DNA of 64,000 nt from Verrucomicrobiota bacterium (lineage in GTDB: Bacteria > Verrucomicrobiota > Verrucomicrobiia > Opitutales > UBA2995), in contig JAQBYJ010000011.1 in assembly GCA_027622555.1 (NCBI GenBank), forward strand, positions 1 through 64,000, written 5' to 3'. The translations under genes were made by a program, and so were the position numbers. Below, one piece after another: positions 1 to 64,000 of the stretch. Below the pieces are notes generated by a model. The model did no database searches, was not told the origin of the DNA, and worked only from the letters and a program-made list of their open reading frames with translations. How positions within the stretch are numbered: the stretch's first letter is position 1; each line of letters starts with the position of its first letter.

Positions 1-332
1 TGATTTTATATCTTGGTGCCATGACTCAAACATGGCGCAATCTCAGAAGCCTGTCTATACGAAACTTTATGTGTTACATGGTACTAGTTGGAGAAAAACT
101 TACCCACGAATGGACTTGAAGCCGCAACCAAAGTTTAACCGCAGTCTCCGCCAAGGCACGGCTGATGGTTGAAATTTGTATCTTTTTTCCGTTTAGAAAA
201 ATGCTTTGAACAAGGAAACAGAGTTGTATTAATTTTTCCCTCCGTTCTCTCCGTTAGCTTGCCCTTTCTTGGCCTGAGCAATGTCGAAGGGTTCGAATAA
301 TAAAAATGCACGAACCAATCTTTCAGAATATC

Positions 333-358
333 GGACCGCTCGACGATCGGTCCCTACC
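333..358 (-). repeat. REP-like unit with GGTAGGGACCGATCG head
   Basis: Read on the minus strand the unit starts GGTAGGGACCGATCGTCGAG and closes with CGGTCC, so GGACCG and CGGTCC can form a small hairpin just after a GTAGGG head. A near-identical unit lies at 36427-36451, about 36 kb away, which shows it is a dispersed family and not a chance palindrome. Confidence 0.7.
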
Positions 359-699
359 TTCTGATTCGTGTCAGTTGGTGACCATCGTGGTTAAGAAATC
401 ATTACCATATCCGTGCCCATCTGAGTAATCTGTGGTTGAGTAAAACTCTAGTTGTGGCTTTGCTGCTCTATGTCCTTTACTGTGCCGAGCCATTGCTGGA
501 AGCGACGGCGGGTGTCCTCTCGCGATCCGTCCCTCACAGATCTTTGAGCGACGCACGAAGCGGGTGGTTAAAAAAATCAAAACCCTGTGGCAGAGACCAC
601 CGGGTATGAAAGGCTTAAAACATCCCACCAGATGTTCGCTTTCTACTTATCATTTTCACTTTCTCCAAAAGACTGAGCAGACATCGTTGATGGTATGCT

Positions 700-763
700 C
701 GGCAGCAAGCTACCTCCTACATTTCGTATCGCAAATACACCTGTAGGAGGTAGCTCGCTGCCG
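700..763. repeat. REPIN-like inverted repeat, 22-bp arms
   Basis: The arms 700-721 (CGGCAGCAAGCTACCTCCTA plus CA) and 742-763 (TGTAGGAGGTAGCTCGCTGC plus CG) are reverse complements with one mismatch, which is a G-U pair in RNA, around a 20-base loop. The outer ends of the arms carry GGCAGC/GCTGCC and the inner ends carry GTAGGAG, so the head orientation is opposite to the pairs at 31712 and 48990. A half copy lies near 55551-55568. Confidence 0.75.
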
Positions 764-945
764 ATTTCGAATACTCAAACTTCCTATCAGTCACCGACCC
801 CGCGCCAGAGACCACGGGGAATTACAAGTTAAAAAGAAGAAACCCTCAGGAGATTAATTCCGGTTTGCATTGCGCCCGGTAGATCTCAATCATTCGACCA
901 ACCTCATGACAGGTTAAAGTAAGAACAAAAGTTACTCTCGATAAA

Positions 946-1950
946 ATGACCACCGACTCAAAACTGTTACCGTTTATCGATGCTTTACCCAAAGCAGAAC
1001 ACCACCTTCACCTGGATGGCAGCGCTCCCTGGCATATTATGCAGGCGGAGGATCCTGAAAAATACAGCGAGCCTCCTCCCTCCTGGAAGGATGATTTTCG
1101 TTTTACAGATTTTGAAGAGTTCGAGGGCTTCATTCGAAACTACGCAGTTCCGTGGCTCAATAGTCCGGAACGATTTGCAACCACCGCTAAAGAAATTCTT
1201 CTTCAACGGATCAAAGAAAATGTACGCTATGCTGAAATCAGTTTTGCAGCACTTGCCGTTGAACGCTCGGGCGTGGGTATTAAAGAAATTGCCGAGGCCG
1301 TAAAGTCGGCGATTCCAGCCGGAATTGTCGTTCGCTTGTTCGTTGGATTGCACCACAGAAAATTTGAAAGTGATCATGAAAAATACCTGGGCCAGATTTT
1401 AGAGTGTCCGCATATAGACGGCATCGATCTGCACGGGCCTGAACAGTTTCCTTTACAAGCATGGATTAAAGAATTTTGGCTGGCAGCGAAATTGGCAGGG
1501 AAATTAACCAAGGCTCATGCCGGGGAACTCACCGGTCCTAACGGTGTTCGGGAAGTTATTGAGGAATTGGGAGTGACCAAGATTCAACATGGAGTTCAAA
1601 CCATTGAAGATGAGTCCGTCGTTTATTTGGCCGCAGCCGAAGGAGCGAGTTTCGACGTATGCCCCATCAGCAATGTGAAGTTACGGGCCGTACCATCATT
1701 GGGGGAACACCCCATCCTTAAATTGGAAAAAATGGGAGTGCGTTGCACCATCAACACCGACGATCCATTCATCTTCGGAAACGAATTGAGGGACGATTAC
1801 CTGGCGGTAAGCCAAGGTCTTGGTGCAAGCGCTTCACAGTTGGCAAATTTCGCACGCAACAGTTTTGAAACCGCCTCGATGGAAGAATCGAAAAAGCGAA
1901 GTGCCTATATAGAAATCGATACCCTGCTCAGAGAATTCGAGGCTAACTAA
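946..1950 (+). CDS. Adenosine deaminase family amidohydrolase
   Basis: This 334-residue cytoplasmic enzyme (no signal peptide) belongs to the adenosine/adenine deaminase family, which removes the amino group from purines using one zinc ion. All core motifs are visible. The metal-binding HxH is at residues 20-22 in EHHLHLDGS, HAGE at 191-194 supplies a ligand-region His and the proton-donor Glu, His215 lies in QHGVQ, and Asp272 lies in NTDDP. Length fits the family. The ATG at 946 gives a start right before the conserved N-terminal strand. It stands alone on the plus strand, 0.4 kb from vapBC. Adenosine, adenine or another N-substituted purine are all possible substrates; the family call is firm, the substrate is not. 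Confidence 0.88.
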   Translation: MTTDSKLLPFIDALPKAEHHLHLDGSAPWHIMQAEDPEKYSEPPPSWKDDFRFTDFEEFEGFIRNYAVPWLNSPERFATTAKEILLQRIKENVRYAEISFAALAVERSGVGIKEIAEAVKSAIPAGIVVRLFVGLHHRKFESDHEKYLGQILECPHIDGIDLHGPEQFPLQAWIKEFWLAAKLAGKLTKAHAGELTGPNGVREVIEELGVTKIQHGVQTIEDESVVYLAAAEGASFDVCPISNVKLRAVPSLGEHPILKLEKMGVRCTINTDDPFIFGNELRDDYLAVSQGLGASASQLANFARNSFETASMEESKKRSAYIEIDTLLREFEAN

Positions 1951-2317
1951 ACTCCCATGCCATCAACATCGCTCGATAGAGAAATGCCGAGTTTCTCACT
2001 CGATACGCCGGGACATCGAGTAGATCCATTGTATTTTTAAAAACCAACGTGCATCTTTCTTGAACCGTATCGAAAACTCGGCCCCGTCTTCAGCTGTCAC
2101 TTTTTCGGGAATGAACAGATCGCCCGGGGAGGAGCAGAGGCCAATCGATTCGTTTAGGGTGATCCTGAACTTTGGGATTTCTGGCAATTTTGAGAATTTT
2201 ATTAAGTTCTCTTGTCCGCTCTCTCAATTGCCACGGCTTTTGTAAGCAATTAAAAGCCAAGAGCATAAACTTTAACATTGCTGTAATTACCTTGTTGGCT
2301 GAAAAGTGAATTGACAT
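1951..2317. other. Intergenic stretch with possible decayed small minus-strand frame
   Basis: No firm gene is present. On the minus strand a TTG-started frame at 2187-1996 (63 residues) and overlapping frames at 2329-2090 and about 2019-1947 have protein-like composition. They shift register between them, as a frame-shifted remnant would. I do not recognise the protein. A small palindrome, CGAGT-TTCTC-ACTCG, lies near 1988-2003. Confidence 0.25.
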
Positions 2318-2348
2318 CATACACCACATTAACGATTAGTGGTGTATG
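2311..2348 (+). promoter_or_regulatory. vapBC promoter/operator palindrome overlapping the start codon
   Basis: A perfect 10-bp inverted repeat, CATACACCAC at 2318-2327 and GTGGTGTATG at 2339-2348, is separated by 11 bases, and its right arm contains the vapB ATG (2346-2348). A TTGACA box sits at 2311-2316. VapBC complexes usually repress their own promoter by binding such palindromes. No Shine-Dalgarno sequence precedes the ATG, so a leaderless or nearly leaderless transcript starting close to the ATG is possible. The palindrome is seen; the function is inferred. Confidence 0.65.
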
Positions 2349-2552
2349 AGCAGGACAAACATAAACCTTGATGACACCCTTGTGAGCAAGGGTTTGAAAG
2401 CCACGGGCTTAAAAACCAAGAGAGAACTCGTGGACCTTGCACTTCGCGAATTAGTCCGAAAAGAAAACCAAAAAAGCATTCTTGCGCTCGAGGGTGCCTT
2501 TACCTGGGAAGGTGACCTCGATGAAATTCGCAAAGGCCGATTCGAGAAATGA
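2346..2552 (+). CDS. vapB: VapB-family antitoxin
   Basis: This 68-residue protein has the layout of a VapB antitoxin. An N-terminal ribbon-helix-helix segment (about residues 1-45: INLDDTLVSKGLKATGLKTK and RELVDLALRELV) would bind DNA as a dimer. A short C-terminal tail with an aromatic/acidic patch (FTWEGDLDEIRKGRF) would wrap and block the VapC active site. Its stop codon overlaps the vapC start by four bases (ATGA), the usual coupled arrangement. The ATG lies within a perfect palindrome, probably the autoregulatory operator. Confidence 0.85.
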   Translation: MSRTNINLDDTLVSKGLKATGLKTKRELVDLALRELVRKENQKSILALEGAFTWEGDLDEIRKGRFEK

Positions 2553-2944
2553 CTCTCGTCGATACCAGCGTCTGGATCGACTTTCTTGAAGGTGGTGATC
2601 ACTGGACCAAAGAAAGGCTGAAGTGGTTAATCGAGGATCGTGAATCTATCGTCTACACCCACATGATTCTCCTGGAGATCATCCAAGGACTGAGAGAAAA
2701 GAAAGATAGAAAGAAAATCGAAATAAAATTCAGAGACCTGGTCCTTGCACCGCAGAAGCGTTCAACCATCTTGCTTGCAGCTGATATTTACCAAGACCTG
2801 CAGCGAAAAGGAATCAGAATAAGAAGCATTATCGATTGTCTGATTGCTGCGTCCGCCATCGAGACCGGAGCTAATGTCCTGCACAAAGACCGGGATTTTG
2901 AATTCATCGCCAAGCACTATCCCCTAAAACTTGAAACACTGTAA
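2549..2944 (+). CDS. vapC: VapC-family PIN-domain ribonuclease toxin
   Basis: This 131-residue protein is a single PIN domain, the fold of VapC toxins that cleave tRNA or rRNA with Mg2+. The acidic residues expected in the active site are present: Asp5 in LVDTSVWIDFL, Glu43 in LLEIIQG, Asp96 in SIIDCLIAA, and Asp114/Asp116 in HKDRDF. Length is typical, and nothing suggests inactivation. It starts inside the end of vapB and should be co-transcribed and kept in check by VapB. The RNA target cannot be told from sequence. Confidence 0.88.
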   Translation: MTLVDTSVWIDFLEGGDHWTKERLKWLIEDRESIVYTHMILLEIIQGLREKKDRKKIEIKFRDLVLAPQKRSTILLAADIYQDLQRKGIRIRSIIDCLIAASAIETGANVLHKDRDFEFIAKHYPLKLETL

Positions 2945-3029
2945 TAGCCAACAAACCGGATAACTAAATACTTTCAGTTGTCGTAAACTCGGTACCGAGC
3001 AGGCTCCGCCTACTCTCCTTGTGCGCTAG

Positions 3030-3233
3030 AGCATAGACCTGGTTGTAGGTGTAGACATTGGCTCGGACACGTTTTTCGACCCCAAGACAATTGCCGAAGC
3101 AAACTCACGCGGGATACTTGCGATGCAGAAATCGAAAAGCTTGAGGGAAGCTGAAGCCATCTTTCGTGAAGAACTGGGGCAGTACCCGGAACCCTTGTTG
3201 CACCCGACTATCGAGTTCTTCCCATCGGAGTAG
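3030..3233 (+). pseudogene. Unrecognised gene remnant (67 codons, no start)
   Basis: Between an in-frame TAG at 3027-3029 and a TAG at 3231-3233, this frame translates into a protein-like sequence (DPKTIAEANSRGILAMQKSK, later LREAEAIFREELGQYPEP) with no good start codon at its beginning. An ATG at 3123 would leave only 36 residues. It looks like the 3' end of a lost gene. I do not recognise the family. Confidence 0.35.
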
Positions 3234-3244
3234 AAAAATACGAA

Positions 3245-4264
3245 CTACAACTCAACGACCCAGATATTTCTGAACTGAAGTTTGTGGCTGTGATCTTGTA
3301 GCGAGAGAGAACCACTTTTCCCTGACTCCGGTAGCATGCGACCAGCCTGATTATTGGAAGTCGTTCCCTTCAACGCGAGTTGATTGTGAACCAGCTTACC
3401 ATTGTGCCAAACAGAGATAACCGCATCATCCACTTTGTTGCCCTCTGCATCCATGCGCATACGCTTAAATTCAATGTCGTAGGTCTGCCAAACACCGGGT
3501 GCCCAACACATATTCACTTGCGGAGGAGATTGCTTATAAAGCGCACCGCACTCGTTCCACATGCCTCCAAGGCCATAGCTGTCGAGGATTTGAATTTCGT
3601 AACCTCCTGGGACAAAGAAACCGCTGTTTCCACGATGCTGCTCTCTACCTTCCGGTTCGTAGGGTAGATTGAACTCCAGATGTACTTTCACATCTCCAAA
3701 GGACTGACGCGTCGTTATCGATCCACCTTTGTCGTTGTTTTCTTTTTTCGGAAGAATTTCGACCACTCCGTTTTTTACTGTCCAGGTTACTTTCTCGCCA
3801 TCCCCATGCTGCCAGGCATCCATGTTTTTTCCATCGAATAAAACGATCGCTCCGAGTGGTGGCTCCAAGCCAGCCGTAGGAGAAGTGCGGTGAAGTCGTT
3901 TTAGTTCGAAAGGAGTGACCAAATCGCCGCTGGTTTTGGTCCCTGTGAAAGTGGAAGCCGTGATCTCACCTTTATATTCTTTTTGATCAAAGGAGAGTTT
4001 TCCATTCTTCCAGGTAGATTCGGTCTTTACCTTGTAATCCGCCCTCTTGTCGAATTCCTCCATGATTTGGATTTCGTAAAGGTCACCACCAAGACCGATC
4101 ACTCGTGCTACCAGTGCCGGATTGTTTTTGGCGTTGCCGTCCTTAGCTGGCGCATTGACCCAACCACCTTGCCAGTCACCCATGAAGGGCGGAATGGGTT
4201 CGACGGCCGAAAAGGCTGAGTGGCCTAAAAATAGAAGGAAGGAGATTAAAAGAGGTAGTTTCAT
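3245..4264 (-). CDS. Secreted DUF1080 protein (3-keto-disaccharide hydrolase domain)
   Basis: This 339-residue protein starts with a cleavable signal peptide (about residues 1-20, ending HSAFSA), so it acts outside the cytoplasm. A less conserved N-terminal part (30-130, with WQGGWVNAP) precedes a DUF1080 domain from about 140 to the end. That domain is marked by VLFDGKNMDAW, GNSGFFVPGGYEIQILDSYG and the final LQFRNIWVVEL. DUF1080 has a concanavalin-like sandwich fold. Family members studied elsewhere cleave 3-keto-glycosides, so a role in oxidative disaccharide breakdown is likely but inferred. ThuA, GMC and Gfo/Idh genes in the same window fit that chemistry. It has no close co-directional neighbour. 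Confidence 0.85.
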   Translation of the reverse strand: MKLPLLISFLLFLGHSAFSAVEPIPPFMGDWQGGWVNAPAKDGNAKNNPALVARVIGLGGDLYEIQIMEEFDKRADYKVKTESTWKNGKLSFDQKEYKGEITASTFTGTKTSGDLVTPFELKRLHRTSPTAGLEPPLGAIVLFDGKNMDAWQHGDGEKVTWTVKNGVVEILPKKENNDKGGSITTRQSFGDVKVHLEFNLPYEPEGREQHRGNSGFFVPGGYEIQILDSYGLGGMWNECGALYKQSPPQVNMCWAPGVWQTYDIEFKRMRMDAEGNKVDDAVISVWHNGKLVHNQLALKGTTSNNQAGRMLPESGKSGSLSLQDHSHKLQFRNIWVVEL

Positions 4265-4690
4265 GAGATTGATAAAATGAATTAGTGTAGACAGAAATAC
4301 TAATCAATCCCTTACAGGCAACAGTTGAATTAAACGAAGTATTTTAATCCTGAGGCCGACCATGGCCCGCTACCGCCCAGAGTTATGTTATGCAGGAACT
4401 GCTTCAGCTGTAATTTCCCTGGGAACGCCGAACCGCAAATTTCAACGCGGCAGAAAAACCACAACAGTAAGGAATAATATTTTTTAACCGGTGCTAGCTG
4501 AGGCAACAGAAGGTGGACCTCTATAAATACTAAGAGCCTCCGTTATCTCTGTTTGCTTGTTCAATTAAGTTCAGTAACCTTCTGACTCTATACTCAAGTC
4601 GCGATTTGATAAACTGTTGAAGGATTGAATCTAGGAAACCACAAGAAGCACAGAGAACACAAAAGAGTACCTGAGTAGAAGATTAGGGGA
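4265..4690. other. Gene-free stretch with a degenerate REP-like copy
   Basis: No gene is seen. At 4391-4413 the sequence GCAGGAACTGCTTCAGCTGT plus AAT matches 18 of 23 positions of the arm at 31712-31734, so it is probably an old copy of the same REP-like element. Confidence 0.5.
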
Positions 4691-4819
4691 ATGAGTAACG
4701 ACGTCAATCAGCGGAGTGGCGAGCCCCAAATGGATGAAAGAAGGACATCTTTCCTGTTGCTCTCCCTGGTCCATTTACTAGCGTTTCTACTATGGAAAAT
4801 GTTCGAATACGGCGATTAA
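4691..4819 (+). CDS. Possible small single-pass membrane protein
   Basis: A 42-residue frame starts at an ATG preceded by AGGGGA (spacing very short). It begins with a charged region (MSNDVNQRSGEPQMDERRTS), continues with a hydrophobic stretch FLLLSLVHLLAFLLW at about residues 21-35, and ends KMFEYGD. This is the layout of a small inner-membrane protein. I do not recognise it. It lies upstream of a nucleotidyltransferase remnant and could equally be a chance frame. Confidence 0.3.
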   Translation: MSNDVNQRSGEPQMDERRTSFLLLSLVHLLAFLLWKMFEYGD

Positions 4820-4911
4820 GAGACGAAAGGCAGGATAGTTCGTACTGGAAGATCAGAACTCATGAAAGCGTATAGCAGCAGTGGAAACGATTAACCGTTT
4901 GGGAGAAAAAT

Positions 4912-5010
4912 ATGCTGACCCGACATTTCCGCGAATTCATCGAGTTACTCGAAAAAAGAAAAATAAAATACCTGATTGAGGGAGGATATGCCCTATTCAG
5001 AATCCATTAG
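4912..5010 (+). pseudogene. Truncated nucleotidyltransferase (MNT/AbiEii-like) remnant
   Basis: The frame begins with ATG after GGGAGAAAAAT and encodes 32 residues: MLTRHFREFIELLEKRKIKY and then LIEGGYALFRIH. This matches the very start of nucleotidyltransferase-fold proteins, whose first helix and strand read like F-x-ELL...YLI-GGYA. It then stops at TAG before the catalytic GS-x-D-x-D loop. It is therefore a non-functional leftover, 6 bases upstream of the next gene. The family call rests on a short match. Confidence 0.5.
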
Positions 5011-5016
5011 AAAAGC

Positions 5017-5946
5017 ATGAAAGATCCGACTGTTACTCGCAGAAGGTTTATTCAAACCGCAGGCATCGCTACCGCTGCTCTGGCAACGTCCTCGAAAAGC
5101 ATGCTGGCTGCCGATGGAAAACCAGAGCTCATCATCGACTGCCACGCCCATCTCTATAGCGGGGACGATAACAAATATCCGACTAGAGAAAATCCAAACC
5201 GTCCTCCTGCTGGCACTGGATTTCTTGAGCACCTGAAGCAGGAAATGAAGGCGGCTGGGGTTCGTCATGTTACCGCCGTTCAACCCAGCTCGTATTATCT
5301 TTGGGACAATCGATTTACCGCGGACAGTTCCCGAGCCAATTCTGATTTTATGGTCGGAGTCGTCACCCTCGATCCCGACAATCCCTACAGTCCGGAGATG
5401 ATGGAATACTACGTTTCCGAATTCAATGTTCGCGGTATGCGCAGTGTCCCGGCCAAGAGCGGAAACTTGGATGATCCCGGTGTAGAGAAATTGTGGACCA
5501 CTGCCGAGCGGCTGGGCATCGTCATAAACGTGCTCAGCAAATACGATAAGCATGAAGAAATTAAGGCGATGGCGAAGCGTCATCCCGGGTTGTCAATCGT
5601 CCTCGACCATTGCTTGGGTCTTAAGCTGGGCGACACTTACAATGTTACTTTAAAAGCAGTACTTGATTTGGCGAAGCTACCGAACCTACACACTAAACTT
5701 ACGCTTATCCCGCTCGGCACGAAAGAGCCCTATCCTTGCCGAGATATGCACGACAGCTGCAAAATGCTCATTGATGTATTTACGCCTCAACGTTGTGTCT
5801 GGGGAAGTCATTTTCCCACTGCCCTCTTCCAACCCAAGGTCAGCTACGCCCAACATTTGAAACTATTTACCCACGAGCTAGGCCTGGATGATTCCTCGAA
5901 AAAAGCGATCCTTGGTGAAACGGCTCACAGGCTTTGGTTTGTTTGA
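5017..5946 (+). CDS. Tat-exported amidohydrolase (amidohydrolase_2 family)
   Basis: This 309-residue protein starts with a Tat-type signal (TRRRFIQTAGIATAALATS, cleavage around residue 32). It then shows the metal-dependent hydrolase TIM barrel: HxH at residues 43-45 in IIDCHAHLYS, VLDHCLGL near residue 198, and a late WGSHFPTALF segment. Family members hydrolyse lactones or decarboxylate aromatic acids. L-fuconolactonase and related sugar lactonases belong to this group, which would suit a glycan degrader, but the substrate is unknown. The equivalent of the usual catalytic Asp near the end (commonly G-T/S-D-xP) reads GSHFP, which may mean altered chemistry. Confidence 0.8.
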   Translation: MKDPTVTRRRFIQTAGIATAALATSSKSMLAADGKPELIIDCHAHLYSGDDNKYPTRENPNRPPAGTGFLEHLKQEMKAAGVRHVTAVQPSSYYLWDNRFTADSSRANSDFMVGVVTLDPDNPYSPEMMEYYVSEFNVRGMRSVPAKSGNLDDPGVEKLWTTAERLGIVINVLSKYDKHEEIKAMAKRHPGLSIVLDHCLGLKLGDTYNVTLKAVLDLAKLPNLHTKLTLIPLGTKEPYPCRDMHDSCKMLIDVFTPQRCVWGSHFPTALFQPKVSYAQHLKLFTHELGLDDSSKKAILGETAHRLWFV

Positions 5947-6298
5947 GATACTGAGTTTCAAAGATGCATAGTTGCTGAGCTTACCTTGAACCCTGCCACA
6001 AGGCACCCTGAGTTTTGATACGCCGTTACTATGCGACGGCGGAAGGCATCCAGCCGCAGCGCGGCGAGGTCTACAAAATCTATTCTAACATCGCTCACTG
6101 CGTTCACTGGATCGACTCCGTCGAACAGGATCGCTTCGCGAGCAAGAATCTCAATTATTGAGAGGGACAACAATCTTAATAACCAATCAACTATTTCCAG
6201 TTGGAGCAAAGCTCCATCCTGTTGCGGAACGCATCTAGCCGCAACGCGGCGATGTTATATATCTCGTCTTTTCGGTCTCATCTTTTCTAAATATTAGC
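5947..6298. repeat. Intergenic repeat region with two direct copies of a GC-rich unit
   Basis: There is no gene here. The motif GCATCYAGCCGCARCGCGGC followed by GAKGTYTAYA occurs at 6046-6074 and again at 6231-6259, in direct orientation 185 bases apart. The core CCGCARCGCGG is a near-palindrome. A small perfect hairpin GGAGC-AAA-GCTCC lies at 6203-6215, just before the second copy. This looks like a dispersed intergenic repeat and not coding sequence. Confidence 0.55.
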
Positions 6299-7258
6299 AT
6301 GAATCATTCAGCCTTCCGCATCCTCTGCACGCTTCTTTTATTTTCTGCCGCGACACACACTGCATTTGCGGCCAAGAAATCCTCCGTCAACGTTCTCTTT
6401 ATTGGGAACAGCTACACCGCACGTCACAACCTGGCCAATGTCGTAAAGGAAATGGCAGAAGCGGGTAATCCAGGACTCACGTTTAAGACAACTTCGGTCA
6501 TCTACGGTGGTCGCACATTGAAAGATCATTGGCGTTTAGGGACCCAACACATAGTCAATCAGCATGCCGTGACTGGTGCCGAAATCAAAGCAACGGTTGA
6601 AGCACTGGAAGAAGCCGTCAAAGACCCCAAAGACAAATACGCACCTGCGGGCCTCAAGAGACAATCAGCTCTACTCAAAACCTATGAATCCAATCGCGAA
6701 AAATGGGACCTCATCATTCTGCAATCCTATCGGGACGACCTCGATGGCGATGACTCCTTCTAAATGCAATACGCTCCCAAGTATGCAGCGCTAGCTAAAG
6801 AGCAGGGCGCCCGGATTGTTCTCTACGTTACAACTCCTACCAAACAAAACGCAGAACCCCTCATCTCCACTCCGGACAAAGCTCCCATTCTCAAGAAAAC
6901 CAAGTCTATCGCGAGGCTGGCGAACAACCTAGGAGCCAAAGCCGCCCCCATGGCATTGATTGCCCACCGCTGCCAGACCCAACGTCCAGACTTACCGCTT
7001 CGCTTCATTAACGACGCCCATCTCAACCAGACGCTGTCCTACCTTAGCGCTTGCACCCTTTACGCCGCCATCTTCGACGAGAGCCCGCAAGGCCTCCCGA
7101 TAGACCAGGTTACGGACATTCGCTTTCTCGAAACCGACAAAACCAAAGACCGCGACGGCCTCCCCATAACAAAGATTTTCTCAAAGAAAGATCAGGCCGA
7201 TCTTCAAAGCATCGCCTGGGAAGGTTATCAGGAGTTTCAGAAACTTAGGGTTCAATAA
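6299..7258 (+). pseudogene. Secreted SGNH/GDSL-like hydrolase interrupted by an in-frame stop
   Basis: Two frames, 6299-6763 and 6764-7258, are in the same register and separated only by one TAA at 6761-6763. Joined, they make a protein of about 319 residues with a signal peptide (about 1-25). The first part holds the nucleophile block VLFIGNSYT (Ser38), typical of SGNH hydrolases, which remove acetyl or other ester groups. The second part holds the C-terminal His block FINDAHLNQTLSYLSA. The junction reads DDSF-stop-MQYAPKYA and a Tyr codon there would need a single base change to become TAA. The position three before the His reads Asn where Asp is usual. A restart at the ATG right after the stop would give only a half without the nucleophile. 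Most likely a recent pseudogene; a sequencing error is possible. Confidence 0.75.
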
Positions 7259-7340
7259 ATCCAACCCAATCACATCCTATTACCATTCTTACTTTCCGGC
7301 GGTCTCGGCGCGGCACGCCCTAGCTTCCCGCTTCAAATAA

Positions 7341-7360
7341 TGTAGGAGCTACCGAACAGA
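7341..7360 (+). repeat. REP-like half element
   Basis: TGTAGGAGCTACCGAACAGA carries the GTAGGAGCT head found in the inverted pair at 31712-31773, here without a partner arm. Confidence 0.45.
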
Positions 7361-7435
7361 GTGACACATCTATAAGCGAAGCACAAAATAACATTTTAAT
7401 CGCGACCCTCCCCAGGCGCCCATACCTATCCTCAC

Positions 7436-8290
7436 ATGCATAAGTTTCCTTTCAACCGCCGCAAGTTTCTCCACAAAACCCTTCTCGCCATTTTGGCGGT
7501 CGCCTTCGCCAAACGAAGTTATTCCGCTACTCACAACACATCATCCAAAATCATCGATGCGCATTGCCATGCAGGCAAAGGATTGAACTACGGAATAGCT
7601 GGTGACGGACACGCTCCCTGGACTAAGTTTAATGATCCTGAAGAAACACTCCGAAAGATGGAGGAAGTCGGAATCGACCAGACCATCATTTTCCCCATCA
7701 ACAATCGCACCTACAAAGCGGCCAATGAGGAGATCGCTGGCTTTGTCAAAAAATGGCCGAACAAGTTAATCGGGTTTGCCAAGCACGATGCTAAAACAGA
7801 GGCAGGTAAAATCAGAAATCTGCTTAAGCACGAAGTCAATGAACTCGGTTTGAAAGGTCTAAAACTCCACGGAGTGCCATCCCAGGAAATGATGGATGCG
7901 GCTGAAGAATTGAGCATCCCGATTTTGTTTCATCCACCCGAAGTAGACATCTGCCATGAGGCGATTGAGTCGCATCCCAAAGCCAACTTCATCCTCGCTC
8001 ACCTGGGAAGCTTTGGATCTCGAAAATGGACAGAGCACCTTCGCGCCATCGAAGCTACCAAACGTCACCCGAATCTCTTTCTCGAAACTTCGTCCGTCGT
8101 GTTCTTCCTATACCTGGAACGGGCAGCCAGGGAATTACCTCACCACAAGCTGATTTTCGGCACCGACGGCCCCTTGGTCGACTCGCGCATCGAGCTTCAA
8201 AAGATCCGAATGCTCAAACTCGATCCCGACCACGAGCGAAAGGTCCTTGGAGACAACATTCAGCAATTGTTAGGCGGGTCCTATAAATAA
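7436..8290 (+). CDS. Exported amidohydrolase (amidohydrolase_2 family)
   Basis: This 284-residue protein begins with a Tat-like signal (NRRKFLHKTLLAILAVAFA). It shows the TIM-barrel metal hydrolase motifs: HxH at residues 43-45 (IIDAHCHAGKG), a FHPPE strand, FILAHLGSFGS, and IFGTDGPLVDS near the end with the expected catalytic Asp. This last block is intact, unlike the equivalent segment in the amidohydrolase at 5017. Possible activities include lactone hydrolysis or decarboxylation; no substrate can be named. It sits between the broken SGNH hydrolase and an esterase gene, all on the plus strand, but gaps of 70-180 bases do not prove an operon. Confidence 0.82.
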   Translation: MHKFPFNRRKFLHKTLLAILAVAFAKRSYSATHNTSSKIIDAHCHAGKGLNYGIAGDGHAPWTKFNDPEETLRKMEEVGIDQTIIFPINNRTYKAANEEIAGFVKKWPNKLIGFAKHDAKTEAGKIRNLLKHEVNELGLKGLKLHGVPSQEMMDAAEELSIPILFHPPEVDICHEAIESHPKANFILAHLGSFGSRKWTEHLRAIEATKRHPNLFLETSSVVFFLYLERAARELPHHKLIFGTDGPLVDSRIELQKIRMLKLDPDHERKVLGDNIQQLLGGSYK

Positions 8291-8358
8291 TCTTAGAACT
8301 GCAGGAATGCATTGATTAAACTGGCAGTAATCCAGCGCAGCTTGCATAGTGACAGGCC

Positions 8359-9324
8359 ATGAAACTCTTTCTCATTTCACTCACTATTTTTTCCATGAAC
8401 CTAACGGTTCACGCCGACAGCATCGAAGAGCTTGCCCAAATGCTAACTCATCATCCTCTATCGGACGCGAATCAGGATAGAACGCTAACCGAAGATGAAG
8501 CGGGTAACTACTTCATGAAAACGTTTCAAAAAAAGCGACCGAATCTCGGGACTGGAATTGGCGATAAATCACTCATCGATACCTACGAGGCACGCAGCTA
8601 CAAATCGATGCCCTATCGCTTGTTGAAGCCGCTCGAAACTCAAGCAGATCAACGTTACCCGCTCATTATCAGCTTACACGGGTCGGGTGGCATCGGAAAC
8701 GACAATCGAAGTAATTTACGCGATTGGAACGGGATCATGGCCCAAGAATCATGGAGGGAGAAATACCCCTGTGTGGTTATTGTTCCCCAGCGGAAACCCG
8801 GCGGGATTTGGGGACCCAAACCAGACGATGACCGAGTAAAAAATTATTACGTGAGGAATGATTTATTAAAAGTCTTCGAGTTGATTGATGAAATCAAAAA
8901 GGAGTTTCCCATCGATGAATCGCGGATTTATGCATTGGGATCTTCGGGCGGAGGTATCGGAACCTGGAACATTGTTCTGGCCCGGCCAAATCTGTTCGCC
9001 GCGGCCATCCCTGTATGTGGTCGTTTCGAATTCCAGCCTGAGCAAATCAAATCCCTAACGGACATTCCGATCTGGTGCTTTCATGGGGATGCTGATCCGC
9101 TGATAGATGTGAAATATTCCCGAGCTGCCTTCGCCATGCTTTCAGAACATGGTGCAGTGATGAAATACACAGAGCTGCGAGACGTGAAACACAACTCATG
9201 GATCCAGGCTTTCAACTATCAAGGAGACGACGAAGAAAAGGGCTACCTTACACGTTACAGCAATGATCGTTGTGATCGTTCGGAGGATATTTGGCAATGG
9301 CTGTTCAGTCAGAGTAAACCTTAA
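8359..9324 (+). CDS. Secreted alpha/beta-hydrolase (esterase) with EF-hand-like loop
   Basis: This 321-residue exported protein (signal peptide about residues 1-19) has a single EF-hand-like calcium loop at 36-47 (DANQDRTLTEDE) before an alpha/beta-hydrolase domain. The domain shows an oxyanion-hole segment HGSGGIGNDN (107-116), nucleophile Ser196 in GSSGGG, Asp246 in HGDADP, and His278 in DVKHNSW, so the triad is complete. It resembles poly/feruloyl-esterase-like and dienelactone hydrolase-like enzymes of glycan degraders, which remove acyl groups from polysaccharides. The exact ester is unknown. Confidence 0.83.
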   Translation: MKLFLISLTIFSMNLTVHADSIEELAQMLTHHPLSDANQDRTLTEDEAGNYFMKTFQKKRPNLGTGIGDKSLIDTYEARSYKSMPYRLLKPLETQADQRYPLIISLHGSGGIGNDNRSNLRDWNGIMAQESWREKYPCVVIVPQRKPGGIWGPKPDDDRVKNYYVRNDLLKVFELIDEIKKEFPIDESRIYALGSSGGGIGTWNIVLARPNLFAAAIPVCGRFEFQPEQIKSLTDIPIWCFHGDADPLIDVKYSRAAFAMLSEHGAVMKYTELRDVKHNSWIQAFNYQGDDEEKGYLTRYSNDRCDRSEDIWQWLFSQSKP

Positions 9325-9398
9325 TTCCACCGGATAAGGCATCCGAAAAGCTAGTGACTACAGATCAAGGTCATCGATCACCTAAAGGGACCTCATAA

Positions 9399-9508
9399 AT
9401 AATCCCCGGGGCAAGCCCTCCCCCTTGCGGTCGCCAACCACTTCGCAGCTGCGGGGTATTTGAGATTTGAAATTGAAAATTTTAGAACGCCGCAAGCGGC
9501 GGGGTATT
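9399..9508. repeat. Palindromic GGGGTATT repeats after the esterase gene
   Basis: GCGGGGTATT occurs at 9451-9460 and within CGCCGCAAGCGGCGGGGTAT at 9488-9507, and AATCCCCGGGG at 9401-9411 looks like a related inverted end. The core CCGC-AA-GCGG is a perfect small hairpin. This is an intergenic repeat near the convergent ends of the esterase and gltD genes and may act as a terminator. Confidence 0.5.
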
Positions 9509-9551
9509 AGACCCGTGCCGAATAAACAAAAAGCACAAATGTGTCGTGATC

Positions 9552-11042
9552 CTAAAGCGGCAAGTAACTCTTACCCATCAAATAAGTATCAACAGCCTGC
9601 GCAGCTCCCCGACCCTCGTTGATGGCCCAGACGATAAGACTCTGACCGCGACGTGCATCACCGGCGGCAAAGACACCTTCGACGTTTGTCTGGTATTTCC
9701 CGTATTCGGCTTGAGCGTTGGATCGAGCATCTTTGCTCACTCCCAATTGATCGAGCACACCACCTTCAGGTCCAAGAAAGCCCATGGCTAGTAGTACCAA
9801 CTCGGCCTTGATGACCTTTTCACTTCCTGGAACATCGACCGGAATCATGCGACCATCGTCCTGACGTTGCCATTCAATTAAACAGGTATGCAGCTCCTTC
9901 ACATTGCCTTCATCATCGCCGACAAATTTCTTGGTGGTGACCAAATAAGAGCGTGGGTCCTCGCCTTGAATGGCAATGGCTTCATCCTGACCGTAATCCA
10001 CTTTTAAAGTTCTGGCGTATTGAGGCCAAGGATTGTTGGGCGCGCGCTCATCGGGAGGCTTTGGCAAAATTTCCAACTGCTGTACGTGTTTGCAGCCGTG
10101 CCGAAGCGATGTACCCACACAATCGGTACCTGTATCACCACCACCGATTACAACGACATGTTTATCATGCGCCGAAATGTAATTTCCATCCTGAAGCTTA
10201 CTATCCATGAGGCTCTTGGTATTCTTTCCAAGAAACTCCATTGCAAAATGGACACCTTTGAGTTCGCGACCTTCAATAGGAAGGTCACGTGGAACAGTTG
10301 CTCCGGTGCAAATTACCACCGTATCGAAATCCTCTTTCAGCTTATCCGCCGGGATGTCATTTCCGATAGTGGTGTTGCAGACAAAGGTAATACCTTCGTC
10401 TTCGAGCAGGCGGATACGTCGCTCAACAACATGCTTCTCAAGTTTCATATTGGGAATACCATACATGAGCAACCCACCCGGACGATCAGCGCGTTCATAT
10501 ACCGTAACCAAATGACCCGCCTGATTCAGTTGGGCGGCACAAGCGAGTCCTGCTGGACCAGATCCTACCACCGCTACTGTCTTTCCGGTGCGGGACTTGG
10601 GAGGATGCGGTTCAACCCAACCCATTTCAAACCCACGATCAATGATGGCCACTTCGTGGTGTTTGATCGTGACCGGTGGTGCATTGATGCCCAAGACACA
10701 GGAGCTTTCGCAAGGAGCCGGACACACACGGCCGGTAAACTCAGGGAAATTGTTCGTCTTAAGTAATCGGGCCAACGCGTCCTTCCAAAGGCCACGATAA
10801 ACCAGGTCATTCCATTCAGGAATAAGGTTGTTTACCGGACATCCGGCAATTCCAGGTCCCTGCGAAGATTCAGCAGCCATACAAAACGGCACACCGCAAT
10901 CCATACATCGAGAGGCCTGGGATTGTATGTCGCTTACCGCCATTTCAGTATGCACTTCTTCCCAGTCACCTACACGCAGGACAGGATCACGATCCTGAGG
11001 AAGGTTTCTATTGATGTTTATAAATCCTTTAGGATTTCCCAT
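9552..11042 (-). CDS. gltD: Glutamate synthase small subunit
   Basis: This 496-residue protein is the beta subunit of NADPH-dependent glutamate synthase (GOGAT), which passes electrons from NADPH through FAD and iron-sulfur clusters to the large subunit. The N-terminal cysteine-rich ferredoxin-like region is intact ([28 protein letters not shown]). The FAD-binding [17 protein letters not shown] and NADPH-binding [13 protein letters not shown] motifs follow. The C-terminal [19 protein letters not shown] is the usual pyridine-nucleotide reductase ending. It follows gltB by 30 bases on the same strand, so the two form an operon for ammonia assimilation. Confidence 0.96.
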
Positions 11043-11072
11043 ATATCAAAAGTATATTTGTTATTAGCGTTG

Positions 11073-14000
11073 TTATTTAGCGGCCAGGTGACGCAAGTGC
11101 ATTCCGAATGCTTCTTCTGCGATATCATTTTCCTCTTCGAACTTTCCGGTGGCACGGGCCTCCTCCATGTAGCCGAGCATCCGTTCATAATCGACCGGCA
11201 TTACTCTGACAAAATTGCCAAGATTGTTGTACCAGTCATCCAGGATCTCTTCAGCCACCTCGGATTTCGTTGAGGCCAGATGTTCTTCAATCAAGGACTT
11301 AAGATCTGCAATATCATCCGGGTGCTCTACAGGTCCCAGCTTAACCATCTCCATGTTGCAGCGAGAAGAAAACTTGCCGCTCAGATCATAGACATAAGCA
11401 ACACCACCAGACATACCAGCGGCAAAGTTCCGACCTGTTTCACCTAGAATCACCGCCTTTCCTCCAGTCATGTATTCACAACCGTGATCTCCGACACCTT
11501 CGACAACGGCGGTCACCCCTGAGTTACGCACACAAAAACGCTCGCCGGCGATACCACGGATAAAAGCCTTTCCACCGGTCGCACCGAAGAAGGCGACATT
11601 GCCGATGATGATATTGTCCCGTGCCTTGAATGGAGCATTTCTATCCGGATATACGATCAGCGATCCGCCGGATAATCCTTTTCCAAAATAGTCATTCGAA
11701 TCTCCCTCGAGTTCAAATCGAACACCATTAGCTGTAAAACAACCGAAACTCTGACCAGCTGAACCCCGGAACTTCACGTCAATGGTTTCATCCTTCAAAC
11801 CCTCACCATGATAGCGTTTGGAAATTTCATTGGAAAGCATCGCGCCCACCGTGCGGTCCGTATTCACAATTTTGTATTCCAGCTTTACGGGCGTTCCATC
11901 GTCCAGCGAAGAAGCCGCATCCACGATCAAACGCCGGTCCAGCACGTTGGCTATCAAATGCTCTTGCGGAATAGCCTGGTGAAGCGCGTCACCCTTACGG
12001 GGTTTTTCACGATAAAGTATCGGCGACAGGTCCAGGTTCTTATACTTCCAGTGATCGATGTTGTCCCTGAATTTAAGACACTGACTCTGTCCCACCATTT
12101 CATTGATGGTGCGGAAGCCAAGCTCTGCCATAATCTCACGCAACCCTTCCACCATGAAAGTGAAGAAATTGATAACATGCTCCACCTTGCCATTGTAAAG
12201 TTTCCTCAGATTTTTGTCCTGGGTGGCGATTCCCACTGGACAGGTATTGAGGTGACACTTCCGCATCATGATACAGCCTTCAACGACCAATGCTGCGGTG
12301 GCAACGCCCCACTCTTCCGCACCTAGCAACGTGGCTATTGCCAAATCCCGAGGTGTTTTCAATTGGCCATCTGTTTGAACAACGATACGACTTCTTAACC
12401 GGTTTCGAACCAAGGTTTGGTGGGTCTCAGACAGACCCAACTCCCACGGCAATCCAGCATGTTTGATCGAGCTCCATGGAGATGCTCCCGTCCCGCCATC
12501 GTGTCCGGCGATCAGAACCACATCGGCATAGCCCTTACAGACCCCGGCAGCAATAGTGCCGACCCCTGCCTCAGAAACCAGCTTCACATTTACACGTGCT
12601 TTCCGGTTGGCATTCTTGAGGTCAAAAATTAACTGTGCCAAATCTTCAATGGAATAAATATCATGGTGAGGCGGTGGGGAAATAAGGCCCACGCCTGGAG
12701 TGGATCCCCTAACTCGACCAATCCATGCGTCCACCTTGTGACCAGGCAACTGCCCACCTTCGCCCGGCTTGGCACCTTGGGCCATCTTGATTTGAAGCTC
12801 ATCGGCGTTCGTCAGGTAATGCGAAGTAACACCAAAACGTCCGGAAGCCACCTGCTTGATCCGCGATGTTTTCAGGTCTCCATTTTGATCAGGATTGAAC
12901 CGTATTGGATCTTCTCCTCCTTCACCGCTATTACTTTTTCCGCCCAAGCGATTCATGGCTATAGCCAAAGTCGTGTGTGCTTCCCAAGAAATAGATCCAA
13001 AGGACATAGCACCAGTAGCGAAACGTTTAAAAATGTTTTCTGCTGGCTCCACTTCCTCGATTGGAATGGATGGACGATCAAAATTGAACTCCATTAATCC
13101 GCGCAAAGTAAATGCATCGCGTGACTGATTGTTTACCACTTTGGTATATTGATCGAACATCTTACGATCATTTGCCGCAGTCGAATGCTGTAACAGACGG
13201 ATAGTGGTCGGGTTGAACAAGTGCCGTTCTCCATCCATACGCCAGGCGTATTCCCCTCCGGAATCAAGCACATCGTTTTCTATAATATTGTCATCAATTG
13301 GAAATCCCTGCCGATGGTTCATCAAAGCTTCCTTGGCAATTTCGTCCAATCCAAGCCCTTCAATACGACTGATCGTTCCGGTGAAGTACTTCTTTACCAC
13401 TGCACTACTAATTCCTAGTGCTTCAAAAATCTGTGCACCCTGATAGGATTGCAGCGTTGAAATTCCCATTTTAGAGAAGATTTTCAACAGTCCACTGTTA
13501 ATGGCCTTCTTGTATCTATAAAACACTTCATCGTCAGTCTGAAGCGGATCGATAATACCCTGCTCCTTGAGATCTTCCAACGTTCTGATGGCAAGGTAAG
13601 GATTGATGGCCGAAGCTCCATAACCCAAAACCGTGGCAAAATGGTGTGTTTCCTTTATATCGCCAGCCTCCACAATGATATCGGCTTTGGCGCGTAAACC
13701 TTGACGAATCAGATAATGGTGAACCGCTCCCGTGGCTAGAAGCGACGGAATTGGTGCGTGGTCACTATCCATTCCCCTGTCCGTTAGAATAATAATGGAA
13801 AATCCATCATTAACGGCGTCTCTGGCATAACGGCAGATACGGTCCAAGGCATATTTCAGTGCACCCGGCTTTCCATTCGCCAGAAAAATACATTCGATTG
13901 TTTTGGATTGGAAATGATCGTGGTCGATGTAGCGGATCTTCTGCATCTCCTCATTTGAAAGTACAGGTTGAGTCATCTCCACTTTGTGGCAATGCCTCGG

Positions 14001-15674
14001 CGTCTCATCCAGGAGGTTGAGGGAAGCCCCCATATAGCTTTGCAGCGACATGACCATCTCTTCCCGAATAGGATCAATGGGAGGATTGGTTACCTGGGCA
14101 AAGAGTTGCTTGAAGTAGTTGGACAACTGTTGAGGACGATCCGAAAGAATCGCAATCGGATTGTCCGCACCCATCGAGCCAAGTGGTTCCGTACCAGTAT
14201 CCACCATCTGCTTAAGGATGGTATTCAAATCTTCCTGTGTGTACCCGAAGGCTTTCTGCCGCCTTTTCAACGAGCGTTCCTTGGACCGTCTATGCTCCTT
14301 ATCGGGCACTGGAAGGTCGCTAAGCATAATCTTGTTTTTTTCCAGCCACTCACCATAAGGCTGGCGGGAACAAATTTCCGCTTTCACTTCGTCATCGGAA
14401 ATAATCCGGCCCTGCTCGAGGTCTACAATGAAGATCTTACCTGGCTGTAGACGTCCCTTCATCACCACTCGCGCGGGATCTATCGTCAAGGAACCGGTCT
14501 CGGAACCCATTACAACCATGTCGTCGTCCGTCACCAGGTACCGCGATGGGCGCAACCCATTGCGATCCAGGGTGGCTCCGATAATTTTTCCGTCCGTGAA
14601 AGAAATGGAGGCGGGACCGTCCCACGGTTCCATTATGCAGGAGTAATATTCGTAAAAAGCTCGTTTTACGGGATCCATATCCGTCTGGGTCTGCCACGCT
14701 TCAGGCACCACCATCATCATGACCTGAGCCAGCGGACGGCCGCTCAGGACAAGCAGCTCGATCACCATATCGAGGTTCGCGGAATCGGACATCATTTTGT
14801 CGCAGATCGGGTGAAGCATCTTCAGCTCTTCCGGAGTGAAATTGACGCTTTCCAATATGGCCTCCCGGGCCCGCATCCAATTGATATTACCCATTACGGT
14901 GTTAATTTCACCGTTGTGAGAAAGATACCTGAAAGGTTGAGCCAGTCTCCAGGAAGGAAACGTGTTGGTCGAGAACCTTGAATGAAACATGGCCAGAGCC
15001 GACACAGTTCTCTCATCCTGAAGTTCAAGAAAATACTGCCTCACCTGGTCTGTTGTAAACTGGCCTTTATAGGCGATTGTTCGCGAGGACAACGATGCGA
15101 TGTAAAAACTCTTCCGCGCATTGGTAATTTCCCTGTGAGCGGTATGGATGGTATAGTTCCTAAGCACATACAGCTTCCGCTCAAATTCTTCACTGGACTG
15201 GTCATCCGGCTTACCGATAAAAACCTGCTCAATTTGCGGTTCGGTATCAAGAGCGGCTTGACCGATCATGCTGTTGTCCTTGGATACATGACGGTATCCG
15301 ATCAAAGAAAAGCCTAAATCATGGATATGCTCTGAAAGCAGGGCGCGACAGGCATCTCTGCATTGCTTTTCCTTAGGGAAAAATACCATGCCTACACCAT
15401 ACTCACCTTCTAAGGGTAACTCGAAACCTCTAATACGACAGTCTTCAGCAAAAAATTCATGTGGGATTTGAATAAGAATTCCTGCACCATCGCCGCTGGC
15501 TACATCATAACCCGTGCCACCTCGATGTTCCATATTGCAAAGCATGCTAAGCGCATTCTCAACGATTTCATGCGACTTCACACCCTTCAGATTAGCGACA
15601 AAACCAATCCCGCAACTATCATGCTCAAATTCTGGCCGATAGAGGCCTTTGTATTCATTTTCGTGGTCTATCAT
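11073..15674 (-). CDS. gltB: Glutamate synthase large subunit
   Basis: This 1533-residue protein is the alpha subunit of glutamate synthase: glutamine plus 2-oxoglutarate plus reductant gives two glutamates. An N-terminal class-II amidotransferase domain starts with Cys21 in HDSCGIGFVA, implying removal of a 20-residue propeptide. The central domain and FMN-binding synthase domain follow (SNSGEGGEDP, GHDGGTGASPWSSIKHAGLPWELGL, here seen as separate motifs). The 3Fe-4S cysteines are in CIMMRKCHLNTCPVG. A C-terminal GXGXG-type beta-helix domain (GGKAFIRGIAGERF) ends the chain. Length is typical. It is the first gene of the gltBD operon; frames on the opposite strand inside it are shadows. Confidence 0.97.
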   Translation of the reverse strand: MIDHENEYKGLYRPEFEHDSCGIGFVANLKGVKSHEIVENALSMLCNMEHRGGTGYDVASGDGAGILIQIPHEFFAEDCRIRGFELPLEGEYGVGMVFFPKEKQCRDACRALLSEHIHDLGFSLIGYRHVSKDNSMIGQAALDTEPQIEQVFIGKPDDQSSEEFERKLYVLRNYTIHTAHREITNARKSFYIASLSSRTIAYKGQFTTDQVRQYFLELQDERTVSALAMFHSRFSTNTFPSWRLAQPFRYLSHNGEINTVMGNINWMRAREAILESVNFTPEELKMLHPICDKMMSDSANLDMVIELLVLSGRPLAQVMMMVVPEAWQTQTDMDPVKRAFYEYYSCIMEPWDGPASISFTDGKIIGATLDRNGLRPSRYLVTDDDMVVMGSETGSLTIDPARVVMKGRLQPGKIFIVDLEQGRIISDDEVKAEICSRQPYGEWLEKNKIMLSDLPVPDKEHRRSKERSLKRRQKAFGYTQEDLNTILKQMVDTGTEPLGSMGADNPIAILSDRPQQLSNYFKQLFAQVTNPPIDPIREEMVMSLQSYMGASLNLLDETPRHCHKVEMTQPVLSNEEMQKIRYIDHDHFQSKTIECIFLANGKPGALKYALDRICRYARDAVNDGFSIIILTDRGMDSDHAPIPSLLATGAVHHYLIRQGLRAKADIIVEAGDIKETHHFATVLGYGASAINPYLAIRTLEDLKEQGIIDPLQTDDEVFYRYKKAINSGLLKIFSKMGISTLQSYQGAQIFEALGISSAVVKKYFTGTISRIEGLGLDEIAKEALMNHRQGFPIDDNIIENDVLDSGGEYAWRMDGERHLFNPTTIRLLQHSTAANDRKMFDQYTKVVNNQSRDAFTLRGLMEFNFDRPSIPIEEVEPAENIFKRFATGAMSFGSISWEAHTTLAIAMNRLGGKSNSGEGGEDPIRFNPDQNGDLKTSRIKQVASGRFGVTSHYLTNADELQIKMAQGAKPGEGGQLPGHKVDAWIGRVRGSTPGVGLISPPPHHDIYSIEDLAQLIFDLKNANRKARVNVKLVSEAGVGTIAAGVCKGYADVVLIAGHDGGTGASPWSSIKHAGLPWELGLSETHQTLVRNRLRSRIVVQTDGQLKTPRDLAIATLLGAEEWGVATAALVVEGCIMMRKCHLNTCPVGIATQDKNLRKLYNGKVEHVINFFTFMVEGLREIMAELGFRTINEMVGQSQCLKFRDNIDHWKYKNLDLSPILYREKPRKGDALHQAIPQEHLIANVLDRRLIVDAASSLDDGTPVKLEYKIVNTDRTVGAMLSNEISKRYHGEGLKDETIDVKFRGSAGQSFGCFTANGVRFELEGDSNDYFGKGLSGGSLIVYPDRNAPFKARDNIIIGNVAFFGATGGKAFIRGIAGERFCVRNSGVTAVVEGVGDHGCEYMTGGKAVILGETGRNFAAGMSGGVAYVYDLSGKFSSRCNMEMVKLGPVEHPDDIADLKSLIEEHLASTKSEVAEEILDDWYNNLGNFVRVMPVDYERMLGYMEEARATGKFEEENDIAEEAFGMHLRHLAAK

Positions 15675-15912
15675 AAATTTTTTCCAGTAAAAGTAGTTCT
15701 ATTTGGCCATTCTCTCGATAGAACCACCAGTAGAGTTTTAGGGTAATACCTATGGTACCAACACTTTCAACCCTTAAGAATCAACAAATAAATAGTTCAT
15801 TGTCTTCCCAAACACAAACGCGGTTCATCAAAAAAACGAGGACAAATCTTGGAGTTTTTTCCTGACTAATGCAATAGCCTTGGTGAAATTAGGTATTTTT
15901 GCCCATTTTTCC

Positions 15913-17256
15913 TCAGCTCATACCTAATCGTCCTTCGATTTCCTCTAAAGGTACTCCCTTAGTCTCAGGCACGGCAATTTTTACCCAAACGAGCTGCAAG
16001 ACCATCATGAAGGCGAAAAAGAGAAATACGACACCACCAGAAAACATCGTTACCATTTTTGGGAAAACCAAGGTTAAGAGGGCAGCAAAGACCCAGTGAG
16101 TAGAACAGCCCAAAGCTTGCCCATGAGCTCGGTTTTGGTTCGGAAAGATTTCGCCGATAAATACCCAGATTACAGCTCCCTGGCCTACGGCATGCGACGC
16201 GATGAATGCAAAAATGCAAACCGGAACAATTACGTAGTTTTCGGAAAAAAATGCCCAAGAACAAAGTCCGAGTGAGGTTATGTAACCTATCGAACCAATG
16301 TATAGCAGTGTTCGCCGGCCAAGTCGATCGATCAAATAAAGCCCTAAAAAGGTAAACAAAAGATTCGTTACTCCTATTCCAATGGATTGAAGCAGCGCAG
16401 CTTTTTCACCCAGACCTGTCATTTCGAAAATCCTGGGAGCAAAATACAAAACCGCATTGATGCCGGAAAGCTGATTAAAGAAAGCGATGAAAAAAGCCAA
16501 AAGAATTGGAATCTTTAAGCGAGAGGTCCAAAATCTAGCAGAAGTTTTCGTCACAACAGAGGCTGATTGAATTTCATCCGCTTTAGACTCCAATTGGTTT
16601 TCAGTGTATTCCGGGTGGATAGCCTTCAAGATTTCAATACCCTCAGCTCGCTTCCCAAGCTTTCCGATTAACCAACGTGGGCTTTCGGGAATCCCAAAAC
16701 ACATCACAGAATAAATCAGGGCAGGAATAGCCTCAATACCAAGCATCCAGCGCCATGCATTTTCGCCCAAACCTCCAAGCAGAAAATTTGAAAGAAATGC
16801 TACCAAGATGCCGAAGACGATATTGAACTGAAACATACCTGCCAAACGGCCCCGCTTATCAGCGGGTGAGATCTCAGAAATATATAAAGGAGCGGCGACT
16901 GTGGAAATACCGACACCAACTCCACCAATAAAACGGGCAATCATAAGCGTGTATGCCTCTGGTGCTATTGCTGATCCGATCGCTGACACGAAATAAAGCG
17001 CGCCCACCCAGATCAGGGTCTTTTTGCGACCAAATAGGTCTGTTGGAATACCACCAAGCAAGGCACCAAGCACGGTACCCCATAGTGCAGCACTGATAAC
17101 AAGACCATGTAGCTCATCACCCAACCCCCAAAGTTTTTGAATGCTTTGCTCGGCACCCGATATTACAACCGTATCAAATCCGAATATGAACCCAGCCAGC
17201 GCAGAAGTTAATGCCCAAACAAACAGGCGGGAATTGGAAGATTTTGAGTGAGACAT
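15913..17256 (-). CDS. MFS sugar porter
   Basis: This 447-residue inner-membrane protein has about 12 hydrophobic segments and the signature motifs of the sugar porter family: GFDTVVISGA in the first helix, DLFGRKKTL in the first cytoplasmic loop, PESPRWLIGK in the central loop, DRLGRRTLL, and PETKGVPLEEIE at the C-terminus. Such proteins import hexoses or pentoses, usually with protons. It likely brings in sugars released by the exported enzymes in this window, but the sugar is unknown. It is 136 bases from mscL on the same strand; no shared operon is obvious. Confidence 0.92.
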   Translation of the reverse strand: MSHSKSSNSRLFVWALTSALAGFIFGFDTVVISGAEQSIQKLWGLGDELHGLVISAALWGTVLGALLGGIPTDLFGRKKTLIWVGALYFVSAIGSAIAPEAYTLMIARFIGGVGVGISTVAAPLYISEISPADKRGRLAGMFQFNIVFGILVAFLSNFLLGGLGENAWRWMLGIEAIPALIYSVMCFGIPESPRWLIGKLGKRAEGIEILKAIHPEYTENQLESKADEIQSASVVTKTSARFWTSRLKIPILLAFFIAFFNQLSGINAVLYFAPRIFEMTGLGEKAALLQSIGIGVTNLLFTFLGLYLIDRLGRRTLLYIGSIGYITSLGLCSWAFFSENYVIVPVCIFAFIASHAVGQGAVIWVFIGEIFPNQNRAHGQALGCSTHWVFAALLTLVFPKMVTMFSGGVVFLFFAFMMVLQLVWVKIAVPETKGVPLEEIEGRLGMS

Positions 17257-17392
17257 AAATTAGGCTTTTGGAGACGAAGAGAATAAAAGAAGGAGCCAAA
17301 CCAGACCCATTCAACGCTTTTCATAAAACGGTTCAAATTCATTGCGTCCAGTGAAATTTGAACCAGCGGAACCGTATTACAATAAATCAAAG

Positions 17393-17818
17393 CTACTTCG
17401 ATTTAAGCAGCGCATTTTGCTCGCTAATCAGTTTCTCAATATTTGAGAGCAGTTGAATATCCTTGGGAGTAACCACTTTTTGGTTCTGGGGATCCTCCGC
17501 CTGAGCTTTCAACTTGTTCATCGCTTTTATAACTACAAAAATGGTGAGCGCGATAAGTAAGAAATCGATGGATACTTCCAACAGCTCTCCATAGCCCACA
17601 GCTACCTCTTCGACTCCTTCCCGACCTTCACGTAACACATATTTTAAATTCGCCAGGTTGACGCTTTCAGTCATCAGAGACAGTGGCGGTGTCACTATTT
17701 TTTTGACGATTGTTGTTAGAATATTGCTGAATGCTGTGCCGATGACAATACCGACAGCCAGATCTACCATGTTGCCTTTGACGGCGAAGTTTTTGAATTC
17801 CTGAAATATGCTTTTCAT
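17393..17818 (-). CDS. mscL: Large-conductance mechanosensitive channel
   Basis: This 141-residue protein is MscL, the homopentameric inner-membrane valve that opens under hypo-osmotic stress. The N-terminal amphipathic helix and first membrane helix carry the family signature (FKNFAVKGNMVDLAVGIVIG, TAFSNILTTIVKKIVTPPL). A periplasmic loop and second helix (SIDFLLIALTIFVVIKAMNK) follow, and a charged C-terminal helix ends the chain. Length is normal. Confidence 0.96.
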   Translation of the reverse strand: MKSIFQEFKNFAVKGNMVDLAVGIVIGTAFSNILTTIVKKIVTPPLSLMTESVNLANLKYVLREGREGVEEVAVGYGELLEVSIDFLLIALTIFVVIKAMNKLKAQAEDPQNQKVVTPKDIQLLSNIEKLISEQNALLKSK

Positions 17819-17931
17819 AATAGTGTTAGAAGGTTGGCTGCGTGTAAGTTTATAAAAATCGGATCATTCCACGAAGCAGTACTTTATTCAAAAGGAAACG
17901 AAACAGAAGGTATATCAGAATCAAAGAATAC

Positions 17932-20900
17932 TTACCGCCTCAAATTCAATGGCTGAGGTGCCTGAATATAGGCAAACAGGTCAACGATGGATTGATCATC
18001 CATTCCCATGAGCAGGCCAGGCGGCATGAGTGATACACCGGCATCTTCCATGCTCTCTATTCGCGCTTCTTCCAGAACGATGGGTTGACCTCCGATTGGG
18101 CGAATAACCACTACATGTTCATCCCTATCGACGATAAACCCTGCAAGAGTTTGACCGTCATCGGTACGAATAATATTAGTTTCAAATCCTTCACGTATCT
18201 CTGCGTTCGGATTCGTAATCGCGAGCAGTAAACTATGAAGGTCACTCCGTTGATAGCCCGTCAATTCAGGACCAACCACACCGCCTTCATTGTGCAAGAT
18301 ATGACACGCGCCACAACGAGCGAGGAAAAGTTCTCTTCCTTTGTGACGATCAGGATTTTCTCCATTCTTTAATAACTCCCGAAGCTGATTCATTTCTTCC
18401 GAGGTGTCAGAAGAAGTCTCTACGGAGTCAGACCAAATTTCGCTAATTAAAGAGTTCAATGATGAATCATCCAATCGCTTTAATCCATTCACTGCATCAA
18501 TGGAGATTAAATCGGTTGCAATATTTCCATCCTTTACTGCGTTCACCCAGGTGCTCGCCCACTCGACCCGACTCATCAACAAAGTCTGAGCAGCGGATTG
18601 AACTTCGCCGCTAAAATTCGGATAACCATTACTTACAAATTGTCCGACAGATGGATCGTTGTATGCCCTGAGTGCAGACAAGGTTACTACGCGAAGAGGA
18701 TCACTTTCACGATTCAACTGATTGAGCAGAGTCGGCAGCAACTCAGGAACCGGCACCTCTCCGATGGCTTCGATTACACGTCGAAGACTCTCCTCGTTGG
18801 CCGAAGCATTAGCCAGAAGCACTGCAGCTTCCCGTGCGACTGTCGGAATGCCCTGACGAATTTGCATCGCTAATGAACCTCCTCCCGCTTTGGCCACGGC
18901 ATCCAAGAGTTCCTCTGGCAACCCAACCATTGACCTGCCACGATAGGCTTTCTCAAATCCTTCCAACAAAGAACTTTTGCTTTTTGCATCCGGGGCCAAA
19001 TTAAGTAACCGCGCACTGATCCGTAAATAGTCCCTCGATCCTTCTGCAGCTAATCGTCGCATAAGAAATTCCAGAATCGGTTTTTGAACCATAGCCTCGT
19101 CAAACAAACGCCTTCCTTCAAACATACTGACGACTTGATTTGGATCGTTGGAAACAAACTCTTCCAAAGCCCACCACACAAGAAGCGGCATGTATGGATC
19201 CTCGGCATCCTCGTTGCGCTTTAGCAACTCGCGGACAATAGACAAACTGCCATGTAGTTTTTGTAGCCGTTTGGCGGTGGAGGACAATTGCTGTCGAACC
19301 TCCACATGCGGATCGCTGGCAGCCATATCCCTCATGGTACTCAATTCCCAATTCTCGGCAGTCCAGGCATCACCAATCAAGCGAACGGCCCATTTCCGCA
19401 CATAGGGATCATCGTGCGATAAAGCAGTTTTTCGAACCGCGTTATCATATTGGCCTAGCAAATTTATGGCCCACAAAGCTTCCAGCGCTGTCTGACCGGT
19501 TTCTTCCCGTAACCAGGTTTTCAATACTGGAAGGATGGATGTATCCTGGCGTTCATTGATCAATCTTCTGGCAGTATCGCGGTACCATTTTCGCGCATCT
19601 TTTAGAAGGTCAGCCAGCTCCCTCGTCGAAAGAGCAGCCAGATTGATTCTCATCGGTTCGTAACCTTCTTTGGCACGAATCCGGTAAACCCGGCCGTCAG
19701 CCGCACTCATACGCCCAACGAAGTTTTCCATATGATTTATCTGCTGGTCGTACCAATCCGACACAAATACAGAACCATCCGGTCCCGTTTCGGCATACAC
19801 CGGACGAAACCACCGGTCCTCGGAGTCCACCATCACATCGATTAATTCTGAGTGAAAGGTCGGGCCAATCGCAACCGGCCGGGATGCCAGAACACGCCCG
19901 ATCAACGGATTTGCCGTAATAATAGTATCATCATAACGACCTGGTAGTGCTCCTTCGGAGTAAGTCATCAGATTGGTCGTCACACGCTGTGATCCTTTTT
20001 CTTCCACTCCGAAAAAATAGCCGTACGCATGCGGATTGGATAACTCGCCGTGCTTGGCAAAGTTCTTTTTATTATAGGAACCTTGCATGTAGTGGTAACC
20101 GAGTTTTCCACCTTCATTAGCACCGGCAAACAAACGGCCCTTGGAATCAAACTGGCAGCTCCAGATATTTCCTCCTCCTTCGGCGACTATCTCATAAACT
20201 CGATTCCCGGGATGATAACGCCACATTAATTGCCCAACACTTTTGATCGGAGGAGCGTCACTACCTTCCAGAGTAATTGAAGCCGTCACCGTCGATCCCT
20301 GTGCACCATAAAGCCAACCATCCGGTCCCCAGTTTAAACTGTTTGCGTAGGAGTGAGAATCCTCGAGTCCAAACCCCGTGATATGGACATCCGGTGGGCC
20401 ATCCACCACATCGTCCTGATTAGCGTCTTTGTAGAATAATAGATATGGCGGCTGAAGAACCCAAACACCATCCCCAGCCCATGCCAATCCGGTAGCCATG
20501 TTTAATCCATCGAGAAAGATAGACACCTTATCGTAACTGCCATTCCCATTCGTATCCTCATGAATCGTTATTCTATCAGCACCAGGAACAAAATCCGGAT
20601 GCCCGGGAGGAGCCGGAAAGGTGCTGTATACATTTCGCCAAAACTGATCGGTCGAAATAGCTTTCAATCCTGCCGGATGCGGGTACTGGCGGTATTGAAT
20701 CATCCACATCCGCCCACGTTCATCGAAGCGCAAAAAAGAAGGTTGCTTGATGTCCGGTTCCGACGCGATGAGGTCAATCGCCAGACCTTCGGCCGGAGTT
20801 AGAAAGTCATGTGATTTTTCCGGAGGGAGCCCAGAATCACCCGCTTCCTTCGCGCGCGTTTCATGACCAGGTTGAGTTTGTGCGATAAGAGCCTTGCTCG

Positions 20901-20955
20901 CAAAAATTACTGCAATAAATAAACAGCATCCAAAGATCCTCATGGAATTATTCAT
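17932..20955 (-). CDS. PVC-type membrane-bound dehydrogenase with HEAT-like repeats and C-terminal cytochrome c
   Basis: This 1007-residue exported protein (signal peptide about 1-25) has three parts. The N-terminal beta-propeller resembles quinoprotein glucose dehydrogenase-like domains (FLRFDERGRMWMIQYRQYPH, GLAWAGDGVWV, WGPDGWLYGAQGS, VFVSDWYDQQINH). A helical repeat region of HEAT-like units covers about residues 430-800. The C-terminal cytochrome c-like domain has CGACH at about 881-885 and a probable axial Met in SLMPPGLL. This architecture is a PVC speciality and presumably oxidises a periplasmic substrate, perhaps a sugar, passing electrons to the heme. The substrate is unknown. A REP-like half copy lies just upstream. 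Confidence 0.9.
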   Translation of the reverse strand: MNNSMRIFGCCLFIAVIFASKALIAQTQPGHETRAKEAGDSGLPPEKSHDFLTPAEGLAIDLIASEPDIKQPSFLRFDERGRMWMIQYRQYPHPAGLKAISTDQFWRNVYSTFPAPPGHPDFVPGADRITIHEDTNGNGSYDKVSIFLDGLNMATGLAWAGDGVWVLQPPYLLFYKDANQDDVVDGPPDVHITGFGLEDSHSYANSLNWGPDGWLYGAQGSTVTASITLEGSDAPPIKSVGQLMWRYHPGNRVYEIVAEGGGNIWSCQFDSKGRLFAGANEGGKLGYHYMQGSYNKKNFAKHGELSNPHAYGYFFGVEEKGSQRVTTNLMTYSEGALPGRYDDTIITANPLIGRVLASRPVAIGPTFHSELIDVMVDSEDRWFRPVYAETGPDGSVFVSDWYDQQINHMENFVGRMSAADGRVYRIRAKEGYEPMRINLAALSTRELADLLKDARKWYRDTARRLINERQDTSILPVLKTWLREETGQTALEALWAINLLGQYDNAVRKTALSHDDPYVRKWAVRLIGDAWTAENWELSTMRDMAASDPHVEVRQQLSSTAKRLQKLHGSLSIVRELLKRNEDAEDPYMPLLVWWALEEFVSNDPNQVVSMFEGRRLFDEAMVQKPILEFLMRRLAAEGSRDYLRISARLLNLAPDAKSKSSLLEGFEKAYRGRSMVGLPEELLDAVAKAGGGSLAMQIRQGIPTVAREAAVLLANASANEESLRRVIEAIGEVPVPELLPTLLNQLNRESDPLRVVTLSALRAYNDPSVGQFVSNGYPNFSGEVQSAAQTLLMSRVEWASTWVNAVKDGNIATDLISIDAVNGLKRLDDSSLNSLISEIWSDSVETSSDTSEEMNQLRELLKNGENPDRHKGRELFLARCGACHILHNEGGVVGPELTGYQRSDLHSLLLAITNPNAEIREGFETNIIRTDDGQTLAGFIVDRDEHVVVIRPIGGQPIVLEEARIESMEDAGVSLMPPGLLMGMDDQSIVDLFAYIQAPQPLNLRR

Positions 20956-20980
20956 TGTTCAGGGGATAAACAGGCAGCCA

Positions 20981-21000
20981 TTGTGGGAGCAGCTAAAACA
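20981..21000 (+). repeat. REP-like half element upstream of the PVC dehydrogenase
   Basis: TTGTGGGAGCAGCTAAAACA resembles the REP-like arm TGTAGGAGCTGCTTTAGCTG with a changed head. It is a single degenerate half copy about 30 bases upstream of the start codon at 20955. Confidence 0.35.
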
Positions 21001-21093
21001 ATGTTTGCACGAAAAACAATGGATAAACCTTATATCGGTGAAAGATTATTAGCACCCCATCGATAGAGCGATCATAGGTATACTCTAAACAAG

Positions 21094-22062
21094 TTATCTT
21101 CTTTCAGCTGCCGACTCTACCTCTGAGCTTAAGTATTTCCCATTGTCTTCCCCGGACCGGTTAAATTTAAAATTCAACCGCAACTTCACATTAATACCAA
21201 CTTTGGTTCCATCGGGACCAAATGAAACAGGAATAGCTGCACCGACAATCCATTGACTCTCTGAATTGAAGGTAAATTTCCTTGGAACATGCCAAAGAAT
21301 TCCTGGGCGAACCGAATAAAGATCTTCGTCACTTGAGCCCCATACCCGAGTTGTTGCATAAGCCGACTCGAAGGTATAATGAAAAGTACCTTGATCGATT
21401 ACTACACCACCTGAAAGTCGCTGCCAGCTATCTCGCAGTTGATTCTTTTCAATCCGTCCAATGATATCTGTTTGAGAAATAATATCCGTGGTCAGTCCCC
21501 AAAATAAACGGAGCTCCGGGCGAGACTCCAAAGGCTTGGCGAACGATAAGGTACCTTCGCGGTGAATCAGCCCATCGGTAACCCCTGAAGCCGGATTTCC
21601 TATGGGCGCAGAGTAAGAGAGATCGATGGCTGAATCCCACCCGCGAAACAAGGAATTGGTGAGGTTGTATTTGGTTTCAATTTCGTAATCAGCCAATCCC
21701 AACTCATCAAACGGCGCCACATCCTTCAGACCATGTCCAAAGTATAAGCGAGTCATGGCCGAAATATCCCAATTTCTTGTAATCCCATAGGAGAATCCCA
21801 AATCATTTCGAATATGATGTCGTTTTTCAAAATCTCCCACATGCGGATGAAGGATAAGTTTGAAACTGTTTTTTTCTTCAGTTCCAGGGAGAATGCTATC
21901 GAATACACCCCGAACCCTCAACGAATCGTCTGAAATCTTACTTCCCTGGCGCTCATTAGTTGCAACCGCGAATTGAACTAGCAGGGTTGAAAACAAAACA
22001 CCTGTTAAAGTTCCAAAGGAAAGGAATTTTAGGGACAGGCGTCTTGTAAAGTAATGAATCAA
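21094..22062 (-). CDS. Putative outer-membrane beta-barrel protein
   Basis: This 322-residue protein has an N-terminal signal (hydrophobic segment about residues 10-34, ending QFAVATNE) and a body made of alternating polar/aromatic strands such as NDLGFSYGITRNWDISAMTR, EIETKYNLTNSLF, AIDLSYSAPIG and LRLFWGLTTDI. It resembles proteins of the phenol-degradation MetA-like/transporter outer-membrane group found beside many catabolic genes. I cannot assign a substrate. It is transcribed toward the PVC dehydrogenase gene with a 138-base gap. Confidence 0.6.
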   Translation of the reverse strand: MIHYFTRRLSLKFLSFGTLTGVLFSTLLVQFAVATNERQGSKISDDSLRVRGVFDSILPGTEEKNSFKLILHPHVGDFEKRHHIRNDLGFSYGITRNWDISAMTRLYFGHGLKDVAPFDELGLADYEIETKYNLTNSLFRGWDSAIDLSYSAPIGNPASGVTDGLIHREGTLSFAKPLESRPELRLFWGLTTDIISQTDIIGRIEKNQLRDSWQRLSGGVVIDQGTFHYTFESAYATTRVWGSSDEDLYSVRPGILWHVPRKFTFNSESQWIVGAAIPVSFGPDGTKVGINVKLRLNFKFNRSGEDNGKYLSSEVESAAERR

Positions 22063-22289
22063 GGCAGTTCTGGATTTAATCCAAAGCTACTTTGATAGCA
22101 TTAATGTTTCCTTAATTCATAAAGTTTATGTAAAATAGTGCTACTACCTGTAAGCTAATCTCTGATTTAATATCCTCAATTTAAGAAAAGCTGCAGGAGT
22201 TCAGCGCCCTCAACAAAACCAATAAAGAACTAGACGATCCTCATCGTCCTTCCTAGGGTTGTTTTTTTCACATCAATCCATCTAAACAA

Positions 22290-23249
22290 ATGTTTCTCCT
22301 TACCAAGCCTTCGAAACTATTACTCGGCGTTTTCTGTATCCTGCTTCCTTTCGTATCCGCATGCTCAAAAGCAGAAGAAACGAAGAAGGTTCTTTTTGTG
22401 GCCGGCAAAATGAGTCACGGGTATAATTCCCATGAGCATAATGCTGGATCGCTACTCCTGGCCAAGGCATTGAATGAAAGTGATCTCGGAATAGAAGCCT
22501 CGGTATATTACAACAAAGACAATCCGGGTTGGACGATGGATGAAACGCTGCTCGAGGGAATCGACGCCGTGGTGATCTATTGCGATGGTGGCGTAAAACA
22601 TCTGGCAAACGACCATGTCGGAGCAATTGGAGCACTCAATAACACGGGTGTTGGCGTAGGTTGTCTCCATTACGGGGTTGAAACCATAGACGGTGAACCA
22701 GGTGATGGATTTCTCCGCTGGATGGGTGGGTACTTTCAACTTGGCAAATCGGTCAACCCACACTGGGTAGCTCACTTTGAGAATTTCCCCGATCATCCCG
22801 TAGCCAACGGTGTTAAGCCTTTCCACATTCAGGATGAGTGGTATTTCAACATGCGATTCCGCGATAATATGGAAGGCGTTACTCCCATTCTTACCGCCAT
22901 TCCGCCACTCGACGTAATTCCTGAAAAGGACCACCACCACAATTCTACCGCTGATGCTCGAGCTGCGGTTAAACGGCGCGATCCTCAACACATGATGTGG
23001 GTTTCTGAGAATGCCAATGGCAGCCGCGGCTTTGGTTTTACGGGCGGCCATTTCCACGACAACTGGCAGGACGATGATTTCAGGAAGGTGGTCCTCAACG
23101 CAGTTGCCTGGATAACTCATAAAAAAGTACCAGCGGGTGGAGTATCCTCCGCCACACCTACGACTGAGCAATTGAAACAAAACCAGGACTACGACGAAGA
23201 CCTGAGCAAGATTCGTAAGGACAGATACGCTGAACACATCCGGAAATAA
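22290..23249 (+). CDS. ThuA-domain lipoprotein
   Basis: This 319-residue protein begins with a lipoprotein signal whose lipobox ends FVSAC (Cys25), so it should be membrane-anchored. The rest is a ThuA domain (class-I glutamine-amidotransferase-like fold): VLFVAGKMSHGYNSHEHNAG, GIDAVVIYCDGG, GVGVGCLHYGVET, PVANGVKPFHIQDEWYFNMR, and GFTGGHFHDNW. ThuA proteins are tied to trehalose and 3-keto-disaccharide use. The downstream GMC oxidoreductase pair supports a role in oxidised sugar metabolism. The precise reaction is uncertain. Confidence 0.85.
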   Translation: MFLLTKPSKLLLGVFCILLPFVSACSKAEETKKVLFVAGKMSHGYNSHEHNAGSLLLAKALNESDLGIEASVYYNKDNPGWTMDETLLEGIDAVVIYCDGGVKHLANDHVGAIGALNNTGVGVGCLHYGVETIDGEPGDGFLRWMGGYFQLGKSVNPHWVAHFENFPDHPVANGVKPFHIQDEWYFNMRFRDNMEGVTPILTAIPPLDVIPEKDHHHNSTADARAAVKRRDPQHMMWVSENANGSRGFGFTGGHFHDNWQDDDFRKVVLNAVAWITHKKVPAGGVSSATPTTEQLKQNQDYDEDLSKIRKDRYAEHIRK

Positions 23250-23257
23250 TAGTTGGT

Positions 23258-23305
23258 GGTTCAGCGGTTCAACGGTTCAGCAGGTCAGCGGTTCAGCGGT
23301 TTGAA
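23258..23305 (+). repeat. Tandem 8-bp array GGTTCAGC (six units) before the four-helix-bundle gene
   Basis: Six consecutive 8-base units read GGTTCAGC, GGTTCAAC, GGTTCAGC, AGGTCAGC, GGTTCAGC and GGTTTGAA. The array lies between the ThuA gene and the four-helix-bundle gene, 5 bases before the latter's start. The complementary array lies directly after that gene. Confidence 0.85.
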
Positions 23306-23310
23306 TACCT

Positions 23311-23727
23311 ATGAGTATTAAACGATTCGAAGACATTGAAGGCTGGCAATTGGCACGTCAACTTACTCAACAAGTTTACAAACAAACGAACAAGGAACCG
23401 TTCTCAAAGGATTTTGGATTGAAGGACCAGATCCAGCGAGCATCCGGTTCGATCATGCACAATATTGCAGAAGGATTTGATTCCGAATCTAATCCTGAAT
23501 TCATTCGGTTTTTGAGATATTCAAAGTGCTCATGCAGTGAGGTTCAAAGCCAGTTGTATGTTGCTCTGGACAAAAAATACATTGCTCAACATGAATTTGA
23601 TTCGCTTTATGAACAAGCTCGACGCACACGGGCAGCCATCAGAGGCTTTATCAACTACCTCACAAAACATGGGCAAAGCCAATCAAACAAAACCATTCAG
23701 AAAGAAGCCCAAGAATACAGCCCTTGA
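23311..23727 (+). CDS. Four-helix-bundle protein (23S rRNA intervening-sequence / S23 family)
   Basis: This 138-residue cytoplasmic protein matches the family first found in 23S rRNA intervening sequences and related to Avd of diversity-generating retroelements. Signature segments are EDIEGWQLARQLTQQVYK, FGLKDQIQRASGSIMHNIAE, GFDSESNPEFIRFLRYSKCS, EVQSQLYVALDKKYI and an RRTRAAIRGFINYL C-terminal helix. The fold is a basic, pentamer-forming helical bundle; its function is unknown. It is tightly bracketed by complementary 7-8 bp repeat arrays at 23258-23305 and 23722-23769, suggesting that gene plus repeats is a transposable or once-mobile unit inserted between thuA and the GMC gene. Confidence 0.88.
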   Translation: MSIKRFEDIEGWQLARQLTQQVYKQTNKEPFSKDFGLKDQIQRASGSIMHNIAEGFDSESNPEFIRFLRYSKCSCSEVQSQLYVALDKKYIAQHEFDSLYEQARRTRAAIRGFINYLTKHGQSQSNKTIQKEAQEYSP

Positions 23728-23769
23728 CCCCATGAACCCGGAACCGATGAACCGTGAACCCTTGAACCC
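23722..23769 (+). repeat. Tandem TGAACC array after the four-helix-bundle gene
   Basis: Starting at the stop codon, units of 7-8 bases read CCTTGACC, CATGAACC, CGGAACC, GATGAACC, GTGAACC and CTTGAACC. Each ends in GAACC, the complement of the GGTTC in the upstream array, so the two arrays could pair across the gene or serve as inverted ends. Confidence 0.8.
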
Positions 23770-23789
23770 AATTTAACCTATTTAGACTC

Positions 23790-25592
23790 ATGCCGCATAT
23801 AAACGCAGGTAAAACGAAACCCGAATACGATGTCATCATTGTTGGCTCCGGCGCAGCTGGAGGCCAGACTGCTTACACTTTAGCCATGGAGGGCGTTAAA
23901 GTTCTCATGCTCGAAGCAGGACGTAACTACGACCCGGTGACTGAGACACCCATGTTTAATACGCCTGAGATGGCACCGTTACGTGGCCAAAGTACCCCGG
24001 GAAAACCATTTGGTTATTATGACGCCACAGTTGATGGAGGTTGGAAGGTTCCTGGTGAACCCTACACCAATGCCACGACTAAACCAGAAGAGGAATTCAT
24101 GTGGTGGCGGGCCCGCATGCTGGGAGGTCGAACAAACCATTGGGGACGTATCTCGTTGCGCAATGGGCCCTATGATTTCAAGCCCTACTCACGGGACGGA
24201 TTGGGATTTGATTGGCCCCTATCCTATGAAGATGTTGCTCCGTACTATGACCGGGTCGAATCGCTTATTGGGGTATACGGTTCAAACGAAGGGATGGAGA
24301 ACACACCGAATTCTCCGGACGGCGTACTACTGCCGCCACCTAAAGCCAGAGCAGCAGAATTATATGCCCGCAAACACGCAAAAAAGATTGGAGTTCCAAT
24401 TGTGCCCATTCACCGCGCTGTTTTAAGCACCACGCTGAATTCGAAAAAAATCCCTAAGAGCCTTCACCCGAACAATCCAAGAGCCCAGCAAATCCTGGCT
24501 CAGGAAATGGACCAACGTCTCGCCTGCTTCTGGGCTACCAGTTGTGGTCGTGGGTGCTCAACAAAAGCCAATTACCAATCGACCACGGTTCATTTGCCCC
24601 CTGCCCTGGCAACGGGAAACTTGGACATTATTACCAATGCCATGGTACGGGTCGTTGAAACCGATAGTTCAGGTAAAGCGACTGGTGTAAATTTTATCGA
24701 AAGAAACACCAAGAAAGATTTTAGCGTCAAAGGCCGTATAGTTGTTCTGGCGGCCAGCTCACTTGAGTCCGTACGTATCATGCTCAATTCTCAGAGTTTC
24801 CATCATCCCGATGGTGTGGGCAATTCAAGTGGTTTAGTTGGGAAGTACATTATGGATACGGTTGGGGCACGGGTATCAGGTCACGTTCCGGCACTTGAAG
24901 GCTTGCCTCCACACAATGAGGACGGCGCAGGTGGAGCACACGTCTATGCGCCTTGGTGGCTCTATCAGGAACAAGCAGCTGGGAAACTGGACTTCCCAAG
25001 AGGTTATCATATCGAAACAGGTGGCACCCGAGGAGAACCAAGTGTCGGATCTTTTAACGGACTGGAGCATTTGACTAAAGGCGCTTACGGGAAACGTCTC
25101 AAAGACGAGGCCCGCAGGTACTATGGTTCATTCGTGGGATACTCCGGTCGGGGTGAAATGATTCCAAACGAAAATTCATATGCTGAAATTGACCGGGAGG
25201 TAAAAGACAAATGGGGTATTCCAGTTCTCAAGTTTCACTGGCAATGGGCCGATCACGAAATCCGGCAAGCAGCCCACATGCATAAAATTTTTGCCGAAAT
25301 TATTATTGAACAAGGAGGAACTGTCACCAGCACCCTCGATCCAACAGGAAAAAAGGGCATATACCGAGGTGGAGAAATTATCCACGAAGTTGGCGGAACC
25401 ATCATGGGTGAAGATAAAAAGACCTCAGTGACCAACCAATATATGCAAACATGGGATGTGAAGAATCTGTTCATTACGGATGGTGGACCCTTCTGCTCCA
25501 ATGCTGATAAAAATCCGACCCTCACAATCATGGCGCTGGCCTGGAGATCAGCCGATTACATGATGAACGAAATGAAGAAAGGAAACATTTAA
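23790..25592 (+). CDS. GMC-family FAD-dependent sugar/alcohol oxidoreductase
   Basis: This 600-residue protein is a GMC oxidoreductase large subunit. The FAD-binding GSGAAGG motif is at residues 19-25. RMLGGRTNHWG follows, as in gluconate/fructose dehydrogenase-like enzymes. The C-terminal HEVGGTIMG and NADKNPTLTIMALAWRSADY carry the conserved active-site region. It has no signal peptide of its own; such subunits are often exported with a Tat-signal-bearing partner. That partner is the next gene, whose ATG overlaps this stop (TAATG). Family members oxidise sugars or polyols, here plausibly at carbon 3, as an inference from ThuA and DUF1080 proteins nearby. Confidence 0.93.
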   Translation: MPHINAGKTKPEYDVIIVGSGAAGGQTAYTLAMEGVKVLMLEAGRNYDPVTETPMFNTPEMAPLRGQSTPGKPFGYYDATVDGGWKVPGEPYTNATTKPEEEFMWWRARMLGGRTNHWGRISLRNGPYDFKPYSRDGLGFDWPLSYEDVAPYYDRVESLIGVYGSNEGMENTPNSPDGVLLPPPKARAAELYARKHAKKIGVPIVPIHRAVLSTTLNSKKIPKSLHPNNPRAQQILAQEMDQRLACFWATSCGRGCSTKANYQSTTVHLPPALATGNLDIITNAMVRVVETDSSGKATGVNFIERNTKKDFSVKGRIVVLAASSLESVRIMLNSQSFHHPDGVGNSSGLVGKYIMDTVGARVSGHVPALEGLPPHNEDGAGGAHVYAPWWLYQEQAAGKLDFPRGYHIETGGTRGEPSVGSFNGLEHLTKGAYGKRLKDEARRYYGSFVGYSGRGEMIPNENSYAEIDREVKDKWGIPVLKFHWQWADHEIRQAAHMHKIFAEIIIEQGGTVTSTLDPTGKKGIYRGGEIIHEVGGTIMGEDKKTSVTNQYMQTWDVKNLFITDGGPFCSNADKNPTLTIMALAWRSADYMMNEMKKGNI

Positions 25593-26242
25593 TGAAAGCC
25601 AACTTTTCCCACAATCGTATGGACAGAAGGTCCGCCTTAAAATGGATGTTGGCCGCATCTGCAACTGTCCACTTCCTGAACACTAAATCCTTTGGCCAGG
25701 AAACAGATCCTTTACTCAAAGGATTTGGCACTGATCCGGATTTGCTAAAAGGCGAAGTTCCTTGGGACCGAACAATGACCGCAGATCAATTACGGACGAC
25801 TTCGACCTTATCTGACATCATCCTCCCGCATACAAGCGAAGAGTCTCCAAGTGCGACCGAAGTTCATGTACCCGATTTTATTGATGAATGGATCAGCGCA
25901 CCCTACGACGAGCAACAAGAGGATGCTAAGATAATAATTGAAGGACTCGCCTGGCTCGACCGTGAATCGCAACGACGCTTTTCCCAGGACTTCTATCAAT
26001 TAAATGAAACTCAGCAAACCAGCATCTGTGATGATATATGTTTTCAAGAAGAAGCCTTACCAGAATATCAAGTTGGGGCTCGTTTCTTTACAAAGTTTCG
26101 CAACCTGACCCTTGGAGGATATTACACAACCAACGTAGGCATGAAAGACGTCGGTTACGTAGGAAATGTTGCATTGGCCGCATTCGACGGCCCACCTCCG
26201 GAAGTGCTAAAGCAGCTCGGAATCGACAAAGCTCCCTGGTAA
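25592..26242 (+). CDS. Gluconate 2-dehydrogenase subunit 3 family protein
   Basis: This 216-residue small subunit has an RR-containing N-terminal signal (DRRSALKWMLAASATVHFLN), probably used to export the folded complex by Tat. The rest is the helical gluconate 2-dehydrogenase subunit 3 domain (TLSDIILPHT, VPDFIDEWIS, GLAWLDRESQRRF, FFTKFRNLTLGGYYTTNVGM). It starts one base inside the stop of the GMC gene, indicating translational coupling, and should form the dehydrogenase with it. Confidence 0.9.
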   Translation: MKANFSHNRMDRRSALKWMLAASATVHFLNTKSFGQETDPLLKGFGTDPDLLKGEVPWDRTMTADQLRTTSTLSDIILPHTSEESPSATEVHVPDFIDEWISAPYDEQQEDAKIIIEGLAWLDRESQRRFSQDFYQLNETQQTSICDDICFQEEALPEYQVGARFFTKFRNLTLGGYYTTNVGMKDVGYVGNVALAAFDGPPPEVLKQLGIDKAPW

Positions 26243-26762
26243 AGATTCTTTTTCCATTCGACATTGAATGGATAATAATTCCCGTTTTGGTCTTTGGAAA
26301 ACGATTCATTGAATCGCAACCGGGTTCATTCCTCGAAGCTTGCTTCGTCGCTGACTTTTGCGATACATCAAGCCCCAAAGCGCGAAGCGATTGTTTGCCG
26401 TGATGCCTCGTTCCCGCTTCGGCAGTCGACGAAGTAGAGAGCTTGCTCCGCTGTGGAAAACAATGGGTGCAGATATTCAATCCAAAAAGGTTCACTGCGT
26501 TACAACAGAAGCTAACAATGCTTCTTGAATCCACAACGGAGTAAAGGAACAGAAAAATACACCTACAAATGAGGGTTAATTTCTGCAGTTAATTTTTCCA
26601 ACTTTCTTGCCCTAAAAAAGTTCAGCTTTCCCTAATCGAAAAATTTATAAATCGAAAATTATTTTAGATCGACTTGGATTAGATTGACTCAAAGCCGCCT
26701 CTGAAATATTCCATAGTTCTCACTTTAGTTATCCAAAAGTGATGTCTTAAACCTCTACGGTC
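26243..26762. other. Gene-free region with small palindromes
   Basis: I see no gene. The segment around 26332-26480 is richer in GC and holds small inverted repeats such as CGAAGC-TT-GCTTCG at 26334-26347, and phrases that also occur at 6090-6150 (GTTCACTGCGTT-like, ATCGCTTCGCG-like). These suggest old intergenic repeats. The part from 26570 to 26700 is AT-rich and may carry the promoter of the next gene. Confidence 0.4.
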
Positions 26763-27170
26763 ATGGATAGCTTCGAAACATACGAACTGGATTTCGGAAC
26801 TTTCAAAAAATTTGATCGTTACATTCTTGGGATACCCAATAAATATTCGAATTTGGGTATACCCGAAGCAAGGAAAGTACACCGCATAATAGGATCACAA
26901 TTCACTCAAAACTACGGCTATATAGGTGATCGAATAAACCATCACTCGGTCGACCCAACGGTATATCTTTATGTGGGTAAGGAAAGTCCGTTACTCAAAT
27001 CAGTCGCCATTATCGTCTATTCAGAATCCTCAAGGACAATAGCAGAACTTGAAGAACAAGCCGCCAACACCGTGGCCTTTAATTTTGGTATTTTTGACGA
27101 TTTGGAATCCGCGGTAGCATGGACGCTATCGGGTCTGGATAAGTTGGATCTAAAAGCAGAAGAAAATTAG
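26763..27170 (+). CDS. Hypothetical protein
   Basis: This 135-residue soluble protein has no signal peptide or membrane segment. A central strand-rich part (KSVAIIVYSESSRTIAELEE) and a final FGIFDDLESAVAWTLSGLDK resemble the end of STAS/SpoIIAA-like folds, where a FDDLE-A--WL ending is common, but this is only an impression. It is flanked by a gene-free region and a convergent gene. I cannot name a function. Confidence 0.5.
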   Translation: MDSFETYELDFGTFKKFDRYILGIPNKYSNLGIPEARKVHRIIGSQFTQNYGYIGDRINHHSVDPTVYLYVGKESPLLKSVAIIVYSESSRTIAELEEQAANTVAFNFGIFDDLESAVAWTLSGLDKLDLKAEEN

Positions 27171-27207
27171 ACTGCCATCCAACAAACCAGAACAGACATG
27201 GAGACGA

Positions 27208-29016
27208 TTATTTTAGACCCCGCATCGGATTTTCGTACCACAAAATATTTCGACTCCAGTGGCCGGCAATGAGCAGATCCAGATCGCCATCCCTATCCAT
27301 ATCAACAGCACGTGTGTCGTAGGAGCCCTGATTCTCCTCAATAAGGTGCTTGGTAAAGAATCCACGGCCATCGTTTTCGAACCAGGCAGCAATACTTTCC
27401 TCATGGCGGCCACAGCTAGCGATGTCGACATCGCCGTCTTGGTCAAAATCCTCAACGACAAGACTGTGTGGTCCGTAAATATCTGCGTCCACTTCTACTT
27501 GATGAAAGTCTGGTCCCATGAAAAGCAGAAGCCCATTTCCATGTCCACGGGAAGCAACCAGATCGACCACTCCATCGCGATTCACATCAGCAGGAATGAT
27601 ATTGGTCGCTCCAGGTTCGGATGCTGATAGAAGGTGTTTTTTCCAAACTTGTGTAGGATCACGAGGTTGCTCCCACCAGGCAAACCACTCTCCACCTTCA
27701 AAACCTTCGCCACCCTTGGCTCCACAGGAAATATCCGGACGACCATCGCCATTGATATCTCCGAAGCCCATATAATGATTTCCTCCGGGTGCATCCTTAT
27801 CGGCAAAGACGTGACGTACCCACTCGCCGGATGCAGCGGGCGTTTCGAACCAGCATATTGATTCGTAAATCGTAGTAGCGCTTTCTTTTTGAAACGAATT
27901 GGCGATAAGATCCAATTTCCCGTCCTGGTTCACATCTCCGGTAATCAAACAATGGGTACCCTGAATTTCATCATCGATGGTGTGATACTTCCATGGTTTC
28001 CCTGAAAAGGGATCTTTCGGACACTCCAACCAAAAAGTAGTGTTATTAGATCCAACAAAATCCTGATCTCCATCACCGTCCACATCAAGTAGGCATGAGT
28101 GAATACACTGCGGCCGCGGTTTCCGCGACGAGTCACCTTCTTTGAATGCATGTATCGTCTGCCGTTTCCAATCGGGACCTTTCAAAAGAACAACATTCCC
28201 ATCGAAGGTGCCAATTACGTCCATAAAGCCATCTCCGTCAAAATCGTTGGCAACCGCCGAATCCGTCTGCGTGCTTTCTACCTGCGATACTATGGTGTGC
28301 TTTTTCCAAATAGCTCCCGATTCGACTTGAGATCCATCCGTCGGCAACGCCTCCCATATCTTTACGTTGTCGTATGAAAGCGTTCCTTTATTTCCACGAG
28401 CCTTCAAGTTGAGCGAGGTTTTAAGTACATCAAAACGCCAGTGCTTTGCTTTTAAGGTAGGTCCTCCATCGATTTGCGCGATACACTGATCTCCAATCAC
28501 TTCAATGAGCACGGTGTACCAACGGTCCTTTTCAATGGTCCAATCAGAGGTGGCAAGGGGCAGATCTTTGTCACCTATAATTTGAGAATGCCGATCCTTC
28601 TGTAATATTGTTCCAGCATTTATAGACGGAATCAGACGAGCAATATGACCTGTACCTCCCGCAGTCGTGCTGTTGTTAAATCCGATATGGGCAGCATTCA
28701 GTCCACCGGAAACCTTGAACGACATTTCCAGAATGCAATCCCGGGCAGCGACCTGTACTGTCATGCTCGGTGTAGCACCCGTGTGGTTGTCTCGACTCGC
28801 CTGAAACTCTGGCGTAGAGGGAATCCCAACAAAAGCGCCCTCCTCCACCGACCAACGTGTTCCGTGAAGCGCCTGCCATTCGGGCTTGACTGACCCCGAA
28901 TTAAAATCGTCTTCGAAAAGTAATGATCCCTTCTGGCTATCGATGGGTTCGAGGGCAAAAGACTGAGAAACTAAAAACGTTAAAATCGACAATACCAGGA
29001 GAAGATAATATTTCAT
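27208..29016 (-). CDS. Secreted VCBS/FG-GAP repeat protein with N-terminal sandwich domain
   Basis: I place the start at ATG 29016, giving a clean signal peptide (MKYYLLLVLSILTFLVSQSF). A longer frame to 29067 would add 17 unlikely residues. After the signal comes a concanavalin/DUF1080-like domain (about 25-225: SLLFEDDFNSG, PEWQALHGTRWSVEEGAF, LSYDNVKIWEA). Then come seven VCBS repeats, each with an acidic calcium-binding loop: DFDGDGFMD, DVDGDGDQD, DVNQDGKLD, DINGDGRPD, DVNRDGVVD, DFDQDGDVD, DMDRDGDLD. Seven blades would close a beta-propeller. It probably binds or acts on extracellular glycan; an enzymatic role is not shown. It lies downstream of the DUF1592/DUF1552 genes on the same strand. 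Confidence 0.88.
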   Translation of the reverse strand: MKYYLLLVLSILTFLVSQSFALEPIDSQKGSLLFEDDFNSGSVKPEWQALHGTRWSVEEGAFVGIPSTPEFQASRDNHTGATPSMTVQVAARDCILEMSFKVSGGLNAAHIGFNNSTTAGGTGHIARLIPSINAGTILQKDRHSQIIGDKDLPLATSDWTIEKDRWYTVLIEVIGDQCIAQIDGGPTLKAKHWRFDVLKTSLNLKARGNKGTLSYDNVKIWEALPTDGSQVESGAIWKKHTIVSQVESTQTDSAVANDFDGDGFMDVIGTFDGNVVLLKGPDWKRQTIHAFKEGDSSRKPRPQCIHSCLLDVDGDGDQDFVGSNNTTFWLECPKDPFSGKPWKYHTIDDEIQGTHCLITGDVNQDGKLDLIANSFQKESATTIYESICWFETPAASGEWVRHVFADKDAPGGNHYMGFGDINGDGRPDISCGAKGGEGFEGGEWFAWWEQPRDPTQVWKKHLLSASEPGATNIIPADVNRDGVVDLVASRGHGNGLLLFMGPDFHQVEVDADIYGPHSLVVEDFDQDGDVDIASCGRHEESIAAWFENDGRGFFTKHLIEENQGSYDTRAVDMDRDGDLDLLIAGHWSRNILWYENPMRGLK

Positions 29017-29199
29017 AATGTTACTGAATTCAAACACGGCACTGCGGGGACGCAGTAGCCCTACCACAGGAATCTAAAATTGATAGGCGATCGCACTGTG
29101 CCTTAACTAAACTTAATAGCGAAGACTGGTCCTCGCGATGCCGAATGTATTTTTTATTTCGCGTAATTCAGCGCCTTTCGTAGTTATTAATAATACCAA

Positions 29200-31701
29200 T
29201 CATATCTCCTGAAACGCCTCACTCATCACAACAAGTTCCACCAGATCCCGTAGACCATTGCCACGCTCTTCCAGCTCTTCGCAGAGGGTTTGTAACGTCG
29301 CGCGATCCGTAAAAACAAGTTTTCTACCTAAGGCGTAAGACAGCATCTTTTCGGTGAGGCATTGTGTAAACTGGTCTTTCCGGCCCAAGAGAATGGTTTT
29401 AAGATCGGCCATATTGTTAAAACTCTCACCTGTAGGCAACTCGCCGGCGGTTTCGATCTTCCCAATTGGACGGCCTTGGTCATTGCGGTACTGACTTCGA
29501 TAGGCGCCGATAGGATTGTAAATTTCCATGGCGAATCCAAGGGGATCGATTTTTCGGTGACACTCGGCACAAGTTTCTACTTTCCGATGTTTCTGGAGTT
29601 GTTCGCGAATCGTGGTCGCTCCCCTGATATCAGGTTCAAGAGGATCAACGTCAGGAGGCGGTGGCGAAGGTGGTGTTCCAAGAATATTCTCCAATATCCA
29701 GATGCCTCGAATAACCGGTGAGGTTTCCACACCATTGGAAGTAGCGGTCAACACACTGGCATGCCCGAGTACGCCACCGCGAACTTCACGATCGGCAAAC
29801 TGAACCTTTCGGAAATGATCGCCCTGGATTCCTTCGAATCCATAAAGCTCGCCCAGGTAGCGGTTGACGAAGGTATAATCGGAATCGATAAACTCATCTA
29901 TTGGCCTGTTGTTTGCCAGAAGGTCTTGAAAGTAGAGCCTTGTCTCCTCCTTCATTAGCGGTTCCAGAAAGCGGGTATGGTAAACATCAAACTTCCCGGT
30001 GTCCGGCGGCATTTCACCCAGTTTGTTTAAATGAAGCCAACCATCGGTAAAATGATCGGCCAAAGCCCGAGTATTTGAGTCGCCCAACATCCTCAACACC
30101 TGCCTTCTCAACTCATCTTGATCGCCGAGTTTTCCTTTGGCCGCTGCTGCAAACAACTCCTGATCCGGCATCGAGCTCCAGAGAAAATAGGATAAGCGTG
30201 AAGCCAGCGAAAATTGATCCAGATTATAGGGCAGATCCTTATCAGGTAAATCAAGATCCTTATCAACCGGAGCCTCAACATAGATAAAATTCGGGGACGC
30301 AAGTATCGCCGTAACCATGATTTTAAGGGCGTTAATCCTGGACTCACCGGCTTCAATCTGTCTGTTATAAAATGAAACATACCGCTCCCTTTCTTTGGCC
30401 AATAACGGTCTCCTAAAGGCACGGGATCCGAAGTTCATAATCACTTGTAGAGGATCGATCTTCTCAGGTGGATTTGGCTCTTTTCCGAAAATTGCCTGGT
30501 GACTGGCTGGTGGCCAACTTGGCGACTCGGGGCCGTGAATCTCCATTCCATAGAAGCGGATGCGTGGGCCCTCATACACATCAGATAAATAAACGGTCTG
30601 ATTCTCACTCGGCTGTGCCGCAACTCCGTCGCGCCAGTTGGATGGAACCACATCCAGGTGATATTTCTCCGTTAGCCGCGAGAGTACTTGTTTGAAAGGT
30701 TGAGGCCCATTTGGATAGCGCACAATCGGCACAAAACCTTTATCCATCCAAACACGAAACTCGTAGGTCTTTACTTCATTATCTTCCAGTGGAACGGTGG
30801 CCAGCACTCGATCAGAATTATTATACTTACGCCCCGGGTATGCAATAGCGGGATCCGTGGCAAGCAACTGCATCTTGATCGGTTCCTCAGGATCGATTCG
30901 CAACATGGCAGGATCATATTTGTTAATCCGATTCACCCCTTCGGCCGTTATCCGAATCGTATAATACCCATCCTCCGGGGCACCCTTATACTTCGAGGCA
31001 TACAAACGATCAGATTTCGCATCGCCATGACCAAAATCAATGTACTCGCCATTCACATTGATGGTAAACCAGATCTGCGGTCGAAAATGGAAAGTGCGAT
31101 CCGTATAATCGTTGGGCTCGAGAAACACGGAAGTCACTTGAGGCGGCTTTCCAAAATTGACTGCTTTCTCCACGGTTGCAGTTGCAGCTTCGAGATACCG
31201 CTGAAGTAAGTAATCTGACAAGACCAGCTTGCCACCGATATTTTCAAAACCTTCCTCGCGTTCGTCTGCCGGAAAAAATTCTGTAGGATCGAATGAATCG
31301 ACCTTGAGATGTAATAAATCCCGAATGGTGTTGAGATACTCATAGCGGTTCATCCGCCTCAATCGTGTTACCTCCTTCGCTTCGGTCACCAGAATCGAAT
31401 CTTCGAGCTCCTCGGTAATCCAGGAAACCATTTCCTTAACAGCCTCCGCATCGGGCCGTGGTTCATCCTCCGGAGGCATGTCCCCAAGATTCAGCATATC
31501 GAGTACTTCCTCCCAGGCCCAAGCCGTATCCCGATCCTGAAAATCCAGGGTCAGACCATCCAATCGACGATCCCCCTTCTGTTTCTCGTCTCCATGGCAT
31601 TTAATACAATGTTCTTTGAGGAAAGCGTGGGGGCTGATTTCTTGGGAATATCCCCAAACGGGAAACAATCCCAAGACTATCATTACCAGAGAAAACCTCA
31701 C
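29200..31701 (-). CDS. PVC cytochrome with DUF1587/1595/1592/1588/1585 domains
   Basis: This large exported protein has a heme-binding CIKCH near its N-terminus (LKEHCIKCHGDEKQKGDRRL). The ordered PVC domains follow: DUF1587 (VTRLRRMNRYEYLNTIRDLL), DUF1595 (FGSRAFRRPLLAKERERYV), DUF1592 (SRLSYFLWSSMPDQELF), DUF1588 (GGVLGHASVLTATSNG, ETCAECHRKIDPLGFAME with another CxxCH) and DUF1585 (LRDLVELVVMSEAF). The longest frame starts at ATG 31740, but its first ten residues (MSIAAKAAPT) are encoded by a REP-like repeat arm. A GTG at 31701 gives a standard signal peptide MRFSLVMIVLGLFPVWGYSQ, so I prefer that start. These proteins occur with DUF1552 partners, as here. Reaction unknown; periplasmic redox on glycans is the common guess. 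Confidence 0.85.
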   Translation of the reverse strand: MRFSLVMIVLGLFPVWGYSQEISPHAFLKEHCIKCHGDEKQKGDRRLDGLTLDFQDRDTAWAWEEVLDMLNLGDMPPEDEPRPDAEAVKEMVSWITEELEDSILVTEAKEVTRLRRMNRYEYLNTIRDLLHLKVDSFDPTEFFPADEREEGFENIGGKLVLSDYLLQRYLEAATATVEKAVNFGKPPQVTSVFLEPNDYTDRTFHFRPQIWFTINVNGEYIDFGHGDAKSDRLYASKYKGAPEDGYYTIRITAEGVNRINKYDPAMLRIDPEEPIKMQLLATDPAIAYPGRKYNNSDRVLATVPLEDNEVKTYEFRVWMDKGFVPIVRYPNGPQPFKQVLSRLTEKYHLDVVPSNWRDGVAAQPSENQTVYLSDVYEGPRIRFYGMEIHGPESPSWPPASHQAIFGKEPNPPEKIDPLQVIMNFGSRAFRRPLLAKERERYVSFYNRQIEAGESRINALKIMVTAILASPNFIYVEAPVDKDLDLPDKDLPYNLDQFSLASRLSYFLWSSMPDQELFAAAAKGKLGDQDELRRQVLRMLGDSNTRALADHFTDGWLHLNKLGEMPPDTGKFDVYHTRFLEPLMKEETRLYFQDLLANNRPIDEFIDSDYTFVNRYLGELYGFEGIQGDHFRKVQFADREVRGGVLGHASVLTATSNGVETSPVIRGIWILENILGTPPSPPPPDVDPLEPDIRGATTIREQLQKHRKVETCAECHRKIDPLGFAMEIYNPIGAYRSQYRNDQGRPIGKIETAGELPTGESFNNMADLKTILLGRKDQFTQCLTEKMLSYALGRKLVFTDRATLQTLCEELEERGNGLRDLVELVVMSEAFQEI

Positions 31702-31711
31702 TGATAGGCAG

Positions 31712-31773
31712 GTAGGAGCTGCTTTAGCTGCGATACTCATTATCTGTCAGATCGCAGCTAAAGCAGCTCCTAC
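31712..31773. repeat. REPIN-like perfect 23-bp inverted repeat
   Basis: Arms 31712-31734 (GTAGGAGCTGCTTTAGCTGC plus GAT) and 31751-31773 are perfect reverse complements around a 16-base loop. The GTAGGAG heads lie at the outer ends. It sits between the DUF1552 gene and the preferred start of the DUF1592 gene, so it could be a processing or stabilising hairpin between the two messages. Confidence 0.9.
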
Positions 31774-31793
31774 AAATGGTTGATGAGATGGTA

Positions 31794-33083
31794 TCATGAT
31801 AAGCCAACCAACGTCCCACTACTCGTTCCAAAGTTGTCTATCTCCAGTCCGAATTTCTGTAACATCGACACATAAAGATTACAGGCCGGTGTTTGTTTAT
31901 CACCCACCTTGGGATAGTCTTTATGTTCGCCATGTTTAAATCCGCCACCAGCAAGCATCAGTGGAAGATCACGATTCGAATGGGAGCTGGCATTTCCCAT
32001 TCCACTTCCGAAAAGCACCATGGTTTTGTCCAGCAGCGAAGTTTCGTTTTCAACTTCGGTTCGTTTGAGCTCCTCGATGAATCGAGCAAGCTGTTTGGCA
32101 TGGAAGGTCTCAATAATCGTAAGCTCTTTCAGACGCGAAGGATCCTGACCATGGTGCGTCAACGCGTGATATCCTTGAGTAACTCCCGGCAATCCCGAGT
32201 CGCCACTCCATCCATTTATTGAATAGGTCAACACCCGCGTGGAATCAGTCATCAAAGCCAACTTCATCAAATCGTAATACAAGGGAACCTCTTCGTAAAA
32301 ATCCGTAGGCAGAGGTCGTGGAAACTGAAAATCAACATTGGGCTTTGGCTTGTTTAACCAGGCCTCCGACATTTGCAATCGCTTCTCCACTTCGCGCACC
32401 GAAGTAAAGTACTCATCGAGCTTTTCCAGATCATTGGCACCCAGTCGTTGTTGAAGATCTTGTGCGTCATCGCGAACAACATCCAGAATGCTGCTGTTCA
32501 GTTTATAGGAGCGTGCCAAACGACGCTTGTGCGCCAGATCGGTTTCCAGAAACAATGCGTCGAACATTTGTTGAAGATTCGATACAGCGGGAATACTGAC
32601 TCCATTGCGCGTCCAGGACAGCCCATTGTCTCCACCACCGACGTTCAGTTGCATGGATTGATAACGTGTGGCTGTGCCAACGAATTCCGCCGCCTTTTGA
32701 TCCATGGAAATATTACCCTCAGGCATGGACTTGGCCATGTCGGCACGAATGCCCGACAAGTAAGTATGCACCGCTTCATGGCCGCCTTTCATTCCAGGAT
32801 GATCGAGATGAGAAAAAACAGTGAAATCGTTTTGTAAGCCTTTTAGGGGTTCGAGAAGGTACGGCAGCTCATAATTTCGGCCGGTTTTGTCCGGAAAAAA
32901 TCCCTGAGGGTGCATGCCATATTGCAAACCGATGCAAACCATACGCATTGAATCAACCGCTTTCCCGGTAACTGATACGGCAGATAAGGGCCTGGAAAGA
33001 GACTCCAAAAACGGTAAAGCCACCAATGCTCCTGTCCCTCTTAAAAAGGCTCGTCGGTTAAATTGGGTTTGGGGAATTTTCAT
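31794..33083 (-). CDS. Tat-exported DUF1552 protein
   Basis: I start this protein at ATG 33083 (MKIPQTQFNRRAFLRGTGAL), which gives a classic Tat signal; the longer frame to 33101 adds six residues before it. The 429-residue body is DUF1552, a PVC-enriched relative of DUF1501 with an alkaline-phosphatase-like look (VCIGLQYGMHPQGFFPDKTG, FTVFSHLDHPGMKGGHEAVH, LLDKTMVLFGSGMGNASSHS, LPLMLAGGGFKHGEHKDYP). It is the first gene of a pair with the DUF1592-type cytochrome, an arrangement common in this superphylum. The biochemical role is unknown. Confidence 0.88.
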   Translation of the reverse strand: MKIPQTQFNRRAFLRGTGALVALPFLESLSRPLSAVSVTGKAVDSMRMVCIGLQYGMHPQGFFPDKTGRNYELPYLLEPLKGLQNDFTVFSHLDHPGMKGGHEAVHTYLSGIRADMAKSMPEGNISMDQKAAEFVGTATRYQSMQLNVGGGDNGLSWTRNGVSIPAVSNLQQMFDALFLETDLAHKRRLARSYKLNSSILDVVRDDAQDLQQRLGANDLEKLDEYFTSVREVEKRLQMSEAWLNKPKPNVDFQFPRPLPTDFYEEVPLYYDLMKLALMTDSTRVLTYSINGWSGDSGLPGVTQGYHALTHHGQDPSRLKELTIIETFHAKQLARFIEELKRTEVENETSLLDKTMVLFGSGMGNASSHSNRDLPLMLAGGGFKHGEHKDYPKVGDKQTPACNLYVSMLQKFGLEIDNFGTSSGTLVGLS

Positions 33084-33263
33084 GGGGAAACGAATGATCA
33101 TCTTTAATAACCAAGGTCGTCAAGTTTGCAACATCAGCTTAAGAAGTTACGGGTGAAAGGAAGGTTTAGAATTGAGCAAACTAAATACATCGTGACCTGT
33201 TTATCGAACAAAGAGCAAGAAAATCGATTGAACATTCAACCATTCCCCACTCTTGTTATCTCA

Positions 33264-34769
33264 ATGCAATTTTTACAAAAAGAGTGGGTTTTATTAGGTA
33301 TAGTAACGGTACTAGTCTTTGCAGGATGCAGTGAATCCACCAAGGACGAAAAGATCCGAGTTACACTGCTTCAAATCAATGACGTCTACGAAATTGAACC
33401 TGTTTCTGGCGGTAAGTTTGGAGGATTGGCCCGAGTAGCAACCCTTCGCAAAGAGCTTCTTAAAGAAAATCCAAATACCTTTACATTTATTGCCGGAGAT
33501 TTTTTGAGTCCCTCAGCACTGGGAACAGCACAGGTTGAAGGCAAGGCACTCGACGGACAACAAATGGTAGCCGTGCTCAACGCGATGGGCATGGATTACG
33601 CGACCTTCGGCAACCACGAGTTTGATATAAAGGAAGAAGCCTTTTTTGAACGCATGGCGGAGTCCAGATTCACCTGGATTTCCAACAATGTATTTGGAGA
33701 AGATGGTAAACCATTCGAGGGAGTAAAATCACACGAGATATTAACCATTCCCGGATCGAACGGAAGCAACTTCAGACTAGGTGTTGTTGGCGTAACTATT
33801 GAAGAAAATAAGCCTGATTACGTTACTTTCGAAGATTCGTTTAAAAGCGTCCTAACAGCGGTTCACAAAATAGAAAAAGCCACGGACGCCATTGTGGCGA
33901 TCACACACCTGGATTTTAGAGATGACATGTTCATTGCGAAAAATGTGCCTGAGATCGACTTAATCATTGGCGGGCACGATCACGAAAACATGTATTTTAA
34001 GAGTGGTGAAAATTATACACCGATAACGAAAGCGGATCTTAATGCTAAAACAGCTTTTGTGCATAAACTCACCTTCGACCCTCAAACGGATGCATTGGAG
34101 ATTACTTCAACATTGGTGCAAATAGACGACTCAATCGAAGAAGATCCTCCGACAAAAGAAGTCGTCGAGGAATGGGTGCAAAGAGGATTTAATGGATTTC
34201 GAAAGTTAGGATTTAATCCAAGTGAAACGGTGGCTACGATTAACTTTGATTTCGATGGCCGGGAATCAAGCGTTCGATCCCAACCGACGAACCTTACCCG
34301 TCTTATTGCCGACGCGATGCTTCATGAAGCTAATGAAGTTGATTTCGCGTTCTTCAACGGCGGATCGATTCGTATTGATGATAAGCTAATGGCCGGTCCT
34401 GTTACCCAGTACGATATCATTCGCGTATTACCTTTTCCTGGAAAAGTTGTAACCGTGGGCATTCAAGGAAACATAGTAGAGAAAGCGTTGGATCAACTTA
34501 GAGGAAGTGTTGGCAACGGTGCATTTCTTCAAACCACAGCGAATGTGAATTTCGAAAACAATACGTGGACGATTAATGGGAATCCGATCGAAACGAATAA
34601 AATCTACCGAGCAGCCACTAACGACTTCATCGCAAATGGCAGACTATCTCCTCTCAATTATTTGAATATCAACCAACCTGATTCAGGAATCACTCTTATT
34701 GAAACGAACGGAGATGTTCGTATCGCAGTGATAAATGAATTGAAGCGAAAGTATTCTACTAACAACTAA
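33264..34769 (+). CDS. 5'-nucleotidase / 2',3'-cyclic phosphodiesterase family lipoprotein
   Basis: ATG 33264 yields a lipoprotein signal (MQFLQKEWVLLGIVTVLVFA then GCSES, lipobox Cys22); the open frame extends upstream to 33126 without signal character. The N-terminal metallophosphatase domain shows ITLLQIND-like LLQINDVYEI, FIAGDFLSPS, GNHEFD, AITHLDFRDD and IGGHDHE, covering the metal ligands. The C-terminal substrate domain shows FFNGGSIRID and a long tail. Such enzymes hydrolyse external nucleotides to salvage phosphate and nucleosides. The protein would sit in the periplasm or on the outer face of a membrane. It stands alone, convergent with the broken sulfatase. Confidence 0.88.
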   Translation: MQFLQKEWVLLGIVTVLVFAGCSESTKDEKIRVTLLQINDVYEIEPVSGGKFGGLARVATLRKELLKENPNTFTFIAGDFLSPSALGTAQVEGKALDGQQMVAVLNAMGMDYATFGNHEFDIKEEAFFERMAESRFTWISNNVFGEDGKPFEGVKSHEILTIPGSNGSNFRLGVVGVTIEENKPDYVTFEDSFKSVLTAVHKIEKATDAIVAITHLDFRDDMFIAKNVPEIDLIIGGHDHENMYFKSGENYTPITKADLNAKTAFVHKLTFDPQTDALEITSTLVQIDDSIEEDPPTKEVVEEWVQRGFNGFRKLGFNPSETVATINFDFDGRESSVRSQPTNLTRLIADAMLHEANEVDFAFFNGGSIRIDDKLMAGPVTQYDIIRVLPFPGKVVTVGIQGNIVEKALDQLRGSVGNGAFLQTTANVNFENNTWTINGNPIETNKIYRAATNDFIANGRLSPLNYLNINQPDSGITLIETNGDVRIAVINELKRKYSTNN

Positions 34770-34782
34770 TTCTCGGGGCGAA

Positions 34783-36270
34783 CTACCTCTTTGGAGCACT
34801 CCGTCCTGACTCCACATACCGGGTCAATTGTTTGCTCATACTCGCAACCAGTTTGGGATGGTCGGACAGCACATTAACTTTTTGTTGAGAATCTTTCTTG
34901 AGATTGAATAACTCACGAGTCTCCTCATGAGGTTCAACTCCGCGTTCTTTTCGAAACCACTCCGGCTCAGGGCTTACCATTCCGGTTTTTGAATCAATCA
35001 AAACCCAATTCCCTCTTCGCAATGCAAGTACACCATTGGAACCATGGTAAACCGTAGCTTGGCGAACCGGTTTCTCGAGAGCCTCTCCGAGGAAAACAGG
35101 TAGAATACTGTAACTGTCTTCCGCAGCTTCATTGGGTAGTTCCGCATCAACAATCGCTGCAGCAGTTGCCATGAAGTCAACCAGGGAGATGGTTTCATTG
35201 CTTACAGAACCAGCCTCAATCTTTCCAGGCCAGCGAACGATAAAAGGCACGCGGTTACCACCTTCCCAAAGATCACGCTTAACTCCTCTCCAATCCGACA
35301 TACTGTAATGACCGGTTTCCTGAATGCGATCATAGGCAATATTCTCAGGGCCATTGTCCGCGGTAAATATGATAAGCGTATTATCCGCGACTCCGGCTTC
35401 ATCGAGTGCATCGAGCATCTGACCGATGTGATGATCCAACTCGACCACGAAGTCGCCATACAGACCCGCCCCACTCTTTCCTAGAAATTCGTCGTTTGGA
35501 ACAACAGGTTTGTGCGGGGCTATCGGAGCCCAATAGAGGAAGAACGGTTTATTTCCCTTGGCAGCACGTTTAATAAACTCTACTCCCTGTTCCCCGAAGC
35601 GTGGCAACATATGCTTGTGTTCGTACCCAGGTGTCCGGTACCCCCGATTGTTGTTTCCACCCATCAGATAAGCAGACTCATCACCGAGATCAAATTTCTC
35701 AGTGGGTTCGATCAAGGCTTTGTCATTTTCCGAGAAGGTCCATGCCGGCTTAGCCAACCCGTAGGAATAATCGAAACCTTGCTGCAACGCCCCTATCTTC
35801 TTAGGTCGCGACCAATCAATGTTTGCTGCTTCCACTTTTCCCGAAGGATCCTTCAGATTCCAGGTATGCCCCAAATGCCACTTGCCGATATGGGCAGTGT
35901 GGTAGCCGTTCTGTTGAAGCAATTCACCAACGGTGAGCCGCTACTGCTCGATGAGCGGCGGAGAGCTTTCATTTAAAACGCCTTTCTTCAATTCCGTCCG
36001 CCAGCAATAGCGTCCGGTTAAAACGGCATAGCGTGTCGGAGAGCACACTCCGGAAGGCGTATGCGCATCGGTAAATCGCATTCCTTCTTGCGCAAGTTTG
36101 TCCAGGTTTGGAGTCGGGATTTTAGATTCTGAACTATAACAACCAAGATCACCATAACCCAAATCATCTGCTAAAAAGAAAATGATGTTCGGTTGATCAG
36201 CCGACCATAACTGAATTGAGAATATCAGAAAAAAACAGGTCACAAGAAATTTAAAAGATAAACGAATCAT
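34783..36270 (-). pseudogene. S1 sulfatase interrupted by an in-frame TAG
   Basis: Two minus-strand frames, 36270-35941 and 35940-34783, are in one register. One TAG codon (35941-35943) divides them at LIEQ-stop-RLTVGELLQQNGYHT. The sulfatase at 50607-49087 reads LIEDSRMTLASLLRDNGYAT at the same place, so the stop replaces a Ser codon, one base away from TCG. Everything else is intact: signal peptide ending QLWSA, metal-binding FFLADDLGYGD, formylglycine site CSPTR at residue 76, GKWHLG, and the FTADNGPE metal site. Codon 110 is the stop, so translation would give only the N-terminal fifth. Probably a recent pseudogene or a base error in the assembly. Confidence 0.85.
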
Positions 36271-36426
36271 AGTTTCTTTAGGAAAATACAGTATCCACTG
36301 CAGCACAAGCCTTCTACCAAGGGAAATAAGGCCAGAATCTAAAACCCGAAGCATTTGGGGGTGTAATTAAATGTGCGGGAGATCCGAGGTATTTTTGCCT
36401 CTTTTTGTTCAGACTCATCTGAAGCG

Positions 36427-36495
36427 AACCGCTCGGCGATCGGTCCCTACCCTGGATTTGTCTAACTTGGGTAGGGCGGTTTTGCCAAAACCGCC
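36427..36495. repeat. REP-like cluster: GGTAGGGACC unit plus a GGCGGTTTTG palindrome
   Basis: At 36427-36451 lies a second copy (minus orientation) of the unit at 333-358. At 36470-36495 follows GGTAGGGCGGTTTTGCCAAA plus ACCGCC in plus orientation. Its head is GGTAGGG and its body GGCGGTTTTG-C-CAAAACCGCC is a near-perfect palindrome. The two heads face each other. Confidence 0.7.
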
Positions 36496-36592
36496 GTCAG
36501 GGATTTACCCCGTAGAAAGAATCGGACCATACTTTTCATCTCTCCGAAATTCATCCTTCCTCCCTACTCATTTTGTATTATAGTATGAAACA

Positions 36593-37654
36593 ATGAATCG
36601 CCGCGACTTTATCATTTCAACCGCCGGAGCGGTCCTCGCCACACCTCTGGTTAGTCAAACGGTTTCGAAGAAATCAAAAATCCGGATCGGTCAAATCGGC
36701 ACCAAACACGCCCATGCATCCGGAAAGATCCAGGCCGTGCTTTCACAACCTGAAAACTTCGATGTGGTCGGCGTAGTTGAACCCGATGAAGTGCGCAGAG
36801 TAGAAATGTCCAAAAACAATGCCTACCGTGATGTCACCTGGCTGTCCGAAGAGCAGCTATTGAATTCACCGGGGCTGCAAGCCGTCGCAATAGAAACTGA
36901 AGTAGCCGATCTTGTCTCCACTGCGGCTCGCGCAATTTCTGCCGGATTTCACATTCATCACGACAAACCGGGCGGAGACTCTTTTCCAGAATTCCGGGAA
37001 TTGCTTAAACAAGCAGAAAGGGGAAATCGTATTGTGCAAATGGGTTACATGCTTCGCTATAATCCTGCTTTCCAATTCATGTACAGAGCAGTAAAAGACG
37101 GTTGGTTAGGTGAAATAATGGAAGTAGATTGCATGATGGGAAAACTAGCTTCTACCCAAACGCGTATAGACATCGGTCAATTTCCCGGAGGAGGAATGTT
37201 TGAACTGGGCGGACATGTAATCGATTCTATTATTCATATGCTGGGGAAACCCGATTCCGTAACACCCTACACGAGGAAAACGAAATCAGATGGAGTCGCT
37301 GACAATCAATTGGCAGTTCTCGAATTTGGGAAAGCCACCGCAACCGTCCGCATTAATCACAACGATCCATTCGGAAGTCCGCGCCGCCGTTTTCAGATAT
37401 CTGGTGACAAAGGAAGTATCGAAATCCAACAACTTGAATCTGGAAATCTGACACTCTACCTGGATGAACCAAGAGGTATTTACAAACAGGGTGTTCAGGA
37501 GGTTAAACTACCTATTACAGGCGGCCGTTACGATGAGGAGTTTGCTGATCTCAGTAAAGTAATTCGGGGAGTTAAGAAACTTGCCTGGTCATACTCACAT
37601 GATCTGAACACGCAGGAAGCATTGTTGCTGGCGTCCGACATGCCGGTCGGATAA
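36593..37654 (+). CDS. Tat-exported Gfo/Idh/MocA family oxidoreductase
   Basis: This 353-residue protein begins with a Tat-type signal (MNRRDFIISTAGAVLATPL). An NAD(P)-binding Rossmann fold (IRIGQIGTKHAH, VVGVVEPDE) follows, then the family active-site segment HHDKPGGD (in place of the common EKP) and the C-terminal beta-sheet domain (GGGMFELGGHVIDSIIHMLG). Exported members of this family work with tightly bound cofactor and interconvert sugar and keto-sugar. It is alone on the plus strand and convergent with the DUF1501 gene, whose stop is only 5 bases away. The exact sugar is unknown. Confidence 0.9.
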   Translation: MNRRDFIISTAGAVLATPLVSQTVSKKSKIRIGQIGTKHAHASGKIQAVLSQPENFDVVGVVEPDEVRRVEMSKNNAYRDVTWLSEEQLLNSPGLQAVAIETEVADLVSTAARAISAGFHIHHDKPGGDSFPEFRELLKQAERGNRIVQMGYMLRYNPAFQFMYRAVKDGWLGEIMEVDCMMGKLASTQTRIDIGQFPGGGMFELGGHVIDSIIHMLGKPDSVTPYTRKTKSDGVADNQLAVLEFGKATATVRINHNDPFGSPRRRFQISGDKGSIEIQQLESGNLTLYLDEPRGIYKQGVQEVKLPITGGRYDEEFADLSKVIRGVKKLAWSYSHDLNTQEALLLASDMPVG

Positions 37655-37659
37655 GCGAA

Positions 37660-39108
37660 TCAGGCCAACACCTGCTTTATTACGTGGCCATGAACATCGG
37701 TTAAGCGCCGGTCCAGACCATTATGGTACCAGGAAAGTTGCTTATAATCGAGTCCCAGGATATGAAGAACCGTTGAGTAGAATTCCCAAATCGTTGTCGG
37801 GTTAACTTCAGCCCGGCGGCCAAAGTCGTCGGTCGCCCCATAACTGGTTCCACCTTTAACTCCGCCGCCCATCATCCAGAGCGTGAATCCATCCGGATTG
37901 TGGTCGCGACCAAGGGTGCCGTTTTGCCGGGTAGGCATACGCCCGAATTCCGTGGTCCACAGAACGAGGGTATCCTCCATAAGTCCTCGTTGCTTCAAGT
38001 CACTCAGCAAGGCCGCAGTTGGTTGATCGAACACTGGCAAATGCCGCTTGTAATCGTCCTGAAGCGTTTTGTGAGCGTCCCAATTTAACAATCCATCCAC
38101 TCCGCTCGCACGGGAGGCGCAATAGAGATTCACATAACGAACTCCTCGTTCCAATAAGCGTCGAGCCAAAATACAATTTCTGGCGTAGGAGGACTTTAGC
38201 TTATTTTCCGAGTCGGTGCCGTACAGTTTGTGGATATGTTCAGGTTCACTTTTGAAATCGCTGACTTCAGGGGCAGAGAGCTGCATTTTTGCCGCCAATT
38301 CATAGGAGCCCATGCGGGCTTGAAGTTCACTTTCCTCCGGACGTAGCGAGAAATGCTGTTCATTGAAAAACCGGAGGGCTTCCCGTGTTTTTTCTTCCTC
38401 AGCGATACTGATGGAATCCGGTTGTCGTAAGTTTCGAATAGGCCGATGCGCGGCCATAGTGATTGCCTGATGCTTGGCCGGTAAAAAGCCATTACTCCAA
38501 TTAGCCTTCCCATTCGGAGGTTCTCCACGAATATCGGGAATGGCCACGTAGGTAGGCAAATCGTCTGCCATACTTCCCAAAGCGTAACTGACCCACGCCC
38601 CGGCACTCGGAAAACCTTCTGTGGGATGTCCCGTATTTACAAATACACAACCGGGCCCATGGGTATTGGTCTTCGACTGCATACCGTGAAAGAACGCGAT
38701 ATCATCCACATGCTTTGCCATGTGAGGCAGCATGGAGGTTATCATCTTACCACTTTTTCCCGCTGGTTTGAAATCCCATGGACTCCGCATCAACGGTCCA
38801 TTCTTACCTTGAAAGGAAACAAAGTTTTCCTCCCCCGGAAGGGACTGGCCATCGTATTTATCGAGCATCGGCTTATGCTCCCACAAGTCCATGTGAGACG
38901 CTGCACCAGGACAAAATATCTGTAGAACCCGTTTAGCTCTCGGTTTCAAATGAGTCATCCCGTTACCTGCCTTCCAAGCCCGGCCAGCAGGTGATTGTCC
39001 TTTCAAAGAGTCAGCGCCTAACAAATGACTTAAGCCAACTCCCATAAGACCTGAGGTGACGTTTCCAAGGAAACGTCGACGGGAGTATTCATTCAGGGAA
39101 CCTTCCAT
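37660..39108 (-). CDS. Tat-exported DUF1501 protein
   Basis: This 482-residue protein has a Tat signal (NEYSRRRFLGNVTSGLMGVG) and a DUF1501 body with sulfatase/phosphatase-like traits (LQIFCPGAASHMDLWEHKP, FFHGMQSKTNTHGPGCVFVN, LVLWTTEFGRMPTRQNG, LGRDHNPDGFTLWMMGGGVK). Its ATG overlaps the stop of the upstream DUF1549/DUF1553 gene by one base (TAATG), so the two are translated together. DUF1501 proteins nearly always pair with such cytochromes in PVC bacteria; the joint reaction is unknown. It is the last gene of a probable four-gene operon starting with the sulfatase at 44434. Confidence 0.92.
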   Translation of the reverse strand: MEGSLNEYSRRRFLGNVTSGLMGVGLSHLLGADSLKGQSPAGRAWKAGNGMTHLKPRAKRVLQIFCPGAASHMDLWEHKPMLDKYDGQSLPGEENFVSFQGKNGPLMRSPWDFKPAGKSGKMITSMLPHMAKHVDDIAFFHGMQSKTNTHGPGCVFVNTGHPTEGFPSAGAWVSYALGSMADDLPTYVAIPDIRGEPPNGKANWSNGFLPAKHQAITMAAHRPIRNLRQPDSISIAEEEKTREALRFFNEQHFSLRPEESELQARMGSYELAAKMQLSAPEVSDFKSEPEHIHKLYGTDSENKLKSSYARNCILARRLLERGVRYVNLYCASRASGVDGLLNWDAHKTLQDDYKRHLPVFDQPTAALLSDLKQRGLMEDTLVLWTTEFGRMPTRQNGTLGRDHNPDGFTLWMMGGGVKGGTSYGATDDFGRRAEVNPTTIWEFYSTVLHILGLDYKQLSWYHNGLDRRLTDVHGHVIKQVLA

Positions 39109-42008
39109 TAGTCTAAATAAATAAATTCGCTGGAGTTTAGAATGGCACGACAGAGAGCCCGGAGTCCATGATTTTGCATAAGATCCAAGCTAACATCGAT
39201 TTCATCCTGAGTGGGAAGCCGCTGGTAGGCAGCCATAAACACTTTAATGACCCGGGCAGTTGCCGCCTTTTCACCATCAGCTTGCACCATCTGGGCCATG
39301 CTTTCTGCCATATCCAGGGTAAATTGATGGTTCATCATGGTGAGTGCCTGCAAGGGAGTTGTTGTTTGAACACGGCGAGGCGTAGACAACGTACAATCCG
39401 CTTGATCGAAGTCCGTCATGAGATCCACAACAGACGCACGCGCATTTTGATGATAAACGGCTCGTCGATAGGTTTCTGAGTTATGGTGATCGAGCGGTTC
39501 GTAGGTTGAAACATTGTCGCGCATAAAATGATACAATCGGTAGCCAGGACCTCCCATGCTTTTATCCAGATTTCCAGAGACACTGAGCATGGTATCGCGA
39601 ATTTCCTCTGCGGACAGTCGCCGCGGAGGGAAGCGCCACAGGAGGCGACTATCGGAATCGAGCTCTCCACCATCCGTTCGCCACTGGGACGATTGGCGAT
39701 ATACCTTCGAAGTCATAATCAATCGATGCATCGCCTTGAGCTGCCAGCTATTCTTTTTTAATTCATTGGCCAGAAAATCAAGGAGCTCAGGATGCGTTGG
39801 TCGCCCTCCCATATAACCCAGGTCGTTGGGCGTATCAACAATACCCGTACCAAAGTGGTAGTGCCACAATCGATTCGCAAGCACACGGGCGGTTAAAGGA
39901 TTATCCGGATGAGTGATCCAATTCGCCAATTCCAAACGGCGATCAGCCTCTGATGAATCAGAAGGAAGTTCGAATGTCGGAGCAACTTCACTGAGAGTCG
40001 ACAAACTAGCAGCCACAACTTCTGCGCCTGGTTTCTGAGGACTACCTCCGATAAAGATACGAAAAGGTCCTGCGGCATCCTCGTCGCTTCGTTTTCCCAA
40101 CCACGCACTCGGAAGAGATGGCACCTTTTTGATTTCTCGATTAAGCCCGGTGATTTCCTTTTCCAGATAGCGTTTATGAGCCTTTTCCTCCTCAGTCATT
40201 CCCAATTGAATCAAGCGATGATCCAGGTGCGAGGGCGCTTGAACCAAAGGAGGTCGTGCTGGATTGGGTGGTTGTAGACTGACGGGTTGGCGATCGTATC
40301 CATTGGCAACCTCGGTCCAGTTCGCTCCATCCAAAGACACCTCGATTCTATAATCGGCGACGAATACAAATTTAAAAAGCTCTGGTGCCAGCTCACCTTG
40401 AGCACTGGAAAAATATACGCGATTTACTTTAGCAGGTTCAGCCAATTCTATCGTCAGGTAATTAGAGGTTGAGATGAATCGATCTCCGATCTCGCCATCA
40501 TTCACGTGATGAGTTCCGTAGGTCTCAGGGAAATCTTCGTTTATTCGAGCCTCTCCGTGGGCGATTCCTCCATTAGACGCCAAGGCTACATTACGTGAAT
40601 TTTCTTCAGAAGACCAAACCTCGAATTCATCAATTTTAAACCCATTATCCGTGGACAAGTTTAAATCCTGCGCGTCACACACCAACCGAACGAATTTTGC
40701 ATTAATTGAGGCAAAGGTTTCCTCGGTTCCGGTTCGTTGAACGGATGGGCGTGTCCACTGAACTTCGAACTCTTCCAGGTGATCCAATGATCGTTGGCGA
40801 ACTTTTTCGTCCAAATCTTCAAGTTCGTTTTCAAGTTTTGCCTTTCTCTGAGTCAGCGGCTTCAACAAGCCGGTACGCTCCTGTTTCGCTTCCGTGGTTG
40901 CCCAAGGAACAGAACCGTGCTGAACACCCGCAAAGGTGGTATACACACGATAGTAGTCCGCCTGCAGAATGGGATCGAACTTATGGTCGTGGCATCGCGC
41001 GCAACTCAATGTCATACCAAGAAAGGCTTCGCCGGTGGCATTGATTATTTCATCGAGCGTATTGGCACGGATTTGTGCTGCTTGTACTGGATCCTGATTG
41101 TTCACCGTATCGTAGGGTCCTGCCACCAGAAAGGCGCTTCCAATTTCCACGTCCGGATTTCCCTCTCCGATAATGTCCCCAGCCAGATGCTCCTGGATGA
41201 AAAGATCAAAAGGTTTGTCTTCGTTAATGGAGCGAATGACATAGTCCCGAAACGGCCACAGATCGTCAATGATCCAGTTTTGCTCAAACCCAACACTCTC
41301 ACCAAATCGAACCACATCCAACCAATGTCGCCCCCAACGTTCCCCGTAATGAGGAGAAGCCAATAAGCGATCAATCAACTTTTCGTAAACAAGCGGATCT
41401 GGGTCATTCACAAAAGCATCCACCTCCAATTGCGTCGGCGGCAAGCCAATCAAATCGTAAGTGACACGACGAATCAAAGCACGTCGATCGGCCTCCGGAT
41501 TCATTGTCAGACCTTTTTCAGAGAGCGCCTCCTCAATAAAAGCGTCTATCGAATCCAGCCCTCCAATGGCAATAGGCTGATAGGCCCACCAGGATTTATC
41601 CGATTTGGAAGCTTCCTTCAATATCAGGTCCTCGGGCCATTCGGCACCTTCATCAATCCAACGTGCGAGCAGTGCTGCTTCCTCCTGAGTAAGCGGATCT
41701 CCGTCCTGGGGCATCTCAGGTGGTTCGTCCTCATATTCCGGAAGGGTAATCCAATGCAACATACTATCGGAAGCGTTTCCAGGAATCAGGAAATCATCTC
41801 CAGCAGCCTGGATGTCCACTTTCGTGGCCATGGAGAAATCGCCCTTGAGTATGTTGGGATTGTGACAACTCAGGCACTTGGCCTCAAGAATTGGAGCTAA
41901 TTGACCGGCAAAATCAACCGGCTGGCCATCAGAAACAAGAGTAGATCCTAAAAGAAAACCACTCAACAAAGTGACCTGAGAAATTTTATATATGGGTGGG
42001 GATTTCAT
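39108..42008 (-). CDS. PSCyt1/DUF1549/DUF1553 planctomycete-type cytochrome
   Basis: This 966-residue exported protein (signal about 1-28) has a PSCyt1 heme motif CLSCH at residues 45-49. DUF1549 follows (EKLIDRLLASPHYGERWGRH, WLDVVRFGES) with the characteristic second CARCHDHKFDP near residue 346. A discoidin/F5-8C-like carbohydrate-binding middle region comes next (about 430-590: KFVRLVCDAQDLN, NDGEIGDRFISTSNYLTIEL). The C-terminal DUF1553 closes the chain (NPLTARVLANRLWHYHFGTG, NDLGYMGGRPTHPELLDFLA). It lies 16 bases after the TauD gene and overlaps the DUF1501 start, so all are probably one operon. The inserted sugar-binding-like domain points to a glycan substrate. Confidence 0.92.
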   Translation of the reverse strand: MKSPPIYKISQVTLLSGFLLGSTLVSDGQPVDFAGQLAPILEAKCLSCHNPNILKGDFSMATKVDIQAAGDDFLIPGNASDSMLHWITLPEYEDEPPEMPQDGDPLTQEEAALLARWIDEGAEWPEDLILKEASKSDKSWWAYQPIAIGGLDSIDAFIEEALSEKGLTMNPEADRRALIRRVTYDLIGLPPTQLEVDAFVNDPDPLVYEKLIDRLLASPHYGERWGRHWLDVVRFGESVGFEQNWIIDDLWPFRDYVIRSINEDKPFDLFIQEHLAGDIIGEGNPDVEIGSAFLVAGPYDTVNNQDPVQAAQIRANTLDEIINATGEAFLGMTLSCARCHDHKFDPILQADYYRVYTTFAGVQHGSVPWATTEAKQERTGLLKPLTQRKAKLENELEDLDEKVRQRSLDHLEEFEVQWTRPSVQRTGTEETFASINAKFVRLVCDAQDLNLSTDNGFKIDEFEVWSSEENSRNVALASNGGIAHGEARINEDFPETYGTHHVNDGEIGDRFISTSNYLTIELAEPAKVNRVYFSSAQGELAPELFKFVFVADYRIEVSLDGANWTEVANGYDRQPVSLQPPNPARPPLVQAPSHLDHRLIQLGMTEEEKAHKRYLEKEITGLNREIKKVPSLPSAWLGKRSDEDAAGPFRIFIGGSPQKPGAEVVAASLSTLSEVAPTFELPSDSSEADRRLELANWITHPDNPLTARVLANRLWHYHFGTGIVDTPNDLGYMGGRPTHPELLDFLANELKKNSWQLKAMHRLIMTSKVYRQSSQWRTDGGELDSDSRLLWRFPPRRLSAEEIRDTMLSVSGNLDKSMGGPGYRLYHFMRDNVSTYEPLDHHNSETYRRAVYHQNARASVVDLMTDFDQADCTLSTPRRVQTTTPLQALTMMNHQFTLDMAESMAQMVQADGEKAATARVIKVFMAAYQRLPTQDEIDVSLDLMQNHGLRALCRAILNSSEFIYLD

Positions 42009-42024
42009 TCAAAGCATGTCCGCC

Positions 42025-42882
42025 TTATACGGTTGGCCCATCACCAAGGAGTGTTGTTCTTCGCAACACCCGTCGAGCATTTTCAGCATCCCAGGGCCGG
42101 CCACGATGTAAAGAGCAACGATTATCCCACATCACTAAATCTCCAGGCTTCCAGGAATGCCGATAAACAAATCGTGATTGAGTCGTCCATTCAAGTAGCT
42201 CGTTTAACAAAGCCCTGCCTTCTTCGATCGACCATCCTAGAATATGAGAAGCATGAGCACCTAGAAAGAGAGTTTTCTCGCCTGTCTCCGGAATATCCCG
42301 AATCAATTTCTGCGGTACGGGCGGCACTTCATTTTGGAAATCTGTGTCCATTAATCCTGGAGAAATCTTATTACGCGAATAGAGTAAGCTGTGTTCTGCG
42401 ACCAAGTCTTGAAATAGCTTCTTTTTCTCTTCCGGCAGGGCAGAATATCCAGCCTTCATCGAAGCGTATTCCGTTTCGCCGCCTTGTGATGGAATCTCAA
42501 GGGCATACAAAAGCGCACCCCTGGAAGGCACCTTCTTATATGAACTATCGGAATGCCAAAGGAGATTTCCTTTGAGATAGAGCATGGACTTGTCTGATGG
42601 AGGAATGATGTTTCCTTTGGTATCGACGTTGGAAATTCTGTTTATCCAACCACCGCCGCCACTCGGGTCGTTTACCATGGTTGGCTCCAATGGACCAAAT
42701 TTTTTACTAAATTCTATGTGTTGCTGTTCCGTGAGATTCTGATCGCGGAAAATGAGAACAGAATGTTCATAGAAGGCGCTTTCCAACTGATCGAAAACGT
42801 CATCGTCGATAGGCCGTGCCAAATCAATGCCTTCAACCTCGGCGGCAAATAAATCGTTCAGCTTTGTTATTCTTAGGCCCAT
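42025..42882 (-). CDS. TauD/TfdA-family 2-oxoglutarate-dependent dioxygenase
   Basis: This 285-residue cytoplasmic enzyme carries the Fe(II)-binding triad His110, Asp112 (LLWHSDSSYKKVPSRG) and His259 (DNRCSLHRGRPWD), with Arg270/271 for 2-oxoglutarate. Family members oxidise taurine, 2,4-D or alkyl sulfates. The alkylsulfatase AtsK is one of them and releases sulfate oxidatively. It sits between a sulfatase (58-base gap) and a DUF1553 cytochrome (16-base gap) on the same strand, so use of an organosulfur compound is an attractive inference, although other substrates remain possible. Confidence 0.9.
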   Translation of the reverse strand: MGLRITKLNDLFAAEVEGIDLARPIDDDVFDQLESAFYEHSVLIFRDQNLTEQQHIEFSKKFGPLEPTMVNDPSGGGGWINRISNVDTKGNIIPPSDKSMLYLKGNLLWHSDSSYKKVPSRGALLYALEIPSQGGETEYASMKAGYSALPEEKKKLFQDLVAEHSLLYSRNKISPGLMDTDFQNEVPPVPQKLIRDIPETGEKTLFLGAHASHILGWSIEEGRALLNELLEWTTQSRFVYRHSWKPGDLVMWDNRCSLHRGRPWDAENARRVLRRTTLLGDGPTV

Positions 42883-42940
42883 AAATCGTTTCTGATTAAG
42901 CTGAAAGTGAGGGCGTCATACCTTTATTCTGACACGAATT

Positions 42941-44434
42941 CTATTTTTCGTCGGCATGATACCATTCCATTTGCGGTATATTGGAGGCAGGCGGAGGCGG
43001 CCAATGAGCACCGCGTTGACTAGTCAATCCACGGTTGGGACCAGGGGTATAGTTCCGGTTGGGAAGCCCAACCAGCTCGCCATCTTTCACCCAGGATTCA
43101 TCCTCACCATAAAGCTCGGTGATCAACTTTTCTTTCAAATCTTTCAGTACATCGGCGTGTTCAAGAGAGTCAGCAAGGTTGTTCATTTCTTTTGGATCCT
43201 CGTCCAAATCAAAAAGAAGACTGAAGTTTCCAACGCTATAATAAATCAGTTTATAACGATCATTGCGGATCATGCGGGTTGCCCGAAGTCCTTCATCGCA
43301 CTCACCATAGAAATAGTCACGTTTCACCTCACCTACCATGGAGACACCGTCAACAGTATCTGGAATATCGATACCCGCAAGATCAAGTAAGGTAGGCATC
43401 ACGTCCTGCCAACCAACCAAACGGTTATCTTCGCGATGGTGCCCTACTCGTTTATCACCTTTCACGCCCATAAGCAGCATAGGGATATTTGCCGAGTTTT
43501 CGTAAAATGTCCGCTTGGCCCACATATTGTGATTCCCCAACATATCCCCATGATCCGATGTGAAACATATAATTGTGTTATCCAACAATCCCTCTTCCCG
43601 GAGGGTACCAATCACTACACGTAATTGGTGGTCAATCTGAGTACAAAGCGCATAAAAGGCTAGCCGGGCTCCTCGAATCTGTTCTTCAGAAAATTTTCTG
43701 CCTCGGTCGAAATCCACCTGCAAACTGAAACAAGGATCATTCATCCTAGTCCAATCACCGATATAGGGTAAATCGATTTCAATTCCCATATCACGGTACA
43801 TGTCCAAGTAGCTTTGTACCGGTAACAAGGGCGGATGAGGATGACGGAACGATAAATACCAGAATGCAGGCCGATTTGGGTCCTTACGCTTAATCACACG
43901 ACACATCTGATTGGCTGCCCAATTGGTTGCATGTGTCTCTTCGGGGAAAAACCAGGGTCGATAACTGTATTCATTGTTACTCATGCCATGCTCAAAGAAC
44001 CGACCTGCATAACCTTGATCTCCCAGAAACAACTCATAGTCATCCACCACTCCATAAATCTGCCGACCCTCTTCATCGAGAATCACATCATCGAATCCAA
44101 TTCGGTTACGTTGAGGATAAACATGCAATTTCCCAACTGCGTAAGCCTGATATCCGGCATCCCTGAATGTCCCTGCCATAGTAGGAAGATTGGGCATCGG
44201 CATGGTTTCATGAAAAACGCGGTCGCCATGTGTTTTGGGAGTAGTGCCCGTCATCAGCGTTCGCCGAGCCGGAATACACACGGGACATTCCGCATAGGTA
44301 TTGGTAAACCTGGTACCGTTTGCCGCCAGTTGATCGAGGGTTGGCGTTTGAATTGCACGATGCCCTGCACACCCCATAAAGGAAGCTGGCCAGTGATCGG
44401 TGGAAATGAGGAGTACGTTGGGTTTTTCCGACAT
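42941..44434 (-). CDS. S1 sulfatase without signal peptide
   Basis: This 497-residue protein starts directly with the sulfatase core (MSEKPNVLLISTDHWPASFM), so it appears cytoplasmic, unlike the other sulfatases here. The formylglycine site is CIPAR at residues 53-57, with Cys as the residue to be oxidised. The C-terminal metal site FTSDHGDMLGNH is intact. It resembles choline-sulfatase/arylsulfatase-like members of family S1. It is the first gene of a run with TauD, DUF1553 and DUF1501 genes. A cytosolic sulfatase would act on small imported sulfate or phosphonate esters, not on polymers. A sulfatase-maturing enzyme must be encoded elsewhere. Confidence 0.92.
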   Translation of the reverse strand: MSEKPNVLLISTDHWPASFMGCAGHRAIQTPTLDQLAANGTRFTNTYAECPVCIPARRTLMTGTTPKTHGDRVFHETMPMPNLPTMAGTFRDAGYQAYAVGKLHVYPQRNRIGFDDVILDEEGRQIYGVVDDYELFLGDQGYAGRFFEHGMSNNEYSYRPWFFPEETHATNWAANQMCRVIKRKDPNRPAFWYLSFRHPHPPLLPVQSYLDMYRDMGIEIDLPYIGDWTRMNDPCFSLQVDFDRGRKFSEEQIRGARLAFYALCTQIDHQLRVVIGTLREEGLLDNTIICFTSDHGDMLGNHNMWAKRTFYENSANIPMLLMGVKGDKRVGHHREDNRLVGWQDVMPTLLDLAGIDIPDTVDGVSMVGEVKRDYFYGECDEGLRATRMIRNDRYKLIYYSVGNFSLLFDLDEDPKEMNNLADSLEHADVLKDLKEKLITELYGEDESWVKDGELVGLPNRNYTPGPNRGLTSQRGAHWPPPPASNIPQMEWYHADEK

Positions 44435-44544
44435 TCAGTTAATTGAGATTTTAGAAATCATAGCGTCCACGTTGCTCAAGTCATGTCAAATCTACAGTGG
44501 GCCTGACACCAAACTAATCGGAGTAATTGGCCAGATTGGCCTCC

Positions 44545-45906
44545 TTAACGATACTTCTCAATCAACTCTTTTTGAGCTTTGATCGCATTCTTTTCATACT
44601 TGTTGAAAGGAACACCAGATACTTCCTCGATAGTACGTCTGAAGATATCCTGACCCGATTCCTTTCCTTTCAAATTTGCCAGGTTCGACCTTAGGGCATC
44701 CACAAACTTATCGGTATAACGCATGTAGGCGTCGAGGGCAATGAAGCGGGCACCGTTAGGACTTTTGTAATTGATCCAGACTTTTGCGTCTTTCTTGCCA
44801 TGAACACCCTTCCGATTTTCTCCGGGATTCCAATTCAACAAGTCCAGGTCTTCACCGAGTATGTTCTCCGAAAGGTGGAAACGTTGCAGTGCGTAAAGCG
44901 AATAAACCTCCTTGGCTCCATGACGATTTACGGTGATCACATCTGATAAGAATCGAGCAAAAACTTGGTTAAACCAGTCCCGATCCTTAACATTGAAACG
45001 CTGCTTAGAAACCGCTTCTGAAATCTCACGATAAAATCCACCGCGGAATCGTGTATCGCGTCGAGCGACCCAACTAAATGGATCATAAATATGAACCAGA
45101 TTTTTAACGAACGTTTGCTGCAACCTTAAGACTTGCTCCTCTCTGGGCTCGGTGGAGTTGATTAGAACCGGGTAAGTCAGCTTAACATCTTTAAAAGCAC
45201 TCGGAGGAACATCGTTAGCCAGGCCATGATCAATAAAGTGGTAACCTTCATTGGTATCGAGATTGAGTCCCTGAAATTTCTCGATATTAAACGGATTCCC
45301 AAATCGGTTCTTTCCGGTGGGTGGCCGTACGAATGACACCTTCCAATGAGTGGTAACCCGTCGTTCCCAAATCCCCTTCGCCTTATTGAAATGAATGTCT
45401 TTGGTATATTTTCCCTGCGGCTTATTCGGTAGCATTCGATTCAGCTCATCGACATCCCAATATATCATAGCCTCTATTTTATAAAAGGGCTCAGTGTTCA
45501 AACGGTAGAGGATAGATTTCTCTTTGATCATCCACTTGGAATGATCGATATCGAAACCTTTAATTCCGAATGAATCTGAGAGTTCAGCCAATTCCTCCTC
45601 AAAAGCCAAACCGTCTTCCAATCGAAAATTCAGGTGACCAATTTCATGGATGAGCAATTTTTTATGAAATCCCAGGAGCAGATCGTTAAACGTGTCTGCA
45701 AAATCTAAAACAACAGGATTCGTCCCGATATATTTCTCACCCGTCAATCCATCAATGATTTCAATCGGAGTTTCATAAATGACGAAGGCTTCGAGCTCAT
45801 AAGTTTCACCATCGAAATTCAATGAATCATCGGCTTGAAGAGATATCGCAAGGTCCGAAAGCAACCAAGCAACCATTCCAAGTCTAAGGTAACGTAATAA
45901 ATGCAT
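44545..45906 (-). CDS. Exported protein with HExxH zinc-protease-like motif
   Basis: This 453-residue protein has a signal peptide (hydrophobic about 8-25, ending SLQADD). A helix carries HEIGH at residues 87-91 (KKLLIHEIGHLNFRLEDG), the classic zinc-binding and catalytic motif of zincin metallopeptidases, with acidic residues EEELAE 12-17 positions later. The rest is charged and helical and I do not recognise a family. No partner domain is evident. It lies 110 bases upstream of the sulfatase operon. A metalloprotease role is plausible but rests on the single motif and its helical setting. Confidence 0.55.
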   Translation of the reverse strand: MHLLRYLRLGMVAWLLSDLAISLQADDSLNFDGETYELEAFVIYETPIEIIDGLTGEKYIGTNPVVLDFADTFNDLLLGFHKKLLIHEIGHLNFRLEDGLAFEEELAELSDSFGIKGFDIDHSKWMIKEKSILYRLNTEPFYKIEAMIYWDVDELNRMLPNKPQGKYTKDIHFNKAKGIWERRVTTHWKVSFVRPPTGKNRFGNPFNIEKFQGLNLDTNEGYHFIDHGLANDVPPSAFKDVKLTYPVLINSTEPREEQVLRLQQTFVKNLVHIYDPFSWVARRDTRFRGGFYREISEAVSKQRFNVKDRDWFNQVFARFLSDVITVNRHGAKEVYSLYALQRFHLSENILGEDLDLLNWNPGENRKGVHGKKDAKVWINYKSPNGARFIALDAYMRYTDKFVDALRSNLANLKGKESGQDIFRRTIEEVSGVPFNKYEKNAIKAQKELIEKYR

Positions 45907-46065
45907 AATCCTCCAATTGAGCTAAATCCCCCAGAAAAAACAACCAAGAAAGTCCATTTTAAAATATCTCGAAGCTTGTGAATACTATAATCCTCCAACT
46001 GTGGCCCGCCATCTTCGGCCCAATAAGCTTAGTTTTTATTTCTCAAAAAGACGCCAGAATCACAG

Positions 46066-47430
46066 TTAGCCCACCACAGGCTGAGGCAATGTCCTGACAA
46101 TCTTATCCTCACCATACCCATAGCCTGTTGAACCTAAAGTAGACCAATCAAGCAACCCGTCAGTGCGCTTAAATAAGCCAGGATGAATCGCCGATTCAGG
46201 CGCGGAAGCCTCAGGGTAAAACTGCATGCCGTTGCTTTCGACCCCCATGATAGTGCCGGCGTGAGCAGCCAACAGGACATGTGGAATTTGTGCGAGCATG
46301 GGGTTTGTCAGGTCCTGAACCATGAGTGTCATTCCATGCGCCTTGGCCCAGCAAAGACTTAGAATGGCGCCGGTTTGAGTTTTACAGGTTTTGAGAGCGA
46401 CACCAGTCCATCCAAGTTCTCGGCCCATCTTGACAAAACGCCAATCGTGGGCGCTTTCATCCATGAAGAGTGGCTTGCGGGCACTGAGACCGTGAACATC
46501 GATCGGATTGGCTTCCAGATCGTAGGGAAAGGGCTGTTCAACATATAATATGCGTTGGTAGGTGCGCGGATGCTCGTCACGGAGATTGTCCAATATAGAG
46601 TTTACGTAATCTACATTTGTGACCGTGCAATTGAAGTCCGTGGTTAACCAATCGACGTTTTCCTCTTCGCAGATTTCTCCGATTGCTACCAAACGATCGT
46701 AATCCCAAACTGCATCGTTTCCTCTCAGTTTAACCTTGAGGCAATTAAGGCCGTCCGAACGGATCCAGTCGCGCAATAAAACGGGATACCCATCGTCAGG
46801 CTCTTTGCCTGTAAGTTCGACTTCTGAAATCGGATCGAGCCCTCCAACCAGATGCCAAACAGGAAGTTGTTTCGTCTCCGGCTTCACAAGGAAGTCTGCT
46901 GGATATTGTCCGGCAAACTTATTGTCTCCGAAAAACTGTGACAGATCGCGCGTCATATATTCGGAGGTATACAAATCGTAGACGCCAACCCCCTTAGCTT
47001 TGGCGTAAGCGTCATGTATTGCGATGTCGAATAATGAAAAACAAACCAGCGCTGCCAGGTGAGGCATGTGAGCAAGCTCTTCCCTATCCGCATTGACGGA
47101 ATTGAGCATTAAGTTTAGCGGACCTTCTATGAAGTCATAACCCAGCTCCATCGGATGCCCGGACAACTTAGACTCAGGAAGCGTTTTGGCTAATTGAATA
47201 CAAAAGTTCTTAAGAACTTCCTCACGTTCGGAATAACTAATTGCTGAAGGCCACACCCAGGGAACTGAAAGCGGCGTTTCGCCCCACCCTTCTGATTTTG
47301 AACCATCGGCAGCTTCGAGAGTAACCTTCGCCCTGGCGCAGGTTACATTTTCAAGAACTTGTGCACCGAACTTGAGCGGCACACGTAACGTGACAGGGAG
47401 GAAGTAAAGTTGAACGTTGGAAACTTGCAT
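46066..47430 (-). CDS. Enolase-superfamily (mandelate racemase/muconate lactonizing-like) enzyme
   Basis: This 454-residue cytoplasmic enzyme shows the enolase-superfamily layout: an N-terminal capping domain (LPVTLRVPLKFGAQVLENVT) and a barrel. The barrel has KVKLRGNDAVWDYDR (catalytic-Lys strand), WLTTDFNCTV, YVEQPFPYDL, LFMDESAHDW (metal ligands on successive strands) and VALKTCKTQTGA. Such enzymes dehydrate sugar acids or racemise or cycloisomerise carboxylates. Dehydration of a sugar acid such as fuconate or galactonate would match a glycan degrader, but this is a guess. It is slightly longer than typical members. Confidence 0.82.
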   Translation of the reverse strand: MQVSNVQLYFLPVTLRVPLKFGAQVLENVTCARAKVTLEAADGSKSEGWGETPLSVPWVWPSAISYSEREEVLKNFCIQLAKTLPESKLSGHPMELGYDFIEGPLNLMLNSVNADREELAHMPHLAALVCFSLFDIAIHDAYAKAKGVGVYDLYTSEYMTRDLSQFFGDNKFAGQYPADFLVKPETKQLPVWHLVGGLDPISEVELTGKEPDDGYPVLLRDWIRSDGLNCLKVKLRGNDAVWDYDRLVAIGEICEEENVDWLTTDFNCTVTNVDYVNSILDNLRDEHPRTYQRILYVEQPFPYDLEANPIDVHGLSARKPLFMDESAHDWRFVKMGRELGWTGVALKTCKTQTGAILSLCWAKAHGMTLMVQDLTNPMLAQIPHVLLAAHAGTIMGVESNGMQFYPEASAPESAIHPGLFKRTDGLLDWSTLGSTGYGYGEDKIVRTLPQPVVG

Positions 47431-47531
47431 AGACTTAAACTAAATGAGGCGGCAGAGCTGGAAGCTCTTGCCCTTATTCCTCACGATGGTTGGGCCATTG
47501 CGTCCTCGCAATGCCGAATTGAAGACCAAAA

Positions 47532-48968
47532 CTATTTCTTCGAATTTATATAAGACTTAAGGCGTGGAGCATATTCGGGTCTTTTCGCCCATTCCTCAAA
47601 ATAGGGTTCGTAGCTCTCCATTTCCCACCAGAATACCCGCGGTGGCTGGTTTGGATTCACTTTTCCTTCAGGGTAATCTTCACCTCTGATACTGGCCTGG
47701 ACGGAGGCATCAAAGACTACATACTTCTGAACCATATCCGAAGCTACATCCGGCTTCTCATAGAAAATGTTTTTCGATTCCTTGGGATCAAGAACGAGGT
47801 CGAATAATTGAAAGACGCCATTATCGATATTCTCGATGACCAGCTTATAGTCGTTGTCGACTATGGCCGACCTTCCTTCCGAATGAAAGCCGAGCGGTTT
47901 CGGCCGCACTTCGGATGCATCTCCTTCGATGAGATGAAGAATGCTCATGCCATCATTGGGCCGAAGCATGGATGAGATATCCACACCGAGGATATCCAAA
48001 ATCGTAGGAAACATATCGACCACACCGGCGGGATGTTTAATGACACGGCCTTCCTTGATGACACGGGGCCATTCAATGATTCCAGGAACACGCAACCCGC
48101 CCTCCCAGATAGTTGTCTTATGTCCTCGAAGTCCGCCCACTGCGAGAGGACTGAAAGCAGGCAAACCACCGTTGTCGCTGCAGTACCAGACCAGAGTGTT
48201 ATCAGCTATCCCGAGATCGCGAAGACCTTGTCTCAACGTCCCCATACTCCGGTCCAGTGCAACCAATTCGCCATGATGATGCTGAAAGTCCTCAGGAAGA
48301 TGTTTAAAAGGTTCCCGATCTTCTTCGCTCGCAACAAATGGATCGTGAGGTGACCCATACCAAATAACGGTTAAGAATGGATCGTCCTTTTGCTTCTTCA
48401 TGTATTTGAGCGCTTCGCCAACGATTATTTCGGAAGAATCTCCTTCAAATTCTTCAAATTTTCCCATCCGGCTCATCACCGGATTGATATCGAAAAAGTT
48501 GGTGACAGTTAACCAGGTTTGAAAACCAACCTCACCTGGGCTTGTCATGTCATCTCCAAGTACCGGGACTCCTGGCCCACGAATACCATTCAAGTGCCAT
48601 TTACCAAAATGAGCAGTTGCATAACCGACATCCCCCAAGGCCTGTGCGATCGTTTTTTCCTGTAAACGCAACGGGGCTCCATGATTCCAAACACCCGTTC
48701 TATTATGAGTCCGTCCAGTCAGAACACTGGCACGTGTAGGAGAGCAAACCGGACCGCCCGCATAGAAACGATCAAAGCGCAAACCATGGCTGGCCATGGC
48801 ATCGAGATTTGGCGTCTTCAGGTAAGGATGATTGTAATAACCCATTTGGCCCCAACCCTGGTCGTCGGCCATGACGAGGACGATATTCGGTCGGTCATCC
48901 GCAGATAAAGACACAGACAAAAAAAGAAGGAAGCCGAGTAGAATGTTAAGGGTGTTATTTGTGAGCAT
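47532..48968 (-). CDS. Secreted S1 sulfatase
   Basis: This 478-residue enzyme has a signal peptide (about 1-23, ending SVSLSA), the N-terminal metal site VMADDQGWGQ, and the formylglycine site CSPTR with Cys75. GKWHLNG follows, and the C-terminal metal site reads YCSDNGGLPA. It hydrolyses sulfate esters outside the cytoplasm after maturation of the cysteine. It lies 118 bases downstream of the next sulfatase gene on the same strand; the gap contains a REPIN-like hairpin. Substrate unknown. Confidence 0.93.
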   Translation of the reverse strand: MLTNNTLNILLGFLLFLSVSLSADDRPNIVLVMADDQGWGQMGYYNHPYLKTPNLDAMASHGLRFDRFYAGGPVCSPTRASVLTGRTHNRTGVWNHGAPLRLQEKTIAQALGDVGYATAHFGKWHLNGIRGPGVPVLGDDMTSPGEVGFQTWLTVTNFFDINPVMSRMGKFEEFEGDSSEIIVGEALKYMKKQKDDPFLTVIWYGSPHDPFVASEEDREPFKHLPEDFQHHHGELVALDRSMGTLRQGLRDLGIADNTLVWYCSDNGGLPAFSPLAVGGLRGHKTTIWEGGLRVPGIIEWPRVIKEGRVIKHPAGVVDMFPTILDILGVDISSMLRPNDGMSILHLIEGDASEVRPKPLGFHSEGRSAIVDNDYKLVIENIDNGVFQLFDLVLDPKESKNIFYEKPDVASDMVQKYVVFDASVQASIRGEDYPEGKVNPNQPPRVFWWEMESYEPYFEEWAKRPEYAPRLKSYINSKK

Positions 48969-48989
48969 TTAGATATGGAAATTGAACAC

Positions 48990-49059
48990 TGTAGGAGGGG
49001 CTTTATGCCCCGATCGCTCTAAAGTTGTTTGAAAATCGGGGCATAAAGCCCCTCCTACA
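48990..49059. repeat. REPIN-like perfect 25-bp inverted repeat
   Basis: Arms 48990-49014 (TGTAGGAGGGGCTTTATGCC plus CCGAT) and 49035-49059 are exact reverse complements with a 20-base loop. Each arm has its own GGGGC-TTTAT-GCCCC hairpin after the GTAGGAG head. It lies between two sulfatase genes; a half copy with the same GGGGC stem is at 55668-55691. Confidence 0.92.
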
Positions 49060-49086
49060 ATTGAGAGATTAATTTTAGAAAGTCAG

Positions 49087-50607
49087 TTAATTTGGAATCC
49101 AGGCCAGATCTGACCACCAGGGTACGTCATTTTTTTGAGGCTTCCCTGGGCTTGTTCTGCCGTTTTGTACCATGGCGGTAATTCGTTTTTCCAGGCGATC
49201 CTGGATTTTCTCATGCTTGCCGTAAAGATCGGTTTCTTCGCCAGGATCCTTTTTCAGATTATAAAGCTCATACTTTAATTTTCCATGCGGCATGATCAGT
49301 TTCCACTCTCCATCGCTGATGGCAAAGCGTCCATTCGAACCATGACTGATAATAGCTGAGCGATTCAATTTCGCAGATGGATTCTCCAATACGGGTAATA
49401 AACTAACACTGTCTTCACCTGCATTGGCTGCCAATTCTACATCGAGGATGTCGGCAAAAGTCGCGAGTAGATCCGTCTGGCTTGCTACTCCGTCATAGGT
49501 TTTTCCTGCCGGGATTTTTGCTGGCCAGCGAATAAAAAAGGGAACCCGGTGGCCCCCTTCGTAAATGGATCGTTTCCCTTCTTTGTAAATACCTGAACTA
49601 TCGTGGCCGAATTCCTCGATGCGTTCCTTCCAGGAACTTTCCGGACCGTTGTCGCTGGAAAAAACAACCAGGGTATTTTCCGCAAGCCCTTTGTCGTCGA
49701 GAAAGTCCAAAATGCGTCCTACATGGAAATCGGTTTCAATGACGAATTCGCCATAACCACCCGCTTCACCCTGGCCCCAGAAGCGCGGTTGCGGAGCTAC
49801 CGGGTAATGCGGCGACGTGAAAGGCAGGTAGACAAAAAAGGGTTGAGGCCCTTTTTCCTGCACATGTTGTCCAATCCAGTTGATCGCTTTATCCGTAAAC
49901 CGGCTCAGGCATTCGCTATCGACGAAATCGGGTGCCACTTCCATGCCTTTAATTCCCAGCACTGCTTTGGTTTCATCCGGTGTGTTCTCATAGGGCGGCA
50001 TAATACGATAATCCATGTGCCGCTCGTTAGGTTTTTTGGCCGTATAAACCGTGGGCGGCACTCTTGCAAATCGACCTTCAAACCAGGCCAATATCCCATA
50101 ATTCAATGAGGCGGGAATTCCATAAAAGTAATCAAAACCCTTATCCAAAGGCATATCTTTGACCGGCTGACTCCAGTCGCGGGATTCAGGCGTGCCAGGA
50201 AAGTCCATACCAAGGTGCCATTTACCCACCATGGCAGTGGCGTAGCCATTGTCCCGTAGCAGGGATGCCAGGGTCATACGACTGTCTTCAATCAAACAAG
50301 GAACTTCAGCTTGAAACACGCCCTTCTTCAAATGTGTCCGCCAGCTATACCGTCCGGTCAGCAATCCGTACCGTGAGGGCGTGCACACGGTATCCGAGCA
50401 ATGCCCATCGGTAAACGTGAGTCCCCCCGCAGCTAGTCTATCCAGAGCGGGTGTTATAAATTTGGCGTCCGGATTCAGATTACTGGCATCGCCGTAACCC
50501 TGGTCGTCCGTGTAAATAACTATAATATTCGGAGGCGCGGCAATAACAGGCACAGTGACTTTGTCAACGGCGCCCAAAATTAAAATCAAGGAAAGTATCT
50601 TTTTCAT
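49087..50607 (-). CDS. Secreted S1 sulfatase (arylsulfatase A-like)
   Basis: I start at ATG 50607 (MKKILSLILILGAVDKVTVP); the longer frame to 50652 adds 15 residues and would overlap the rpiB region. The 506-residue protein has a signal peptide, metal site IYTDDQGYGD, formylglycine site CTPSR with Cys75, GKWHLGMDFPG, and C-terminal metal site FSSDNGPESSW. It is close in sequence to the broken sulfatase at 34783-36270, so the two are probably paralogues acting on related sulfated sugars. It is divergent from rpiB. Confidence 0.93.
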   Translation of the reverse strand: MKKILSLILILGAVDKVTVPVIAAPPNIIVIYTDDQGYGDASNLNPDAKFITPALDRLAAGGLTFTDGHCSDTVCTPSRYGLLTGRYSWRTHLKKGVFQAEVPCLIEDSRMTLASLLRDNGYATAMVGKWHLGMDFPGTPESRDWSQPVKDMPLDKGFDYFYGIPASLNYGILAWFEGRFARVPPTVYTAKKPNERHMDYRIMPPYENTPDETKAVLGIKGMEVAPDFVDSECLSRFTDKAINWIGQHVQEKGPQPFFVYLPFTSPHYPVAPQPRFWGQGEAGGYGEFVIETDFHVGRILDFLDDKGLAENTLVVFSSDNGPESSWKERIEEFGHDSSGIYKEGKRSIYEGGHRVPFFIRWPAKIPAGKTYDGVASQTDLLATFADILDVELAANAGEDSVSLLPVLENPSAKLNRSAIISHGSNGRFAISDGEWKLIMPHGKLKYELYNLKKDPGEETDLYGKHEKIQDRLEKRITAMVQNGRTSPGKPQKNDVPWWSDLAWIPN

Positions 50608-50700
50608 AGGAGTAGAAAAAGAAAACTGACACAGAAAATATTGAGGAAGCAATTAAAGATTCAGTTGGTCAACCGAATGGAGATCCTCTTTGGTAATCGT

Positions 50701-51129
50701 ATGGAAAGAATTGCGATTGGTACGGATCATGCCGGATTCCAACTAAAGGAAGTACTAAAAGCTCATCTGGAAGAAAATGGCTATGAGGTTGATGACTTTG
50801 GGACCAATAGCCCCGCATCGGTTGATTATCCGGATTTTATCCGTCCGGCTGCTGAAAGCGTGGCGTCCGGGAAAAATGATTTGGGTATCGTTCTGGGTGG
50901 AAGTGGAAATGGTGAAGCAATTGTCGCCAACAAGGTGGCCGGTATCCGCTGCGGCCTTTGCTGGAATGAGGCCAGTGCCCGACTGACCAAAGAACACAAT
51001 AACGCCAATGTGATTTCCATTGGGGCTCGCATGGTGACACCTGAAACGGCCAAAGCGATCGTCGATACCTGGTTGAATGCGAGCTACGAAGGTGGTCGAC
51101 ACCAGGCCAGATTGGATAAGATAGAGTAG
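50701..51129 (+). CDS. rpiB: Ribose-5-phosphate isomerase B (RpiB/LacAB family)
   Basis: ATG 50701 gives the standard start MERIAIGTDHAGFQLKE and a 142-residue protein; the frame runs on upstream to 50641 but those residues are not family-like. RpiB interconverts ribose 5-phosphate and ribulose 5-phosphate. The active-site loop reads GGSGNGE (residues 66-72), the form seen in actinobacterial RpiB where Glu, not the Cys of the CGTG form, acts as base. The anion-binding ANKV, GIRCGLCW and REHN-like KEHNNANVISIGARM blocks are present. The gene is divergent from the sulfatase, leaving 93 bases for two promoters. Confidence 0.87.
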   Translation: MERIAIGTDHAGFQLKEVLKAHLEENGYEVDDFGTNSPASVDYPDFIRPAAESVASGKNDLGIVLGGSGNGEAIVANKVAGIRCGLCWNEASARLTKEHNNANVISIGARMVTPETAKAIVDTWLNASYEGGRHQARLDKIE

Positions 51130-51134
51130 AAAAA

Positions 51135-51195
51135 GGTGTCAGCGTTCAGGTATCAGAAGAAAAATCGTCTTCCTCCCCTTACTCGTCCTCCTACT
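51135..51195. repeat. Dispersed repeat, inverted relative to 60321-60390
   Basis: GGTGTCAGCGTTCAGG, then AAAATCGTC, TCCTCC and CCTCCTAC follow in order. The same blocks occur in the same order on the opposite strand at 60321-60390. The pair therefore encloses the sigma-factor/cytochrome region as a loose, imperfect inverted repeat about 9.2 kb apart. Confidence 0.55.
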
Positions 51196-51358
51196 TAATT
51201 GTGTTACGAGGACGACCACGATGCTCGCTTTTACCACACCCAGGCGGGACCCTGGGCTACACGATACCCCTATGGGCAAAAGAAATTTTTCTTTTTTTTG
51301 CTAATCCTGTAATTATATCCACAATTCTGCTATATACCCTATACAGATTTGCTACCTT

Positions 51359-51886
51359 TTGAACGAAAACGCACAACCTATCCCTTTTCATGAAGAGTTG
51401 CTGGTGCAATTACAGCCCAGGCTCTATGGCTATATCATAGGATTACTGGCCAGCCCGAGCGACGCTAAGGATGTGCTTCAAGAAACCAACAAGGCCATAC
51501 TTTCAAAGTTGGATGAATTTCAGCACCCTGGCAGCTTCAGTGCCTGGGCTCATAAGTTCGCTTATTTCCAATGCCTTGCGTTCCGGAAAAAGCACGAGCG
51601 GAATAAACTAAGTTTTGATTCAGATCTATTGGACGAATTAGCTGAAGAAGCGAAACCGGTCGATGAAGTCGCTGAAAGGAATTTGCCTTTGCTATCCACT
51701 TGCCTGGAGCGGCTTCAGCCCAAGTCCCGAGCCATTGTTTCTGATTACTATTACGAGAGTTTATCCATTGAGGAAATCGCTGCAGACAGAAATCTAAAAA
51801 CCAACCACGTAGCCCAAATATTATTTCGTGCACGCAAAGCACTTTTTGAATGCATCCAATCGGAAGCAAATTCTAATCCCATTTAA
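51359..51886 (+). CDS. ECF-type RNA polymerase sigma factor
   Basis: This 175-residue protein is a group-4 (ECF) sigma factor. Region 2 lies at about 15-80 (LQPRLYGYIIGLLASPSDAK, DVLQETNKAILSKLDEF, FSAWAHKFAYFQCLAFRKKH) and region 4 at about 115-170 (LERLQPKSRAIVSDYYYESL, SIEEIAADRNLKTNHVAQIL). It resembles sigma factors common in Planctomycetes and Verrucomicrobia. The best start is TTG 51359, since no ATG lies nearby before region 2; the ribosome site is poor, so the start is less sure than the gene. It is followed after only 2 bases by a protein with a membrane anti-sigma-like N-terminus, its probable partner. Confidence 0.9.
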   Translation: MNENAQPIPFHEELLVQLQPRLYGYIIGLLASPSDAKDVLQETNKAILSKLDEFQHPGSFSAWAHKFAYFQCLAFRKKHERNKLSFDSDLLDELAEEAKPVDEVAERNLPLLSTCLERLQPKSRAIVSDYYYESLSIEEIAADRNLKTNHVAQILFRARKALFECIQSEANSNPI

Positions 51887-51888
51887 TC

Positions 51889-54800
51889 ATGAAAGAACTG
51901 GAAATCCTAATTCAACGGATGCTCGACGGGAAACTCAGTTCCGGCGACCATGCGAAACTCTCTTCCCTTTTGAAGAACAATCCTGAGTTTCAGGCGTACT
52001 ACGCTCAGCAATGCCAATTGCATGCAGAACTATTGCTAAACGATGTGCTGCGTAATTCTTTGCCAGCTGCCCCACCCATCGATGAGGAGTTGCCTGCATT
52101 TGCGACGGACTCTGCCACGGGCCGAAAATCAAGCTGGATTCCATTTGCTTCTATGGTGGCAGCTTCGGTCGCGATTACTTTGACAGTCGTTATCGTTTAC
52201 CAGTCGTTGAAAGACACCCAAGAGTCGCAAGTGACTGAGGAGAATCTGATCGTCGCCAAAACTACCACGCCACAGGAATTATACAACCAGACCCTTTTCA
52301 GTGAATCAGGCTCTTTGCAGCGCCCACCCACACCTTTCGTAAACGCATCGGCAGATCAGCGTAAAACACCGGTCAGCTTCAATAACGATATCCGCCCCAT
52401 CCTTTCGGAAAACTGTTACGCCTGCCATGGTCCAGATGCTGAAGCTCGAGAAGCCGATCTGAGACTCGACGTAGAGGAATGGGCATTCCGGGAGAGGAAG
52501 AAAGGCCCGCCAGCCATCGTTCGAGGAGATCCGGACAATAGCCCTGTCTACCAACGAATTACCAATCCCCTGAAGAGCGAAATCATGCCTCCGCAGGATT
52601 CACACAAGGTGCTGACACCTAGCCAAAAGCAACTAATCGGCCAATGGATCGCGGAAGGGGCCAAATGGGAGGGTCACTGGGCGTTTATCAGACCAACCAA
52701 GCCAACCCCGCCTGAGGTCTCCTGGGGCAACAATGAAATTGATAAATTTACCTATGCGGCCATGCAGGAAAAAGGTCTTAGTCCGAACGAAGAAGCGGAC
52801 CGTCCAACCCTGGCTCGCCGACTGGCGCTCGATCTGACGGGCCTGCCACCTACACCGGAATTGGTGTCCGATTTTGTGGCTGATAAGTCGGCCACTGCCT
52901 ACGAAACGCTCGTGGATAAATTACTCACCTCGTCGACATACGGTGAGCATCAGGCCCGCTTCTGGCTCGACGCCGCGCGTTACGCTGACACTCACGGCCT
53001 TCACCTCGACAACTACCGTGAGATATGGCCGTACCGTGACTGGGTGGTAAAGTCCTTCAACGAAAATAAACCATTCGATCAGTTTACCATAGAACAGATT
53101 GCCGGAGATTTACTTCCTCAACCAACAATAGAACAACGCTTGGCGACTGGCTTCAATCGATGCAACCCCACCACCAGTGAAGGAGGCGCCATCGATGAAG
53201 AGTACCGGGCTATTTACGCCAAGGACCGGGTCGAAACCACCGCCACCGTTTTCATGGGACTGACCATGGGGTGCGCATCCTGCCACGACCACAAGTTCGA
53301 CCCGTTTACCACCAAGGATTTTTATAAATTCTCAGCGTTCTTCAATAATTTCGATGGCCCAATTATGGACGGTAACGCGTATGACACACGCCCGGTCATC
53401 GCCATTCCCAAAGCGGATCACACAGAGGAGTGGAAGCAGGTAAAAGCCAAAGGTACAGAGATTAGCAAAGCTTTGAGTAAGCTGGAAAAATCCAATAAAA
53501 CAGCCTATGAGGCTTGGCAGGAACAGGAGGAAGTACCCTTTGTACCCGTTGAAAAAGACTTGCAACTCGCCTTTGAATTAAAGCTGGGAAAGAAAGATAA
53601 AGAGTCTCCGGCAGCACAAAAGATCACGGACCATATAGTGAAACAAGCCTCTCTTGGAGATTTGGTTAATCTATCGGAGGCAGGATTTGATTTCGATCCA
53701 GACAAACCCTTTACCTTGGATTGCCAGGTTAAACTCCCGGGTGAAAAATCGGACAAGCTGGAAAGAATACCAGTCATTGAACAATTTGATGGAGATCGGG
53801 GTTGGCGATTATCCATAGCCAATACCAGTGCCGCCCTGCCTAACCGTTATCAGATTACTTTCGAACTGATTCATTCCTTAAAAAACAACGACTTGATCTC
53901 AGCAACTGCTCAAGCAGATCGTTTCAATCCACGTGAGGTCAGATCGACAAACATTCGAATTACCTATGATGGATCACGTTCCGTAGCCGGACTCACTATC
54001 AATGCAGGATCGAGACAACCCTTCGATTACGAGAAGGTCATAGACAACCTATCAGGTACCGTCGCCACCGATGCACCACTACAGGCAGGATTGATGAGCA
54101 CAGGCATCATCAGCAAGGAACAAGCAGTCTCCCGTTACAACGCGAATGACGATGTCGATGCCTCGGAAGATTCCCTGACCGGGGACATAACAAACATTAA
54201 GTTCTATAACCGCACTATCTATCCTTTCGAGCTGGGAAACATGACCGCCAATAAACTGGCTGAGCTCCTGTCGATTCCCAAGGAACGCAGACGAGGAGGC
54301 GATGCCAGCTCCTTGGAGGCTTATTACTATAGCCTGCATGTCCCTGAATACACTGAGCTAAAGCTTGCCGAAGCGATTAATGACAGACTCTACAATCACA
54401 TCTACGATCAAGCGATAGTCTCGCTCGTTATGGAAGAAAAAGACTCACTTCCATCTGCTTTCATGCTGGAGCGCGGAGAATACGACAAACCCGGTGATGA
54501 AGTCTTTGCAGATATTCCTGAATCTCTCGGAGGCCTACCAAGCGACGCGCCCAAAAACCGTCTTGGGTTAGCCAACTGGTTGGTAGACGATTCCAATCCT
54601 CTAACCGCACGCGTGACCGTAAATCGCTTCTGGCAAAACATCTTCGGCGCTGGCTTGGTTGCCACATCAGAAGACTTTGGCCTTATGGGTGAAAACCCGA
54701 GCCACCCTGAACTCCTCGATTGGCTTGCTATCCATTTCCAGGAAACCGATTGGAACGTTAAGGCCTTCATAAAAACCTTGGTGATGTCTGCTACCTACCG

Positions 54801-55506
54801 TCAGACCTCCACCATTCAGCCTTCTGAACTTTCTATTGATCGCGAAAATCTCTATCTCGCTCGTGGTCCCCGTTATCGTCTGGACGGAGAAGTCCTGCGT
54901 GACAAAGCCCTCTACGTGAGTGGTAGTCTGAATCCAAAAGTCGGAGGACCTCCAGTGAAACCCTATCAACCCGAAGGGATATGGAACGCGGTCGCCTACT
55001 CCGATTCTAATACCGCTCACTTTAGTCAAGACCAGGGAGAAGCCCTCTATCGGAGAAGTTTATACACTTTCTGGAAACGAACAGCGCCACCCCCCAATAT
55101 GGTGGTCTTCGATGTTCCTTCGCGTGAGAACTGCAACGTGCGGCGCGAAAGAACCAACACACCTCTTCAAGCGCTCACACTCATGAACGACCCGCAATTT
55201 GTAGAGGCTGCCCGACAGTTGGCCGAACGAACGTTGGCAAGCCACAGCGGTTCGACTTCGGAAAAGATCGGGCAAATGTATACCTACGCATTTGGTAGCG
55301 GCCCCATCGAAAAACACCACGACATTCTAACGCGCTCTTACGATAAGTTTCATGACGCCTTCAAAGAGAGTCCAAAGGATGCGCGCAGCTTGATTGAGGT
55401 GGGAGATTCTTTCCCGAATCAAGATCTCGATCCCGTTGAACTGGCGTCCCTAACCATGGTGGCCAACCAGATCATGAACCTGGATTCGTTTATTAATAAA
55501 TATTAA
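51889..55506 (+). CDS. Anti-sigma-like domain fused to PSCyt1/DUF1549/LamG-like/DUF1553 cytochrome
   Basis: This 1205-residue protein begins with a cytoplasmic, FecR-type N-terminal segment (1-55: LIQRMLDGKLSSGDHAKLSS, NPEFQAYYAQQCQLHAELL) of the kind that holds ECF sigma factors. A single membrane helix at 83-105 follows. Outside the membrane come PSCyt1 with CYACH (176-180), DUF1549 (about 284-490, with CASCHDHKFDP from 462), a laminin-G-like sandwich (about 555-770: FTLDCQVKLPG, VIEQFDGDRGWRLSIAN), and DUF1553 (about 895-1150: NPLTARVTVNRFWQNIFGAG, FGLMGENPSHPELLDWL). The sigma gene is 2 bases upstream. The layout suggests that the state of a periplasmic enzyme or heme domain directly sets sigma release. 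Domains are seen; the signalling is inferred. Confidence 0.9.
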   Translation: MKELEILIQRMLDGKLSSGDHAKLSSLLKNNPEFQAYYAQQCQLHAELLLNDVLRNSLPAAPPIDEELPAFATDSATGRKSSWIPFASMVAASVAITLTVVIVYQSLKDTQESQVTEENLIVAKTTTPQELYNQTLFSESGSLQRPPTPFVNASADQRKTPVSFNNDIRPILSENCYACHGPDAEAREADLRLDVEEWAFRERKKGPPAIVRGDPDNSPVYQRITNPLKSEIMPPQDSHKVLTPSQKQLIGQWIAEGAKWEGHWAFIRPTKPTPPEVSWGNNEIDKFTYAAMQEKGLSPNEEADRPTLARRLALDLTGLPPTPELVSDFVADKSATAYETLVDKLLTSSTYGEHQARFWLDAARYADTHGLHLDNYREIWPYRDWVVKSFNENKPFDQFTIEQIAGDLLPQPTIEQRLATGFNRCNPTTSEGGAIDEEYRAIYAKDRVETTATVFMGLTMGCASCHDHKFDPFTTKDFYKFSAFFNNFDGPIMDGNAYDTRPVIAIPKADHTEEWKQVKAKGTEISKALSKLEKSNKTAYEAWQEQEEVPFVPVEKDLQLAFELKLGKKDKESPAAQKITDHIVKQASLGDLVNLSEAGFDFDPDKPFTLDCQVKLPGEKSDKLERIPVIEQFDGDRGWRLSIANTSAALPNRYQITFELIHSLKNNDLISATAQADRFNPREVRSTNIRITYDGSRSVAGLTINAGSRQPFDYEKVIDNLSGTVATDAPLQAGLMSTGIISKEQAVSRYNANDDVDASEDSLTGDITNIKFYNRTIYPFELGNMTANKLAELLSIPKERRRGGDASSLEAYYYSLHVPEYTELKLAEAINDRLYNHIYDQAIVSLVMEEKDSLPSAFMLERGEYDKPGDEVFADIPESLGGLPSDAPKNRLGLANWLVDDSNPLTARVTVNRFWQNIFGAGLVATSEDFGLMGENPSHPELLDWLAIHFQETDWNVKAFIKTLVMSATYRQTSTIQPSELSIDRENLYLARGPRYRLDGEVLRDKALYVSGSLNPKVGGPPVKPYQPEGIWNAVAYSDSNTAHFSQDQGEALYRRSLYTFWKRTAPPPNMVVFDVPSRENCNVRRERTNTPLQALTLMNDPQFVEAARQLAERTLASHSGSTSEKIGQMYTYAFGSGPIEKHHDILTRSYDKFHDAFKESPKDARSLIEVGDSFPNQDLDPVELASLTMVANQIMNLDSFINKY

Positions 55507-55550
55507 ATTCAGGTCCACGCCAGATGCCTTTGAGAGAAATACAATTCGTC

Positions 55551-55691
55551 AGCAAGCTAACTCCTACAGAAGGTGATCCATCCTCGAAGGCCTTTTCGTG
55601 CATCTCCCAGCATCGAACAATAACTACGACTTCCTAATAATTTTTATTCTTCACACATCTAAATGAAATCGGGGCATAAGGCCCCTCTACA
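55551..55691. repeat. Two REP-like half elements between the cytochrome and DUF1501 genes
   Basis: AGCAAGCTAACTCCTACA at 55551-55568 resembles the left arm at 700-721. ATCGGGGCATAAGGCCCCTC plus TACA at 55668-55691 is a diverged copy of the arm at 49035-49058. The second lies just before ATG 55705 and is the reason a longer reading frame to 55663 exists. Confidence 0.6.
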
Positions 55692-55704
55692 ACTATTTTC
55701 CATC

Positions 55705-57171
55705 ATGAACCCACTCGAACAATACGTCACTTTAGAATCTCGAAGACAATTTCTTGGTAAGGCCGCCAAAGGACTCGGGATTGCAGCCTTATCCTCAATC
55801 CTGGGACCTCAGCTTCGGGGAGCATCCACGCTTCCATCCGGTTTGGGTGTGGGATTCCTGGGATCACCCCATTTTCCAGCAAAGGCAAAGCGAGGCATCT
55901 ACCTGTTTATGTCGGGTGCTCCCTCTCAACTGGACATGTATGACTACAAGCCGGAAATGAAGGCGATGTATGACAAAGATCTGCCGGACTCTATTCGACG
56001 CGGACAACGGCTCACCACTATGACATCGGGACAGGTCCGCTTCCCTGTGGTGCCGTCCATGTATGAATTCGAACAAGTTGGTCAGGCAGGGGCCTGGATG
56101 AGCGAACTCCTCCCATACACGAAGAAAGTGGTAGACGACCTCGCTATCATCAAGTCGATGTATACGGAGGCCATAAACCACGACCCCGCCATTACCTACA
56201 TCCAAACCGGGAACCAAATTCCAGGTCGCCCCAGCATGGGTGCCTGGTTGAGTTATGGTCTGGGAAGCTTGAATGAAAACCTACCCACCTTTGTAATTTT
56301 AAATTCCACCTGGACGGGACGCCAGGAAGCGCAAGCACTCTATTCCAGATTGTGGGGTGCCGGTCCTCTACCTTCCGAACACCAAGGTGTGAGCCTGCGT
56401 TCCAAGGGTGATCCCGTCCTTTACTTAAGTGATCCTCATGGCGTCAGCCGCGATCTTCGAAGAGATATGCTGGACGGCGTTAATGAAATAAACGAAGACC
56501 TCTATCAGGAATTCGGGGACCCGGAAACTCACGCCCGCATCTCTCAATATGAGATGGCATTCCGCATGCAAAGTTCGGTGCCAGAACTCACCGACCTCTC
56601 CGACGAACCGGATTACATTTTTGATTTGTATGGTCCGGATGCGAAGGTGCCTGGAACCTTCGCCTACAACTGCCTGATGGCTCGTCGTCTCGCAGAAAAA
56701 GGCGTCCGTTTCTCTCAAATCTTCCATCGTGGCTGGGACCAACACAACTCGCTTCCTAAAGATCTCCCCAACCAATGTAAGGATATCGACCAAGCCACTT
56801 ATGCATTAATTACAGACTTAAAGCAGCGCGGCATGTTTGACGACACCATGGTAATTTGGGGCGGAGAGTTCGGTCGCACCATTTATTGCCAGGGAACGCT
56901 CAGTGAGTCCACTTACGGGCGAGACCACCACCCTCGTTGTTTCACCAAATGGATTGCCGGTGCAGGAGTGAAGGGAGGCACGGTTTATGGAAACACTGAC
57001 GAGTTTGGCTATAATATCACGGAGAACCCTGTGCATATTCGCGATCTAAACGCAACTATCCTGAATCAATTCGGCATTAATCACGAACGGTTAAACTTCA
57101 GGCATCAAGGACTCGATCTAAGCCTTACCGGCGTAGAGGAAGCTCGCGTTGTAAAAGAGATCTTAACTTAA
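55705..57171 (+). CDS. DUF1501 protein, partner of the fused cytochrome
   Basis: I start at ATG 55705 ([20 protein letters not shown]); the frame to 55663 reads through a REP-like unit. The 488-residue protein has an RR-containing export signal ([20 protein letters not shown]) and a DUF1501 body ([80 protein letters not shown]). It follows the DUF1549/DUF1553 fusion by about 200 bases, the same pairing as at 37660-42008. Whether it is under control of the ECF sigma factor is open. Confidence 0.92.
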
Positions 57172-57276
57172 AACATAATCGTCCTGTTAAACCCCATATC
57201 TTCCTTTTGGAGTAGCAAGCTATCAGGGAATTAGTCTTCAGAAATTCCGCAGATAACTTACGATGAATCTTTGATA

Positions 57277-58740
57277 ATGATAAAAAAACTGATTACCATT
57301 CTCAGCGCATTCCTGGCATTGGTCATGCTGGTGCTTTTTATAAGCAATCCACTGACCGGGCTAGGAGAATCAGAACAATTACAATTCTTTGGACGCTTTC
57401 ACCCAGTAGTACTTCACCTGCCAATTGGCTTTTTTATTGTATTGGGAGTTCTGGAATTCGGATCGATGATTCCCGGGGTTTCGAAACTCAAAGATTCAAC
57501 ACCGCTTGTGCTCTTTCTTAGTATAATAGCCACACTGTTAGCGATATCAACGGGACTTATTCTCGCCTATGGAAGTGGCTCCAGCGAAGCGTTAGTTGTA
57601 TATCATATGCGTGTCAGCCTCTTGCTGGGCATCTTCAGCTTGGGCCTCGGTTTATTAAAACTCAACGGAAACAAAATTGCTTCAGTGTTGTGCTACAAAG
57701 TCGTGCTTATTGCGACACTTGGTCTGTTGTTTGTATCTAGTCACAACGGCGGATCCATTACCCATGGGGAAGATTATCTGACAAAGTTTATGCCCAATGA
57801 AATCCGACCACTATTTGGCCTCGAACTTGAAGAAGAGGTCGTCGTCATGTCGGTGGAGGATTTGATTGTTTACCGGGATGTCGTACACCAAATCTTCGAA
57901 CAAAACTGTAACAGCTGCCACAACCCCAACAAAAGAAAAGGGGAATTCAATATGGAAACATTTGAAGGCCTTATGAAAGGCGGTGAAATGGGATATTCCA
58001 TAGCAGCAGGAGACCTGGAGGACAGCGAACTGTATTTCCGAATAACCCTACCTCACGATGATGATGACTTCATGCCGAGTGATGGAAAACCTCCCTTATC
58101 AGACCTTGAAGTTGAACTTATTGGTTGGTGGATTGAAGAAGGAGCAGATCCCAATCTGAGCGTTGCTGAATACGGCGATATTCCTGCCCCCATCTACAAC
58201 TACTTTCAATCAGTCTTTGACTCAATAGTATCCAAGGAAGAATTGGAAGCTCGTGAAAATCAACGTCAGGCACTTTATGCGGAACTGGCTGAGATTCAAA
58301 ATAAGTCCGGAATTATCCTGACCCCGATTGAACCTAATGCTTCCAGGTTTTCAGTAGACACTTTCGCGATTCAAAAAACTTTCGACGACGCTGCCCTTGA
58401 AACCTTAATTCCGTATGCAGAGAAAATCATCGAAGCCGATTTTAGTAATACAAAACTTACCGACCTCTCTTTATCGACCTTGGTAAAATTCAAAAACCTG
58501 GAGTCCTTAAACTTGAGTAAAACAGGCATTGAAGGTCAGCAGATCGGCAAACTCGCCCAATTGGAGAAACTTAAATCCTTAAACCTTTACGCAACAAAAC
58601 TTACCAGTACCTCCGTTGGTGAATTATCGAAACTCGCTCAGCTCAAGCATCTCTATTTATTCCAAACAGACCTTTATGAGGAATCTATTATCGCCGAACT
58701 CAAGGAAGCATTGCCTGAGTGTAATTTTGTCCTGAATTAA
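57277..58740 (+). CDS. Membrane protein: DUF2231-like domain, cytochrome c motif and leucine-rich repeats
   Basis: ATG 57277 is preferred over an upstream TTG at 57271. The 487-residue protein has four to five membrane helices at about 5-155, with the DUF2231-like FHPVVLHLPIGFFIVLGVLE. A periplasmic PSCyt1-type cytochrome c segment follows (CNSCHNPNKRKG at about 211-222, then FMPSDGKPPLSDLEVELIGW). The C-terminal leucine-rich repeats cover about 375-487 (SLNLSKTGIEGQQIGKLAQL, SLNLYATKLTSTSVGELSKL, HLYLFQTDLYEESIIAELKE). Such proteins accompany PSCyt1/DUF1501 pairs in PVC genomes and could be the membrane electron acceptor, which is an inference. Confidence 0.85.
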   Translation: MIKKLITILSAFLALVMLVLFISNPLTGLGESEQLQFFGRFHPVVLHLPIGFFIVLGVLEFGSMIPGVSKLKDSTPLVLFLSIIATLLAISTGLILAYGSGSSEALVVYHMRVSLLLGIFSLGLGLLKLNGNKIASVLCYKVVLIATLGLLFVSSHNGGSITHGEDYLTKFMPNEIRPLFGLELEEEVVVMSVEDLIVYRDVVHQIFEQNCNSCHNPNKRKGEFNMETFEGLMKGGEMGYSIAAGDLEDSELYFRITLPHDDDDFMPSDGKPPLSDLEVELIGWWIEEGADPNLSVAEYGDIPAPIYNYFQSVFDSIVSKEELEARENQRQALYAELAEIQNKSGIILTPIEPNASRFSVDTFAIQKTFDDAALETLIPYAEKIIEADFSNTKLTDLSLSTLVKFKNLESLNLSKTGIEGQQIGKLAQLEKLKSLNLYATKLTSTSVGELSKLAQLKHLYLFQTDLYEESIIAELKEALPECNFVLN

Positions 58741-58824
58741 CAGGAATGCTCAGTAGTGTAAGAAATTGCACTTTCTTTTAAATCAGGCTGGAAGTCGGCG
58801 TGACACTTCATCAACTTGTTTTCC

Positions 58825-59841
58825 ATGTCTTCTATAACCCTGAAAACTTCGGTCGATCTAGGGGTCGTCCCAACTCATATAAAATTCGTTGGAGGCCTTG
58901 TCCCGAACGAAGCTGGAAAGTTACCTCGAGGTGAGGATGGCCGCCTACTACTCCTCTCTGAGATCGATTACTTAGTAGCAAATGCACCTGTCTCAATAAC
59001 CACCGTCCAAGTTCCTTTCTTTCCAGGACTAGACCAAGGTGATTGCGATGAACTGTTTGGCGCGATTAATGAAGCCGGTTTAAAACCCTTGCAGATTATG
59101 ATGGTCGGCGGAGGTAATCCGATGGATCCAGCCGATGAAGACACTGTATGCCCGATGTTGGTGGCCGGCCTTGAAGCTGCAAAGCGTTACGGCATCGAAC
59201 ACGTTTCCTCAACATCCTTGGAAGAATGGATGAAACCAGGCGCAGTGGAACTCACTGGGGAGGCCTTTGAAGCTGCCGTCGTTCAACTCGGGAAATTACA
59301 CGCCCGAGTAGTTCGCGAAGCCGGAGCGCTCGATAGTTGCATTAAAACCTGGCACATAGAATTTCTTCGTGGAATTGAATTCCAAACGTTCACCGATGTT
59401 CGCAAAGGCTGGAAAGCGGTAAGCGCGATGAACGAAGCACTTGGCGAAAACTTCTTTAAGATCATTGTGGATGCAGCCCATTGTGGAGATTCTTCTCTCA
59501 GCATGGAAGAGAATGTCGCCGCGATAGAAGAAATTGGCAAAGAAGGCGGAATTAGCATGTTCCACGCTTCCGCCAAGACCACTCGAGGTTGTCTTTCTAC
59601 CGACGACGGATGGATCGGTCATTTGCTAACAGCCTGTGCAGCCACCGGAAATCTGGAAATCGTTTTGGTCGAATTGTTCCATCATGAGGACGATGCTCTG
59701 GCTGGTCTACGTGCTGCAGATCCCGGTCATGGAATCGATACACGGGATGGACGAACCTATTCAGAGTGCACAATCGATGGACTGGTAGATGTTGCCCGGA
59801 GGATGAATAACCTGGTGGCTCGTGGGATTTTGAAATCGTAG
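58825..59841 (+). CDS. TIM-barrel sugar isomerase/epimerase-like protein
   Basis: I start at ATG 58825 (MSSITLKTSVDLGVVPTHIK); a TTG nine bases earlier is less likely. The 338-residue cytoplasmic protein has barrel-strand motifs of the AP-endonuclease-2/sugar isomerase family (LKPLQIMMVGGGNPMDPADE, GIEHVSSTSLEEWM, TWHIEFLRGIEFQ, FFKIIVDAAHCGDSS, ISMFHASAKTTRG, IVLVELFHHEDDA) with likely metal ligands Glu, Asp, His and Glu on successive strands. It probably isomerises or epimerises a keto-sugar. Its stop codon lies in a REP-like sequence starting GTAGGATGGGC. Confidence 0.75.
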   Translation: MSSITLKTSVDLGVVPTHIKFVGGLVPNEAGKLPRGEDGRLLLLSEIDYLVANAPVSITTVQVPFFPGLDQGDCDELFGAINEAGLKPLQIMMVGGGNPMDPADEDTVCPMLVAGLEAAKRYGIEHVSSTSLEEWMKPGAVELTGEAFEAAVVQLGKLHARVVREAGALDSCIKTWHIEFLRGIEFQTFTDVRKGWKAVSAMNEALGENFFKIIVDAAHCGDSSLSMEENVAAIEEIGKEGGISMFHASAKTTRGCLSTDDGWIGHLLTACAATGNLEIVLVELFHHEDDALAGLRAADPGHGIDTRDGRTYSECTIDGLVDVARRMNNLVARGILKS

Positions 59842-59877
59842 GATGGGCTTTACGCCATAGCCTTATACACATCCTAC
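59838..59877. repeat. REP-like element overlapping the stop codon
   Basis: GTAGGATGGGCTTTACGCC at 59838-59856 has the REP-like head and loop. ATCCTAC at 59871-59877 can pair with the head GTAGGAT. The TAG of the head is the stop codon of the preceding gene (59839-59841). It might double as a terminator. Confidence 0.5.
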
Positions 59878-60410
59878 CTCTTTGGGGAAAACGACTTTTT
59901 TTAGCAGATTTATTGACTGGTCAGTAGTTCAGCAATTGAAGCCGCGAAATAAGAACGCTGTTACAACGAGCAATCTAAGTGTTTGTTCATTTCTGTTTTC
60001 TTAATCCCGATCGGCAGAACCAACACCATGATTCTGTTCTCCATGATTTTGTCTTTATAACAGAATAATGGGTACAGAATCATTTTTATTTGAAAATTCC
60101 GAAGGAGTGGGGAGTCTGTTCCCGGAAGACCTGGAGTACTAAATGTGGATCACAGCATTGCTAGAAATTAAACTTAACCTTTTTCTATGATCCAGAAATG
60201 TTGTCTATAAAGCTAAGGCTTAACGAGCTGATTTCACGGAGGACTTGGAAGCTTGTAGCCGCGGATCAAATTCGAAACGATCGCGGGATAAACCCGCTCC
60301 TACAGCTTTAATGTAGAAAGGAGGAGGAATAGTTTGAGTAGGAGGACGATTTTAAAAATTCAGTTCCCCTGAACACTGACACCCGACACCTGCCACACTT
60401 TTCAGTAGAC
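59878..60410. other. Gene-free intergenic region with repeats
   Basis: No gene is seen between the plus-strand isomerase and the minus-strand SDR gene, which converge here. A REP-like half element, ATCGCGGGATAAACCCGCTC plus CTACAG, lies at 60281-60306 (hairpin GCGGG-ATAAA-CCCGC), and the dispersed repeat of 60321-60390 follows. Confidence 0.6.
60321..60390. repeat. Dispersed repeat, inverted copy of 51135-51195
   Basis: On the minus strand the region reads GGTGTCGGGTGTCAGTGTTC, AGGGGAACTG, then AAAATCGTCCTCCTACTC and ATTCCTCCTCC. It shares block order with 51135-51195 but is not identical. Confidence 0.5.
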
Positions 60411-61175
60411 CTACCTCAACAAGGTCGATCCGCCATCAATGTCATAGGCGCTGGCGGTAATGAACGAGGCTTCGTCGCTACAAAGGAAAACGGCTAACGC
60501 AGCAATCTCCTCCGGTTTACCCATTCTGCCAATCGGTTGAAAGGCGGAAAGTTTTGCGAACATCTCATCTCTATTGTCCGGGTAATTCTTATCCAAATAG
60601 GAATCAACAAATGCAGTATGCACCCGCCCCGGGCAGAGACAATTACATCGAATGTTTTCGGCAAGATAATCTTTAGCAACTGACAGGGTCATGGCAAATA
60701 CCGCACCCTTACTGGCCGAATAAGCAAATCGGTCGCTGATACCAATCTTACTTGCGATGGAAGCCATGTTGAGGATGGCACCTCCACCATTTGCTTTCAT
60801 TCCTGGAATGGCCGCAAATAAACAATGGTAGGGACCTTTGATATTTACCGCATAGATTTTATCCATCTCTTCAGGAGAAGTAGCCTCCACATTTCCTATG
60901 GATGCGATACCTGCGTTATTGACCAAAATGTCAGCGGGGCCCAGTTCATCGAAAAGGACTTTAACCGCAGCGCCATTGGAAACATCCAGAGAATGGAAAC
61001 TTGCCGTGCCGCCTGATTCGACAATAGAGGAAACCGTTTCCCGGCCCCCCGCTTCATTCAGGTCTAATACAAAAACCTGGGCACCTTCCGCACCAAAACG
61101 TTGAGAAATAGCTCGACCGATTCCAGAACCGGCACCGGTTATAAATGCCTTTTTATTTTTAAGTCTAAGATCCAT
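60411..61175 (-). CDS. Short-chain dehydrogenase/reductase (SDR)
   Basis: This 254-residue classical SDR has the cofactor motif TGAGSGIG (13-20), Asp at the end of strand 2 (VFVLDLNEAGG, favouring NAD), NNAG (86-89), and the catalytic set Asn111, Ser139, Tyr152 and Lys156 (AYSASKGAVF). It is cytoplasmic. It resembles sugar (glucose, fucose or galactose) dehydrogenases and 3-oxoacyl reductase-like members; which one cannot be told. Beside a sulfatase gene, oxidation of a released sugar such as L-fucose is a reasonable guess. The gene is 41 bases downstream of the sulfatase and may share its transcript. Confidence 0.9.
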   Translation of the reverse strand: MDLRLKNKKAFITGAGSGIGRAISQRFGAEGAQVFVLDLNEAGGRETVSSIVESGGTASFHSLDVSNGAAVKVLFDELGPADILVNNAGIASIGNVEATSPEEMDKIYAVNIKGPYHCLFAAIPGMKANGGGAILNMASIASKIGISDRFAYSASKGAVFAMTLSVAKDYLAENIRCNCLCPGRVHTAFVDSYLDKNYPDNRDEMFAKLSAFQPIGRMGKPEEIAALAVFLCSDEASFITASAYDIDGGSTLLR

Positions 61176-61216
61176 TTTAATTTAAACTTGGGTAATTATG
61201 TTTCCTCTTTCAATGA

Positions 61217-62875
61217 TTACTTGTTGGCTTTTGCCAGTTCAGCCTCACGAACTTTTAAGAACTCGTGAGATATTTTAAAGGCATTTTGTTTATCGATCTC
61301 ATCGTAATCCCAGAACTCTTGAACCACCCTCTCCACTGCCGGGTAATGAGAACCATCATCTCCTACATTCATTCGAAGTTTTGCAAATCGAACTTTAAGC
61401 TGATCACGAACGTCTTGGTAGGCCGGATGATCATATACGTTATTGAGTTCTTGAGGGTCACGTTCGAGATCATAAAGCTCCCAACCCGGAGGCGTCCGAT
61501 AACCACCTTCATAATTGCAGCCATAAAAATAAATGAGTTTATGGTTCTTGGTTCTAATGGCCATCTCACCTGGATTATCGTGGTGGGCCATATGCATCCA
61601 ATAACGGTAATAGGCCGCATCTTTCCAACCAGCTGGCTCACGACCGGTTTCACAAATTTCACGAAACGATTTTCCTTGAACATTTTTAGGAATCACAGCT
61701 CCGGCAAAATCAAGCATCAAGGCGGGGTAATCAACATTCTCGATAATTGCATCGCTGCGAATACCGGAAGGAATGCTCTTCGGATAGCGCACAATAAAGG
61801 GCATACGTTGTGATTCATCATAAGCCCAGCGTTTGTCCTGAAAGTCTTTTTCACCTAACCAGAATCCTTGATCGCCCGTGTAAATAATCACGGTGTTATC
61901 GAAAAGACCTTCCTGTTTAAGGTAATCGAAAAGTCGCTTGAGGTTATCATCCACCCCCTTCACACAGCGAAGGTATTTTTTTAAATAAGCCTGGTAGGAT
62001 ATGCGTGTGGTTTCGACTTCACTCAATTTGGAAGGATCGTAGTCATCCGGATATTCCTCAGGAAACATTGCAAAGAGATGGGTAGCATAGGAGCGTCGAG
62101 GATTGCGGCTTCCAATCGATGTTCCGATATGCGGGGTCAGTTCGTCGTTGTGTCCTCGAGTACCGATCGAACCCCAGGTTTTTGGCACATCGTACAAGGT
62201 ATCCGGTTCAGGAATTTCAACGTCGGCCAGGTAAGACTGGTAACGCTCAGCATTTTCGAAGTAATCATGAGGTGCCTTAAACTGATGACAGACGAAGAAA
62301 GGTTTATTCGGGTCCCGCTCATTTTGAAACCAATCCAGCGTAGCATCCGTAATGACATCGGAAGAATGTTCCCCTTTATGAACCTCGACATTTTCTGGCC
62401 AAGGGTTGTCTCCCTGAGTTCTCAACTCGGTATCAAAATATTTGCCCTGCCCTGGGAGCACTTTGTAGTAGTCGAAATTCGGTTCCTCCTTTAAATGCCA
62501 TTTGCCTATTATAGCCGTTTGATAACCGGCCTTTTTCATTTGAATGGGAAGCATTTGCTTGTCCGGCTTTATGTTTCCATTCAAATCGAACACACCATTA
62601 ATATGGTTATACTGACCCGTAATGATGCAGGCTCGCGAAGGAGTACAAATCGAGTTGGTATTAAATGCGTTTTCAAACAAAATTCCTTCTTCCGCCAGGG
62701 TATCGATTGTTGGCGTTGGATCCAACTGTTTCAATAAAGTCGCATAGGCTCCAATGGCTTGAGCCGTATGATCGTCCGACATGATAAACAAAATATTCGG
62801 TTTGTCTGCTGCGATCAAAGAATGAATTGAAAAACCAAAAAGAATGGAGATTTGGAGCAATTGTTTAGGGTTCAT
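61217..62875 (-). CDS. Secreted S1 sulfatase
   Basis: ATG 62875 gives a good signal peptide (MNPKQLLQISILFGFSIHSL, cleavage near IAA); the longer frame to 62911 adds 12 residues. The 552-residue enzyme shows metal site IMSDDHTAQA, formylglycine site CTPSR with Cys77, GKWHLKEEPNFDYY, and C-terminal metal site YTGDQGFWLG. The latter form occurs in sulfatases acting on host or algal glycans (S1 subfamilies related to iduronate/N-sulfoglucosamine or fucose sulfates). The SDR gene follows 41 bases downstream. A substrate cannot be fixed. Confidence 0.93.
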   Translation of the reverse strand: MNPKQLLQISILFGFSIHSLIAADKPNILFIMSDDHTAQAIGAYATLLKQLDPTPTIDTLAEEGILFENAFNTNSICTPSRACIITGQYNHINGVFDLNGNIKPDKQMLPIQMKKAGYQTAIIGKWHLKEEPNFDYYKVLPGQGKYFDTELRTQGDNPWPENVEVHKGEHSSDVITDATLDWFQNERDPNKPFFVCHQFKAPHDYFENAERYQSYLADVEIPEPDTLYDVPKTWGSIGTRGHNDELTPHIGTSIGSRNPRRSYATHLFAMFPEEYPDDYDPSKLSEVETTRISYQAYLKKYLRCVKGVDDNLKRLFDYLKQEGLFDNTVIIYTGDQGFWLGEKDFQDKRWAYDESQRMPFIVRYPKSIPSGIRSDAIIENVDYPALMLDFAGAVIPKNVQGKSFREICETGREPAGWKDAAYYRYWMHMAHHDNPGEMAIRTKNHKLIYFYGCNYEGGYRTPPGWELYDLERDPQELNNVYDHPAYQDVRDQLKVRFAKLRMNVGDDGSHYPAVERVVQEFWDYDEIDKQNAFKISHEFLKVREAELAKANK

Positions 62876-62934
62876 TCGGGTAAGTAGGATGAAAATTGAA
62901 AGAGATAACAAGCTATCAAATTACAGAATCGGGC

Positions 62935-63999
62935 TCAATATCTTCGATTCTTCCTTCGACCGTATCCCTTGGAGCTCTTGGTATTAGAAGGTGAGGAGTC
63001 TTTGCCGGATCTAAGAAGAGAAATTTGATCACGGAGTAATGCCGCGCGTTCGAACTCCAGGCTCTCTGCCGCCTGAAGCATTTCTATCTCCATTTCGGCA
63101 ATGACTTGTTTGCGCTCATCCGTTCCGAGCGCTTCAGCAACCAGATTCGATTTTTCTTCCTTCCCTTTGTAAATGAGACTGGACTGGATGCCGCGACGAA
63201 TACTTGTAGGAATAATCCCATGCTCCGTATTATAAGCCTCCTGCCGTTCTCTTCTGTAAGCAGTCACTTCGATCGTTTTCTGAATGGAGTCATTCATTTT
63301 ATCCGCATACAAAATGACACGGCCTTTTTCATGACGTGCAGCACGGCCGGCGGTTTGCACCAAGCTGGTGTAATTTCTTAAAAAACCTTCTTTGTCTGCA
63401 TCCAGGATGGCGACCAAAGCTACTTCCGGAAGATCAAGGCCTTCACGCAAAAGATTTACCCCAACCAAAACATCAAAATCGCCGGACCGAAGACGTCGCA
63501 GTATTTCAATACGTTCAACAGCATCGATGTCGGAGTGAAGATACTCAACGCGCACCTTTGCTTCGCGAAAAAACGTGGTCAGATCTTCAGACATGCGTTT
63601 GGTTAAGGTCGTTACCAGGACCCGTTCCTTTTGATCGACGGCCAATTTGATTTCTCCAATCAAATCCTCCACCTGCCCCTTGGTGGATCGGAGCTCCATA
63701 ATGGGATCCAATAAACCGGTTGGTCGTATGATCTGTTCTGCGACTACAGCGGAATTCTGCATTTCAAATGGCCGTGGCGTAGCGGAAACAAACAGAACCT
63801 GTTTGGCCAAAGCCATAAACTCTTCCATGCTCATGGGACGATTGTCCATTGCAGACGGCAGGCGAAATCCATGTTCCACCAGGGTGGTTTTACGTGATCG
63901 GTCACCTTCATACATTCCACCAATTTGTGGTAACGAAACATGACTCTCATCCAGGATGATCAATAAATCGTCCGGGAAAAAATCAATCAGACAAAACGG
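62935..63999 (-). CDS. uvrB: UvrABC excinuclease subunit B, 3' part (5' end outside window)
   Basis: The frame is open from the window edge (63999) to the stop at 62935, giving the C-terminal 354 residues of UvrB, the damage-verifying subunit of nucleotide excision repair. Visible are helicase motif II (LLIILDESHVSLPQIGGMY), the signature SATPRPFEM, motif V/VI blocks (VGVNLLREGLDLPEVALVAI, TSLVQTAGRAARHEKGRVIL), and the C-terminal UVR motif (EMLQAAESLEFERAALLRDQ) that contacts UvrC. The protein ends in a basic tail (RRKNRRY). The ATPase Walker A part lies beyond the window. Confidence 0.96.
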   Translation of the reverse strand, partial: PFCLIDFFPDDLLIILDESHVSLPQIGGMYEGDRSRKTTLVEHGFRLPSAMDNRPMSMEEFMALAKQVLFVSATPRPFEMQNSAVVAEQIIRPTGLLDPIMELRSTKGQVEDLIGEIKLAVDQKERVLVTTLTKRMSEDLTTFFREAKVRVEYLHSDIDAVERIEILRRLRSGDFDVLVGVNLLREGLDLPEVALVAILDADKEGFLRNYTSLVQTAGRAARHEKGRVILYADKMNDSIQKTIEVTAYRRERQEAYNTEHGIIPTSIRRGIQSSLIYKGKEEKSNLVAEALGTDERKQVIAEMEIEMLQAAESLEFERAALLRDQISLLRSGKDSSPSNTKSSKGYGRRKNRRY

Positions 64000-64000
64000 A

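Follow-up and report, generated by a model that had tools for sequence, protein, structure and literature searches.

A gene of the 23S rRNA intervening-sequence protein family between complementary 7-8 bp arrays in an operon gap: a probable cassette with armed relatives in many phyla

Described systems and the window locus

The closest described counterpart of the locus reported here is the intervening sequence (IVS) in the 23S rRNA of Coxiella burnetii, which encodes an S23p protein, has complementary ends that are cut by RNase III and carries tandem GACAGAT heptamers just upstream of its open reading frame (PMC4990558). Heptameric repeats are also known in their own right. The GGGNATC repeats of Xanthomonas and Nostoc are intergenic, with about 70 convergent inverted pairs in Xanthomonas, and neither a link to mobile elements nor a gene partner was reported for them (PMC4692102). 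For the TAACTGA repeats of Beggiatoaceae no mechanism was evident and no gene partner was reported (PMC4679880). The locus brings together two questions, namely the role of the very common S23p/IVP four-helix-bundle proteins and the origin of the heptameric repeats that are over-represented in bacteria. A search of open-licence papers returned no description of a link between ivp genes and heptamers as a general pattern.

The window is a stretch of 64,000 nt of DNA from a Verrucomicrobiota bacterium (genome G000; other genomes, contigs and loci are given as G, C and L numbers). In it, a 138-aa ivp gene, reading from ATG to TGA, stands in a row with thuA and a GMC oxidoreductase gene, in the gap between the two and in the same orientation (Table 1). 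Profile searches assigned its product to the intervening-sequence family with 114.4 bits for PF05635 (cut-off 33.8, E = 3.5e-33) and 110.3 bits for TIGR02436 (cut-off 24, E = 5.4e-32). A solved homologue is 2gsc (E = 3.6e-13), which is XCC0516 of Xanthomonas campestris. Upstream of the gene, GGTTCAGC-type units are repeated in tandem at 23258-23301 with a period of 8 and 5.5 copies (TRF score 67), and a degenerate sixth unit (GGTTTGAA) carries the array to 23305. The units therefore do end 5 bases before the start codon, as a preliminary description of this DNA had it. The downstream array consists of mixed 7-8 bp TGAACC-type units, has the stop codon inside it and is weaker as a tandem repeat (TRF score 44-54). 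The complementarity of the 250-bp flanks scored 15.5, which none of 3,000 dinucleotide-preserving shuffles reached (best 14.5), and the self-match of the 5′ flank at lag 8 was 0.65 compared with a shuffle maximum of 0.51. The central claim of that description, a gene enclosed by complementary 7-8 bp arrays, is thus borne out. In the minimum free energy fold of the sense strand the arms are paired around the gene. The ends of this copy are AATAGTTGGTGGTTCAG and CCCAATTTAACC, not the GTAA...TTAC termini seen in relatives, and no 8-bp target-site duplication was found at them. IS66 genes occur in the same genome on other contigs.

Table 1. Coordinates of the cassette and its neighbours in the window
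Feature	Position	Strand	Description and basis
5′ arm	23258..23305	+	Units of ~8 bp, GGTTCAGC type, six with the last degenerate; TRF, lag-8 self-match
ivp gene	23311..23727	+	138-aa four-helix-bundle protein of the 23S rRNA intervening-sequence family (S23p); PF05635, TIGR02436, 2gsc
3′ arm	23721..23770	+	TGAACC-type tandem units complementary to the 5′ arm, including the stop codon; TRF, inverted pairs I3-I10
Whole cassette	23253..23772	+	About 510-520 bp, limits approximate, no target duplication visible; arms, gene and fold
Upstream ThuA-family gene (outside the element)	22290..23249	+	PF06283; stop codon at 23249; orthologues served the junction comparison
Downstream GMC oxidoreductase gene (outside the element)	23790..25592	+	PF00732/PF05199; start at 23790
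Gluconate 2-dehydrogenase subunit 3 gene, after the GMC gene (outside the element)	25592-26242		PF13618

The unit resembles the 23S rRNA IVS in its protein family, in its size (about 430-500 nt), in having its reading frame within complementary ends that are able to form a long stem, and in that both are suspected to be selfish elements. It differs in lying between the protein genes of an operon, thuA and GMC, and not inside a 23S rRNA gene. Furthermore, both arms of the ivp cassette are arrays of 7-8-mers, and in relatives target duplications and deleted copies document that the cassette has moved. In our best reading, the IVS-type cassette, so far reported mainly from 23S rRNA, also rides in operons, and the window feature is quite probably one copy of such a selfish, heptamer-armed cassette. 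The cassette consists of a 5′ array, the ivp gene and a 3′ array that complements the first, spanning about 450-550 bp in all. It would enter short gaps between co-transcribed genes along the direction of transcription, and would have its gene expressed from the host operon. Gene and arms would be inherited and transferred jointly across phyla while the arm sequence drifts, with complementarity being kept by DNA-level correction between the inverted arms, by selection on a paired structure, or by both. The most likely role of IVP would be to aid spread or tolerance of the cassette by binding the arms of its own element, in the form of either DNA or RNA.

Complementary arms and their variation across ivp loci

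We collected 131 ivp loci, some from the order to which the window belongs and the rest from named genomes that span many phyla. Complementary 5′ and 3′ flanks (score of at least 14) were found at 72 of the 122 ivp genes with enough flanking sequence, compared with none of 83 neighbouring ORFs from the same loci and 0.2% of shuffles; the named genomes were picked by closeness to the window protein, and the loci are partly non-independent. The self-match at lag 7 was 0.43 and 0.40 in the ivp flanks and 0.26 and 0.29 in the controls, with harmonics at 14 and 21. Clear arms are missing from about 40% of the ivp genes tested. Many of the sequences come from short-read MAGs, whose repeats may be collapsed.

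The units vary from element to element (GGTTCAG, GGTGTCA, GGCACAAA, TTAAAGC and others), and the two arms within one element stay complementary. There are seven ivp genes in the window's genome, with flanking complementary arrays of other units: GGTGTCA, GAGGGAC-type and ACGAAGA-type. Copies on cyanobacterial plasmids are also armed (TAGGGAG, GGGAAAA, GGGTGTA, AGCTAAA), as is a Riemerella copy (GGTTYAA). Compared by description, these arrays share 7-bp tandem units and a mostly intergenic location with the published heptameric repeats of Xanthomonas/Nostoc and Beggiatoaceae and with the cyanobacterial STRRs; they differ in being tied to ivp genes, cyanobacterial plasmids included. Individual loci show further features. 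On the Pseudanabaena galeata plasmid pPg_01 (L288, 1001-1360), a heptamer-armed ivp lies between cas6 and cas4. Contig C74 of the window's genome carries two ivp genes with GTGTCAG-type arrays at 16.4 and 21.5 kb (L003, L006), each upstream of a similar sulfatase-like gene; in L006 the gene is truncated and the 3′ arm lost. In a Syntrophaceae UBA4059 locus (L085), the GGTTCA arrays flanking ivp are broken by repeated CACCACCTGAAGGTGGCAGGCGGTTCA units that are partly palindromic themselves.

The two arms of an element appear to change together. When all 122 3′ flanks were ranked by their fit to a given 5′ flank, the element's own 3′ flank came first in 25 loci and within the top 5% in 62, although a GTTC-type unit is common to many loci. 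At the orthologous pair L076/L078, whose flanks are 78% identical, own-arm scores were 21.5 and 26.5, and cross scores were 8.5 and 9.5. Likewise, both arms of the cassette between atpA and atpG read TTAAAGA in G103 and TTAAAGC in G057 and G043. Sense-type and antisense-type G.U mismatches between arms were about equally frequent (63 vs 59, p = 0.79), so that selection on the sense RNA is not visibly what keeps the arms complementary. Such parity would be expected if the inverted arms corrected each other at the DNA level.

The arms also follow the protein. Among locus pairs from different phyla, mean arm similarity was 13.9 at IVP identities of at least 65% and 4.6 at 25-35%; the similarity is oriented, the value for the opposite orientation being 4.4. 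The window gene and L082 share GGTTCA units even though they have diverged to saturation at synonymous sites (pS 0.94). Taken together, these observations argue that the sequence of the arm unit follows the protein clade, and IVP may recognise its own unit.

Movement and residence of the cassette in relatives

Cassettes that are 80-91% identical (up to 93%) were found at sites whose flanks show no detectable similarity (L086, L088, L092, L097, L091, L082, L123), and G205 has dozens of copies, most of which have lost the middle but kept both ends. Both GTAACTACTCAGG-type termini are present in 29 copies, and nine of these are flanked by an exact repeat of at least 7 bp, compared with 0.25% of mismatched pairs. 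The repeat is exactly 8 bp in six copies (CACTTCTC, AAAAGATT, GTTAAATC, AATTATAG, ATTATAAA and AAATCATG) and in none of the mismatched pairs. A second cluster has the ends GTARSCGTTCAC and the duplications AGCTATGT (L101) and CATTTTTT (L146). GTAA...TTAC termini are present in L086, L091, L092, L097, L101, L146 and others, and the two different GTAA-ended clusters both bear ivp. The dN/dS values of the mobile cluster, 0.09-0.16, point to purifying selection that keeps the IVP protein functional. That gene and arms move as one cassette within the family is a well-supported reading of these sequence comparisons.

Ends of the GTAA...TTAC type and 8-bp duplications are hallmarks of IS66. Indeed, we saw an 8-bp duplication at an IS66 (L276), and an IS66 copy in G210 (L280) has the same 14-nt end as the cassettes of Desulfobacterota. 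Given these ends, the duplications and the end shared with L280, the likely mover in the Desulfobacterota lineage is an IS66 transposase that acts in trans and would leave the 8-bp target duplications behind; no IS66 was detected in G205, a MAG that may be incomplete. The likeness to IS66 and its MITEs concerns those cassettes; the window copy has neither the termini nor the duplication, and where an IS66 carries tnpABC the cassette has ivp with heptamer arms. The idea that the arrays serve as the ends of the unit holds anatomically. Where termini could be resolved, however, the arrays lie just inside the IS66-type ends, so that the transposase may act at a site other than the array. A generic search for target duplications over all armed loci gave no excess. 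When terminal complementarity was made a condition, 8-bp repeats occurred at 7 of 125 loci against 0.8 expected, only four GTAA/GTAG-ended loci being convincing. Beyond the GTAA-ended lineage, such duplications did not exceed chance.

The gap between thuA and GMC holds three distinct IVP lineages within one genus. The window lineage has its nearest relatives in Desulfobacterota, Myxococcota and Elusimicrobia (a clade of 18 rows, 98%). In the same gap G003 has an antisense ivp pseudogene, and G001, G004 and G005 have a divergent, armless type of IVP, the arms of which are gone or never existed. The only empty gap is that of G007, from a sister genus. The thuA-GMC gap is therefore a repeated target. 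The junction comparison proposed in the preliminary description thus gave an empty site only outside the genus, the same-genus relatives carrying other IVP lineages. That description also claimed present or past mobility of the whole unit, which is upheld for the family by the unrelated flanks, the filled and empty gap, the 8-bp duplications and the deleted copies; for the window copy we infer mobility from these relatives.

Seventy armed elements had readable neighbours on both sides, and 56 of them are oriented along both neighbours and three opposed to both. An exception to the rule is L287 on the Nostoc edaphicum plasmid pNe_5 (1001-1369), a TAGGGAG-armed ivp between ribonucleotide reductase genes that runs opposite to both. 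In five genomes of one genus the atpA-atpG gap is 467-491 bp long and contains the cassette. In a sixth (G186) it measures 27 bp, and most of the other members of the family that we examined have 20-43 bp; in G145 it holds a gene-less array pair (209 bp). The 27-bp gap contains a short AAAGC...GCTTT inverted repeat and is thus possibly a deletion remnant and not a site that was never filled.

Elsewhere the cassette is a stable resident, as armed loci in the series L112-L151 share their flanks over long distances. A GTTCTTG-armed ivp cassette at L112, L113, L114, L125, L132, L141, L143 and L151, with hosts in Planctomycetes and Verrucomicrobia, has flanks that are 72-95% identical. By Pfam, the neighbours are a planctomycete cytochrome/DUF1592 gene upstream and a DUF1552 gene downstream. 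An rRNA identity of the shared 3.3-kb flanks was considered and rejected, as Rfam gave no match and Pfam identified protein genes.

Gene-less arrays and alternative explanations

Arrays also occur without the gene. A search for further array copies, as the preliminary description had suggested, found GGTTCA arrays without ivp on C18, C47, C61 and C68 of the window's genome, and none with the reversed control pattern. Across 778 kb of G145, tandem arrays with a score of at least 14 numbered 21 at lag 7 and 0-1 at lags 5, 8, 10, 11 and 13 (lags divisible by 3 reflect coding). The same sequence contains 19 inverted array pairs, some of them overlapping and mostly 25-145 bp apart, about 15 of which have no ivp gene. 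With so many arm arrays lacking the gene, an array can evidently persist without ivp. It is conceivable, though we hold it as a doubtful extension, that IVP and heptamer arrays form an unrecognised mobile class, in which IVP would recognise its own unit and help to mobilise cassettes and gene-less hairpins in trans, making it the source of heptameric repeats across bacteria. In form only, a small protein gene with dispersed related gene-less hairpins in one genome is reminiscent of REPIN/RAYT. The ivp arm units differ from these in being tandem heptamers that vary between elements, and IVP, in contrast with RAYT, is not known to be a Y1 transposase. Heptamer arrays are cassette arms of ivp in many phyla, their complementarity is kept as the sequence changes, and the cassette appears to move. 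Such a link may offer an origin for the seven-base repeats of many bacteria. In this view the IVS of 23S rRNA would be one of the places where a far wider family of elements inserts.

Other explanations can be given for the same arrangement. The arms might pair in the polycistronic mRNA and let RNase III cut the stem and release the ivp segment, as with the 23S rRNA IVS, so that an operon insertion is tolerated. The strong co-orientation within operons, the paired arms in the fold of the sense strand and the Coxiella IVS, in which heptamers adjoin the reading frame and RNase III cuts in the stem (PMC4990558), all speak for such an RNA stem, which the preliminary description had also raised. 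Co-orientation is equally expected, however, if ivp merely needs operon transcription, and the arm mismatches hold no excess of sense-strand G.U pairs. The stem is therefore a reasonable possibility that lacks specific support from the mismatches, and we place it somewhat short of even odds. It is unlikely that ivp is a passenger caught by chance between arrays, the mobile part being an IS66-type MITE or a slippage-prone heptamer array. A passenger would fit with the common gene-less inverted arrays of G145 and, in the lineage whose movement is proven, with the IS66-type termini and the duplications of 8 bp. Among genes of the same loci, however, arms are specific to ivp; they match the IVP clade across phyla, and the gene is under purifying selection and is found in both GTAA-ended clusters.

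A regulatory role, in which IVP binds the arrays as operator sites and controls transcription of its own gene or of the thuA-GMC operon, would agree with a 5′ arm that adjoins the start codon and with units that follow the IVP clade. It fails to explain why there is a complementary 3′ arm, why both arms move together and why inverted pairs exist without the gene, and we consider it rather improbable. Least credible by far is that ivp is an Avd gene and the arrays are part of a diversity-generating retroelement (DGR). IVP and Avd have a common fold (PMC10053308), the four-helix bundle, which in solved relatives forms a pentamer according to the literature, and to this extent the parallel drawn in the preliminary description is correct. 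Beyond the fold it fails, as no reverse transcriptase, TR or VR was found with the window gene: the single reverse-transcriptase match in the genome is partial and lies on another contig (C133), and a TR/VR-like repeat pair was not seen in 22900-24100. We therefore rejected DGR membership of the window gene. Against the reading of the window feature as a selfish IVS-type cassette stand its missing target duplication and the lack of excess duplications beyond the GTAA-ended lineage, the ivp genes with no clear arms (those in the thuA-GMC gap of G001, G004 and G005 among them), the arrays that persist without ivp, and the armed loci that have stayed resident with their flanks.

Two further observations concern gene-less arrays. 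On contig C18 of the window's genome, a long one-armed GAACC array (L165, about 1484-1633) fills the intergenic gap between genes that, by eye, encode two NADH-dehydrogenase-like subunits. G145 contains families of gene-less hairpins made of inverted heptamer arrays, several copies per genome, with units such as GTTTTCGG and AGGTTTCAGG (L292-L331); examples are C3:184241-184328, C6:30065-30176 and a C5 fragment at 62979-63107.
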